Of a stretch of 64,000 nt of DNA, positions 1 through 64,000 are shown piece after piece. The notes under the pieces were generated by a model, which was given only the letters and a program-made list of their open reading frames with translations, had not been told where the DNA came from and made no database searches. Position 1 is the stretch's first letter. Each line of letters begins with the position of its first letter. This stretch comes from Rhea pennata (taxonomy: Eukaryota; Chordata; Aves; Rheiformes; Rheidae), in assembly GCF_028389875.1 (NCBI RefSeq), contig NC_084664.1:37396323-37460322 (forward strand). Direction: 5' to 3'. The position numbers were made by a program, and so were the translations under genes.

Positions 1-2029
1 TCTTATCTTCTTATTTTTTTTCCCCCAAGCAAATATTTGATAAGTAATGGTTGGTCAAATTATTAACTCTATTGCTGAGTACCAAGAAGTCTGGAAAATC
101 AGAGTGCTGGATGTTCTGAGGAAAGAGAAGTTGTAGCTGATTACATATGATTATTTTCTGCATTTTTATCACTTCTCTTGGTCTGTACCTGAGGTACCTG
201 CTTAGTCTCAATGCAAAGCAAAAAACAAAACAAAACAAAACAAAAAACAAAAAAAAAACTTAAAAAAAAATCCAGAGGTCTGCGAAATATATGGACCTAC
301 TATCTAATACTGTGGTGAATATAGAACTGTAACAGATTTTAAGAACACTGAAGGTAAATGGATTGCCAAGTGGAATTTGTTAGATGAATATAATAATTGG
401 GTTGCAGTCTTATCTGACAGCACTGGGCCTGACTTCAACTGTAGAAAATGAAATGTTTACTCCACAACATTAATGTTTGGGTTCATTGGGGGTCCAGAGA
501 TTTTCCGATAACAGTATTTAAGTAGACATTTTAAAGAAGGTGGATCACTCTGTTAGCTCTTACGGATGCTGTATATAGCAAGACAAACTTTCTTCTTTTG
601 TCAAACCACGAGTACAAGGATTAAAACCACACTAAATACCTAAATGAATGCCTACCTTTAGATGCTTGCTATGCCTAAGGGAACTATCCACTTCTCCATG
701 CTCTCTATTCACTCTGTCCTACAAGACAAATCCCCAACTGCTGATCCCATCAAAAGTCTACATGCAAGAATGCTTCAGAGACTGTCCCATCCCTTCTCCT
801 TAAATTCTTCCACTTCTCTTGCCAGTGCCATCAGATTTCCATTAAAAATAAAAATCTCAAGTCTTCATGGCACACTTTAAATACTCTTCATAGCAAGAGA
901 ATTGTAAATTGCCACCATCACTTCCATCTGACTAGTTCTTCTTGCTTTCCTTCCTATGTTTTCAATACCGACATTATATGATCCTGCCATTACTTGGCCA
1001 AATCTAGATAGTATTGACTCTCACTATTTCTTTTTTGTTTAATTTTACTTCAAGTCCTCCTTCATTAGTTTTTTTCCCTCAGCCCAAGCAATATAATGTT
1101 ATCTGTTCCTGCGCAAGGAGGACAGCCTTATTTTTCTCCCTGATGCACCAATTTTCTGAACTAAACTCCCATCTATTGTTTTAAACAATTGATCCTTGGG
1201 CAAAGATGGGAAAACAGAATAATCCCTCATTTAAATGATCAATGGAAAGGAATGACTAGGAGAAAATGTTGATCTCTGCTGCAGCCCTAATCATCTAAAG
1301 TGTTAGTGAAATTCAGAGATGGGAGGAGGGGAAAAGATTTACAGCAATAAGAACTCCCAGGGATGGAGGTCTGTAAGGAATGGCTCCCATATGGAATTGG
1401 AATGCTTTGTACACCGTGACTTAGCAATTAAATTTACAAGGTGTTGCTAAGTAGCAGTATCCCTGTAAACTCAGCAAACGTTGGAAATGCTGTTACAAAA
1501 CTAGGGACCTTTTTATTGCTTCTCACATTTCAATGGGGAAAAAGTCATTAGCAGAAGGCTGTTCTTTGTACAGACTTCCCTTCTGGGGGGTGGGGGAGTA
1601 TTCTGGTAAAAAATCTGTGGGTGGGTGCAGTATGGCCCATCAGCAAAGGCAAGCTTTTTAGCAGGAAAAGAAAATACGGAACAAAATAAGTATTTTGATC
1701 TAAATTAAAAAGTACTTGTCTGAAATGGCTGGACACTGATCTACTACACACATGTGTGTGTGTATAAATATATATATATATGTATATGTATAAATACACA
1801 TAAAAACATATATACATATATGTATACACATTTCCCCTTGGAACAAAAACTGCCTTTTAAATTCTTCTCAGTCAAGTTTCACTGACAAACTTGCTTGACA
1901 GGCATCAGGGACCTGAAGCAGGCTTCAAGGGAAAAAGTAGCCATCACTCATGTTTCATTGGATTTCTATGACAGAATGATCAAATTCTGTAGAACCTGGC
2001 ATAAGCACATCATTATCAAACCCTGCTTT
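1..2029. other. Gene desert, no gene seen
   Basis: AT-rich noncoding sequence with an A-rich (CAAAA)n tract (214-269) and a TG/TA microsatellite (1746-1830). Short open frames have no recognisable domains. Confidence 0.7.
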
Positions 2030-2350
2030 AGCATTTCTTAACTGATCACGGAGGCTGAGGTCCTTGGTGACTCCTGTTTTCTGGCACTGTTTGTAGTTAT
2101 TTGACCTTTTCTCAGTGGATAATCCACACAAAAAGCCCTAATTACTTCCCCAGCTTTGAGCGGTCCAGCACTGTGAATAATCAATGACACTGATTTAGGT
2201 ATTGCACAATCAGATGCTTATGGTGTTTAAAGAACATTTTTCCATTGACCTGCCACAGCCGTAGGACAATACCAAGCACTGAAGTTGCTGTTGTAATCAC
2301 AAGTTGACCAAGTGACCTTGGGGGTCTGAAGTTGATTACTGTGGCCTTTA
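2030..2350. promoter_or_regulatory. Candidate distal element with four half-sites and a DR2
   Basis: Four half-sites in one orientation lie at 2102-2107, 2246-2251, 2305-2310 and 2313-2318. The last two form a DR2, AGGTCA-CT-TGGTCA on the minus strand. The 13-mer AATCAATGACACT (2179-2191) also occurs beside the DR5 near 10.3 kb. The block is repeat-free. Enhancer function is inferred. Confidence 0.4.
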
Positions 2351-5300
2351 TTTGGACAGATACAACACATTTTTAATGATTTCTTTTTTTTTAAGCTTCT
2401 TAAAACAGCACTTAGTCACGATGCATCTAGGAAGATGCTGGTGTACTGAGAAATATCAGACCAAGATTTACCTACAGACATAGCTAAGAATTCTCTTCTT
2501 TCTTAGTATCATCTTATTTTTTATTTTGGCTGTTCGAAAACACCGTGCTGAGGGGTATTTGTTTCCAAATTTTGCTTTAAATTCATCCTTAAAAAAATAT
2601 CATGATTGGGCACTTAAATGTCTATTTCCTTCAAAGATTTCAAGAATGAAACCAAAAGAGGAGAAAAGGAAAATAGAAGTTGCCTAGATATTGTTATAGA
2701 TTGAATTTCTGGGAGAAGAAATAAGTAGATTCCTAGAAATTAAACAGTATCACATTTGGTGTTCTTCTCACCCATTCATGTAATAAGAATGTATTATTTG
2801 GTTTAATTTTACCACCTGCTCAGTTATTTCATCTTGAAAAAATAAAAAAAAAAAAAGAAAGACATTTTTTCTTTGGACATTTCCTTGGGCAAAGTTTATG
2901 ACAAAATATCTGATCATTTGGTGATGACTTTAAATCATACAATTCTTCCACCAGCCAGATAGAAAATAAAAAGTGTCAGTGAAGACATGCATAGAGGAAA
3001 AAGTGGATCCTCTTCCAGCAGAAATTTCAACTAGACCAGAAAGATCTTTCATCACGCAGATTTTATTGAAACAAAACCTATTTGTTCTACTGAAAGGAGT
3101 GTATTGCAGTAAAAGATGTGAAGGCTTATTTAGTTGATAATTTTACAATAATCAACTTGCTTTGCCAGAGACGTCTCAAGCAATTAGGAATATACCCTGG
3201 AAAAGAGGGGCACAGTATGCATACCCGCACAGTTTGCTGAAGGGCTGAGGATAGCTGCACCATCTTCCCACACCCAAGACACGGAGGAAGCCCTTTCTCA
3301 TTGCATGGCAGCCTCTGAAGCAGAAGTCAGCAGAAGAAGCAGTTTTATTGTGGAGTTTCTTATACTTTCACACTTCCTGCTAGAGGATGAGCGGGAAGGT
3401 AAACAGCAGCATCTAGTAAGAGAGCATCTAGTAATTTATTGAACAAGAAGCTGCATTTGTTTCTTCTGTAGAAAAGCCTGTCTCTAGCCAATTTCCTCTT
3501 TGAGGACACTACTGCAGTTCAGTCCTCCCTCAAATGAAATCTCCTCCTAAGAACACCTACTTATTTTTGCATCTATCCTGATCAAGTCTAAGCAATGACA
3601 TTTGATGGAATGGTTGGGGAAGTGCTCATTATAGAAAGTTTATATAGGGGATGCATCACGAGGACACAGCCAGCTTAGAGCCCATTTTGGTAGATGCTGG
3701 ACATGTATCACGTTCATTGCTCTGAAGCACTGGAGCTCTTCACCTGCCTATGTACTGTGTGACTCTGAGGCAGACGGTTACAGAAGAAGAACTGAATGAC
3801 AGGCTTTATGTACTATCTAGGAGCTTTCCCCCATTCCACTTTCTTTCCCCAAGGAAGGAAAATGCTCACCACAGAAGAATAAAATTTTAACAGTAAAGCT
3901 AGCATGGCTAGTGAAGTAAAAGTAGGCGTTGACTTTGCAGTAAGTTAGTAAGGTGGGGGAAGCAGAGTTGCTGGGACAGCCGTCCTCTGCTATGCTACAT
4001 TCACATCCTTCCTGGGCACATCACTGTCTTTTTAGGCATTACAAAGTCTTGTTGGATATATTTGTGCAGTCAGGGACTACACAATCCAATGAGGGATTGC
4101 AGGATGGCAGGAACAGAACAGCACAATTTATAAGGAGAAAAATACTTGAAAGGAGCCTTAGAAAGTGTACTGAGTAACTCAGCATTCAAGTTTATACTGC
4201 TCCTGTGATTTCGGTTTGCATGCCTAAGTTCTTGAGGCAAATAACTTAGCTTTCGACCGATCTTTGCCAGCTTAATTTAGTAATATTTTTAGAACAAGGT
4301 GGTTTTGAACACTGTCTCCAATGAATTAGGTACAAACATGTAAGTATGCATGAAGTTGTTTCATAAATCTTTAAAAAAATATTTAGGCTCAATGAATGCT
4401 TTGTTTCTAGGGTGTCACAAACTGCTGTTTTTTTCAAAAGACTGCTTGTTTGACAAGTGGTCAACACCCCTATTTCAAACTGGTTGTGTTTAATCTGCAG
4501 ACAAAATAGTCTTTCTTCTGAAACTAATTCTCTAGTATTAATTGATCTGAGCTGAAGCTATATACAGCAGTGCAAACTTTTTTCTAGTGATTGACAAGAG
4601 TATGGTGTACTGCCAGCATGCTGGGATATTGGTAGTCTTCACTGCACCTCTCCTTTGTTATGGTGCCCCCTCAGATGCTTGCACCATGAGCAGAGAAGAA
4701 TTGTGCTCAAAATTCCCTGGAAAAGCACGGCTTTGGGTAAGAACTGAGCTGCACTTGCATTTCAGGAGTTGCTGAGCGCTGAGATTTTAAAGCAGCCAGT
4801 AGGTTTCTTTTCTAAGTAGTAACTCTGTTTCTTTGTACCATATGGTTATGTTTAATGTGCTCTGCTGAGGGAGAGCTTTCAAGTCTAGCGGTATTTTCAA
4901 TACCAGAAAAGAAGTGGCTTCCTAATCAAACAGGTCTGAGCATACTATAATTTTGAAGAAATTGCATTGTTTCCAGAATGTCACTTTATCTGCTTTAAAT
5001 GTGTTCCTTTAAAAGCTGTTTAGTCTATCTTTGCAAATAAGCTATGATTACGGTTGTTGAGGTTGACTAAATAAACCTTTTGTTTATTAACATATGGACA
5101 GATTGAATTTCTTAATTGCTGGATTCACTACAACTGAGCTGAGCTGAAAATTAATTGAAATAAATAATCCTCCTCCCAATTCTCTGTTCTGCATCAGATA
5201 AAAATGTGAATAAGGTGCTTAGCCTTATTTCCCCCAAGATCAGATATTCTCAAGTATTTTAATTTCTCATGTCTTCAGATTGTTGGTAGCCCACTACCTC

Positions 5301-8300
5301 AGGTAATTTCCTTGAGATGAAAGAAAAGTAAGCTATCTTGCAAGCTGTCTTTGTGGATGTTGACCTGAACATCAGAGTAGCTGAATATTGGATGTCTGTT
5401 CAGCAGACTTCCTTAGGAAGATTTTTTTCAGAAGATCTGAAAATCAAACAAAACCTTACTAATAAGAAAACACTTGCCAAGCTACGAGTGGTCTTCTCTG
5501 TGTAACTTTGCTATTAAGAAAATGATATCTAAATAGCAGGCACTTCACTATCACATTCAGTGTTAGTGCTCAAGAGATATAGTCACAGGGTGTTTACATA
5601 GTGGTTCAAACAGTGATAAGACTGTTGATTCTTCTAAAAACTATCATGTTAAGTAGTAACTCAGATGAAAAACGTATTTTCATTTTATTGATTCCAGTCA
5701 AATAAAAGGTGTATGATTCATAATGGAAATACAAATACAGTGGCACATCACTGGAATTCATTTGGGGTCAAATCCGAATTCTTGCACAGGTCAGGGGGAG
5801 CTAAAGATTAGATTATAGCACTTCATTCTGTGTTTACTGTGATAATTCTTTAAAATGATGATTCTTAAAATAAAGAAGATGCTGTTTTGACTTTCCAACC
5901 ATGGTGTGAAATCGAAATATACTTAGAGATCCTGGCCTGCTGGGGCAGAGGAGGTTTATGCCTGTTCATTGACAAAATCTGATGGAAGAACTAGCTTTGT
6001 TATTTTATACCAAGAGCACAGGCAAGTCTTTAATAATCCTCCTTCCCTTTACACCTCATGTCCTCTGCTTCGTTCTGCTCTGAGTCTTAATAGAGAACAG
6101 CACATATCTTACATCGTGTGACACATCTACAGCTGCTGAAACAAGCCCTATCTCCATTTTATGTCTATTTTACATTTTTACGAAATACTTGTGAATCCTT
6201 CAGAAAAAAAAATACTTAAAAAAAATCTGCTTCCTAAATGCAAGATTAGGACATATATGCTTCCTAAATATAATAGCCTCATTTTTCTCCTGAACATGAA
6301 ATTCATCATATCATCAGATCTGACTGAAATTTACAGAGCTACTTATTGAGTTATTTTGATATATTTGATCTATTTTTATTGCATTGTGGAAAGAAAATGT
6401 GTTTATAGCTTTGTCCTATGAATATTTTCACAAGAATTTAATCAATAAATGCTTTAACCAAGAAAGTTTGCAGTTCTTCTATTTTGACAGTCATCTTCTC
6501 AAATGCTTAATCATTTTGGCAAAAATATTTTTTCCTCCAGATAAATTTCCCTTTCACAGTTCATGTATCTGCTACTTATTCAGAAAGACCAGTCCTGAGA
6601 ATCATTTCATTTCATTTGCGTGAGAATTCATATACTCTTCCCCAATATGAATTTAAGTACAGACTCTCTGTGAAAGGTAATTGCTTACATGACTTTTGCA
6701 AAAAAAGGCAAAATGTACTTAGCAAGTACATTCTGGGCTTCTAGTGGAAGTTGAAGTTTTTAGATTTTCTCAGCCAGTTAAAAATCCATTTTTCTATAGA
6801 GATGCCAGTTCCTGTAGACTTAAAATTAGGTAGTGGAATGTTTTATGGAGCATTTATGCTATAATCTACAGGAGAAAATCAAAAGAGAAGAGCTGTGTAA
6901 CCCCTCTGAAATCCAGAATACTGTAATGGTTGTTACTGTGAAAATCCATGTAGAAATTGTTCAAGCAAGATTGCTTCCCACCATCACACAGAGATTTCGT
7001 TCAGGATGGACAGGAGCATTCTGTGAAGATTTTGTATCAGGATAAGGCCATCTATTGAGGCTGTGATTAAAAGACAGAAGCTAATTACATGAAATCTCTT
7101 ATATATTTTTAAAATACACATTTTAGATATTAGAATTTAGGGTTATACTTCTGGCTCCTTTACTCGCATGGGTAATAACTCATTCTACAGGCACTGAAAG
7201 CAATAGAACCAGCTGTATAATAATATTGAATTGGGCTGTTGCCAGGATGCATATAAAAATTTTATTGTACTCAAAGCTTTAGAAAGGAGATGGAAGTAAT
7301 AAGGCAATTTAGAGAGGGACTATTCAGTTTATCAGCAACTGCAATCTTGGAAACTTCCTTTTCATAACCAAAGATGGGAAATTTCTGTGTTTTTATCAGC
7401 TGTACTTGTAGAAATTTGGAAAGAAACAGCCAGGTTGCAATGTCACTCCACAAGTTGGCTTTCAAGCATGGAAGACAAAGAGAAAACTGTCTGCACAGTG
7501 AGGTATCCTTTCTATGCCCATGCTTGGGTTTTATTCATTTTTGAATTATGCCTTTTCTTTCTAGAATTTCTTTAAAATTTACCAATAAGAAACATGCCTC
7601 AAAAAAAACAGTGTAAGTTTAATGCAAGTCAGCATTATACCATACAATGTGTGCCTAGCCTTCAGCTAGGCTTCCTCTGAAATTTCCAATTTTTTTCACT
7701 ATGACCAATATTCACTTGATACCTCAGGAAACGCCTGTGTTTTCAGAGCAGTAGAAATTTATAGTAGTGAATTAGGTTTGAAGCTCAAGGCAGATTTGCT
7801 TTCAGGGAGAGGGTCATTGATGTAGCAACATGTGAAGAGAAAGAGGAGCTGAGGAAGGTGAATAGCAGTGACTTAATAGCAAGGAGAGAAGAGTGAGTGG
7901 CTTGCAGGGTAAGCCATAGGACTGCAATGTGTAGCTGGTTGTCATGTGCGGCCCACAGATCCCAGAAGATTTCTACAATGCCCGTGAGAGGAAGACGAAT
8001 GAAGTAGCTTGAGCTCTCTGTCTGTCTCTGTGCCGGCCTGTCCCCCATCTGTCCTTCTTCTCCGCTGAGTTCTGCAACTAATTCCAACCAAATTTGGGAG
8101 AGGATAAAAGAAATATCCCAGAAATATTAAGTTCTTAGAAGAACCATGGAAATGATCGATTATATAGAGGAGGGAAATCATATAACTGGATCTACTTAAG
8201 GGCGGGCTGTGCTCAGCCGTTATTAGAGGATCCAAGCATTAGGCACAAGGCTGTTTGGCCAGGAACTTCTGTTACCCACATGATGTGAACTCATGGCTCA

Positions 8301-10249
8301 TTTTAATAAAAAAACATTTGCAGATCCTTGACAAGGTCATGCTCATATTCTACCTTGATGCTCCCAAAGAACTGCATTATTCTCACATTGTATTTGACTT
8401 GCAGCTTTACTTATGCCCAACTGTATTTAGTAGACTCCTGTAAGCTGAAGTGGATATTGTGCATTTTCTCAAAGGTAGCTGCAAAAACAGTCAAAGAACT
8501 AATAACATCTCTCTTTCACTTCTTAAGTTATAACATTAAATCAGCAGTGCCACTGCCTTCTGGATTGTTTTTCTGTCATCTCCTACATATAGGCAGTCTT
8601 TACTCATCCAACACCACAAGCTCAACATTGCATTTCTGCATCCTTGCCCATATCATAATTGTTCATTTCTTTCAAGGAGATCTTTCTTATCTTGTCATAT
8701 TCATAGACAGACCATACGCAGGTATTCTCATTACTAGAACTGAGCAAACAACTGTTTTACAGTTTGCAAGATGAATAAAAATTTTAGATCAACACAAAAG
8801 TGTCCTTAGTTTTCTCTGTGAAGCTACATTATCCTTCACCCCTGAAAAAGTAAAGAATACTGAACAAGAGTCAACTTTGTATAACAAAAATGCTTCTTTT
8901 AAAGATCAAGGTTTGGGGAAAAGAGTATTAAACCTTCTGATCCCTTATTAAACTAAGGCATGCTTAAACAAAAGATAAAATGTTTTGACTGTTTTAAAAA
9001 AAAACGCACCATATTCACCAAACTTGACATGAATTTGTCAGTTATTTCAGGTGAAGAAAAGGTGATTTTTGTAGTGAACAAACATTTTGTTCATGATTTT
9101 TAGGGCACTTGTATTCGTTTCTTTACTCTTTGGTGAGCATCAGGCCTCTGTGCTGTTGTACAGCTAGCCAAACGACTTGTTATCGTTATTGGAAATGATA
9201 GCACATGGAAGGCTCAGCCTTGGTGGTAAGATTGCGAGGGAGGGAACAGTGTCTCAGTGTGCTGTACCCTGATATCTGTCCTAGCCAGCCATGGGGAGGT
9301 CCCAGATAAGCCTGTCATCTTGACAGGGCAAATCAGTGCTGAAAAGCCTTTGCACTCCAAGGGGCTTAGACTGGTTGATACGACAGAGCCATCCCTTGAT
9401 AACCAGAAGCATCCTGCTTCCTCTGCCTCCTCTGCACTCCCCTCAGCCCCCTCTCACCTCGTCACCCAGGAGTGGGCCACCGCACACGTCTTGCGCTGAT
9501 ATGCATTAGTCCAGCTAACAGTTGTAGTGCTCAGCACGTTCACACAAGGATACCAACACTGCTGGTGTTTTTAATCAAAATTATTATTCACACTCAAGGT
9601 TACACCTATTTTACTGTAAAGAGAGTTGGAGAAACTGTGTCCAAACAGGCCCTTAATTTCTGAAACCTGTTAAACAATTCAGGCAGTAGTAGAAATTAAG
9701 CTACAAGTTTGAAAGATCTGATTGGTTGATTTTAATAGAAAAAGTAGATTTGTAATCCTGTCCATAAACACAATTGTAGTAAGAGATACAACCTTCTGCA
9801 CGTGATCTATTTCATAGTTGTCTATATTAAGAATACTTAAGATTTCTTGAAATGACATTTAACTTCAAAGGAGCTTGATAAAGTTCGACTTTTTTCACAA
9901 ACTGTTACCATGATTGTGAATTATTTTCTAACGTTTTGAACAGAAGCATTCCCAGAGGAATGACAAATTAGTTGATGGTGCTGCAAGAGATGCTTTGCAG
10001 TCCTCCTCTTTTGAAGTTCTTAATGATGTGAGTTTCTCAGTGTTACAGTCCTGGCTGCTGCTCACCCCATTCATTTAAAAGTTATGTGAAGTGAAAATTA
10101 TACATAGGCTTTTCTTCCCTTACCCGTGCTCCCAAGAGCTGCTCCCAGATGCAGATGTGATGATGTGCCTGTGCATGCCACTGTTACTAAACTGTAAGCA
10201 AAGCAAGAGAAAAGGCTGATTTAGAAAATAAACCTAAGGTGCTTGATGA
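2351..10249. other. Gene desert, no gene seen
   Basis: AT-rich sequence without recognisable repeats except an A run (2837-2859) and a short tandem duplication of AGCATCTAGTAA (3408-3434). A near-consensus PBX-MEIS site TGATTGACAA lies at 4588-4597. The longest open frame, 148 codons at 8328-8774, resembles no known protein. Confidence 0.7.
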
Positions 10250-10400
10250 GTGAAATGTCAAGTAGATTCATGTCTGGCAAAGGACTCTTCCTTGTCCATC
10301 ATCATTCAATCAATGACACTTGAACCTGGGTTGACCAGGTCACCACATCACCTCTGCTCAAAGCAGGGGAAAATTTATAGGTCACCTTTTTGAATGACAA
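10250..10400. promoter_or_regulatory. Candidate distal DR5 retinoic acid element
   Basis: The minus strand at 10337-10321 reads TGGTCA-ACCCA-GGTTCA, a direct repeat with five-base spacing and one off-consensus base. An AGGTCA on the plus strand (10337-10342) abuts it head to head, and another lies at 10379-10384. A PBX/MEIS-like AATCAATGACACT (10308-10320) sits immediately before the DR5. It is about 48 kb beyond HOXA1. Confidence 0.45.
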
Positions 10401-13400
10401 TTAGTACAAGAAGATATGGTAATCCTGCTGCCTTTCAAAGTGTTATTGTTTTACCATGCAAAAGTCTCAGTGTACCACGCACAGCAGTGTACCTGCTCTC
10501 TGTGTTCTTTACATGAAGGGAAACAAAAGACCTTTAGGAAACTGTCTCCCTGGTGGCTGTTGTCTGATTAGAAAGTCCTCAGGGGATTAGCAGTATGAAT
10601 TTCACAGCTTGTCCTCCCTACTCCCTCCCACCCCTCTGCATCAAGGTTAGAAGGATGTGCTTAGATCAAATCAGAAGGAGATTAAAGGAGAAGAAACCCC
10701 AGAGCAATTCTCTTTTGCATTTGAATGAATATTTGTAGTCAATAGTCATTTACCATTTCTTTTAAAATATCCTTCGGTTTTAGTGAAACAAAGTTCAAAT
10801 GTTGCCATAAGACAGTAATACCTTATACTTCCATTTTAGATTAGTTATATCATTTACAGTTAATTTGTTATACTTGTACATATTTGCTGTTGCATGTAAT
10901 CCTTCAATTTGCTCAAGAGATTTCATCAAGTCTCCAAGAAGATCAAAAGCTTTAAAGGTTTTGTTTGCATTTCCATGTAAGACTTACTACTTTCTCACTG
11001 CAAAATGGCCTAAAGAGCATTCTTTAAACCCATGCTAAGTGCCAACAGACAGAGCCTGCAGGGGACATCTTTGAGGTGTGCACAATCAAACAGAAATAAA
11101 TATTAAATTTTTGTACAACAAAGTGAGGGGGAACAAAAACCAATTTCCTATGATGCCCTCACTACATTGCCTGTGAAATCTGTTTCACCAGAGATGATGT
11201 TTAAAGGGGCAAATGATGCAGATGGGTTTCCTTAGCAAGAAGTTGTAAAGGATGTTTTAAAAAGCGCTGTATGGTACTAAAAAACAAAGATAGGAAAATG
11301 CTGTTCTAAGATATATTCATATATACCTGCATCTCTTACAAAATATTTGTAGTAAGAGCTGGTCCCTGCATTAGTCTCATCATGCTAGGTAGTATCGTAA
11401 GTTAAACCACAGATTCTTCATAAAGGGAAAAATAGATCACCCTTAATACAAACAGAGAGAATGCATGTCTGCAGGACTGATATGCAAGTAAAAACACTCT
11501 GGATTCATTTCTACTCTTCTCTACAGCTGGGTAATGTTATTTCTCTGACTAGATACAAATGGAAATTAGACTTAATACAGCACATGCTATAGCTTAAATA
11601 TTCGGCTGGTGAAAAGGTAAAATAGAAATACAGATCCTGGAACAGAAAGTGCCCTAGGATTGGCTTAGATTTTTGAAAATGCTCAGCTTTTTCTCTAGGC
11701 ACCTAAGTGAGTTGGCCAGCTTTCAATGGGGATTTCTCGGTTAGAGGTGCTCTGGCAGATCCTGGCTCCCTTGCTCTCTGTGTATATTTTACTATGGGAG
11801 AAATCCATTGATTTAAAAAAAGCTTTAGAAACAATGCATAAAAGCAGCAAAACAATTATTTATTGCAGCTTCCCTAACTTGGGTGTGTGAAGTTAGCCGG
11901 TTAAGTGGTTTGCCTTACCGTGTGTTGAGCATGCAGCCCAGTGTAAAAAGCAAAGTGTTCTGTGCAGTTTAAAATAGCAATTCCCATGCAGCTCTGTATG
12001 TGTAAGATTGTAGTGACCAGACACCTTTCGACTTCTGCGGCCCTTGGGAAAAGGAGTTGGTCCCTCTGTCTCCCGCAGCCAGCACCGACAGAGTGGCTCA
12101 GCTCCCTAACTTAGAGTGCAGTTACACAAACATTTTCTCTGGCAATAAAGCCAGCTGAAGAGCTTTCTGCAGCCTGTTTTCTGCCTCCCTGTCCTCTCCC
12201 AGAGTTCAGAGGTCTCTTAAATGTAATATTGTAACTATTTGTGAGGTTGTGTTTTGAGCTGGATCAGGGCAGTGACTGAAGGAGCTTTTCTTTCTGATTT
12301 TCTTTGTTAATAATGTTTTTAGACGTATTTAATCCAGAACAAGTCACTAATTGACCATATAGCAAAGATGCACTAATAGCTGCCTTTAAGCAACTCATGA
12401 TGTGATGCACAGAGAGACAAAGGACAAAATGAGCAACCAGGCTACGGCAAAGACTGGAACCCCTTGAACTGCCGTTCCTGCCAAAGAAAAATGTTCACCT
12501 TTCACATTCCTAGACTTAGCCATTGTGGTGATTGCTTGCCTTTAGCACTATCTCTGCAAATGTACATTTGCCTACAAATAATGTTAGCAGTATGGCTTCC
12601 AGCTAGTGTTCAGGTCAGATAGGAAGTATTGCACACCAAATAAGTGCAATCAATGCAGATTAATGATGCTTGCTTTCATTCATGTCTAGGTATTTCAAAG
12701 ATGCAGCTGATAGCCAATCTTTCATGCTTCTATTTACGCAAGCCACATTTGTTTGGTTAGCTTTTGGTTGATTGATTTTGTACTTCTGCTTGTTTGAGTT
12801 TTGTTAGGTTTATTTCATTTCATGACAATATGGCTGATTTATTTCTGACAACAGTAGCTGTTTAATGCAAAAGATTATTGAAAGCTTCATATAACTTATG
12901 TTTTTAATTTCTGGAAATACCACGTAGAAGCTGTAGGGAAAGACACTATATAAATCTTAAAGTTAAATAAATATTTACTGTACAAGTGACTTGTATTAAT
13001 GAATATTGCAGAGGGAGTGGAGCACACAGATTCACCAGGAAACAACTGCACAGCATAAAGCCTCCTTCGTCAGGCAAGGGCAGATTTGACACAGATTCAG
13101 AGTGGCTTTGCCTGGGTTTGCTCTGCTAGGGCCTGCTAGGTAGTGGTGCTCTTGGCATTCACTGGTAGGCGATGGCAGGAGAGCCTTTGCCAAAGGGTGG
13201 TCAGCATGAAATGTTATGTGCAAATCTTCAAATAAGAAGGAAAGTGATGTGGAATAAAAGAGCAAGTGAAGTCCTTCTGGAAGGATGATACAAATAGGAC
13301 CTATATAAAAAAAATGGAGACTGCAGACGTAGTCTCCTTTCCTCAGGAGTATTCTTGCTCATATGTCTTTTCTGTGTACATTTTTGTACCTCGTTCAGAA

Positions 13401-16400
13401 ATGCAGTATCTTAAAATCTTTCAAAAGTTGATAGAGAATGTGATATGTGCTAAATATCTCTCTTCTCATCCTCATAGCAGGAATGGAGCGGAAGAGGTCT
13501 GAACTGCTGCGACTTGTTTTCGCAGGAATGAACTTAATACACATTCATGCAACCCACACCTGCACACATGCACACACAAACTGGTGTACTTCTGCCAGGC
13601 AAAGCCAGACCAAAGTGAGTATTTTTTTTTTTTTTGCACAGGAGGCAGCAAGGCACACAAGAAGTCTTCGCAGCAGAGAACAGCGCAGAGGGCCAGCCTT
13701 GTCCTGCCGCCTTGTACTTTATTTGCTTGTTCCCTGCAAGGGCGCACGATGAGCAGTGAGCATCTCCCCTTTAGTTCAGCAGAAGAAACAAGCCTTAGAC
13801 TTCAGCAGGCTTTCTGTGCTGCTTTTAAATTACAGCCTATGTGCCCAACACCACAGAAAACATTGTTCTCCTTTTTATCTTCTGTGTACCTTTGTTGTAT
13901 TGTTTTATATTCCCTTCCATTCAATTGCTCAGTCTCTAAGACTGTAACTCCTGAGTTTACGCAAATTATGGCTATTTTGAATTTTATTGCTCTGCTTCAT
14001 TTCCTCTCAATTTATTTGAATTTCCTCACTTCCTTGGTACATCCTTTCCTCTAATTTAAGAGATGAATAAAATGTGATCCCTATGGTTTCTTACTGGTCT
14101 CCTCCATGTGCTTTGAACTTTCAGCAGTGAACAACACAAACAGTGGGATTTTTGTTATCTGTGACATTCTCTTATCTATCCCCCAGATATTTTTTTGTTA
14201 TACTTGCAAATTAATCATTCTGCATTATTAATTTAAAATTAATAAATTTTGGAGACATCTCATGACTGGTGAAATTGTACGTTTCATGGTTTATGCTGGC
14301 CAGACTCAAATGTGACTCTGCTTTTTTTATTGCTACATGACAGATCCAAAATGAAAAGGATCTTTCCTTTTTGTATGTGAGGATTTTCTTCTTAACGAAC
14401 ATTTGTGAAGCTTTTGTTTCAAGAGCTTGTATTTCTGGTGTCTGGAACAGACAATGATAAAAGTATTTATGAAGCCAGAGGAAATCAAATCAATGGTGTT
14501 TCACATTCCTATACAGTGAGAAATAGTTCAAAGTATTTCTTGCCATTCCCTCAAACTGGAAGCCAGCATTGAATGGGTGGCGAAATATCCCTGGGATAAC
14601 ATTCGGCCTGTATCTGCATCTTTGATGTCGAACTTTTATGACTCCTTCTATGCTTAGTAACAAGCCTGATTTGCATTCCAAGGCAATCAGAGCTGTTGCT
14701 GGTATCTCGAGTAGGAGTTCAAGCCCCATTGAAGGAATCTCACGAAACCATCAGTGGGAGCTTTAACATGCATTCCTTTTTCCTGTTGACCTCCTCTTGG
14801 GGGGTTAAAGTTGAGTAGCTAAGCTTTAGCTGCTGCCTAGATGTGTTGAGTGTTTGATATACATTGTCATCGTAAGTCCATAAGTGACAGTTGTGTGCCT
14901 TGTCTTTGAGTATTTTTACACATGTTTTCTGATAAGTTATTGAAGACGCAAACACTTTTTTAAACTCCTTTACCAGATACTAGATGTGAGGGTAAGTAAA
15001 GCTAGAAAACCATTTCCTGAAAATATCCTGAAGACTTAAAGAAACACAAACACCATTTCCATCTTTACACTTAAAAAAAACAGAGATTAGGATTATGATT
15101 TTATAATTTTCATTTGTATATAGCACATTTTAAAATTGTTCTTTTGCACTACTTTAATGACAGCAGTCAGCTCAAAGGCATTTTCCACTTCATCTGATGT
15201 GTCAATCCTGAAAATGTCTCATTTTAACATGCAACCCAATTTACTTAAAAGTTGGGTTAGTTAATTAACTACTGCAATTGTGCCTTGAAGCTCTGACCAG
15301 CAGAGCTTCTATTATATTGTTGTACAAACATTTAGCGACATTCAGGCTTGACGCATTTACAGCAATATTGACAAATTCTACAGAGGGACTGAGAAACACA
15401 GAGCACCACAAATAATACTAGATATAAAATTTGCATCATGAAGGAGCTCATTATGAAATATAGTAAGAGAAAATCCTTTGGTATTCTCATAGGTGCAGGA
15501 AGAGAGGAAATAATAAGATACTGCTGTGCTACAAGTTATCTCTTACTTAGGATGAGGTAGTTAAAGGGGTAAATTGTCAGTGTCTGTGGTATCCCAGGTA
15601 GCCATCTGCCTCCCTGGTAAATCATAAGTGAAGCAGTAACAGCCTTTATTAGAACAAGTTAAAGAATTTAAAGACTTACTCAGATAATAGCAGACATCTT
15701 CAAAGGTCCTGGGAAACTTGGGCCCAATTTCCTGAAAGTCAGTAAGACCACAGCACATAGTTCCCTCTGAAAATCCATGGTCATGAATATCTGTTAAGAT
15801 ATTTTCAAGGCAGGAGAGGAAAGCAACACTTTCTTTTATTTTCCAGTCCTATGCCTGAATCCAGTATGATTTATAGGAATACTTCTCTTATTTTGTCCGG
15901 CATACTAGACAAGAAATCCTGGCCCTGTAAAGTCCATGGCAAGAAAGTCATTAATTTCAGTGGTCATGGCTTCTAATTACTGGCAACACATCTAATAGAA
16001 AGCTTCCTTGTAATTACTTCTTTTTATCTCTTTATAAACACACATTTTGTCTTATTCCTCATCACTTAATTCATAGTAGACAAAAGTCATATGAATATTA
16101 AGAGATTTTTTTGAGTTAATGAATAAATAAGATGAAGAAATGCAAGTATTAGTTTAGTTTTCCTTTCTCATCTTTTCAGAAAATTATGACTCCACTGTTA
16201 CACAGCTTAATCAGAAGAAAAGTTCTAGGAGATATGCTATGAATATGTTAACTTTAAATAGCAAAGGTGGAAAAGGGCTTCTCCTTTGAGTTTCAGATGG
16301 ATGATGGATTAAGCGCTTATTATATCTCCAAGCTAATTCTAAAATGTCTTCTGGTCTTTTAAATAAGAAACTATATATCTCACTTGTACTTTTGATCATT

Positions 16401-19400
16401 AAGGATATTTAATGTAGAATTTTACTCTGCCTTAGAAGAGGTTTTCCAAGTTGGAGGCTGAATACTTTAGCAAATCTGGATATATATGGTAGCTTTCGTG
16501 CCAAAAACAGGTATAAATCTTTCAATTCAGAGAACACTTGTTTATATCATGTCCAGTTGTAGCCATTTTGCTTCAAATTTATGGATAGAACCTGGCCAAG
16601 TGGCTCGTTTATTACCTTTGACAATCAAAAACACAGTAAAATCGATTTATGAAGTCATCACTGATTTTCTCTGTTGTAAAGTTTTTGTGGGAATGTTATC
16701 ATTCTTCTACTGTCCACTTTTATTGTGATGGCAAAAATGGAACCAAAAAGTTATTTTATGCTTCGACAATATAGGACAATAGGGCTCCGGTCTGTAACAG
16801 AGCTTACACACATCACTATATTCTAAATAATAGTTCTAGATTTGTTTATTTACTTGCTACTGGCCCTTTATAGCTACATATGCCAGAATTTTTCAGGACC
16901 ATCATAAAATCTGGACACTTTTAATTTGTATCTTCCCAAATAGAACATAAATTCTTAGAACTCACTATAAGATTGAAGATATTTAATGTTAATTGTTGTT
17001 TCATTGCCCTCCATTCAAATTGTCCAATTTTTCCAGCAGAGGAGAGGACACCTACCTATAATGAAAATGGGTCTGTTTATTAGTAACTTTTAATAGGCCT
17101 GTTAGAAGTAGTCCAGAAACCTCCAGAGGAGGCTGGTGGGCAAGAGAATGAAATCCACTGTTCTAGTTTAACTTTTCCCATACATCTGCAGGCTAAGAGG
17201 CACCACGCTTTGCAGACTGTGAGTAAGCTAGGTTAGTCTTGAATATAGATGATTATAAATTTTTGACTTTCAGAGAGTTATGTATATTTGTCACAAAGAT
17301 GTTTTTGTGCTTTTCATTGCATCTGTGTGTACAAATGCAGCATCTTTTGAATTTCATCGTAGGGTGCATCAATCAGTTTGGCTTTAGCACAGGTTACAGT
17401 GATGGATTCTTGAAGTGCTTTCAACACGTGTCTTCATAATCCAGAAGAAAGCACTTCTAAAGTGTTATACAAAATACGTCCTTGAGTTGTAATAGCTTGA
17501 AGAAGGAGAGAATGAATATAATGAAGTGACTATACTTAATCATTTCAGTATAATCGTAAAGATATATACACATTATGAGCACACTTCCTGCTAGCTCCAG
17601 GTAGGCATTATAACATCGATACCTGTTAATTAAATGTGGCTTGAGACAACAGCCACTGAATAAGACCATACTAGGGACGTTGTAGTAATTTATCAGTAGA
17701 GATAACAGAGGTCCAGTGCCAGGAACATACCCAACATTGTTTACTTTACATATTTAGCCTACCTACATACCTACTATATCTGCCTACTCTAAAAACTCAC
17801 CTTTGGAAAAATATGACACTTCTGATAGGATCTCAGTACTGTCCAGAGAGGTGCTACATTTCTGACCTCCAGTGTTCTGGTTCATTGTAGATAGGCAAGA
17901 GAGCTTTCTTGCTTGCTGTCCACTTAAAGCCATCAATAAATTTTATGGCTATTTATTCTATTTATATCAATCTATACAAGCACAATTCCTGTCCAAAAAA
18001 AGTCTGTTTATATCTAGAATAATTACATACTGAAAAACTTTAGTCTTCATAGTATTTGTTTGAATGTATTAACCATGATTATTTTAGCATCTGATTTTAC
18101 TTAGCATCCATTTAGTCATTTTACAGTGTTTCTTGCTTCAATTAGTAGCAAGTGGTTTTTTATTATTGATTAAGGTAGTTGTGAATTCATCTGAGGACAG
18201 ACTGAATAGTTATGCCCTAAAGGAAAGCTTTAAGTAGTAGGATTATATTATGCAAATCATTTAAAAATATTTTTAAACAGGCATTACTTCAGCATTTAGA
18301 TATTGGCTGAAGCAGCTTTAATATGCAAGACAGGATGTTAGGTGCTTAGCTGATCCAAATGCCAGTCTATAGATTTGAAAGACTAAAGATCACATCACTA
18401 GGAGGTTGACAGAAGTGACACTTTGCAAAGTGCCAATGATTTATGCCAATGTCTTGCTTGATGATACTGTTATAGACAGCACTGTCATTACAAAGTCCCT
18501 AACGACTTCAGTCTACATTTATGGTGCACAAATTATAGGTGAGCCCAAAGATCGAAACCTTCCTGACTTTTAGATTTCAATGACCAAGTAATTCTCACTA
18601 GGTTCGTTTCTTGTGTGTTGCCTGATGCTTTCCACCCTCTTCCCTACTTCAGCATTATAATTCAATCACATCAAGCCAGGCAAAGTATATTCTTTATATA
18701 TTACCAAGTATTTTAGCCAACATCATGCGAACTATGCTAAATCTCATAATTTCAAAGAGAAGGAATAGAGCTCTGTCATTTGCATCAACAGAAATGCTGC
18801 AGCCAGTTCTGCCAAGTACCGAGGAAGCTTGTTGGATCCTTTGGTTACCATTTATGTCTGTGCTCGGGGAAGGGGATGCTCAGGATTGGGAAGGATTAGG
18901 CCTGCTTCTAAGGAGAACCTCTCAGACTGTATTCTAGCATAAGCCATCAATATTATTATAGCTTGACCTTCTATGCTTCTGCAAGGTGTATAATACTCTG
19001 ATTTTGTACATTTAAAATATTCTTCCTGTGCAACATTATTTCAGCTTTGGTTATACCTGAAGTGATTGCTGATACTAAAGCAAATAACAAGGGGTTTTTC
19101 TTCTCTTCAGTAATTCTGTTACTTTAAGAAGACAGCAATTGAGGCACTAATTGCATTAAGGGCACAGAGAGGATGTGTCAGCTCCCAGGTAGCACTGATA
19201 ATGGGAGAGAACATCAGTTTAAATCAAGAGAGAAATGAGGTTCCTCTGGCCATTTCAAAAAAAGTCTAGATTGCAGAGTGCAAAGAAACAGGTGGAAATT
19301 TCATAGGAAGGGTTACTCTGCAGCGTAGCCTTTACTAGGCTGGAATTGTTGCTGCAGTTTTGTAGCTTCCATGCCTTTCCCTAAATCAGCTCAGAGCAAG

Positions 19401-22400
19401 TTTTGAATGATTAAGATAAGGTATTTCCTTACCTACCAGATCTTGAAAGTCCTTCAGTAACAGTCAAACGTGAGCCAAACAATTAAACTTTGGCTTGAAT
19501 AAGAGCTGAATAGAAACATTATAATTTGAGTTGGTTCATATTTGAAACATTATACTAAAAAGATCTAACAAAGCAAACATGACAACCAACATTTGCAAAC
19601 CTGAGCACATAGTAAAGCCCCAGCATCAGTATTTAACCAAGTAAATACCCTGATTTTTACAAGTATTGAGTTCAAAGATATGAGCACACACAAGCTGTTT
19701 CAGGAAAATATGCAATTACATAATAAATATATTAAGTGCCACCCTTCCACCAAGAAGATGATGGGGTGAGGTGGGGGTAAACATTCCTCACCTAGGACTT
19801 TCTCCTCTAGTGCTAACAAAGCCTATCACAAAGAGAGGAACAGATGGGACCTGTTGATAGATCTAGAAAGAGTAGAATAAAAAACTCAGAAGCAAACTTC
19901 AGGAGCAAAGTTAGAATTAGCTATAAAATTCCATCCCTCCTAAATAAAGTTCTCTTTATTCTTCCTAGACACAGATATAATCTTCATTAAGGAATAATCA
20001 TTAAAAGAAGTTACATGAAATTCTACATGTCGTCTCAAAATAAGTTAGACCTTTCTATGTCCATCAAGCAAGCCTCTTGAGTATCTAAGAGCTGTCTAAG
20101 AACTGAACATATGTTCTCCTGTAAATTTAATCCAAACATGCTAGAAAGCATTCAGTTGCTTCATTCTTGTTGTTAACTGTGCAACCACAACTCCTCCAGA
20201 AAAATACAATCTCATATTAAACAATAGGATATATTCATGTCCGAGCTAGGACTTCCTTCAGCTTCCATCCCATCACTGTGATTCCTTACTGGCTCTGAGG
20301 ACATAAATGCAACATATAAAACCAGCCATGCAAACATACAGATTTTGCTAAAATTATGGATGACTAGATAGGAACAATGGACTTCTCAGTGAATTTGTGT
20401 GCTGCAGTTGGCAGTATTTTACAAATTGTTCGCTCAAACAACATGTCACCTCAAGGTCAGGTTAGAGCTAAACCACGGTATGTATTCAAAAGCATGTTGT
20501 CTTGACTGTCCTGAATAAAGTTTGTGTCAAGCTCATGGTCACCCTTAACAGTATTAAATATATATAGAGAAAGGACTCTTTAACCTGCAAGAGAAATAGA
20601 TTCCTCAGGACAAGCAGTATAAAACCAAACGTATTTGTTTATACTGCAGTATAAAACCAAATGTCTTTATATCCACCTCAGAAAGGTAAACCAAAAAGCA
20701 GTCCAGGGAAAGAGTGTCACTGGTATTTAAAGGCTACTCTGGCAGACCCTGGGAGACAAATAATTCATAAATGCCTTGATTCCTGTATACAGAAACCCTC
20801 CTGTCCAATTCAGAGGGCAGTTTCAAGCACTGTGTTTCAAGTATGCTGTGTTAATATAGATAACAGCATAAGTTACACAAAAAATACATAGCAAAAAAGT
20901 TAATTAACTATTAATTCTTGGTGTAGTAAATATGTACCCATTTAATGCTGCTCTTCAGTGAGATGAATGAGTACTTACGGCATCTATATTTGTATTTTCT
21001 AAAAATTCTGGAAGAAAATAAAGTCACTATTTGAAATTCCTTATTCTCATATTCTAGTAACTTCATAAAAAGAAGTTCTAGGCAGTTAAGTTAATCTTTG
21101 CAAGACTAAAAGCTTAAAATAAGGCTGAAAAGACCATTGAAGGTCAGAATTTCCATATTGATCAAACTGTAAGTTTATACTCTTGCAAACATGTAATTAA
21201 CTTTGCCATTATTGAATTTTGGTTCACAACCAATTTTATTAGTCGTAGTCTCACCAGTAATTTCACTGGACTGAAGTGTGAATGACAGACATCCATAATA
21301 ATGTAGAGTACATACTGATATGTTACATTTATGAGTAGATATAAATCACCTGAAACAGTCATTATTTTGGGGGAAAAAAAGCACTTTTTTTTTTAAAAAA
21401 CACAACTTTTGGCAATAAAGTGAAGTCATTTTCTGGGAATTATTGATGAGAAACTGAAACAAAAACTTGTATAATAGCCATTTTTCAAAGTTCCAAATCT
21501 CTGGACTTTTCTCTATGCAATTTGATTTTGTAAGTTAATAATCATAATTTCAATGATAAAACAGCTAGAGCGTTTTTTTTAACCCTTTATCTACTGACCA
21601 CAGAACGTCTAGAAGCTAGTAAAAAAGATTTTCTGCGTGGCTGAACCTCAAGTGTATTCAAGGGTTGACACCTATCCAGGCAGCAATAAGGAACATTTGA
21701 ACAAGCATGTGTTGCTATGTTTAATAACCTGTCTAGAACAGCTGAGGAACAACCTGAGATCTATTCTGGTTTATAGAGCAATGGTTTATAGCAATGGAAG
21801 TGATCACTTATATTCCAGCTGGATGAACAAATGCAAGATTCACTCACTGTCTAAGACATGAAGAGAATACACAGAGACCAACCAGCCTATCTCAAAGGAC
21901 TACTCCACACCTACAGTTGAACCACAGCCAGGAAGTGGGATATTATAGTCATGTAAATGAAGATGAAGCTTTCACATTCTTAAAATTAATCATAACTGGT
22001 AGTAATAATGATAAATCATAAATCACTGATCTTAGTGGACTTTCTGTCTTAGGACAACAAAAAACTAGAGGGCAAGACTGGCTTTTCAGTGTCTCTTTGA
22101 ACTGACAGCCTTCTGCACCATCAGGATTTCTGTGTCACGTTCCTGCTGGCAGATACGTAAGGTATCCATGTGCTTCATACCACACAGGGAAGTTAGTGCC
22201 AAAAAGAAGCAGTAGGTCCACCCTTCTTGGAAGCTAATGAACCCTTTCAGATAAAAAGGAAACTGATCTGGATTTTGCCACAGACTCACATTTGGGTGGA
22301 CTGGCAAGAAGTCTCACATAGTCTGCAGCCAAACGTAAAGATGACTCTGATGCCTTTTCCACTTGTTTTGCCAAACAGGAGAACCCACATGCAAGTAAGA

Positions 22401-25389
22401 ATTTTAGGAGTGAGAACATGTGCTCCCATTTCTAAAAGATGCATAAAAGTAGAACAAAGCTAAGTTTAAACATGAAAAGGAGTGAAATGAGGGATACATG
22501 ATAGGTCAGTGTTCTTCATGAAGTTCTTCATGACTGTAAGTTGGAACTTACAAATTCTTAGGTAGAATTTGAATTCTTGAAATTATACCTTCCAAACAAT
22601 TGTCTTATTGCTTGACAAAACAATGAAAACTTTAAGACCATGATAAGCATCTCCAGAACAGTTATCACCAATCTCAGCAGACTGCTGTGCCTTCAATACA
22701 CATTACCCTCAACCATCATCTCCATGTCAATACAGCCATCAACAACGAAGGCTCCACTCTGAGAAGGGAATTCTTTACTTCACGCCTTGTAGCAAGACCC
22801 AAAAGCACAGTATCATGCAACACTCTGGGAAAAAAAAAATGACAGGATCATTCACAGTATAAGCAGCAATGTTATGTCTAGGGGCAGAATGTAACTGGTT
22901 GAAATGTGTTTTATTTCTGTTGGAGACAGGTAAGTTTACACTGCAAGAGAGTGTGTCACTGGATAAATGTCTACTAAAAATGGAATAAAAACAGAAAAGT
23001 GTTACACCCTATCATTAGGCAGACCTAATCAGAAATCTCAATATTGCTAAGCATTCATCTGGCCACACACTTTGTAGATGCAGAAAGCTAATGTATTTAG
23101 TTAGACTTTGATTCCAAAATTTGAACTCTGAGGTTTGGTGCTAGTGGTGGCAGTAATCTTGTTGTTTTAGCATTTGATTTGCACAAATTACTATGTCTAT
23201 AACCACCTTTCAATAAATCTCTTTATTTTTTTTTTGCTTTTGAGAAAAGGTGCTATAGTGTTACATCAACTACCATGTTTTTCAACCATCACATAGAAAA
23301 TCACTGCATTTGATTACAGTCTCAGACTAGAACCCTTTAGCTAAACTATCCCATATCTAAACACATGAAGCTAGCCAGCAAAATAAAAGATGTGTTAGAG
23401 AGTGGCTTTTAGCTCATGTTTGGTCCACAGGGATCACTGACTAGTGAATTAAATGAAAGCTCCCTAGGGCTGTAGGGCTCTCTTCAGGCTACCAGTGCCA
23501 GCATGGGCCAAGAGAGTCAATCATGAGAGAATATGATGCAAGGATCAGTATAGGGACTTGGAGGAACATACCTACCCGTTTAAGGAATACTGCTGCTATA
23601 TAAATTCCTGCCTTGCAGCTGCAGACATTTACTCCAGTTGCCAGAAATAACTGTCACTACGGATCTGAGGGCAGTCAAGGATACCTCTTTTCTCCATGTC
23701 TGAGTCCAATCTCATTGTCTTTTAAAAGTTGTTCTGTGGTTCATTTTTCAGTAGGCAAGGTCCAAATTAAAAAGAACAAATAGCTGTAAAAATTAAGTAA
23801 CTGCCTCAGCTATTATTCTTGGTAAAATTCTAGGTAAAAACCTCACAATGGATTGCTGCTGCAGTGTGTGTACTCTTCCAAAGCAATCTAACAGCTTTGA
23901 GCTATCACATAGTTCTTTAATTATATGCTATCTGTTAACGCTTATTAACTAAAACCATAAGCTATTTAAAATTGTTTAGCAGCCATTGTACATTTTATAA
24001 TTCATCCTATAACTTTAGAGTACCAAGAATGTGAAATTCAGAGCAGAGTATAAGATGATCTTTTGTATGAAAGTTAAGTCAGTTTTATATCCCTTCGAAT
24101 TTGGCCCACTGAATATAAAGAAATCAAATCTGTCAAAAAGAGAAAGCTATATTAAAAAAAAAAAAAGAGGGGAGGATATTATCAGTACCTTGTAAATAGC
24201 TAGTTCAAGAAGCATCTATGAGGCTGTAATATGAAATATTAGCTAATATATTAGCTAACACTCTTTCCGGAGCCCCCTACAGTGAGTTGGTCCTCACTAG
24301 TGAAGTGAGAGCTTATTAGTGGTAAAGAATTACCACTGAACCTGATCTAAAAAGCTTTGATGAACTTCTTCCAAAGGGAGAAAGCAGGCATTGGAAGCAG
24401 CATTGATAACAGAGGGGAAGGAGGAAAGGAGATGGAGCTAGTCCGACACAAAACTTAGTTTTTCTCTAGTGAGGTTTAGAAATGATGAGTTGGGGAACAA
24501 ACGTTGTAACTCTCTGCTTCGTGTTATAGCTCACTGTTCACACTATTCTAGTGGGGAACTGGCTTATACTGTGAGTGCTGCAGAATGGTGTAATGAGCAA
24601 TTTGGCACACACGGAGAAATTTTCTGACAGTGCAGTATACTTTCTGATAGCACAGCTCAGCTCCCTTTACTGCCTGGGATGCTGGCCTTACACCTCCTTT
24701 ACCCACCACCCTAGCAGCTATTTGTACCCCTGAGGGTGCCCGAAGGGAGCAAGCCCTTTGCTTGCCTTGCTGAGTGTGCATTGGCACCAAAGCTCTGGAA
24801 GGTAGAGACACTAATAGAGAATTTACCCTGTGCTTACGCCTTCAACACAAATGTCTAACCCACAGGGTTGTGCTGCCTCTTTTAAGCTCCTTTTTCCCTT
24901 TTTAATAGAATCAGTAATAGATGGCTGGAATCAAAAGGCATGATTTTATTTAAAAACCCTATGGAGCTGGAAGATCTGAGATTTTATCACTTCATTTTTA
25001 CAAAATTCAGGATGGAATTCTGCCTTTAGTAACAATTGGATGACTTCAGAGATGTCAGCATATCTGAGGGCTAAATCTGGCTCTTAATCATTAAAATATT
25101 ATGTAAAGGAACATGAATAGAAACAAAGGCAAGAGAATCTCCACTTCCATATCAATGTTCCAGATACTTTGCATTCATACAGAGCAGAGTTCATGAACTC
25201 TCTCTAACCATGTTAACAATCCTCTGGGTTTCTAAAAGAGCAGCAGGGGTTGGAATGAGAAGTCTCCCCATATACATCAATAACATCAGTCTTGACACAC
25301 TGATGGGATTTCCAGGGGGTTCTTTGCTAACTGTGCCTGCTAAACCTTCTGCACCACTCAGCAGTGGTATCTCAGTATGCCTTGCAGGG
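10401..25389. other. Gene desert, no gene seen
   Basis: Noncoding AT-rich sequence. It holds a PBX-HOX consensus TGATTGAT (12769-12776), an imperfect DR1 (12203-12215), a CA-rich tract and T run (13549-13635), a duplicated 18-mer (20614-20663), a small hairpin TGTAAGTT-GG-AACTTACA (22535-22552) and the 14-bp palindrome GAGTTCATGAACTC (25187-25200). Confidence 0.7.
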
Positions 25390-25512
25390 AGAAAAAACTA
25401 CTTGCCTCTTGCAGGCAAGTGCTCCAGCCCCCAACCATCGTGGTGGCCCTCTGCTGAGCTCACCCCAGTTTATCAATGTCTTTCTTGGTTTAGGGGGTCC
25501 AAAACCAGACTT
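25390..25512 (-). mobile_element. CR1 LINE fragment
   Basis: The stretch matches, on the minus strand, the part of CR1 that recurs near the 3' end in birds: the reverse of a segment with CTCTTGCAGGCAAG, then a clause ending TCAATGTCTTTCTTG. It is short, diverged and truncated at both ends. It lies in inverted orientation to the fragment 1.2 kb to the right. Confidence 0.8.
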
Positions 25513-26732
25513 TAGATTTTGTAGTTCAAAACAAAATGTGGATCTGTGGCGTGTGATTTCCTGTGTAAAAACAAGTCAGAACGCAGACATTTTAAATGCA
25601 TTTTTCTTGGTGACTGATGTTAGTCAGGGTATCTTAAATGATATTTTTACAGAAGCTAAGCACAGCATTGTTTTATACCACACAGTTTGTATTTCACCAG
25701 ATATGTGTAAACAAAGCTATGCATGTTTTCATTTGTACATCAGAGAAGTACAGTAGCCCCTACTACATAAAGGAGAACTGTGACTAATGATTGCTAGCCT
25801 GTTGTTAGTTGGGAGGAGATAAGAAAATCAGAACCACAGAACTGTGCCAGGCTAAGGATCCCTATAGCTGAGTCCAGTCTTGCTCAGTGTCTGACATCAA
25901 CTGCTTGGGGAATAGGGTCAGAATAGGATGAATGAATATTGGTTTAGAATATTTTTCAGCACCCAGCAATCCATGGTGTAAAACCCCCCTAAGCAGGAGG
26001 CTGTGTCTACATCTTTTTGTGGAATTGTTATTAATGGCTTTTTTCCATTATTTTTTCTGATTGCTTTTTGAACTCATTTATATTTTCTGAGTTGGGAGAT
26101 TCAGTATCAGATTGTCAGCTGCAGTTTCTGGCATATTCACACCTGACAAGAATACAGCCCTTAGAAAGCTCAACATTAACATAAAAACTGTTTCAACTTC
26201 ATAAACTTTTGAACTGACCCATCTTTCAATGTAAACATTTTTTTCGTAATGGAAAAATAACTCTGCACTGAAACCTGGAATTTTGATAGCATTTTCTACA
26301 GTGAGTTCACTTCTGGAAAAATAAATTTTCATCTTGGAAATACCTTTGAAGTTTTCTAATTCTGAAAAAGATTAACCAAGTGGAAGATTTTGTAAATGTA
26401 TATATTGGAAATCAGACTGATATAAAAGAAAATATTTCAAAATAGCAAGAGTACTCTATAGACCTGTACAGCCTACAGGCCTATATGGAGATTATAATTC
26501 TGCATATGTCTTTTAAAGCAAAAATTATTCTAGTGTTACCAAAATCCAGAAGATAGTAATAAAAGAATACAATCTGCTCTAAGTATATTAAATCAAGTTT
26601 TCTTGTGACAGTTTCATAGGTTGAAAGCAAAGTAAAATTTCACTGTAACTGTGATTAGGCACAAAATAAAAACAAGGGCTCATAATGCTGTTGTAGCTGA
26701 CACTGTCTTGCTCTCAGACACACACACAGTCT
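25513..26732. other. Spacer between two CR1 fragments
   Basis: I see no gene or repeat here. The flanking CR1 fragments are in opposite orientation. Confidence 0.6.
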
Positions 26733-27196
26733 GTTTTTTGACCCCCTAAATCAAGAAAGACTTTGACAAACTGGAATGAGCTCAGCAGCAGGCCACTAAG
26801 ATGGTTGAGGGCTGGAGCGCTTGCCTGCAAGAGGCTGAGGGAGCTGACTCTGTTCAGCCAAGAGAAGAGGTGGCTTCGGGGGGACCAAACAGCAACTTGG
26901 CAGTGCATATGGGGAGGGTATCAAGAAGGAGCCAGGCTTTTCACATGGTGGGAGAACAAGGGACAGCAGGCATTAGCTGTAACAAAAGAGATTCAGACTG
27001 GATTTAACGGAAAACTTCTTCACAATGAGGACAGATGAACAATGGAAGAGGCTGCCCAGAGAGACTATGCAGTCTTCATCCTTGGAGTTTTTCAAGGCTC
27101 AACCAGATAAGGCACTGCTCTCATAGTTGACCCTAGTTTGAGCAGAAAGTCACCTGCAGTCCCTTTTGGCTTGAATTTTCCTGTGATTATATGATG
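26733..27196 (+). mobile_element. CR1 LINE 3' fragment
   Basis: About 460 bp resemble the 3' part of avian CR1, including the stretches around GAGGCTGAGGGAGCTG, TTCAGCCAAGAGAAGAGG and GAGGCTGCCCAGAGAG, and end in a degenerate ATTATATGATG tail. The reading frame is broken. The 5' end is truncated, as is usual for CR1. Confidence 0.85.
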
Positions 27197-30100
27197 CTAA
27201 ATGTATCTGTGATACTAGTGGGGATTTATATAGCGGAGACACTTCACCAGCTCTCTTTGCTAAGCATAGGCTGACTCTATTTGCATATGGCAAAATCACA
27301 GACAGCAATGTATTGAGCTGTGGGGGGAACAAGGGAAATTCCTTTGCTATGTCACTGATGTCTTTGGCAGAGGTGTCCAAGGAAGTGGGCCCACAGATTA
27401 CATCCACATGGTGAAGGCCTCCTGGATGTGACAGTTGCCTCAGGCCTGCATGTGCAGGCAGGACTTGACTTGCCTATCAGTACCTTCTCCACCCTCTGGT
27501 TCCTCCTCTGAAGGAGTTGGCTTGGTCTTTGGCCTCCTTTCAGAGGACAGAGGCAATATAGTTAGAGAAGACAAATGGAGGCAAGTAGAGCTTGAGTACA
27601 ATCAGAAGCACAGTGGCATGATGGTGGAGACATATCTTGGCCTGCTAAGATAGGCCTAAAAAGGAGAAGCTGAAGAACTCCATCTAGTGAGGATCTCTGT
27701 CCTTTCTTCCCAGGCTTTTCATAAGCTCTGGAGATTCAAATTTTGAGCCTGCAAAAAGTACCTTATGTGGTGAAATCCATCAGGCACAGAGAATGCTAAG
27801 GATGTCAGGGGTGGTCCTACTTAGCCCTAAGAGCCCACCTGTTTGACATCTTTGGAAGATCACAGCTTAAACAGTAGTCTCTTCTGTTACCTTCATTTTA
27901 CACGTCATTTCTACAGTCATGCTTGTGATGTGTGGAGAAATGCACCCATGCAGTCTCTCCCTTAGAACAGATTTTCAGTGCAACTCTCTGAGCTGCTTGT
28001 CAGAGACTGATGAAATGCTGGGATTTCCACCTTGCTATGCTTTAAGTATTTATTTAAGTAAACAGAAACAAACTCCAGCTAAAAAGTAAAGCAAGTCCTC
28101 AGGCTCTGGGTGACTACCATGGATTGATTGTTCATATGGGAAATGCTGTCATAACAAAACAGGTGCTCTATGGTAATTGTGCTAAGTATCCTAGCAAACA
28201 AGGTTCTGGCATAATTCACCCAAAGCCTTCAGGGAACTTGCAAAATTTATTTATAAGTGAGAGAAAAAATGTTCTCCTTAAACTAAAGCAGAGCAGAAAA
28301 AAATAGAAGCTAGCCTTATTGCATCCTTCTGATGATGGCAAGCAGAATTGTTTAAAAAAGAGGGCGACTATCCTAGACATTTTTCCAGAAACGAATGGTT
28401 TCCATTCCCTGCAGAGTCTCCTGGGCACACAGCATGTCTGGAAACTGGTTGTCTTAACCTTAAACAAGGCTGGAGGCGCAGAACTGGAAAAAAAAATCAT
28501 AATGCTAACTTCACCCTAGTGAATTTGGATACAATGTGTACTTTTTAATTCAGGTAGATTTGGGACAATTCAGTAATGTGGTGTATGAAAGAGGTTATCA
28601 AGATAGATGTTACGGAGGAAGCACCTTTGCAAGTAGGTATATAATAAATCATTTGCAGGCAAAATATGTAAAAAGTGAAAGAAGCAACAAAGAAATTAGC
28701 CAGCTCAAGGGGAAAGGCCTTTGATGTAGTTAGATGCATTCATGTTTACATGTTTTGTTACAGTTAAAAATCAAAATGTACCCATAAGCATATCATAATA
28801 AATCCTGACTGAATCCAACAAGTGTTTTTCATTGTTCAATTATACTTCCACCAAACAGAGTGCTGACAGCTTTTGTAACAGGTGGCACTTGCTCTATAAT
28901 GTGCTACTAAAGAGTGAAGTGGGATGGACTGTCATTCCATTCCCAAGCATCATGCCTTAAATTCGAATGGGCTTTCAGCATAGGATACAATCTGGCAATA
29001 TGATCTTCCATCATATATCGTAAACATAATTCAAAGAACTTTTTGGACTATGTTTAAGTAGGTGAATTTATATAGATAATGTACAGGTCTATATGCCCAA
29101 GGTAAAATTATAGTTCCACTGAAATCATATCAGCTTTAATAAAGCTGGTTTCTGAATTTCTAGAAAGCAAGGCATTTTTCAGTGTCAGAAATAACACATT
29201 CAGGAAATACTAATGCCTTTGTTCAACTGAAAGGGGGAACCCCACTCACAGAAAATTAGGCTGTTCTTCTAGCTTAGCTAGTTTCTGGGCATTCTTTGTT
29301 GCCTCTTACACTTAATACAGTAGTGTTGAAACTGGCTGAGAGCAGGATCAAGCTGGAAGCTTCACATGCCAGTCCTTCTTGAGAGCCCGGGGTGACAGCT
29401 GTGATCTCAAACAAGACATCGCTGATGGTAGATTCAACCAGCAGTGCTCAAGTTGGAAGCTCTGAAGCAGATTTTGCAGGGGCACAGGTAGGCTGGTATT
29501 GGACCTGTTCCTAGGTATGCATTTGGATTTGCTCTCATGAGGTGATGCGTCTTCATCCTGTCATGGAATAAATGCTGCTGTCACCAGCAATGTCTGTCCG
29601 TGAAATGCCATCTGAATTAGAGTCATTAAACCCAGACATATCTCTTCAGGGTCTAAAGATACATGAGGCAAGGAACTGCAATTCACATTTAAGGGCGCAT
29701 GAGCAGTTAAATTATAGCTGTTTAACTAATCCCTTTCCTTATATGGGAGAATCAGATAGAGATTTCCCAAAAACCAGAAAAAAATTGTACACGTCTGTGT
29801 ATTAGGTGGGGACATTCTCCATTCCTCATGCAAAATGCTCTGATAAAGCCATTTCTCCTAACATAAACTTGCTTAATCACTTCAGACTATTCAATGGACC
29901 CAGTACATCCAATGCTTCTCTCCATAGCAAGTATAATATAACTCCCTACAGTTATATCAGAAGCACAACTGGCTCTCAACTACAGAGACCATGGCCTTGT
30001 GGATTGGCATAGGAATGGTTAAAGAGCACATGAGTCAGCTCTGTTGTCTGACCTGGAAAAGTGAAACTGGGTGTGCCCCATCCAATGCAGCCCTGGGGAC

Positions 30101-33100
30101 AAACAGCGACACACTAAGCCAGCTCCTTATGACTGCATTTCCCCAAAACCTTTGTATTTTTCCAAACCCGGGGAGTATCCATCAAAAAAGGACTGCTCAA
30201 AATGACAAGCTCAGGAGCTGGTGTTTTATTTTCACAAGAAAGAAGGGTAAGAAGTTATTTACTCTAGAAGGTGATGTGCAGTAATGGATGTAAACCAGCA
30301 CTGCTTAGCACCCAAAAAAAAGTATGAAATCCTAAGTTTTACATTTAAAAGAAGAAAATAAGCTACAGGAATCAAAGACTTTGTGAATGAAGGGCGTCTG
30401 ACAGAACCAGAAATAGTTGTTGTTGTCTGTGCTTTCTTTCCTCAGGCTCACAAGCCCCAGAGGTGTCTTGTGGAGTGGGTGGAGTTGCAATATTTTAATA
30501 AAGTGCTCTGGAATTTTATTAATATGACGGGTTGCAGATGCCTACAGTTCTGGTCATATGACCATCTGCATTCAGTTGTCCGGGATTTTAATGGCGTGAT
30601 GAAGAGCACCAGCTTTGTAATTCATGTGGCTGTTCTTTTGACCCCCAATAGGGATTAACATGGTTAGCATTAATACGTGTTCAGATTTTAGCATTTTGCC
30701 TCCTGGAAAGAAAAAAAAAGAAGAAGAAGAAGGGGAAAAGAAGTCCTCATGAGGGGATCAGAAGGATACTTGGAAAAGGGAGGAGTGAGTTGTGAAAGTG
30801 GAGCTCCTGGAGTGCATAAGAGTGTTAGCCAGGAGAGACAGAGACAGAGTGTTAGAAGTTCACACCCGGAAAATTCATTGTTGGTCTCAGACTTGCAGAA
30901 ACCACTGACTGTCCTATTTCCTCCTCAGTTAGGAAGAGATAAAAGCTGAAGTGGATTTTTAAAACCTTACTCCTTTCAACGCAAATCAGGCAAACTGGAC
31001 CTCTCAAACAGGACAAATACTTACTGTTTTGTACTTTTCTTATTAGGGTACATATTTAATTAATGGTCCCAGTCCTACTCTGGCTGGGGCTCAGTACCTG
31101 TGAAGGGGATACCTTTGCATTGATCCCTCACTTGGAGAAATATTGTGAAGGCACAGGAGCAGGGCAGTGCTGCAGGGGTACCGCTTGCAGCCCAGAAACA
31201 GTGGCTCCCTCCCAAAAATGCAAGTTAAATTTCTGTGCTGCTCTGGCCGTAACTGTAGGGCAGCTTTCTGATAATGAATCAGCAGGCTGTCCAATGTTCT
31301 GAGCATCTGCTTGATGCTCCTTCTCCATGCCTAGAAGCAGGAAGAAAGCGATGTCCATATGTGAAACCTACTTTGAGTATCCGCTTCCTCCACAGCCACG
31401 GTCAAGTCACATGGCTTTTATGTCTCCCCCCAGTCTTGGGCACCAGTATAATTCTCCTTTCTTTCTCCCAGAGAAAGACTTGGAGTTCAAAAGTAAACGC
31501 AGTCTGAAATTAATCAGTATACAGTGCTCCTCTTTGGGCATAGCTACCACTTTAGGCCCTTTCTCTGGTCAGTCATCTCTTTGGCTTAGGGCATGTGAGT
31601 CCTAGCCCCAGCTCTGCCACTGAAGAGGTGTGTTTTTGGGCTTCTCTTTCCCCTTCTCCTCCCAGCAGCCTGAACAAAGCCCATGTGACACTCCAGTAAA
31701 CATGCAAGGGACTCCTACTCTTTGGCAAAACCATTAGAAACATCCATTGAGATGTTCAGGATTGGCCAGGGATATTTGTTGAATGCACCTCAGAATGTGT
31801 CTTTCCAGATCTTCCCCAGATGCTTGGGAACTGGTGTTGACATCTGGGGAGAGGGGATGATAAGTCAGGCCAGGGCTGTTATGCAGTCAGTCTCCCATAA
31901 ATACAAAGGCCAGCTCAACTGTGAAGATACTTTAATAACATTTTTACCCTGTGCCAGATTGCAAGCTGTATGTCATACTGTCAAAGCTAGCAATCAGCCT
32001 GATTGTTTGAGACTTGACAAACATGCTTATTTTAGAACTGCTAGATATTACACATCACACTGGTTCTCTCTTTCATGTTAAAGACTTTAATCTTCTGCTG
32101 GAGTTTCTTATTGGACATCTGCCCAGAATATAAAGACTAATCTTTTTTTTTCCCTCTTTGATAAAGTGTCAGAGCCTCACTGAAAGGTGTAGATGGCAGT
32201 CAAAGGCTCTCAGCTGAAGTTATGCATCTCCCACTCCTCATCCAAATTATATATAGGAGTTATTGGCAGTATGTTGAAATAACTTTACCTTGGGATAATA
32301 CCTTTTGCTTATCTCTCATCTATCTGTCACACTGTCTAACTTCTGTATTAACAGAGTCTACCTTTGGGCAGCTCACACAGTACAGTAGCTGTCATTCTGT
32401 CCTCACTCCTGGGTATTTAATGTAAACAGAACTAAAGTATGTTAAAGGTGTACCAGGAAAGACAGTCATTTTTCCATCTCTCTCCCCGGCAAAGTGAGAG
32501 GTAGCCAAAAGAGTGGCCCTGCAGCACTCCAGATGTGAAGTAGCACAGTGCATATCATTACAGAAGAAGCATTTTCTGCCTGAGGGGTCTATTAGTAATT
32601 TTGACAGCAGAGGCACTCTAATCCCATACAGAAGAGAGCAAGGTTAAAATAAGCCGGGACCCAGTGAGTTCCCAAAATTAAGCCCTGGCCAAGATATTCT
32701 GGCACTGCCATCAGGCTATAGACTTCTGCAGACTATATTTCTGAATGTCAGACTCAATATTACCTGTCTTTGATGGCTGAGAATAAAGTGAGAATTGAAA
32801 AGACGGGGAAAGTTCATTTAAATGGCTCATTCCTTTCATCCCAAATGGCCTGAAAGTTCAATGCTTTCTGAGAAGCTGATGCTGCAGGAGGCATGTGAGC
32901 ACCTTCTTCCTGGGTAGGCTTCTCCCTCACTGCAGGAGTTGCTATACAAACGGACAGTACAACAAAACCCAAGTATGGAGCATCAAGGATTAGGGAGATC
33001 TGAGGAGCAGAGAGCCCAGTGCCTCAACAACCTCTTCTCCTTGCTTTCCTCTCCTTTACACTGTGCCACAGACTAGATCGTTGTCTTTCCTGAAAGTTAA

Positions 33101-36100
33101 AGCTATCTAAAAAGAAAACATGGTTTGTGTAAGAATAAGCCCAGCTGTTTCTTCATTAGCTTCTATAAATTACTTTTTTCCCTAACTTCCTGCATTATTT
33201 CTTCACTCATTTTTCTAAATTTTGTTCACTTGTGGCTCAATTTTTTACTCTTTTTTTTTTTGTTGTTGGATGGGGATGGGAGTCTAGACATTTCATCCTT
33301 CTTTACTCATTTGAATTGTAAGAGGTTGATATGTTCAAGTAATCTGTGGCATTTAAGTGGAAAAATAAACTCATTTTATTCAAGGGAGTCTAAAGATCAA
33401 GGAATCAGGGAAAAACTATGGAACATGAAGTAGTTTTTCCACAGAATAGATTATATCCAATTCTTCAAAGAGTTACATGGAAGTCCTCTAAAGGAGGAAT
33501 CACTAGACCTTTATAAGGTGTATCATTTTACAGCTGCAAACCTAAAGCCTCCTAAATCTCCATACATCGTATAATATTCAAAATTCAGCTGGACAATATC
33601 TATCCCTCACACTAGTATTGTCAATCCTAAGGATCCAATGCAACAGCCTAGCATGCTGATCCTGCTGGTGACCTGAGCTGCTAAGGACATGCTCCGCAGC
33701 CAGACAACACGCAGAACAAATATCAGTGCTTTACCTCATGAGCAAGTACAAGAAAGGGTGGGAGAGCCACGAACAGCAGGGAACTGGCCTGAGGCAGTTC
33801 AGCTTGTGAGCAGAGAGAATGGAGCAGCCCTGAAACAAATGTAACCAACACCCTTAATCTGTAATCACTGTATAGTTCTCATGTCAAGAGTCTGGGCAAT
33901 ATGAGGATCTCAACTGGCTGTCAACATCCAGTCCATGAGAAAACAGAAGATGTGGCAAACCTCCAAGCATAGTTTGGCTTGATGGTCCAGTAAATTTATG
34001 TTATTCTGGAGAGACGCTTGGATTCCAGCTACTGATCTCAGTTCCCTTTTTTCAGCAGAAGTGTGTTAGTATAGATAGCCAGTGTGCTCTGGAGAGCAGA
34101 AAATGCTTCATGCCACTCAGCAGGAACCTTTATGAAAGCTAGAGGTCAAATACAGAATGATATCCAAAAACCTAAATTGTATTGGGGTACTTGACTTCCC
34201 TCTAGCCTTGGCGGGAATTTAACCACTGAAGAATTACACCATAAATACACTGGGCAAATTGAGTTTAGATAGCCAACATTTAAATAATTTTAACATTACA
34301 TTTAAACATTTTAATGATTAGTTAGGGCACTAGATCTCTTGAGCTCTTCCTAAGTTTCAAGGATCCCTACTCTAGTTGTAAGGGGGGCAGGACAGATTAT
34401 AACAAGATTATATTGCTTTTAAAAAGTATGGGCAAGCTTGTACCTTTAAGCATAGCATTGGGCCTTCTCCCATAACTGTGTAGCTAGGATGCTGTTTAGT
34501 GAATGATATCACTACAATCATAAAAGCTCCAAGTCTAATACCCCATTCATCCTATTTAGTTGGAATGGAGTTGGTGAAACTACATTTTAATATCAGGCCT
34601 GTCAATAATTCCACAGTACTAGAATTCTTCCGTATTTGTTAGTATAGTACCTCTCTCTTAGACCACAGACTTAACTTTAAAACATTTCCTAGCTCATCGC
34701 ACCTGAAGAAAAAGATGAGGGCTGGATTTCACTTTGAGATAAGGATGTCCAATATGTGCCAAAACATGCTGCCTCTTTTATTAATTCCTTCCCATAAGCA
34801 TTTCAATTAACTTGGTTTAAATTAAAATTTAAGAATGAAGCAACTTAGAATAAGGGATTGCCTGTATCTACAAGGACACTGTCCCTTTAATGTGTTGCAA
34901 CCTGCCCCATTAACATTCCAATTTTGTTGCATGTACCTGGTCTGAAGAGAGTCAGTAGCCAGTGGGTGTAGCATAAATTGTTGGCCTTCAGCAAAATGAA
35001 CAGCTGAAATGCACACTGTACCTGACCATGCTTGTTAGGCTATTTGCTCCTTTAATCACATGCTGTACTAATGAATGCCTGCCATTCAATTATCTTCAAA
35101 ACCTTCATCATGTCCCTAGACAATAAAACTTGACAAGACAGGTATTACTGTGTTACGGTCATCTGATACCTAGAAGTGTCTAATTATTCCCTTCAGTGAT
35201 TAGCTACAATTACTGTTTTAACCTAAGTGTTTAAGGCTATAACAAAAGTGTTCCAAATATTCATCATAGGATACCTTATGAGCTGGAGGTAAGGCCAGTG
35301 GTTTCCAGTGGACAGTCCCCAGAGAAGCAGCAGCACCAGAGAGGATGCTCCCAAAAATGCTTTGATACACAAATTGCTCCAAAGACTTGCTAGCCTAATG
35401 CTTGCTAGCCTAAGAGCAGGCAGCCTACATCTTGCCTGTGCTGACAGCAAGTGATATCATGCCTTCTGGGAAGGACCTATATAAAAGACAGATCTTAGGT
35501 CATCCTCTTTTGCCCTAAATCACCCAATCAGGGCTGACAAGTAGCTGGAAGATAGAGATTCATCTGAAGCAATCAGAATATCTCCCATAGGGGCAACTAG
35601 AAGATTACTCCTGTGTGTTCAGGCTCTGGTGGTCCCCAGGAAGCTTGGGGCCTCCCTCTCTAGTAGGCATGGCCTGGCCCCAAAGTTACTGCAGTTTCTA
35701 CATTTTATTTGAGAATCTGCAATTAGATTTAATATTAGGCCATCTTGTTTGGCCTAACACAGCCATTTCAACCAATGTAAGGCCAGGGTTTTTGTTCCTG
35801 ATCTCTGAAAACAGCAGGTTGCAGCAGTTAGAACCAATAAAAGGTTAAGCAAGCACAAGTTCCTTGCGTTTGGGTAAATTATGTAACTTCTTACATTCAA
35901 GTTCTTTGCTCTGCTCCATTTAAACCACACCATTTATGGCTGGAAATGGGCAGTAAGGAGTTCACTCCAAAAAGAGAGAATTTTACAGACCAAAAGAAGT
36001 AGAAGAGCAAGGACTGGCATTCGTGCAATAGGAAGGCTGTTTGTCAAGAAGGGGATATGACCCAGGATTTAAACTTTTTCACTAAATCTAAATTTCATCC

Positions 36101-36739
36101 AGATTTAAGAAAATGCTGCCTCACTTCCTATCACTCTTCTCAACCTAAGTCAAGCTCTGATGAAGGGGAGAATTTATCCTGATCTTTAAGTTCAAAAGCA
36201 AACCATGCATTTCACAGAAGTGCTGCAGGAGCTGCATATAATAGCCACGTAAAGAAGTAAACGAGAACGGTCAGCCTTTCACTGGGAGAAGGTCAGTTTT
36301 AAAGATGCACGGCCAGTCAAAACTTCTCTCCCGCTGGGGCTCATAGTGGCCCCCATTTTCAGTCTGACTTCCATATCACATTCAATGTGACAAACTAATA
36401 ACCGCAGCTGGCACTGCCACTGGCAAAGTCAGCAGTCACCTCTGGCAGATGCCTGCTAGGAACAGCGGAATAGCTTTATGTTAGCCACAGCAGAGCCCTA
36501 GAAAGTCAAGTCAGGGGATGTGGCAGATGTCCCACCCCGCTGGCAGCAGGAGCAGCAAGCCTGCCTCTCCAGGACTCACTTCCCTTCCAGCCCTTCCTTC
36601 GTCCTTCCCCTCCCAGCAGCACGACAAGCCCAGTCCTGCAACCTGGGGTCCGCGCATTTCGGTTCTGCCAGCACTGCTTTGAACTGGCCCTATAGACAAC
36701 GCGACTCATTGCAAGAGAATGAGATGCCAATTTTGTTTC
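27197..36739. other. Gene desert, no gene seen
   Basis: Mostly unique sequence with many stop codons in all frames. A purine tract lies at 30709-30735 and a 13-bp tandem duplication CTTGCTAGCCTAA at 35386-35413. The nested palindrome near 30.55 kb is listed separately. Confidence 0.65.
30534..30569. promoter_or_regulatory. Nested palindrome with nuclear-receptor IR2 and E-boxes
   Basis: The perfect palindrome TGGTCATATGACCA (30551-30564) is an inverted repeat of half-sites with two-base spacing and carries a CATATG E-box at its centre. It is nested within GCAGATG (30534-30540) and CATCTGC (30563-30569). A 91-codon open frame at 30383-30658 covers the area but resembles no known protein. Confidence 0.4.
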
Positions 36740-37085
36740 TTGTGGTACAATGAAACTTATTTAAATAAAAGTCTGATTAAGACAGGGAGCCATGGACTAG
36801 ATTCACAGCAGGCAAAACTGAAAACTGCTTACTGCATGCCGTTAAATTACCAATTTCTACCATTTTATTTTTAAAGCAAGTGCTGTTTTTTGAACCGGGA
36901 AAAACAGAGCGCACGCATCATTTTGGATAATGTGCATGCAAGGTCACTTTGTTCATCTGATGTTATCCAGCCCAAAGTAAGAAATGTGGGGGATTTTTTT
37001 CCTCCCTGGTTGTGGAGTGCCTTTTGAAATGTAGAACACAGCGACCTTATGATGGGAAAAGATCCAGATTGCAAGATGTGCAAAT
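36740..37085. promoter_or_regulatory. Candidate conserved element with DR3
   Basis: This unique sequence contains AGGTCA-CTT-TGTTCA at 36941-36955, a DR3 of the vitamin D or thyroid receptor type with one weak position. A TGAACC half-site lies near 36890. No coding potential is seen. Conservation is inferred from appearance. Confidence 0.3.
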
Positions 37086-40000
37086 GGTAAGGAAAAATGA
37101 CCTACCCCCTGTAAGGATCAGTGGGAGTCATGGAGCTTTAACCAGTCATTGTCCTATGCCAGGAATATATCAATGAGGTAAAACAAAATTTGTAACTCTG
37201 CCTTCTATTCCTCACATTTAAGCTATAACTGCTACAAGGCACAGTTAGTATTTGCAGATCATTGCTTTCTGTCTCAGTTACATCAGACCTATTTCACACA
37301 TACCAGGTACAGCTGGCAAAAATTCAATCAGACACATGTTAAGATAGCCTGTAATAATGCACCAAAAATTTAATTTAATGCTCATTGCAAATAATTTGGC
37401 TAATGTTAGCCCTATTTCTTTCTAAATGTTACCAGCTAATCACTTCTCAACTTTTCCTTTCTCTGGCTGTAATTATTCTCACATTAGTCCATGCAGCTTT
37501 GTTGTAACTGATCCTAATGGGATAAGCATGGAGCAAGCCTGGAGCAAATACTGGAGTGTACTTCACACAGAGATTTGTATCGAGAGATAGGATTACAAGA
37601 ACATCCGTGACAAATGGCTACAAATAGAACCTGATCATAATAAATGGAACTACTGAAATTCATATTTCTTAGTTCTCTGAGACCTAAGATTTCTTAGATC
37701 TTCTGGGAAGAAGCATTTTACTTCCCATAAGCTAACCTAGCTATGCATTTGGGGCATTATATCAACTTACATCACCTGAGAATCTGGTCCTTTCTGTCCA
37801 TTTATGTTCAGCTATGGTAGAAAGTCTGAGCAAAAAATGGTGCAACACTTGCTGCTTTGTGTTCATCTACAGATGAGAAGAAAGTGTCATATATTAACCA
37901 TTATAACTGTTGGTTTTGTTTTCAGTACCCATACAGAAAATTAATTAAATTGATTTTCAGATATCTACATTTTAGATGAGGATGCTGTACATAACATGGA
38001 TGAGTTTACATGATTTTAAGTGTGAGCATTCAGCCATTTCAGCACTCATCCCTTTGAAACTAATCCCTGGCCTTTTGTGTTGATAATGGCTCATAGATGT
38101 AGCTATCTCCTATGATAGCAATGCTTAGTGAAAACAGCTCCCTTCAGCAATGCTCTCTGGTTTAAAGGATCTGATCATTTTACTGTCATTCCTTTCCCCT
38201 GCAGCACTGCTGAGGGGGCTGATACCCTTTTGCCGCTATCCTGCTGCAGCCCAGCTTCAGGCTGTGATGAAGAACAGTCAGCCCTGGTAGCTGCCGCCAG
38301 GAAAAGCTTTCATGTTTGCATCATGTTAGATCTTTCAGCAGTTTTATACTCAGAGCTGTCTAAACAGCACTGATAACATGCCAGAGAAATCTAAGGAAGG
38401 CAAATGAAGAAGTGCTGTGCTGAAACCTTTCGTTCCCTCTTATCAGATGTTTTTTTACTGGGCTTTGAGGAGTATCTGAATGTCCCTTCCCTAGTACCTA
38501 GCATCGTTACTCCCCCAGGCCTTATCTCCAAGCAGTCTTACATAGCTGTTAGAGCAAAATGCCATTTATTCCATCCCATCACTGCTGAGGTAGCATGCAA
38601 CGATGTGTCTGTCTCTACCTGGAAAACCTTCCTTCATCACAGACAGTCTCTCCTCCTGTGTGAGATAAGACCTCTGTCTTATCTCTGCCTCTGTCTTATG
38701 ACAAGAGCAAAATGTTGACCTGCGAAAGCAGAGAGAGTTAGGTAAAGAAGACCTGCACTTGGCAATGCACTAGTCTATTAGCCCAGACACCAACAGGGCA
38801 ATGCAAAGCCTCCAAATCCTACTAGATCCTTTGATGTAGTTCAGGACATTAATGAGAAAAATTGTTTTCAGCTGGCCACACTGAGCTGCTTCTCTTTTCC
38901 ATAAGCTTCAGTATAGTAGCAACAGTGGCTATGAATAGATTATTTCAACTTCAGTTATTTAGTGTCTGTGGCCCTGACGCCATAGCTTCTGCTAACAGTA
39001 CCTGGGCTTTCTACATGCTCATTTGAATCCCCCAGACTGCTTAGTTTCCAAATCTGATCAACTCAGTATGGAAAGGCTTACTAAACTCTTACTATAACAG
39101 TCCTTCAGTGGGACCCTGAAGCTGTAAGTCACTCCCAGCTACGAACTCTGCTTATATGGCACCATTGAGGCTTGTATTGCAATAATAAGCCATTGGAGAG
39201 ATTTTTCATTATATGTAATTAAGATGTTGGTTAACCATGACATCCACAATGAGCATTAGAGTGGAGATACTTTACTAAATCTGTAACAGTATTCCAAGCC
39301 ATCAAGATATCAGTGTGATTGACAGATCAGATAATCTCTTTAGTAACCCTCTGAATTCTAAACACAGAAACCCCTAACTCATCATCAGGTAAGAATATGT
39401 TGCAGTTATACAGTACTGCAAGAGGGAAGAGAGTTATGTCAGTTGACTGGCTTTATCCAATTATTGTATGTACAAGGTCTCCATTTCAAAATAAAGTTTA
39501 ACTTTAACTGCACCAAGGTCTGGTATATTCATTAATATCAATGACATATTCTTACAGAGGTTCAGCTTTTTTTTTTAACAAGGCAGTAAATGATGTAATA
39601 AAGATTAATTACCGTTAAGTTATAGTATCTGAAGTATACACCTTCAAGCTGTTAAATGTGTCAATGGAGATCCATTATGGCAACAATGGACATATTATTC
39701 TCAATAGGGTTTACTACTGTTTGCCAGTATGAGATGTGTGCTCATTATTAAGACTAAACCACTGAAAAGAGCTCAGATTTGAATGCTGTTGAAATAAGAT
39801 CTTTACTTTACACAGCATGATAAGCCTTGATTTTGTAAACACTATTACTTTGGCTTTCATTGCATATTCCTGCTACTATTATTTCATGGCATCAACTACT
39901 TTATAGGCTTTTATTTATCACCATACAAAAATTAGGCAAACAGCACATGCAACCTTAAAAAAAAAGAAAAAAAGAAAAAACAACTTGGTGATTTATGAAG

Positions 40001-40926
40001 GATAAGCACTTGAATTTAAAATAGGTCTGGGTATCCATATCATATCTGCTTAGGTCTAGATGGCCCATCAGATGGAAGAGGCTAAGGCTCGCCAAGTTGC
40101 TTCAACCAATAGCACACAGCGGAGTGTCAAGGATAACAGCACATCCATATCCTTGGACATCCCAAGCAGGCATCCGCTCACCACTGGATCAGACTGGGTT
40201 GCTTACCACTGTAAAGTCTGAATCCATCTATGTTTATGGATCCATACTGACAACAGTACTCCTACTCTCTCTTTATTCAGTCCTCTCTTTTACTTGTTAG
40301 AAGATTTAAACTCAATCTAAGGCCAGTATCAAAACATTTTAAAATTACTATAAAATACAACAGTAGACTATTTGCTGCAAACCTGTTGTTTAAATATTAA
40401 AAACACTGGTGGCAAATCCATTGGTTAGTGTTAATGTGAACACTTTGAGTGAATAATCCAGTTATCTAAATTCAGTACTTTCACTGGATTTTGAAAAGGA
40501 AGGTAGTTGCACAGTGTGGGCAAGTCACTGCTACGCCGACGTGTACATTTACAGCTATCTAGAAATCCCCCAGCAACAGCCTGGCTCCAGTGTGGCCAAC
40601 CAAATGGAGTATCTAGCTCTTCCTCGCTCCCCAGGTTGTCGTGTTAGAGGGAGTTTGTTTGTTTGTGGTTTTTGGAAGAGTATTTTCTCATGTGTATTTG
40701 GAAGTTGTTTCTCAACACATCGTGTTTTTCCAAACTTGAGTTCTTACTGCAAGTCTTCTATGCATGTTTTTCCCTCTGTGAATTTAGTGGGACTACAGCT
40801 TGGCTTGGACATTGGCCTTCATGGAAGAATGTTCCAATATCAAGATTAAAAATTTTATATTATGGGTTTTTTGTTTGTTTGACTGTTTGCTTACTTGCTT
40901 TTTTTTTAAGCTGTATTCTGCAAAAA
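37086..40926. other. Gene desert, no gene seen
   Basis: Unique AT-rich sequence with an A-rich tract at 39957-39980. The PBX-MEIS site at 39.3 kb is listed separately. No exon-like open frame stands out. Confidence 0.65.
39316..39325 (+). promoter_or_regulatory. Consensus PBX-MEIS/PREP composite site
   Basis: TGATTGACAG is an exact match to the bipartite PBX-MEIS/PREP consensus. HOX enhancers commonly use it together with HOX/PBX sites. It stands alone here without an evident partner motif. Confidence 0.45.
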
Positions 40927-40970
40927 GGTTCATTGGTTCACTCTTCTGTGACTCAAAGTTGGATCAAAGG
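40927..40970 (+). promoter_or_regulatory. Candidate DR2 RARE with adjacent TCF/LEF site
   Basis: The plus strand reads GGTTCA-TT-GGTTCA at 40927-40940, a perfect direct repeat with two-base spacing. Twenty-two bases on is GATCAAAGG (40962-40970), whose complement CCTTTGATC is a full TCF/LEF consensus. HOXA 3' enhancers in mouse answer to both retinoic acid and Wnt, so the pairing is suggestive. Confidence 0.45.
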
Positions 40971-43900
40971 ATTTTCCTCAAACCTTCAGGAGAATAAACT
41001 TCCTTTATACACTGAGATGAAGCATTGAAGCATTCAGCCCTAGGGAAGTTTGGGAGAAACTTGTAAGTGTTTTTTGACTGAGGAAAAACAACATGCCAAG
41101 AGTGGCTTACCTCTCACCTACACAAATACAGTTCCTGCCTCTCTTCCTGTCATGCTCTGCAGAGCCTAGACCTCTGATTAAACCAAACTTCTACTTTTTC
41201 AGATGATCATGAGTAGAGCATAAAGCCTAACCTTTCTCACACTTTCTCCAGGCTTCCTGCTTTCTGTCTAATTTCTCTGAATTTCCAGTGCCAAGTTTCC
41301 AAAATATAAGTGCATGCCCATGTTGGACATCTAAACCATGAATGGTCACTTCATATGCTTTCTGATGGGCCACTCCTAGTCAAAGGAGACATTTCAGGAA
41401 ACATTAGGAGCTGACAACACCACCAAACACACTGGTCTTCCTCTGAAGTGTTTTCTCTTGGGTTGTGCTGGCCTGCAGCTGAGTTGCTGCTACATGAGGC
41501 CTTAACATGCACTGAAGCAGCAGTGAATTTCCATAGCTAGGCTCTGATCCTACAAATCCACAGTAATGCTTATGCCTAGCTTTACACATTTAAGAAGGAA
41601 TCACAAGTGCTTGGAATTCTAGAGTCTAAGCTATTCAGTAATATTGCACACCAAAAAACATTTCCGAAGTCTCACAGTAATTTAAGTATTTGTGGACAAT
41701 GGCTCAAGAGAACCATGAAAACCCAAAATATTGTTCATATATCACTTACTACGATCTGTTTTGTTAAGATCTCAGGATTAAAGGTGGATAAGAAAGAAAA
41801 ACCCCTCCACAAAACTTTAACTTTTTCAGAAACAAGGAACTATTCTCACCACTATGTAATGAAATCACCATTTCCTGGAACAATGCACCCAGTGTCAGGG
41901 TGATCCACCTTACAGGAGCACAGACCGCTGTACAGAGACGGAGTGGGCAGCCTTTGTAGACAAGGTAAGGATTCACCTGAACAGACCTGCTACTGTAATA
42001 TGTCCAGTTCTAGGCCTTCAATCACAGCGCCTACAGATGGCAATTATACTGCAGATCAGGAATAATATATAGGTGCCAGTGTCTACTTCTGCGTTCTGGA
42101 AAGGAAAAATAGTAAAAATTGCTACTATGACATTGATCAGCATTCCATTTGTGGAAGGTGCTGAACAAAGAACTGAAGATCTTTTGCTTTAAAGATTTAA
42201 ATTCAGAATTAAGACTGAGCGATCATAAAGTTTCCTACCTTACAAACTGAAGTTCATAACACATCTAAACTACAGTTCATTATATTTATTGTACATTAAT
42301 CATTCCTAGAGTTAAAAATATGTTCATTTGCACAATATGAATCCATTAATATGCTGGTATGAACATGTACTTACTGAAGATCACATCTGTGCTTTGGCTT
42401 ATGTATAATTAGATGCACAGTTTATCAGGCTGTTACAGAAGGTATGTAGCTGAATATGACCCACTTAACAATTCCAGCCATGTAATTTCTTTAAAATATA
42501 TGTATATATACATCTATATACACAAATTTAATAATTGCTACTATTCAGAACTATATATTAAAAATGCCTAAATTATGTGCATTTCATTATTAACAAACCT
42601 ATTTCTAATAACAGCTTATAAACATTAGTTTATTTCCTGTGTATTGTACCTGAGGTAATTAAATAGCTGTAGAGCTTGTAATCACAACAGAAACTGATTT
42701 CTGCATTAATGTTTTCAAAGTCCTATTGATGAAGATTCCTGCTGATTATAATTCCTATTGACTGAAAGTGATTTTAATCAGTTCAGCTGTTTTTTGGGTT
42801 TTTTTTGTTTGTTTGTTTTTTGTTTTCTTCCAGAGGGCTGACCACGGAATAAATACTCTTTCCCTTATGAGACTATTTGCATTAGGAGGACCCATAAAGG
42901 GATGAAGCTTGGAATTCAGGCTTGGTTTCCTTTACCTAGTTGTCTCCTCTGAAGAGAGAAGAGCAAATTTTGTCTGAAGACACTCTGCACCATGACTATA
43001 AGTGCATGTGTTTCCTATGGATAAGACATTAGAAAATTTTAAAATTCATTTTCTGAGACTGATACAAAGCTAAGCCAGTTCAAACACGTGGTATATGCTT
43101 GAGTTCTTAAGTATTGAGTGAGTATGGAGATTAACTACATAAGATGAAAGCTGATGGTTTATCAAATTTAGAAGTCAAATGCTAAATTTAATTACATAAC
43201 AAGTTAGCTTTCCAAAATGCTGTCAGATTGTTGGTATTATGCAGCATTTCCCGTTGTCCTTTTCTCTGAGCAATATAAACTTTACACTCACAACAGAATT
43301 AACCAGTGGTGTGGAATAATTAACATGAGTGGTTCGGACAATGTCAGCCTTCAGCTGGGTTGTGGTCCAAGGTTTCTCACACTCTGTTGTACCTCAGGTC
43401 AGCGACAGCCTCCGATCCTCCAACCCTGATTCCACTGCACAGGAATCATTGGTAGCTCTACCACTGATGAGAAGTGCAGTGGGGAAAATATGAGCTAATG
43501 GCTCTAAAAACATCATCATGGCATTGCCAGAACCAAACAAGTGCCTATAGGTGAGACTGTGAGACAGCCCAGCGACTGGCTTCATTTCAGGGACATGAAT
43601 TTCATCCTAGGAGTGAAAGTCCTGCCACTAGCCTGCTTATTCAGAGTGCGTGGAGGTGAGCTTCATTAAAATCATTAAGGAGCCAGCACTGAAGTCTCTA
43701 TCCAAATAAGAATTCAACTGCCAGTCAGTCAGATGTGGCCTGTAGAACATAAGACCATAAAATAGGGCTAACATAGCCGAGCCAGTATCGTCCTCAGCCG
43801 CGACTCTTTCCTGATTTTTATATGATCCATAGGAGCACAGTCAAGTCAAAAATTCCACCACAGCAGGGAGTACTCACTTTCTCTCACTTACGTGCAATGC

Positions 43901-44799
43901 TGACAGGATAACTAAAAAATGTCTGTAATTGGAACCCTGAACACCTGAACTTCAAAAAAGGGTAAGTGTCAAAATACTGTAAATTCATCTTCAGGTCTAA
44001 TAACTTGAACAGCTCCTTTGCTGTAAAATATCTTTGTTTAGGCAGTATATCGCACAAGTCTTCCTAGCAGGATCTTGGATAAGGCGAGCTGGTGTTCTGC
44101 CTTTTAATCTTTTTAGCACTGTGACTCTGTAATTTGATATTTATTGTCTTTAACTCTAGAATCCCACAACATTGTGAATTCATTTTGATGTCTGACACCA
44201 GGTGAGGGATGAACATTGCTTCTCTGGTGTTGTAGTGCTATAGCTGACGACTGCAAGTGTTTTGATAAATCAAATCCTTTAAGATTATCTTTTATAAAGA
44301 AAATCGAGTGAATTAAGACTATTTAGATAGTGTGACAGATAAATTATCAGAGAAACTGTGATATACAGAAAAGATTTAGAAAGATTTAGGACCCAGGGTA
44401 TGGTGATATTTTTAAAATTTCACACAAGTCGAGATGACAAACAGATGGCACAGTTAAGAAAATCTAGAAGGCAAAATATAAGCCCCATGTTACTTTAATG
44501 ATACCTCTGCTTATCACAGCCTATATTATAGATCAGCTTATAAAGTATTTTTCTAAATCATAAAACTCTCTTGAGCTCTATTTTCTAAAGACAAACTGGT
44601 CTGTAAAGCAGCATCAGTCAAGCGCAAGATTAATTCCTGTTGTACCAAGTTGTTGTTTTTGGCACAGAAGTCAATATTTATAAGACAGAAAGCAGCTGTA
44701 GTGTGCAAGTTAGCATAGTGCATAAATCTTTGCGGCAGGTTATAGCAAGATTATGGTACTATCCACAGGTAATACGATAGAAGCATTGCCACAGCAGAG
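40971..44799. other. Gene desert, no gene seen
   Basis: AT-rich sequence with a T-rich (TTTG)n tract (42789-42830). A patch at about 43743-43860 may be an old interspersed repeat. Weak CTCF-like motifs lie at 42030-42043 and 44438-44451. Confidence 0.6.
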
Positions 44800-44945
44800 C
44801 CTTCCTAATGGTGGTCATCCATTTACCAGTGTGAGCCATGCTAATGAGGTCACGCTGACTCACTTCATGTCATTTCCCCTTTGGAAGCAATCAGACCAAA
44901 TATAAACCGGTAATATATTAAAAGAGGTCACAAAGCACAGTAGTT
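44800..44945. promoter_or_regulatory. Candidate regulatory element with half-site cluster
   Basis: Within 120 bp lie TGGTCA (about 44812), a POU-type ATGCTAAT (44838-44845), AGGTCA (44847-44852), GCTGACTCA resembling an AP-1/half-MAF site (44854-44862) and another AGGTCA near 44926. The sequence is unique and repeat-free. Function is inferred. Confidence 0.35.
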
Positions 44946-46489
44946 CGTTAAGAGCGAGCTGTTTGTATAGGACTCCGAGCCAGATTTAAGCTTGCCCGGA
45001 GCAATAGGACGTGTGGCTCCCGACAACAGGGCCTGGGAAGGAGATTAACCCCCCAGCCCCTAGAAAGCTGTCCGAGGTGCAACACTGCTCTGGCGTGCAG
45101 TGCTCCAGCCGGCTTCTCTCATTCACTGTGCTGCCTCATCCTTCGGCACCAGGGCAAGGCAGGTGGCTTAACTCTGAATTTTAATTCCGCTGATTGCAGC
45201 TTTTGCCCCCTGCCTGGCATAGACAGACCCTTGGGCAGCTGTGGGGCAGCTGGAGAAGCCAAGGCAGCTGCAGCACCAGGAGCCCCATTAGCCTGGTGAG
45301 TCTGCTGGGTGCCTCCCCTGCAGCAGGTCCTACTTCCCCTCACAGCCACAGCAGAAGCCGGTCCTCAAGGGACATGCTGTGCTGCGTCTCCCCCATTTCT
45401 CAGCCCCTCTCGCACAGATGGCAGTGGGGTGTGTTATTCATCATGCTGCAAGTTTTTGTTGCAGGAGATGGGACATGATCTCAAGCCCACTGAGGCCAAC
45501 AGTACTGTGCCCCATTGCTTGCCCTGGGTTTCTCATCGATGCTGAGCTCCAGGTTGAGGGGCTTGGCAGGGGCCATTCGGCATCAAGTCACTCACCGCTG
45601 AGCACCTCCCTCCATGCTGAGCGCTGCCCTACAGCAACAGGACACCCGTTCTCCCTCTCCTCCAGAAAGCCACGTCAGAGCCACAGCACAGTCAGCAGGG
45701 AAGTCCGGGGACTGAGGGCAGTGGGCTTGGTGGCCAAGCCCCTCGGGCATGCCCCTTCACTTCCCAGCCTCAGTATCCATGCCTCTTTTATTCTCCTTCA
45801 TAGCATGCAATGAGCTCCACAGATGAGAGGCTAGAGCTGATCTAATTTTAATGCACTAGGCTACTGCTGCCTGCATTTTCATCAGCCTTTTTTCCTGTGC
45901 TGAAAATAAGAATATTAGAGTCTACCTAGCTACAATATTATTCTTTGGACTAGAGGTGAAGAAAGTTCAAACGAAAAGGTACTTGGCTATTTCTTTCCCT
46001 TCTTGGGAATCCTGGCACACCAAATTTTGCTCTTCTGGCACTGCTCGCATGAGTGCAGCTAGTCATAGATGAGACCGTACACAGTTTCAGGCCTGTGGCT
46101 TTCTCTCTAACCACTATTGCTTTCATTCTGACATTCTCAGCCTCACTTGGCCAAATTATATGTGGTTTGGGGCAAAGATATTAGAAATTTAACAACAAAT
46201 AGATGCAGATTGAGCCCACATGGGAAGCATGAAATACAGCAGAAATATGCAAGTTCATTATCTGAATTTATCCGCACTCATTCTGTGTGCTTTATAAATT
46301 TGAGTAGCACGATCATCTGTTTCATTCCTAGAAGAGAAAAAGCTAGCAAATATGAATTCCTTGAAATAGGCAGTGGAAAGCGATTGACTTGAAATCAACG
46401 AAACAGTAGAAATTGAATTTTCCTGGCAAGATTTGCTTGTGTTGTTCATCAAATAAATGTGCGTTATGTCTTGCACTGTTACTCAGCTG
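44946..46489. other. Moderately GC-rich noncoding stretch
   Basis: GC rises at about 45000-45800 and produces several overlapping open frames up to 144 codons on the plus strand. Their composition (Pro, Ser, Leu, Cys) and the lack of a domain argue against a gene. Confidence 0.55.
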
Positions 46490-46840
46490 TGATCTTATAA
46501 TGTGCTCCCTGCATCCTGTCAGACATACGATCCTTTGTCCCGTAATAGACCCAACTATCTCCCGACCAGCTGAGCTCAGGGTCAGCCCAGGGTCATGCTG
46601 GTTAAAGATGCCTGTCAGTTCACTGCCTGAGTCACAAACGCGCTTTAAATCACCTTTATCTTACTTACGTTGATGCTTTCCAGCAAGAGGCTACAGCGGT
46701 AGCCGCAGCATCTAGGTACCGCGTTGCAAAATGTTTAGCGGCATCCCTGAAAATTTCGCTTTGGATATGCAGATGCCATGCATAGCTCGAAGTGAAATAT
46801 GAAATAAGAACTGTTTCAGATACCTTTATGTGAGGTAGAT
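46490..46840. promoter_or_regulatory. Candidate enhancer with a perfect DR5 RARE
   Basis: The plus strand at 46579-46595 reads GGGTCA-GCCCA-GGGTCA. Both half-sites fit RGKTCA exactly, with the five-base spacing preferred by RAR/RXR. An AGTTCA half-site (46617-46622), a MEIS-type CTGTCA overlapping it and an AP-1 TGAGTCA (46628-46634) follow within 40 bp. The block is unique, holds scattered CpGs and lies about 12 kb beyond the HOXA1 stop codon. Enhancer function is inferred. Confidence 0.55.
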
Positions 46841-49800
46841 AAATATTATGGTTCTTATCCATCCTGCAAATGAAAATAAAAATTCAGAGGACTGGCCATC
46901 ACCTTTCAGGTCAGAAATACAGATATTACTTAGCCTAAAATTTCCTGCAAAAAAGAATGTTTGCATAAGGAGGCCTGATAATCTGGGAAATGTATCACTT
47001 GATGTTTTTATTGTGATAAATACCTCCCTTCAGCTCCTGATGCTATACAACTTCTTAATGTTTGTCGCCAGTCTCTAAGGTATAGAAGAAAGACAGGCCT
47101 TAATTGTAAATTTACACATGCTTTATTGCTGGTGCAATGGCATGAGCACATTTAACAGGATTGTCATGCCAGTTAATTATGCCGATTCTGACACGTACCT
47201 ATCACTGCTGAAATTGATAGTGCCTTTCGAGCGGTTCGCACCATCGCAATATGCTGCATCTTTCTAAGGTTAAGTGTGTTAGGGGCCAGAGGACGGCAGG
47301 AGAAAGAACCCCTGCATGCTAAGTATGTGCCACTAGCCAAACAGCAAAACCTCCTTTTAAGAGAAATGTAATCAGCCTCAGTCCACCTGCCCTGGGCAAA
47401 GACGACAATCTTCATTACACTCAATATTAAGCAGTACCTTCCCAGGCCTTCAGAAACTCTTGGCCTTGTTTACAGCAGGTAATACCCAAACAGATGGTAA
47501 CACTTATTAAAGATATTAAAGCAGAAGAGAAGACGGCAGAAAAGGAGGCAACTATTAGAGAACACTTTGTGGCAAGGGCAAGAACATTTTCTATGTTTTC
47601 CCTGCAGCAGGAGTCTGAGTCTCTGAATTTCAGGCCGAAGGAAATGGGGGAAGCCTTGAAATCAACAGCAAACCACAAACCAATATTAAATGAGAGTAAA
47701 ACACCATCCTCACCCTAATCAGCATTATCATGACTCAGATCAAAACCTCAACTTAAAACTTCATACTGAAAAGGCAGATAGACATGCTAGGAAACGGTAT
47801 ATCCTCCCTTCCCTCCCACATGACCTAATATAGATATTTTAGGACATTCCAGAAAGGAAATGGAGGTACATATATGTTATATATACACCTAGTTGACAAG
47901 GATAATGTTTTAAGATTGTCTGAATTGGAGGAAGAGAGGGAAGGAAGGATGGAAGAAAGGAGAGAAAGGAGGAAAGGAGGGAGAAAGGAAAGAAAGGAAG
48001 GAAAGGGAAGAGAAGAAGAGAGGAAGGAAGCAAGCAGAGAAAATACTGCATGCTTTTATAGAAAACAAAAAATCTTCAGTTACCCATTTTTTATCAAGTG
48101 ACTCATGTAGTTTTTAAAGAAAAGCAAGCATTTATGTATACAGAGTTACATTAAAAAAAGCATAAAGCCATGGATGGTGGGATCCAAGCTTGAGTAAACA
48201 ATGCAGAAATTCAGAAGAAGGGATCATAAAAGAACAGCAACACTTTTGGATGATTTCCAGTGAAATGTAACTTGCACACTTCATGCATCACAGCAATTTC
48301 AATGGGAAAGGAGGAGATATCCCCACAGGAGTCACAGCATAAAACACGCCAGCAGCTAGGGTTCTCCCTTCTCTGCCCATTCCCTGATCGCAGGCAGCCA
48401 GGGCAGCAGACTCACCTCTGCTGCCCACTGCCCGCAGCCAATGTCCTTGGTGACAGTGGCAGCACTGACCAGCTGAACTCCTGCATGGTTGCTTTCCTCC
48501 TTGCCCTATGGCAGCCTTGCCCTGTTCATTACCTTTCTCCTAACAAAAATTTTTGCAATGTCTCATCTTTGGAGTGTTGCCAGAATTCATTTTGCTGGTA
48601 AAGAAAAAGTAGTATTTTCAGTAGCAGTCTGGCTAAGTATGTTCACTCCTCCTTGCCATTAAATGGATCTTCCCACGTGATGTTTAAAGGAATGTCCTTG
48701 AGATCTGGCCGACAGGATCTTTGGAGCAGACTGAAGTGCCGCTTTTGGACAAATTAACATCAAGCAGGTATGCTTCAAGACAGAGCCACTGACAGTCTTC
48801 ATTCCTTTCTCTCTTTCCTCTTTGAGCTCAGATATTATTTACTCCATGGGTAGTGACTTTGGAGCTACTTTCACAGTTCTTTCTCTGACAAACTTCCCGT
48901 TGAAACTGGTAGGCTTTTTATGTAGCAGCAGTATAGCAGGACCTAACCTTCTGTGATGAAAGAAAATTTTCTATTCGAGACATGTTGACATTTTTTACTT
49001 TAGATATTTTACTACAATAAGAAAAGGCCTACCCTCTGAGAATGACATGATAAATCTTAGATTATTTAATGTCCATTTAAATACAGATCATTTGTTTTTC
49101 AAAGCATGATATTTATTCCTTGCCCTGGAGAATGCCTAGAAAAGAATAAAGCTAAATTTACGACTCAAACTGGACTCTATTATGTTTAGTGCTCTTGCTC
49201 CAAAGTGATATGGAACAGCACTAAATGAAAGACCTGCTTTAAGGACAAAAACATGAGCAAAGATGTCTTGTTCTCATAAATCCCAAAAGACACACCCATG
49301 CACCCAGATATCACTCTGCTCATTTAACTTGGACACTTTGGACATTTGAGCATGCAAGGTAGCTATCAAAGATGCTTTACAGAGGAGAGTAGCTGTCCGA
49401 ATTTTTGCTGTGAGCTTTCTTTTCCCTCTGGAAAGACCACACCAGGGGTACAGAAGAGTAGGGACATGGCAGAGCAGCACAGTGACCATCACATCACATA
49501 GCTGGAAGGTGCATGCTGCCCAAGAGGAACGGGTGATGTTCCTCTAGTCTCTGCTCAGCAAGTATACACCTGAGTGCGCTTAATATTTCTCATCTCATCT
49601 GTGGGTCATCTTTTTGGTTTCTAAGAGGAAAGGAATTTTATGAAATAAAGACCTAAGGGCTGGAAATGTATGTGCAAAGGGGTGGGGGGAGGAGGAGGAG
49701 TGTGACAAACCTCACAGCCCATGTGAAAGGTTGTTTTGCTTCTAGACCGAAGGGGAGGAGGCCTGATCCTGCTCCCACGCTAGATAAGCAGATATCCTGC

Positions 49801-52800
49801 AGGCAAGAAAAGCTGGCAACAGGCTGAAATCATGGTGAGAGTTGAAAAGCTTGCTTTTCTCTATGCACAACAAACCAGAATTGTTGACAGAAAAGCAAAA
49901 GAACATCTGCTTGTGCTGATTTATGAAAGCTTTCCCTGGCTTCATTAGCCTCCCTTCTTTCTGCCTCACTTTTTTTTTAATGAAAATTATTATTTTAAAT
50001 GTTAGAGGCTTTCATTTCTCTATTAATCAGATTAAATCTCCTTAGCCAGAGTTAAAATACTCTGTGAGGTGCTTCGACCGAAAGATCATCTACCTTGCAA
50101 TTAGAACTCATTTTTAACACAACGGGGGGGGGGGGAAATAGAGAACCAGAGCTTTAGAATCAATATAACTATAAATTACATGGAAAAGGTAGCATCTGAG
50201 CTTGGAACAACAGATTTATTATCAAAGTGGTTAGCAATGTATCGATAAAGTAAATAAGCTTTATAAACAGAGACACACAGAGAGAAATGAATGTTAGCAT
50301 GGGCTCACTGTTGCTTTTACATTTGTGGTAACTAATTTTCACTTATTTTAAAATGTAAAATGTCATGCTGAAAATGGTTAATGTCTCATAAGCCGCTGTC
50401 TGCAGTATTTGCTAAGGCAAAACTCCACTGATTTTAATGAATAAGGTCTGCAGAATAGAGTTCTATTATATATTCTGCATTTAGCCCTGATTAAGACTGG
50501 TTACTAATCAGCCTTCCCCATTCCCTTGGTCTGAATAATAGCACAGATAAGGTTGCAGCTAAGATTTTCATTTAAACCTCAATGACTTGATTTTATTTTG
50601 AGTCACACATAGAAAGGATGAGCAAAATTATCCTTTCTGGTAGCAGCAAATATTTTAAATGCATAATCTCCTTCCACAGGCAGATTCCTCTCTGTTAGTC
50701 ACGTGTACCATCGAAAAAACTCAAGTATGTGCCCAGAAGATTGACCATTAGATTCCCATTGCTTTCAGTAGACAGCCTGCCCTACTGTATTCCCACTGAA
50801 AAGTAAAGGGGAAATTTTTGCACATTGTTGGATATCGAATTAACAGTTGGGACCTGATCCAGAGCCCATGGAAAAGGGCATGTCTCTGTCTGTGTCAGAC
50901 CCAGTGAAAGTGGGAGTTCAACCTACATGCTTGGCTAGTCTCAAAACACATCACAGTTCAAAAAGGGAATTACATGGAGATTACCTGGATTTCTAGAGAT
51001 TACCTGGATTTCTAGCATCTCTCATTTGATTTGCTATCAAGCATTAAAGAAATCTCAGCAGAATTTTCAGTATTTTTTTGTATATCGTGTTCTTTATATG
51101 CTTTATTTAGGCAGCCAGAATTTTGGGATGAGAAAGGTTTGATCTGAACAGATAAAAGTTGTCTTTACTGATGGATTATCAGGCTCAGTGAGCCTAATCT
51201 TTAAAGTTGCAGACCTGTGGCTCTCGGGAAAGCTGAACTTCCCCTGGGCCGCTGTAGGTCTCACTCAAAGCTGATGTAAACATAGCGTAATGGTACAAGT
51301 CTCTGCTAGCTTTAGCTAACTTTCAGCCTGCGAGCTAGCTTGAAAGAAGCTAGCAAAATTCCTCAGTAAATGAATCTGAGTTCTGGGGGGAAAATACATA
51401 TTCACATGGATAAAAACACTGCATGTCTCTAGCACAGTGTGAGCTGAGGTGTGGCATTCCTCATCCTTTCCTGATGAAAGGATAGGTTCCTCTCAGCCCA
51501 TTTTTGTGTCATCCTCCATTTCCACGATCATTACTTGCACTCCCAGAACTGTCAGGAATACAAAAATAAAGTATACAGGGGAAGATGTAATAAATTGCAA
51601 AACTCCATGGGGTCCTATTTACCTCCAATACCCATCTCCATGTCTAAACATATTGTTCATGCTAATACTGTTTGCTGGAAGGAGTGTTCCTCCAAGATAA
51701 CATTTCCACACAGTGAAGTATGTGTGGCTCTTCGAAGGCTCGGCTCTCAGATGGGATCGCCTTTCAGTTTCTAGGCAGTGTTATTTTTTCTAATCTATTT
51801 CTTTTTTTTTCAGCACAGCATGAGGAACACAACACCACCCCAACCAATGTATTTTGTTTTATGATCCATCTGTCGCCAGAACCATGCATGAATGTTGAAT
51901 CCACTAACTTAACAGAGCGATGCTGCAGGGATTTTATTTCTTACAAAATAGACCAGTCTGCTTTAATCTCCATCTTTGCTGGGGGCTGGAGGGAATATTT
52001 CACAACTGTGCTAAGAAAATAAATCTAGACTTGGATGGTATTTCCCCTGTAACTGATGTTTTGCATGGGAGTTAGTTGAGCCTCCCTAATAAACCATCCT
52101 GATTCTAAGGGCAAGGAAAAGCTTTATTTTAGTGATATAGAGGCGTTTCAGTTAAAACTGTGCAGAAATCCTCATCCATGCGGCATAGTCCCTTCCAGAA
52201 GTTTCACCTTCTTATGAAGCCAATGAAAAGTCTGGACAAGCAGTTATTTTCTGAGACTCCTACCTCACTCCTCAGATTCGTTTACTGAGGCATTTTACTC
52301 ACCCTAATTTGTCCCCAGATGGAGTCTGTGATTTGCACAAATGTGCTTTGCACCTGAAAACTCACGGTGCGCATTGGAGGAGGGATCCCCACCCGCATTT
52401 CTACTGCCAGCCCCATCCTCATCCCCATCTCTTTTCATTACTTAAAGAACCTGGTCTCCTGTGTTTTCTCTCCTCTTTATTCCATGTCACCAGAGTTGAG
52501 TGACTGCTGAAGATGAGAGGAGATGCAGAGTGTGAAGAGGGAAGCTTCTGCCTTTGGTCCAAGTCTGACAGGGAATGATGAAAAACACATGGGCTATGAA
52601 AAAGTCCAGTCCAACTTTCTGTTTACCGAGCTCCCTAGAAACGTCAACATCTGTCACCAAGCAACCCCTAAAAGGGGCACCCCCTTCCTACAGGACCCTG
52701 ACGGCACGTCCCATCCCTCTTCTCCAAGCACGACCTGGAGCTGAGGGGTGTTGACAGGGAGAAAGGGAGGTTATCCAGGCTTCGGTGATAGGTGTATTAA

Positions 52801-52839
52801 TAGACAAAGGCGACCAGAAGTGATACCCCTTGCTCATCT
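46841..52839. other. Gene desert, no gene seen
   Basis: Noncoding sequence with a purine GGAA/GAAA tract (47926-48036), a 12-base G run (50124-50135) and a perfect 19-bp tandem duplication (50977-51014). No supported exon is seen. Confidence 0.65.
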
Positions 52840-53425
52840 CGGTGATGCCGCTCTGGGACGAGCGAGCAGAGCCGCAGCCTCCCAGCCAGCCTGCGTAAAG
52901 CTCCGTCGGCGCCACTCTCGGGCGGGGGGCTGCTCCATCGCCTGCTCCCCACCGGGTCCCGTCCTGCCTGCCCCGGGGGGCAGCTGGGAACCCTCCCTGC
53001 CCGCCCCCGCCTTGGAGAGGGCACTGAGGGGAACAGCCCCCCCCCGGGGTGCGGGGCTCCTCCGCGCCTCCTCTCCAGCTCTGTCCCGGCCGCGAAGAGC
53101 CCGTGTTCCCTCTCCTCCCAGCGCGCCGCTTTTAGCTATCTCCGGCTTGGCTCAGGGCGAGCCCTCTGCCAGCGGCCCCGTGTCATGTGCAGGCCGGAGC
53201 CGTGCGCGCCCCGCGGTATTTATCGGCCACCAGCGCGGGTGGCGCTACTTGCGCTCGGTAGCGAGCGGCCCGCAGGAGGTGCGTGGGAACGGACTGCCCC
53301 GGGCCCCGCGCCCACCCGCGGCCTCAGGCGGCGCGGCAGGTCCGCTCCGCGCCCGCGGGGCTGGGCCGCCTCGGCGGGGCTCTGCGCTGTCGCCGGGCGC
53401 ACAACGAATTTTCGTTGCGTGAGTC
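52840..53425. other. CpG island 5-6 kb beyond HOXA1
   Basis: About 585 bp rise sharply to high GC with many CpGs within an AT-rich flank. An imperfect hairpin, GCCACC AGCGCG GGTGGC, lies near 53226-53243, and a CAACGAA/TTCGTTG inverted pair at 53402-53417. A 224-codon open frame crosses it on the plus strand, but its Ala/Pro/Arg/Gly make-up looks compositional. An isolated island this close to HOXA1 suggests a promoter, perhaps of a noncoding RNA. Confidence 0.7.
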
Positions 53426-54809
53426 GTTTGCCGAAGACGCCTGCGAATGCAATCGGTCCCTACAAAATACGTTAAGCGAAATATTCCAGGAAAGCACACA
53501 GTTCTTTGGCATTGTTGTTGTTGTTGTTGTTAACAATTGATAGCATATTCCTTTTTTTCCCTCGTGGAGGGTGGTCTAAAACGAAGGGTAGATTGGAATT
53601 AAGAAATATATATACATATGTATGTATATATGTACATATATATGTATACATATGTATATACAGATAACAACGGCTGTGCATCTCTAGGGAAGCTGTAGTT
53701 GCAACACGGGGCAGGGTAGTCAAGGTCCCCCTCAGGTCTCGACCGCTCTAACACATCCTACAACTGTTGCCAGCGAAACGCTCCGTGAGTCCCTGTATTT
53801 TCCTAATCTATCTGGTTCCCGCTGACTACACTACTTCTTAAGACCTATGTCAGCATAGGTAAAAATAGTTTGCAGGTTCTCTATCTGTCCCTGGATGGTA
53901 GCTCCTCTCCGAGATCGTTTGGGCTTATCTTTGTTTATATCTTATTTTTGTTGTTGTTGTTTTTACTTTCTTGAACCGTGAGAATTTTGCGATACGAGGA
54001 GTTTGTGTTTATGAAGAGGACTCCGGTTATTGGTTTCACCGCTGAAAACTGCTCGGCCACATTTTATAAGAATCAATAGTCCTGATTTACTTTACAAGAT
54101 ATACACTTTCAAGGAAAGTAGATCGGAAAGCCAAAATAATTGCAAAAGTATTGGCCGAAACATTCTCCATGCAGAACAAATGCTTAAAATATGTCATTGC
54201 CCTATAAAAAATAGCGCAGAAGCATTTTTCTGGGCCAAATTCTGCTCGTATTACTGAAATGTGTAGTCCTTTTGAAGTTATATGTCAAATAGGGATCTTC
54301 GCATGATCAAAAATCAACAGAGCTTGCCCCCGAATTCTTAGGCACAAGGGAAGACTTTTTTTTCCCAAAGCTCCCATTGATTTCAATGGTCTTTCTGAGC
54401 CTGAAACAGGAGTAACTGTGACCTGTAATATTTTATGACACATAAGCCATAAAAGAATAATGTTAACAGTGAAAGTCGGCCAAGTAGTGTGCCTGGGGGA
54501 GAAAAGGAATGTTTGCCTTGGAAAGAGAGAGAGAGAAAAAGAGAGAAAGCGAGAGAGATGGTGAGAAAGCAAAAGGGAGAGAAAGAAAGAAAGACGGAAG
54601 GAAGGAAGGAAGGAAAGAAAGAAAGAAAGATTAATTTTATCTTATATTGTTATTCGCTTAAATGTTATTCAATGAATTATTTATGTATTCCCTTTATATA
54701 TTTACCTATTTACTGAGATCGCGTAGAGCTAATTGCCAAGCGCAAACAAACAAGAAATGTTGTTCCTATGCTTAAGTGGAAAAATATTCTGAAAGAACTG
54801 GTTCCTCCC
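53426..54809. other. AT-rich spacer with microsatellites
   Basis: No gene is seen. Simple repeats are (TTG)n at 53511-53531, (TATG/TATA)n at about 53608-53660 and a purine GA/GGAA/GAAA tract at 54520-54630. Confidence 0.75.
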
Positions 54810-55030
54810 AACCCCCGCAAAACCCCGCAAAACCCCGCAGCGGCGGCCGGCGGCGGAGCGGCGCTCCCGCCCGGCGGGCGCTCCGCGGCGGCGGCAGCGG
54901 CGGCGGCACCGGGGCCCGGGCCCGGCCGGAGGCTCCCCGGGGCCCGGCCGGCAGCGCTGCGCCTGTCGTGCCTGCCGCACGGCTCCCCAGCACTGGCGCG
55001 GTGCGGCGGGGGCAACTCTCGATTTTACAG
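54810..55030. other. CGG-rich CpG block with a 10-bp repeat
   Basis: Three near-perfect AACCCCGCAA units at about 54810-54840 open a block of CGG/CCG triplets and GGGCCC runs. It resembles a small CpG island and may be an unannotated promoter. Long open frames in it are compositional. Confidence 0.7.
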
Positions 55031-55170
55031 CCCGAACGTGAGCTGCCATTACAGAGGTGTTAATAAATCCCGATTAAGCATGCATTTATGCAGTGATTGA
55101 GTGAACTTTGGCCCTGAAGAGTCCCTGCAATTAGCAGCAATGACCATCGCTTTTCGCCCACGTTGCTCTC
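55030..55170. promoter_or_regulatory. Candidate conserved element with DR1
   Basis: This is unique, repeat-free sequence between two CpG-rich blocks, 0.5 kb from the 3' RARE. The minus strand at 55114-55102 reads GGGCCA-A-AGTTCA, a DR1 with one mismatch of the type used by HNF4, COUP-TF or RXR. A TGATTGAG PBX/HOX-like site lies 8 bp away. Conservation is inferred from appearance only. Confidence 0.35.
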
Positions 55171-55470
55171 CCCTCAAAGGATGCAGAGGAGAATATTGCC
55201 CCACGGCTCCGCCAGCGCCTCCAAGCGCTCTCCCGCGCCTCCCTGCCGCTGCCGGAGAGAAAGCCCCGAACATGCCCCAGGAGGCAGTCCCGAGAGGCCC
55301 CCGTGGACACGCAGGATCCCCTGCGGGAGCGTTTACTTCCCGCACCGCCGGGTACCTCTTGCCGAGGGTACCCGCGTTTGTGCCGGCGTCCGATGCGGCG
55401 CGGGCGCGGGGGAAGCTCCGCGGCTGGCGCAGCGCTCGCCGTCGCCGCAAAGCAGCGCAAATCGGTTAGG
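55170..55470. other. CpG-rich block next to the 3' RARE
   Basis: The sequence is dense in CpG and carries several overlapping open frames on both strands, none with a recognisable domain. It adjoins the RARE enhancer and could be a promoter for an enhancer or long noncoding RNA. Confidence 0.6.
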
Positions 55471-55559
55471 CTTTAGCAAAAATTGCTAGGCAAAAATGAG
55501 AGGAAATTTGCGCCTGCCGGGAAGATAGCTAGAGGGACAGCGAGAGGGATGGCTCTGTA

Positions 55560-55930
55560 ATTGTTGCCTTTACCACCGCACTGAGATTAACCACTGGGAC
55601 TTATTCTAAAGTGACCCATCACTGAATTCATTTCTGCTTGAACTTTCGGTGAACCTGAGATTAAAGAGAGGAGAGCAGCTAAGCAGTTTGTTGTTAGCTG
55701 CCTTTTCAACAGCCCTTTCAGACTGAGTAAATATTGATCGGTTTCAATCTGATTGCCCCAGAGGAAAACACCAAAGCATCTCAATAGCCTCCAAAAGTAA
55801 ACTTTAAAGGTGAACAGCAGAAATGGCCTTAAGTATGATAGGAAGATGCTAAACTCCATCTGACAATTGGACACAGTTTGGTTTGTGGGGTTTTTTGTTT
55901 GTTGCATTTTCTCTCGCTGAGACTCTAGAG
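55560..55930 (-). promoter_or_regulatory. HOXA1 3' retinoic acid enhancer
   Basis: This is the 3' neural enhancer of HOXA1, about 3 kb beyond its stop codon. Its core is a DR5 at 55655-55639 reading GGTTCA-CCGAA-AGTTCA on the minus strand, identical in half-sites and spacer to the mammalian Hoxa1 3' RARE as I recall it (described by Langston and Gudas). A further GGGTCA half-site lies at 55612-55617. RAR/RXR bound here drives early HOXA1 expression in the neural tube in mouse. The borders given are approximate. Confidence 0.85.
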
Positions 55931-57597
55931 AGAAATAGAAAACGTTGATGTAAAAACAAAAGGTTCCCTACAAAACGAAGTGCAAATGAGCCTTTCCGTC
56001 AGGCCAAAGCACTCTCTGATCCTTAGCGATATTTTTGTGTTAGAAACTCTCACATGTAGAGCAACTAGAAATTTTCATTCCTTACCCCTACAGTCCCTGC
56101 TCTGAGGGGTTGATCATATCGAAATAATAATAATAGCAACAAAATGAGACAGGATGAGCGGGTTTGGGATCTTCTGCTGGAATCGATGGGGGCTGCGAAA
56201 AAGATAAACCGAGGTTTCGGCTTGGAAGGAGGCAAGATTCCTTGCCGATGAATCGCTCACCGCAGACTGACGCACTGACAAGTGTCTTGTCTCTCGCATT
56301 TAGGCTATAATTTATGGCGGCTCTTTCTAACACATTAAGTCAACACCGGGGGAGCTGGATTGCAGATCCGGATTCCGGCAATGTTTAGATCCAGATTTCG
56401 ATATTGAAATGCCCTCATTGGCATGCAAATGCCACTTTAACACATCCAAGTCTCTGGAAGAAGGCCATCTGTTTTGCTTTGTGGCTTTACACTAATAAAC
56501 AAAAGGTAAAGTATATGGCAGGCGGGGAAATGAAAGAAATCGAGGCACTCGCGGGAGCCTTTGGAGTCAGTCCTGCTCCTTTGCAAGATAGCTCGACTCT
56601 TGATATGGCCGCCGCGCCTTGCAAATCAGGGCTTGCCTCTTTTGACACTGAAGTGCAGAAAATTTCCTTGACTCACTACGGATCCCGCAAAGCAGAACCT
56701 CCGTAGGCAGCCCAGCCTCGGGGAAAGCAGGGCAACGCTCCCCTGCAGATGTGTCGGAGAAAGGAGAGGTTACGCGTGTTTGGGCTGAAATTCAAGAGGC
56801 AGCACTCGAGACCCCCCCCCCCGTGCAGCTGAACGTGTCTCTGCTCTGTCCTGGGACCCACACACCCGCCTTCCTTCTCTCCGAGTCAGTGTTCAGTTGA
56901 CACCTCTTGGGAACGGCTGATATTTACCTGTGAGAACTTGTTCTTTTTGGCAAAAATAAAAAAAAATAGAAAAAAAGGAGGAGGGAGAAGAATGGGATGG
57001 GAGTTTGCCAGAAACACATTTCCAGGCACCTGGGAACCGTCTCCCACCTTTCCAGTCGATCAGGCCCTGGAAATGGCAGTCTGGTGGGGGATGGGAAAGG
57101 GAAGGAGAGTGAAGCAGGACCAGCTTAGAGCCTAGGCTAATTAAATGTGCAGCCCTTAGCGAGGGGCCTGAGATGTGAGGAAAGACTGGCTGAAGACAGT
57201 TTCTGCTTTTGAATTGTGCTCTGTTTATAAAAGTGTCAACATCCATCTCGAGGTGAAAAGGTTAGCACTTGACCCAGGAAGTTCTCGTGTGTGTGCTTCA
57301 AAAATAGATCTGGATCATCTATTCCTCCTCGCTACAGTGGAGAGAGAGGAGGGCTTATATTTTCTAAAAATAATATTATTCGAGCACAGAAAAGGAAGGG
57401 AGTTTGTGTTATGGATCAGACTGGACAGTCCAGCTCTGACTCCAGCAAAAAAATAACTAAAAAAAAAGGCGTAACATTGGGAGGTTCTCCCTTTCTCCCT
57501 TAGAAGGCCCCATCAGAAGAAAATTAGGGAAACTAAACTGCTGAGCTGAGCCGGTGACTCATCGGTGACGTCACGCAGAGGTAGGCACACAAGGGAT
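55931..57597. other. HOXA1 3' flank between enhancer and poly(A) site
   Basis: No gene is seen. A POU octamer ATGCAAAT (56423-56430) sits inside the inverted repeat TGGCAT-GCAA-ATGCCA (56419-56434). An AP-1 site TGACTCA (57555-57561) and a full CRE TGACGTCA (57566-57573) lie just beyond the HOXA1 poly(A) site. Confidence 0.65.
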
Positions 57598-57615
57598 ACC
57601 TGAAAGTTGAATATA

Positions 57616-57621
57616 TTTATT
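57616..57621 (-). terminator. HOXA1: HOXA1 polyadenylation signal AATAAA
   Basis: The plus strand reads TTTATT, so the transcript reads AATAAA. A GU-rich stretch follows about 25-35 nt downstream. I saw no better canonical signal between here and the stop codon. Confidence 0.75.
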
Positions 57622-57636
57622 ATAGACATTATAAGG

Positions 57637-57643
57637 ACCCGTA
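57637..57643 (-). promoter_or_regulatory. miR-99/miR-100 seed site in the HOXA1 3'UTR
   Basis: The mRNA strand reads TACGGGT, the exact 7-mer complementary to miR-99/100 nucleotides 2-8. HOXA1 is an established miR-99/100 target in mammals. The match supports both the 3'UTR extent and the orthology of the gene. Confidence 0.7.
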
Positions 57644-58690
57644 AATTCTGCCCTAGATTCCTTCAGTCCCGGAATCGCAGAGCCTTTCATGATTGTACAG
57701 AAAACGAGGAAGGTAGTTCGCTCACACACGACAACTGATAGAGCTCAGCGTACCTGGAGTACAGCACAGCACCGTGCGTCATGCAAGCTTCCAGACACGA
57801 ATCACATAAAATATACATTCATTTGGCCAGTCGTCACATTTACGATTAGGTTGAAAAGACACCGAGTTTAAAGGAGGGTTAATACGAAAATAGGAAGAGG
57901 TGAGGTCTCTGGGACAGTTAGACCCTTCGGTTCAGTATTAATCCGGCGCAGACTTCTGTCGAGAGGGGGAAGGGAAAGCACACCGGGTAAGGTTTACAAA
58001 ACCTAGTGCAATTGAAGCCTTGTTTGTCACACTTAAAGAAATAGCGCTACTCTTTGAGGTATCTGCTTGAGCTTAACACGTTTAACTTGATATGGTCGTC
58101 TGTCTTAACAATATAAAACTGGATCCAGTTTTGGGAATGCACCCACCCTGCTTAACCTGGTAATCTAAACGTCATTTCTAGAAAAATCTGTAAAAAGATA
58201 AATCTCTCGGACAAAGTATTTACAAGCAACAAACTCATAGACGCGAACAAAGAATACATTAAATTAAAGGATGAAAGTCCTATAAGTCGTGTAAACACTT
58301 CCAATAGTGCATCTCTTCGTGAGGTTATGTACCCTAGATAGCCTGTCTTTCAGTCGGGGGAAACTCAAAGAAACGTCCTTGCGATGGAGGAGAGACCCTT
58401 ACGCATGTGCCAACGCGTCTCCTCCAGCCAAAGGGGAGCAGAGAGAAGCCGTCCTCTTGGCCCCGAGGCCCGGGGCCGTGGGGCGCGGAGCGGGGCGCCC
58501 GCGGGCCCTCGGGGCGGGCGGCGCCCGCGACGGGGCGGGCATTTAGGGCACCGGGGCTCTGAAAGAGACCAACCAGCCAACACACACACACAACAGCGTT
58601 AAATCGGTTCGAGCTACGGCAGGGAGGCGGCTTGGGAGATGGGAGCCCAAGCCCGGGGCGGGGGGGGGGGGGGGGGGCCTCGGGCGCGTC

Positions 58691-60121
58691 TCAGTTTGAG
58701 GTAGCAAGAGTGTCTGAGGTAGAGGAGGCTGGCGAGGCAGTGCAGGGCGACGAGCAGGACTTCTCTGATGACTCTTCCGCTTTCTCCTCACAGCCCGTGG
58801 GGGTGGTAGGGGAGATGGGTAGCAGTCCCTCCTTCTCTCTTTTCTTCTGCTTCATCCTGCGGTTCTGGAACCAGATCTTGACCTGCGTCTCGTTGAGTTG
58901 CAGGGAGGCTGCAATCTCCACTCTCCTGGCCCTGGTCAGGTACTTGTTGAAATGAAACTCTTTCTCCAGTTCTGTGAGCTGCTTGGTGGTGAAATTAGTT
59001 CTGACTGTGTTGGGCTGCCCTACGAAGCCGTACTCGCCAGCCTTTCCTGCAAAAGGGGACATTCAGCGTTAAATAAGCGCAAATGATTTATAGGCGACGT
59101 AATCAATATGTCCACACTGGCTAAGCGATAGGGAGCAAGAACTTCTTAGGATAAGAGGGAAGCCCCGGCAGGGTGAGTGATGGAGTGCGAGGTGCTAAAC
59201 CGGAGTCAGCCTCTAGTGTCAGAGGAAACTTGATAAGTGGTTTATGAATTACAAGAAATATGACCGCGGGGAGGGGGGGGGGGGGTGGAGGCAGGCACAA
59301 GCAGCCCTGACTCTGAGCGCAGCGGGCAGGCGGCGGCGGCTGCTCTCAGAGGTCTCGGCAGCTTTACCTGCAAAGCAAGCGGACGGGACACCTGTGCGCG
59401 GCCAGCCGCGGCGGCTGCGCCCCGCCTCGCCTTGCCCTTGCCGACGGCCGACAGAGAAACGAGCTCGCCTCCCTCCCCGGCCCTCCTGCCCTGCAGCCGG
59501 GGACTAACCTGTTTTGGGTGGGTTTCTCTTCACTTTCATCCAGTCAAAGGTCTGCGCGGGCGGCGAGGTCTCCGCCGACGGGGAGCGGGCGTTTTCCTGG
59601 TGGCTGGCGTGGAGAGGAGACAGGGCATGGTTATAGGTGCCCAGCGGCAGGCTCTGCTGCTCCTGTCCGTAGGGGGGGTGCACGTACTGAGCGGGCCCCC
59701 CCGCGTAGCCCTGGTGCGGGTGCTGCGCGGCGGCGGAGGCGGAGAGGCTCCCCGAGTACACCGCGGGCGCGCAGGGGGGGAAGCCCGCGCCGAGCTCCGC
59801 GTCCTGCCCCAGGGGGTAGGGGCTGTACGCCGTGCCGAAGCCCTGCGCACCGTACGTCGGGCCGCAGCCGGCGTGCGAGTAGGAGACCCCCAGGCTGCCG
59901 TGGGGCTGGTAGGCGGCGGGCTGGGCCGGGGGGTGGGGAGGGTGGCGGTGGGGGCTGATCTGCACCCCGCGGCCCACGAGGAAGCGGTCCTCCCCGCTGC
60001 AGCTGCCGGCGCTGACGGCGCAGGGCTGGAAAGTTGTAATCCCGTGGTCGGGGTGGTAGGCGCGGGCGGCGCAGCCCCCCGCCTCGCCGCCGAGGACGGG
60101 GTACTCGAGGAAGGAGCTCAT
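58691..60121 (-). CDS. HOXA1: HOXA1 homeodomain transcription factor, two coding exons
   Basis: This is an anterior HOX transcription factor of the nucleus that patterns the hindbrain, acting with PBX and MEIS partners. The coding sequence joins 60121-59509 (exon 1) to 59046-58691 (exon 2), giving 322 residues; human HOXA1 has 335. The junction is CAG|GTTAGT ... TTTTGCAG|GA and splits a Gly codon. The PBX-binding hexapeptide variant TFDWM lies at about residues 191-195, just before the intron. The homeodomain spans about residues 216-275, with Gln50 and Asn51 in the WFQN motif of helix 3. The N-terminus (MSSFLEYP) matches the second Met of human HOXA1; the codon matching the first human Met is CGC and an in-frame TGA lies two codons upstream, so 60121 is the first possible ATG. 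The human poly-His run is replaced by [10 protein letters not shown] (56-65). The tail is Ser-rich. Identity is very secure; the exact N-terminus awaits RNA evidence. Confidence 0.97.
58697..58722 (-). promoter_or_regulatory. Two let-7 8-mer seed sites across the last HOXA1 codons
   Basis: The mRNA reads CTACCTCA twice, at 58722-58715 and 58704-58697. These are 18 nt apart and end four bases before the stop codon (58693-58691). Each is a full 8-mer match to the let-7 seed. They fall in Ser-Thr-Ser and Ala-Thr-Ser codons, so they could be a by-product of a Ser/Thr-rich tail. Function is inferred only. Confidence 0.5.
59047..59508 (-). other. HOXA1: HOXA1 intron
   Basis: This single intron separates the hexapeptide-coding exon from the homeodomain exon, as in other HOX genes. 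On the minus strand it starts GTTAGT (59508-59503) and ends in a pyrimidine stretch plus TTTTGCAG (59047). It contains a long G run on the plus strand near 59270-59285, which is a C run in the RNA. Confidence 0.95.
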
Positions 60122-60201
60122 CCTCGCCGTGTCGCGCTGTCACGCCGCCAGCGGGTCTTCAGCGTCCGGCGGGGCCGCGCCAACTTTCCCACTTCCTCCA
60201 T
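60118..60201 (-). CDS. Upstream ORF in the HOXA1 5'UTR (27 aa)
   Basis: This is a small ORF ([10 protein letters not shown]..., Arg-rich) in the predicted 5'UTR. Its ATG (60201-60199) has G at +4 but C at -3. Its TGA (60120-60118) overlaps the HOXA1 start in the arrangement ATGA. Such overlap could couple uORF termination with HOXA1 initiation, or could lower HOXA1 output. The frame is open further upstream to an ATG at 60330, but that ATG lies in the TTTAAA element and is probably not transcribed. The peptide shows no recognisable domain. Confidence 0.4.
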
Positions 60202-60229
60202 GGGGCCGGGAGGAAAATGACACGAAGGT

Positions 60230-60345
60230 GCAGCGGGCGGCGGGGCACGTGGGGGGCGGCAGCCAATGGCTGCGGCGCCTGCGGGACTTTCCCGGCTCCT
60301 GCCGCTGATAGATCGCCGCGTCGGGGGCATTTAAACGCCGAGCGC
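60230..60345 (-). promoter_or_regulatory. HOXA1: HOXA1 core promoter
   Basis: The block lies 110-225 bp upstream of the HOXA1 ATG inside a CpG island. It contains TTTAAA (60330-60335), a canonical kappaB motif GGGACTTTCC (60283-60292), a CCAAT box inside AGCCAATGGCT (60261-60271) and an E-box CACGTG (60246-60251). The TTTAAA is symmetrical, so it could serve transcription in both directions. The start site is inferred at about 60303. Confidence 0.6.
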
Positions 60346-60717
60346 TCCGACGGCGCGGCACGGCGCGGCGCGGCGCGGCGCCGCGGGGCAGCACAGGGCA
60401 GGGCAGGGCAGGGCGGCCGCCCCGGGGGGGGCCCGCCCGCCCGCCCGCCCGCCGAGAGGGGGAGGCAGCGGAGAGCCTGCCGGCTGCGCCAGTTCCCCGG
60501 AGCCCACCGGCCGTCCCCTCCAGGGTGAGTGATGCCGCTGAGTCCCCGCCGAGGGTGCCCCGGCGCCTCCCCTGCTGTCGGCGCTGTCAGGCCGCCGATC
60601 GGCACCCTGCACCCCCCCCTCCCCGCCCTTCCTCCGTCCCTCACGGCCTCTCCTGGGCATGACCCTCGAGGAGGGGGGGAGGACCCGCGGTACGGGGGTG
60701 ACTGGGGCAGGCGCTGA

Positions 60718-60871
60718 GTGCATCAGCCCTGGAGACGGGGATGGGAGCGGGGACGGGGACGGGAATGAGGATGGGGGTGCATGTGGAGGTGGGGATGGGG
60801 ACGTAGATGGGAATGAGGATGAGGATCGGGATGGAGATCGGAACGGGAATGGGGACGGGGACTCCCGCTGC
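60718..60871 (+). repeat. G-rich GGGGAY minisatellite
   Basis: Irregular tandem units of GGGGAC, GGGAATG and GGATG run on the plus strand for about 150 bp, with many G3-G4 tracts at short spacing. The composition could form G-quadruplexes. It lies in the putative first intron of the antisense lncRNA, about 0.4 kb from the HOXA1 promoter. Confidence 0.8.
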
Positions 60872-61307
60872 TGCTGCCCCTCCGCAGAGCCCAGCGCGAC
60901 GCGCCGCCAAGAGTTAAAGGGGCTTGTCCAGCCGCATCACTAGGCGGCCGCGGACATTAGCATGGAAATGAGGCGCTTTGGCGACTGACGGCCATTGTGC
61001 GCGGCCGGGCCGCCGGCCGTGTCCCCTCTCCCCCCGCACCTCCGCCGGGCTCATCCACGCCAGCCCGCGCCTCGGGTAGCGCAGGGGCAGCCGGTGGCAG
61101 GGGAACGGGTGATGCTGGCCCCGGGGCCGGGGCTGTCTGGCGCCGCCGCTGCCGCCCCGCACGCCCCTAGGCGCGGGCCGGGGGCAGGATGCCCTGGGGC
61201 GCGGGAGCGGCCCGCCAGCCCGGGGCCGGGGCTGTGGAGCTGCGGGGAGCCGCAGCGCCCGCCGCCCCGTCCCCTTTGTCCTTGCTCCGCCACCAAGGCT
61301 GGCAGTG

Positions 61308-61321
61308 GCGGGAGGTGGCAG
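61308..61321 (+). promoter_or_regulatory. CTCF-like motif in the HOXA1-HOXA2 interval
   Basis: The sequence GCGGGAGGTGGCAG matches 10 of the 12 fixed positions of the CTCF core CCGCGNGGNGGCAG. CTCF sites partition vertebrate HOXA clusters. This call is by eye and has not been scored against a matrix. Confidence 0.35.
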
Positions 61322-62837
61322 ATGGCCAATGGCAGAGGCCGCCCCAGGCCCCTTGGGAACCTCACTGAGCATCGGCTCAAACTTCCCTCTCCTCCCCTCC
61401 CCCCCAAAAATGGGTCTAAGGATAGAAAAGGAGGGAGGGCTGCTGGGAATTGGGTTGCGACCTCATATTCGCTCTACGTATGCGGAAAAAGAAAGGGGAG
61501 GTATAGATCGGGCATCCGTCTGTCCCAGGGCACCTATCCGTCTATAGGGAGAGAGGGCGGCAACCAGCAAGACCATTTCAGCACCCTTCAAAGAGGCGTC
61601 CGGCGAAATGCTAACCTAGGGGAGACTTGGACGGAAACCAGTGTTCCGCACCACTAGCAGCAGCCCCACGAGGAGCTGCCTTCTGTATTTCTGCAGGTGC
61701 ATTTCCAGCCGGATCGTACGTCGCTGTGTTCTCATGCTTGTTTGTTGTTTCTCTTCTGAAGCTCCAAAGACTCCTCTACCCTGCCACCTCTCTCTGCTCA
61801 CACACCAAACCCGCAGCTCCTCCCATCCACACTGCAACATCCTCTCCTGGGTGCAAGGCTCTCCTCCTGCTATTAGGTCAGCCCTTACCCCCGATCCATC
61901 TCCAAGGCCTCTCCGTGGCCAGCAAAAACTGAAGAACTGTTTATCTATACACCCGTAGTATTATTTCTATTTGCTTTCCTTTACTGCGCAGGCATAAATG
62001 GGTAAGAGCTCTCTGGAAATGTTCAGTTCCTTAAACTCCAGTGGAGACGTGGCGGGGAGGAGTAGCAACAACACTCCAGAGGCATTTATGGAATTACACT
62101 GCACCATTTTTGGCTGTGGTAACGAATGTAAACACATTTATTTCATTCTTATAAAACAGTTGTGATAAATACTGCATAAGGCAGAGAAAAAGGCAGGCCG
62201 CTGGGACTGTTTACTAATAGAAGAGCTGGCGTCTTTTCAGGGCTTTTTTACAACAGCTGTCCAAGAAAAAAAAAAATGTGTGTTTTACTATAAATAGATC
62301 TAGTTTACTCGTAAATCTCGCCAAATTACAACACCTCTCTTACAACCTCCTGCATCCCGGAATCTTTTTTTTTCTCTCTCTCCCCCGCTTTTCGTGCCAT
62401 TGTTCAGCACAGATCCGTCTCTTTTGTTACATTGTCTCTCTCGCAGTGCTTCGGATTTTTGCTGCCAACACTGCGCGTGGGAGCAACATAGTAAGGATGG
62501 CCAGAGCAGAGAGAAAAATTCCCCTCCACAGCCAGGCGAGCGGAGCTGCCCACTCTCCGCGCCCAGAGGCGCCGGCGGCCCCCTCTCCCTACCGAGCCCC
62601 TTTCGTCGCTCGTTGCGGGCCGGGGTGCAGAAAGCGCCGTTTCCTGTCCAGAGCCGGGAGCGAAGGGGGCAATTCCGGTGCTTAAGACTTTTCCGTGGGA
62701 GATCTCGCATGCCCCCACCCCCCAGTGCCCCCACTATGGCCCCAGGGCTCACCAGGAGAGGCTTAGGCGACTTCTGATTGCTGAATCGCCCGATTTGTTT
62801 AAATCGAGTATGGGAAAAGTTTAAATCTCGTAGCGTA

Positions 62838-62949
62838 TTTTTCTTTTTCTTTCTTTTCTTTTTTTTCTTTTTCTTTAAAAAAAGAAAGAAAGAAAGAAAA
62901 AAGCATCGTCAGTATTCAGATATCTGGGAAAAAAAAAAAAAAAAAAAAA
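62838..62949. repeat. TTTC/GAAA inverted simple tract and A run
   Basis: A (TTTC)-rich stretch (about 62838-62877) is followed directly by its complement (AAAG)n (62878-62901), so the strand can fold back. A 21-A run follows at 62929-62949. Length errors in the assembly are likely here. Confidence 0.85.
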
Positions 62950-63429
62950 GAGAGTACACGCTTATTGCAATCCAATTTAAGCCAGTGCCACAGGAGTTAA
63001 AATATCGGTGAGGCTGCTTGCTTTCCGCAGAGCCGGGACTGGAGCAGAGAGAAGGACAAGAAGCAGGGCGGAGGTTTCGCCGCGTCCGCAGCTCAGCCAA
63101 GCTGTTGTTTTAAAAGAGCAATAAAAATGAATTATGACTAAACGCCTTCTCACTTAATGGTTTTAGACGGGGATCCCCAGCCCCGGCAAATACGTAAGAG
63201 GATTTTTATTTGTGCATGTGTTCCTGCAATTGATCTCTTTGATGACATTCTCATTCATAGAAAGAGTTTGATTTATGACTTTCGGAAGAATTGCGTTCAG
63301 CCTTTCCAGCTATAACCCACGCAGCTCAGCTCCACAACGTGTTGCAGAGCTGGTAGACAGCCCTCCTCGCACGAACGGGCAGCGAAGTGCCTTCCCCAGC
63401 CCCTCGCTCAGGCTGCGCTCTCGTGTGCA

Positions 63430-63492
63430 CAGGCACACTCTCACACTCGCACACGCACACATACACGCGCACACCCGCGCGCGCGCGCGCGC
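63430..63492. repeat. (CA)n/(CG)n alternating purine-pyrimidine tract
   Basis: CACACTCGCACACGCACAC-type repeats lead into a pure CG run at 63476-63492. Alternating CG of this length can adopt Z-DNA. Confidence 0.85.
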
Positions 63493-64000
63493 AGAGGGAC
63501 CAGCGACCCCTCGGGCTCCGCTCGCCCCGGAGCGGGGAGCCCCCGGCTCGCATCTGTTGCTCGGCTTCAGCCCGCCCGGCACGGCTCGCCCTGCGCGCCG
63601 GGCTCGGCGGGGCCGCTCAGCGAGCCGCAGGCGATTTGCCGGAGCTTTCTTTGCGCCCATCCGTGCTGCCTCGAGCGCGGAGTGGGCAGCCCCGAGGAAA
63701 TTTCAGCTCGGAAAGTAAGAGTTCCCCCTTTTCGTTATCAGCCACTGCCCTCGCAATCGGGCTTAAAGAGAAAATATCTTGCGCACTTCCCCTCAAAAGA
63801 ACCGAGTGGGGGGTGCGATTCTCTCTAATGCCTTTTTTCCCTGCTTTTATGTCACCTTTTTGATTTTATCAGTAATAACTTTTTTCCTTCTCTTTTTTAG
63901 GGCTGTTTTCTTGGACCACTCAGCACGTGAGCACTAATCAAACTCATTCTCTGTGAGCATTTATATTTTTAAGATACTCTTCCTGAAACAGCTTGCTGGT

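Follow-up and report, generated by a model that had tools for sequence, protein, structure and literature searches.

The perfect direct repeat that lies 3' of HOXA1 in Rhea pennata is probably a bindable DR5 with no dedicated role as a second retinoic acid (RA) response element (RARE) enhancer of HOXA1. The repeat consists of two GGGTCA half-sites around a GCCCA spacer (GGGTCAGCCCAGGGTCA) and is found on the plus strand at positions 46579-46595 of the window, by which we mean the whole stretch of 64,000 nucleotides analysed here (C2:37396323-37460322 of a genome of 1.27 Gb in 180 contigs). It agrees with RGKTCA-N5-RGKTCA, the sequence definition of a DR5 RARE, at 12/12 half-site positions, which bears out the description of a perfect-consensus DR5 given in the initial annotation of this DNA. 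On DR5 elements RXR occupies the 5' half-site and RAR the 3' half-site, and an RXR:RAR heterodimer could bind the candidate in this same arrangement. The candidate would then be one of several thousand perfect DR5s that have arisen by chance, open at most to opportunistic binding, and most likely it has no enhancer role. What stands of the initial reading is a consensus DR5 of which no other copy was found, placed within the regulatory flank of a gene cluster that responds to RA; what finds no support is that the site is stronger than the classical HOXA1 3'RARE and that its presence goes beyond chance for this class of motif. HOXA1 is an early RA-responsive Hox gene, and RA/Hox patterning has classically been studied in birds. 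If the candidate were a working site, it would mean a further RA input to HOXA1 and a turnover of RAREs beside one that is deeply conserved, and if it is non-functional, it makes a clear case of a perfect consensus being weak evidence, there being 3,182 such sites in the genome.

HOXA1 is encoded on the minus strand, where its homeobox-exon reading frame spans 58691-59062 with the end of the stop codon at 58691, and an AATAAA poly(A)-like signal follows at 57616. The candidate lies 12.1 kb past the stop codon, in agreement with the 12 kb reported initially, and 11.0 kb from the AATAAA. On the other side of HOXA1, six more Hox-type homeoboxes were found within the stretch fetched. On the 3' side, the closest exon match to a SKAP2 query sequence covers 19 residues (E 0.003) and lies near -30 kb in window coordinates, and a second follows near -42 kb (E 6e-6); the first exon of SKAP2 was not found in this search. 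A 260-kb stretch assembled around HOXA, with 252,897 called bases (referred to below as 253 kb), contains three perfect RGKTCA DR5s in all, and the candidate is one of them. Another, GGTTCACCGAAAGTTCA, at 55639-55655 on the minus strand, is the classical HOXA1 3'RARE, an enhancer reportedly described by Langston and Gudas in 1992 and by Dupe et al. in 1997 (cited in PMC4510006 and PMC6649716). It is identical at 17/17 positions to mouse chr6:52153426-52153442 in Table 2 of PMC7259794. The third, GGTTCAAGAAGAGTTCA, lies past the right end of the window at 77562-77578 on the minus strand and is the second conserved Hoxa1-linked RARE of the same table, with 17/17 positions shared with mouse chr6:52175533-52175549. 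Both Hoxa1-linked RAREs are marked in that table as conserved to bird and beyond.

The 3'RARE is the known element that the candidate resembles in being a perfect-RGKTCA DR5 located 3' of HOXA1 within the window. It differs from the candidate in lying on the opposite strand and in having other half-sites and another spacer, and it is conserved from mouse to frog with a mouse knockout behind it (PMC7259794). An alternative that we regard as possible but unlikely is that the candidate is a lineage-restricted second RARE. It would supplement the 3'RARE, serving HOXA1 and the neighbouring genes as a shadow enhancer in the early neural plate or paraxial mesoderm, and the DR5-bound RXR:RAR would work with a corepressor in the absence of RA and with a coactivator in its presence. 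Against it, the candidate is not among the published conserved Hoxa1 RAREs of PMC7259794, whose Table 2 holds two conserved Hoxa1 DR5s, both present in this genome. The scope of that table is limited to RAREs in the RA-regulated chromatin peaks of mouse trunk tissue, so that the absence of the candidate carries only moderate weight. In our full-text search of the open-licence literature the candidate 17-mer was absent as well, which is in keeping with the earlier statement that no description was known in birds, and the titles and abstract starts among the matches listed in this literature described no RARE at its position.

The exact 29-base context of the candidate occurs once in the genome, and a genome search with its surroundings (46300-47000) returned only the self-match, so that no second copy of these 701 bases was found at E<=10 with simple repeats and very common words skipped. 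When the wider region from 44500 to 49500 was searched with the same words skipped, the sole stretch returned with copies elsewhere was 47927-48042, which is GGAA-rich. With no second copy of the surroundings found, an origin of the candidate from a transposable element (interspersed repeat) has no support. An RNA gene at the candidate was rejected, as Rfam gave no match there. The window's sole Rfam match at gathering scores is HOTAIRM1_2, a conserved region of the HOTAIRM1 lncRNA, at 63082-63301 on the plus strand (226.8 bits). Prokaryotic contamination was also considered, and a 25-base exact search of prokaryote contigs, which is uninformative for vertebrates, gave no match.

For the RGKTCA DR5 class as a whole, the presence of the candidate is not beyond chance. 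Perfect RGKTCA DR5s number 3,182 genome-wide, and the same half-sites with a 6-base spacer are commoner, at 3,982. Since spacing 5 is no more frequent than spacing 6, for which we know of no special role, the class of perfect DR5s is probably made up mostly of chance occurrences. At the genome rate, 0.16 DR5s are expected in the window (P(>=1) 0.15), 0.22 in the 88.7-kb interval between SKAP2 and HOXA1 (P 0.20) and 0.63 in 253 kb (P 0.47). The expectation of 0.22 speaks against a second RARE, and, apart from the two known RAREs, a single additional DR5 in the region is unremarkable. Shuffling of the window gave an expectation of 0.13 DR5s and two DR5s in 0/100 shuffles, although the known 3'RARE accounts for one of the two in the window. 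The SKAP2-HOXA1 interval also holds at least one perfect pair at 13 of the 60 other spacings (0-60, minus 5). For mouse, significant RAR binding is reported to be absent from at least 150,000 DR2/DR5 matches of high similarity (PMC3091300). As a control we also counted reversed patterns, which gave 4,424 for the RGKTCA DR5, 896 for the GGGTCA DR5, and 5,588 and 436 for the respective DR6 forms. Because the reversed patterns consist of other base words, they were judged a poor control, and spacing 6 was used instead.

The homotypic form of the candidate is where the counts are more favourable to a second RARE. Genome-wide, GGGTCA pairs occur 131 times as DR5 and 273 times as DR6, both figures being inflated by tandem arrays; spacing 5 is again not in excess, which points to chance, and it is the rarity of the DR5 pairs (131 in 1.27 Gb) that counts in favour. 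The expectation for a GGGTCA-only DR5 in the SKAP2-HOXA1 interval is 0.009 (P 0.009), for a form that was chosen post hoc. GGGTCA half-sites do occur in the conserved RAREs of Table 2 in PMC7259794, and the conserved DR2 at Zbtb16 in the same paper, which is homotypic for GGGTCA, likewise favours a working site.

In order to compare the candidate with the 3'RARE on paper, we derived a scoring matrix from 9 of the 12 DR5s in the table of PMC7259794, leaving out the two HOXA ones and that of Rarb, which equals the 3'RARE. On the half-site matrix the candidate scores 18.25 compared to 18.73 for the 3'RARE, and on the matrix that includes the spacer it scores 21.48 compared to 21.41. Both sites fit the consensus fully and their scores are level on both matrices, and we therefore reject the initial claim that the candidate is the stronger of the two. 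Within 253 kb the candidate ranks third on half-sites, where the two known HOXA RAREs join it at the top, and first when the spacer is included; the known RARE at 77562 comes only ninth on the spacer matrix, which makes that matrix a rough guide. Against the candidate, its 3' half-site begins with G, whereas the conserved DR5s in the table have A at this base in 11/12 and G in 1/12. That a perfect DR5 scores together with two known HOXA RAREs, in surroundings of which no second copy was found, is nevertheless a point on the side of a second RARE.

A further difference between the candidate and the 3'RARE came from a within-genome test of conservation, in which the 20 kb 3' flank of each of HOXB1 and HOXD1 was compared with the 3' side of HOXA1. 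HOXB1 and HOXD1 were located through their homeoboxes, and their names were assigned by rank and position. A block around the 3'RARE (55623-55737) is shared with the HOXB1 3' flank (C26:2608360-2608476), with 65.5% identity over 119 columns and E values of 1.1e-7 and 4.2e-7 with a 701-bp query and 3.7e-5 with a 58.7-kb query. This block is the sole match below E=0.001 between the 58.7 kb HOXA1 3' flank and the 20 kb HOXB1 flank; the next best real matches have E values of 0.038 (HOXD, 53266-53397) and 0.10 (HOXB), and a reversed-flank control gave one match at E 0.28. The HOXB1 copy of the block carries a perfect DR5, GGTTCACACAAAGTTCA, at C26:2608376-2608392, 5.2 kb from the HOXB1 homeobox. 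We take this to be the known HOXB1 3' DR5 enhancer, which is said to have been described by Langston, Thompson and Gudas in 1997. Like the candidate it is a perfect DR5 on the 3' side of a group-1 Hox gene, but it corresponds to the 3'RARE and not to the candidate.

The candidate region (46200-47000) had no match in the 20 kb HOXB1 flank at E<=0.05, nor at E<=1, whereas the 3'RARE used as the positive control was recovered. The 20 kb HOXD1 flank gave one chance-level match to the candidate region (E=0.5), which lies outside the DR5; the 3'RARE control was not recovered in that flank, which leaves the HOXD1 comparison uninformative and a working positive control for HOXB1 only. The paralogue method thus picks up one RARE enhancer that is known and ancient, and the candidate appears to be without such a history, a pattern that is compatible with a younger amniote or bird element. 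The missing HOXB1 counterpart weighs against a second RARE. A narrower version, in which the candidate is a second RARE specific to birds or sauropsids and gives HOXA1 a shadow RA input gained after the HOXA/HOXB split, we consider slightly less probable still than a lineage-restricted second RARE in general. Should the candidate be non-functional, the element that matters, the 3'RARE, would have been recognised by its paralogue and not by its score.

The two paralogous RAREs each have a near-DR5 beside them. The one at HOXA1, AATTCAGTGATGGGTCA, lies at 55612-55628 on the minus strand, 10 bp from the 3'RARE, and the one at HOXB1, GGGTCAAGCCTGGGTCT, at C26:2608304-2608320 on the minus strand, 55 bp from its RARE, each with 11/12 half-site matches. 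Both are on the same side and strand of their RARE, and they fall outside the aligned block, partly at HOXA and wholly at HOXB. These near-DR5s may be parallel gains or chance occurrences.

A lack of conservation would be no proof of a lack of function, because the chick enhancer TCF15 Enh-2 has a functional RARA site in an element said to be unconserved in sequence (PMC7895974), and because conservation in mouse predicts RAR binding less well than does the occupancy of ES-cell factors (PMC3091300). Of the conserved RAREs in the table of PMC7259794, 19/24 fall within RAR ChIP peaks. TCF15 Enh-2 is an avian precedent that lends some weight to a second RARE, and it differs from the candidate in that its RARA site is needed and is backed by footprint, mutation and dCas9-KRAB (PMC7895974), while the candidate is known from its sequence.

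Work on the mouse locus points to RA control of Hoxa1 from its 3' flank, and to this extent it is in favour of a second RARE. Heater, about 50 kb 3' of Hoxa1, has RAR-bound regions at its flanks (PMC4510006). The Heater/Halr1 regions H-AR1 and H-AR2 resemble the candidate in having DR motifs in the 3' Hoxa1 flank; they differ in lying about 50 kb from Hoxa1, compared to 12 kb for the candidate, and in having several DR motifs and receptor occupancy. Distal RA-linked control of Hoxa1 was also shown by deletion of a mouse enhancer about 150 kb away, which lowers RA-induced Hoxa1 (PMC6649716); the authors mention three Rara peaks at this enhancer, with the data not shown there. Heterozygous loss of a further mouse enhancer brings Halr1 clearly down and Hoxa1 and Hoxa4 slightly down (PMC8643627).

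The initial annotation had also listed AGTTCA, MEIS-type and AP-1 motifs within 40 bp of the candidate, and all three are present on the plus strand. They are CTGTCA at 46612-46617, which we take to be a MEIS-type core, AGTTCA at 46617-46622, an extra single half-site, and TGAGTCA at 46628-46634, presumably an AP-1-type motif. Of 35,929 sampled positions, 10.4% have an RGKTCA half-site within 40 bp, 4.8% such a MEIS-type core and 0.65% the AP-1-type motif, and 6/35,929 have all three kinds, in a sample from which the candidate's own surroundings were not excluded. The combination is uncommon and would suit a second RARE, but it was picked post hoc from a large motif catalogue and is without a supporting spacing rule.

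A different nuclear receptor might also use the direct repeat, to repress or to compete and not to activate in response to RA, although we consider this improbable. NR2F1/2 accept direct repeats of varied spacing. RGKTCA half-sites are common to many receptors that pair with RXR (PMC6555819), which fits use by another receptor; on the other hand, RA-dependent activation by single direct repeats in mouse ES cells is strongest at spacing 5 (PMC8643627), the spacing of the candidate. As for other spacings in this locus, the sole perfect RGKTCA DR2 in 253 kb is GGTTCATTGGTTCA, which lies at 40927-40940 on the plus strand, 5.6 kb further out than the candidate.
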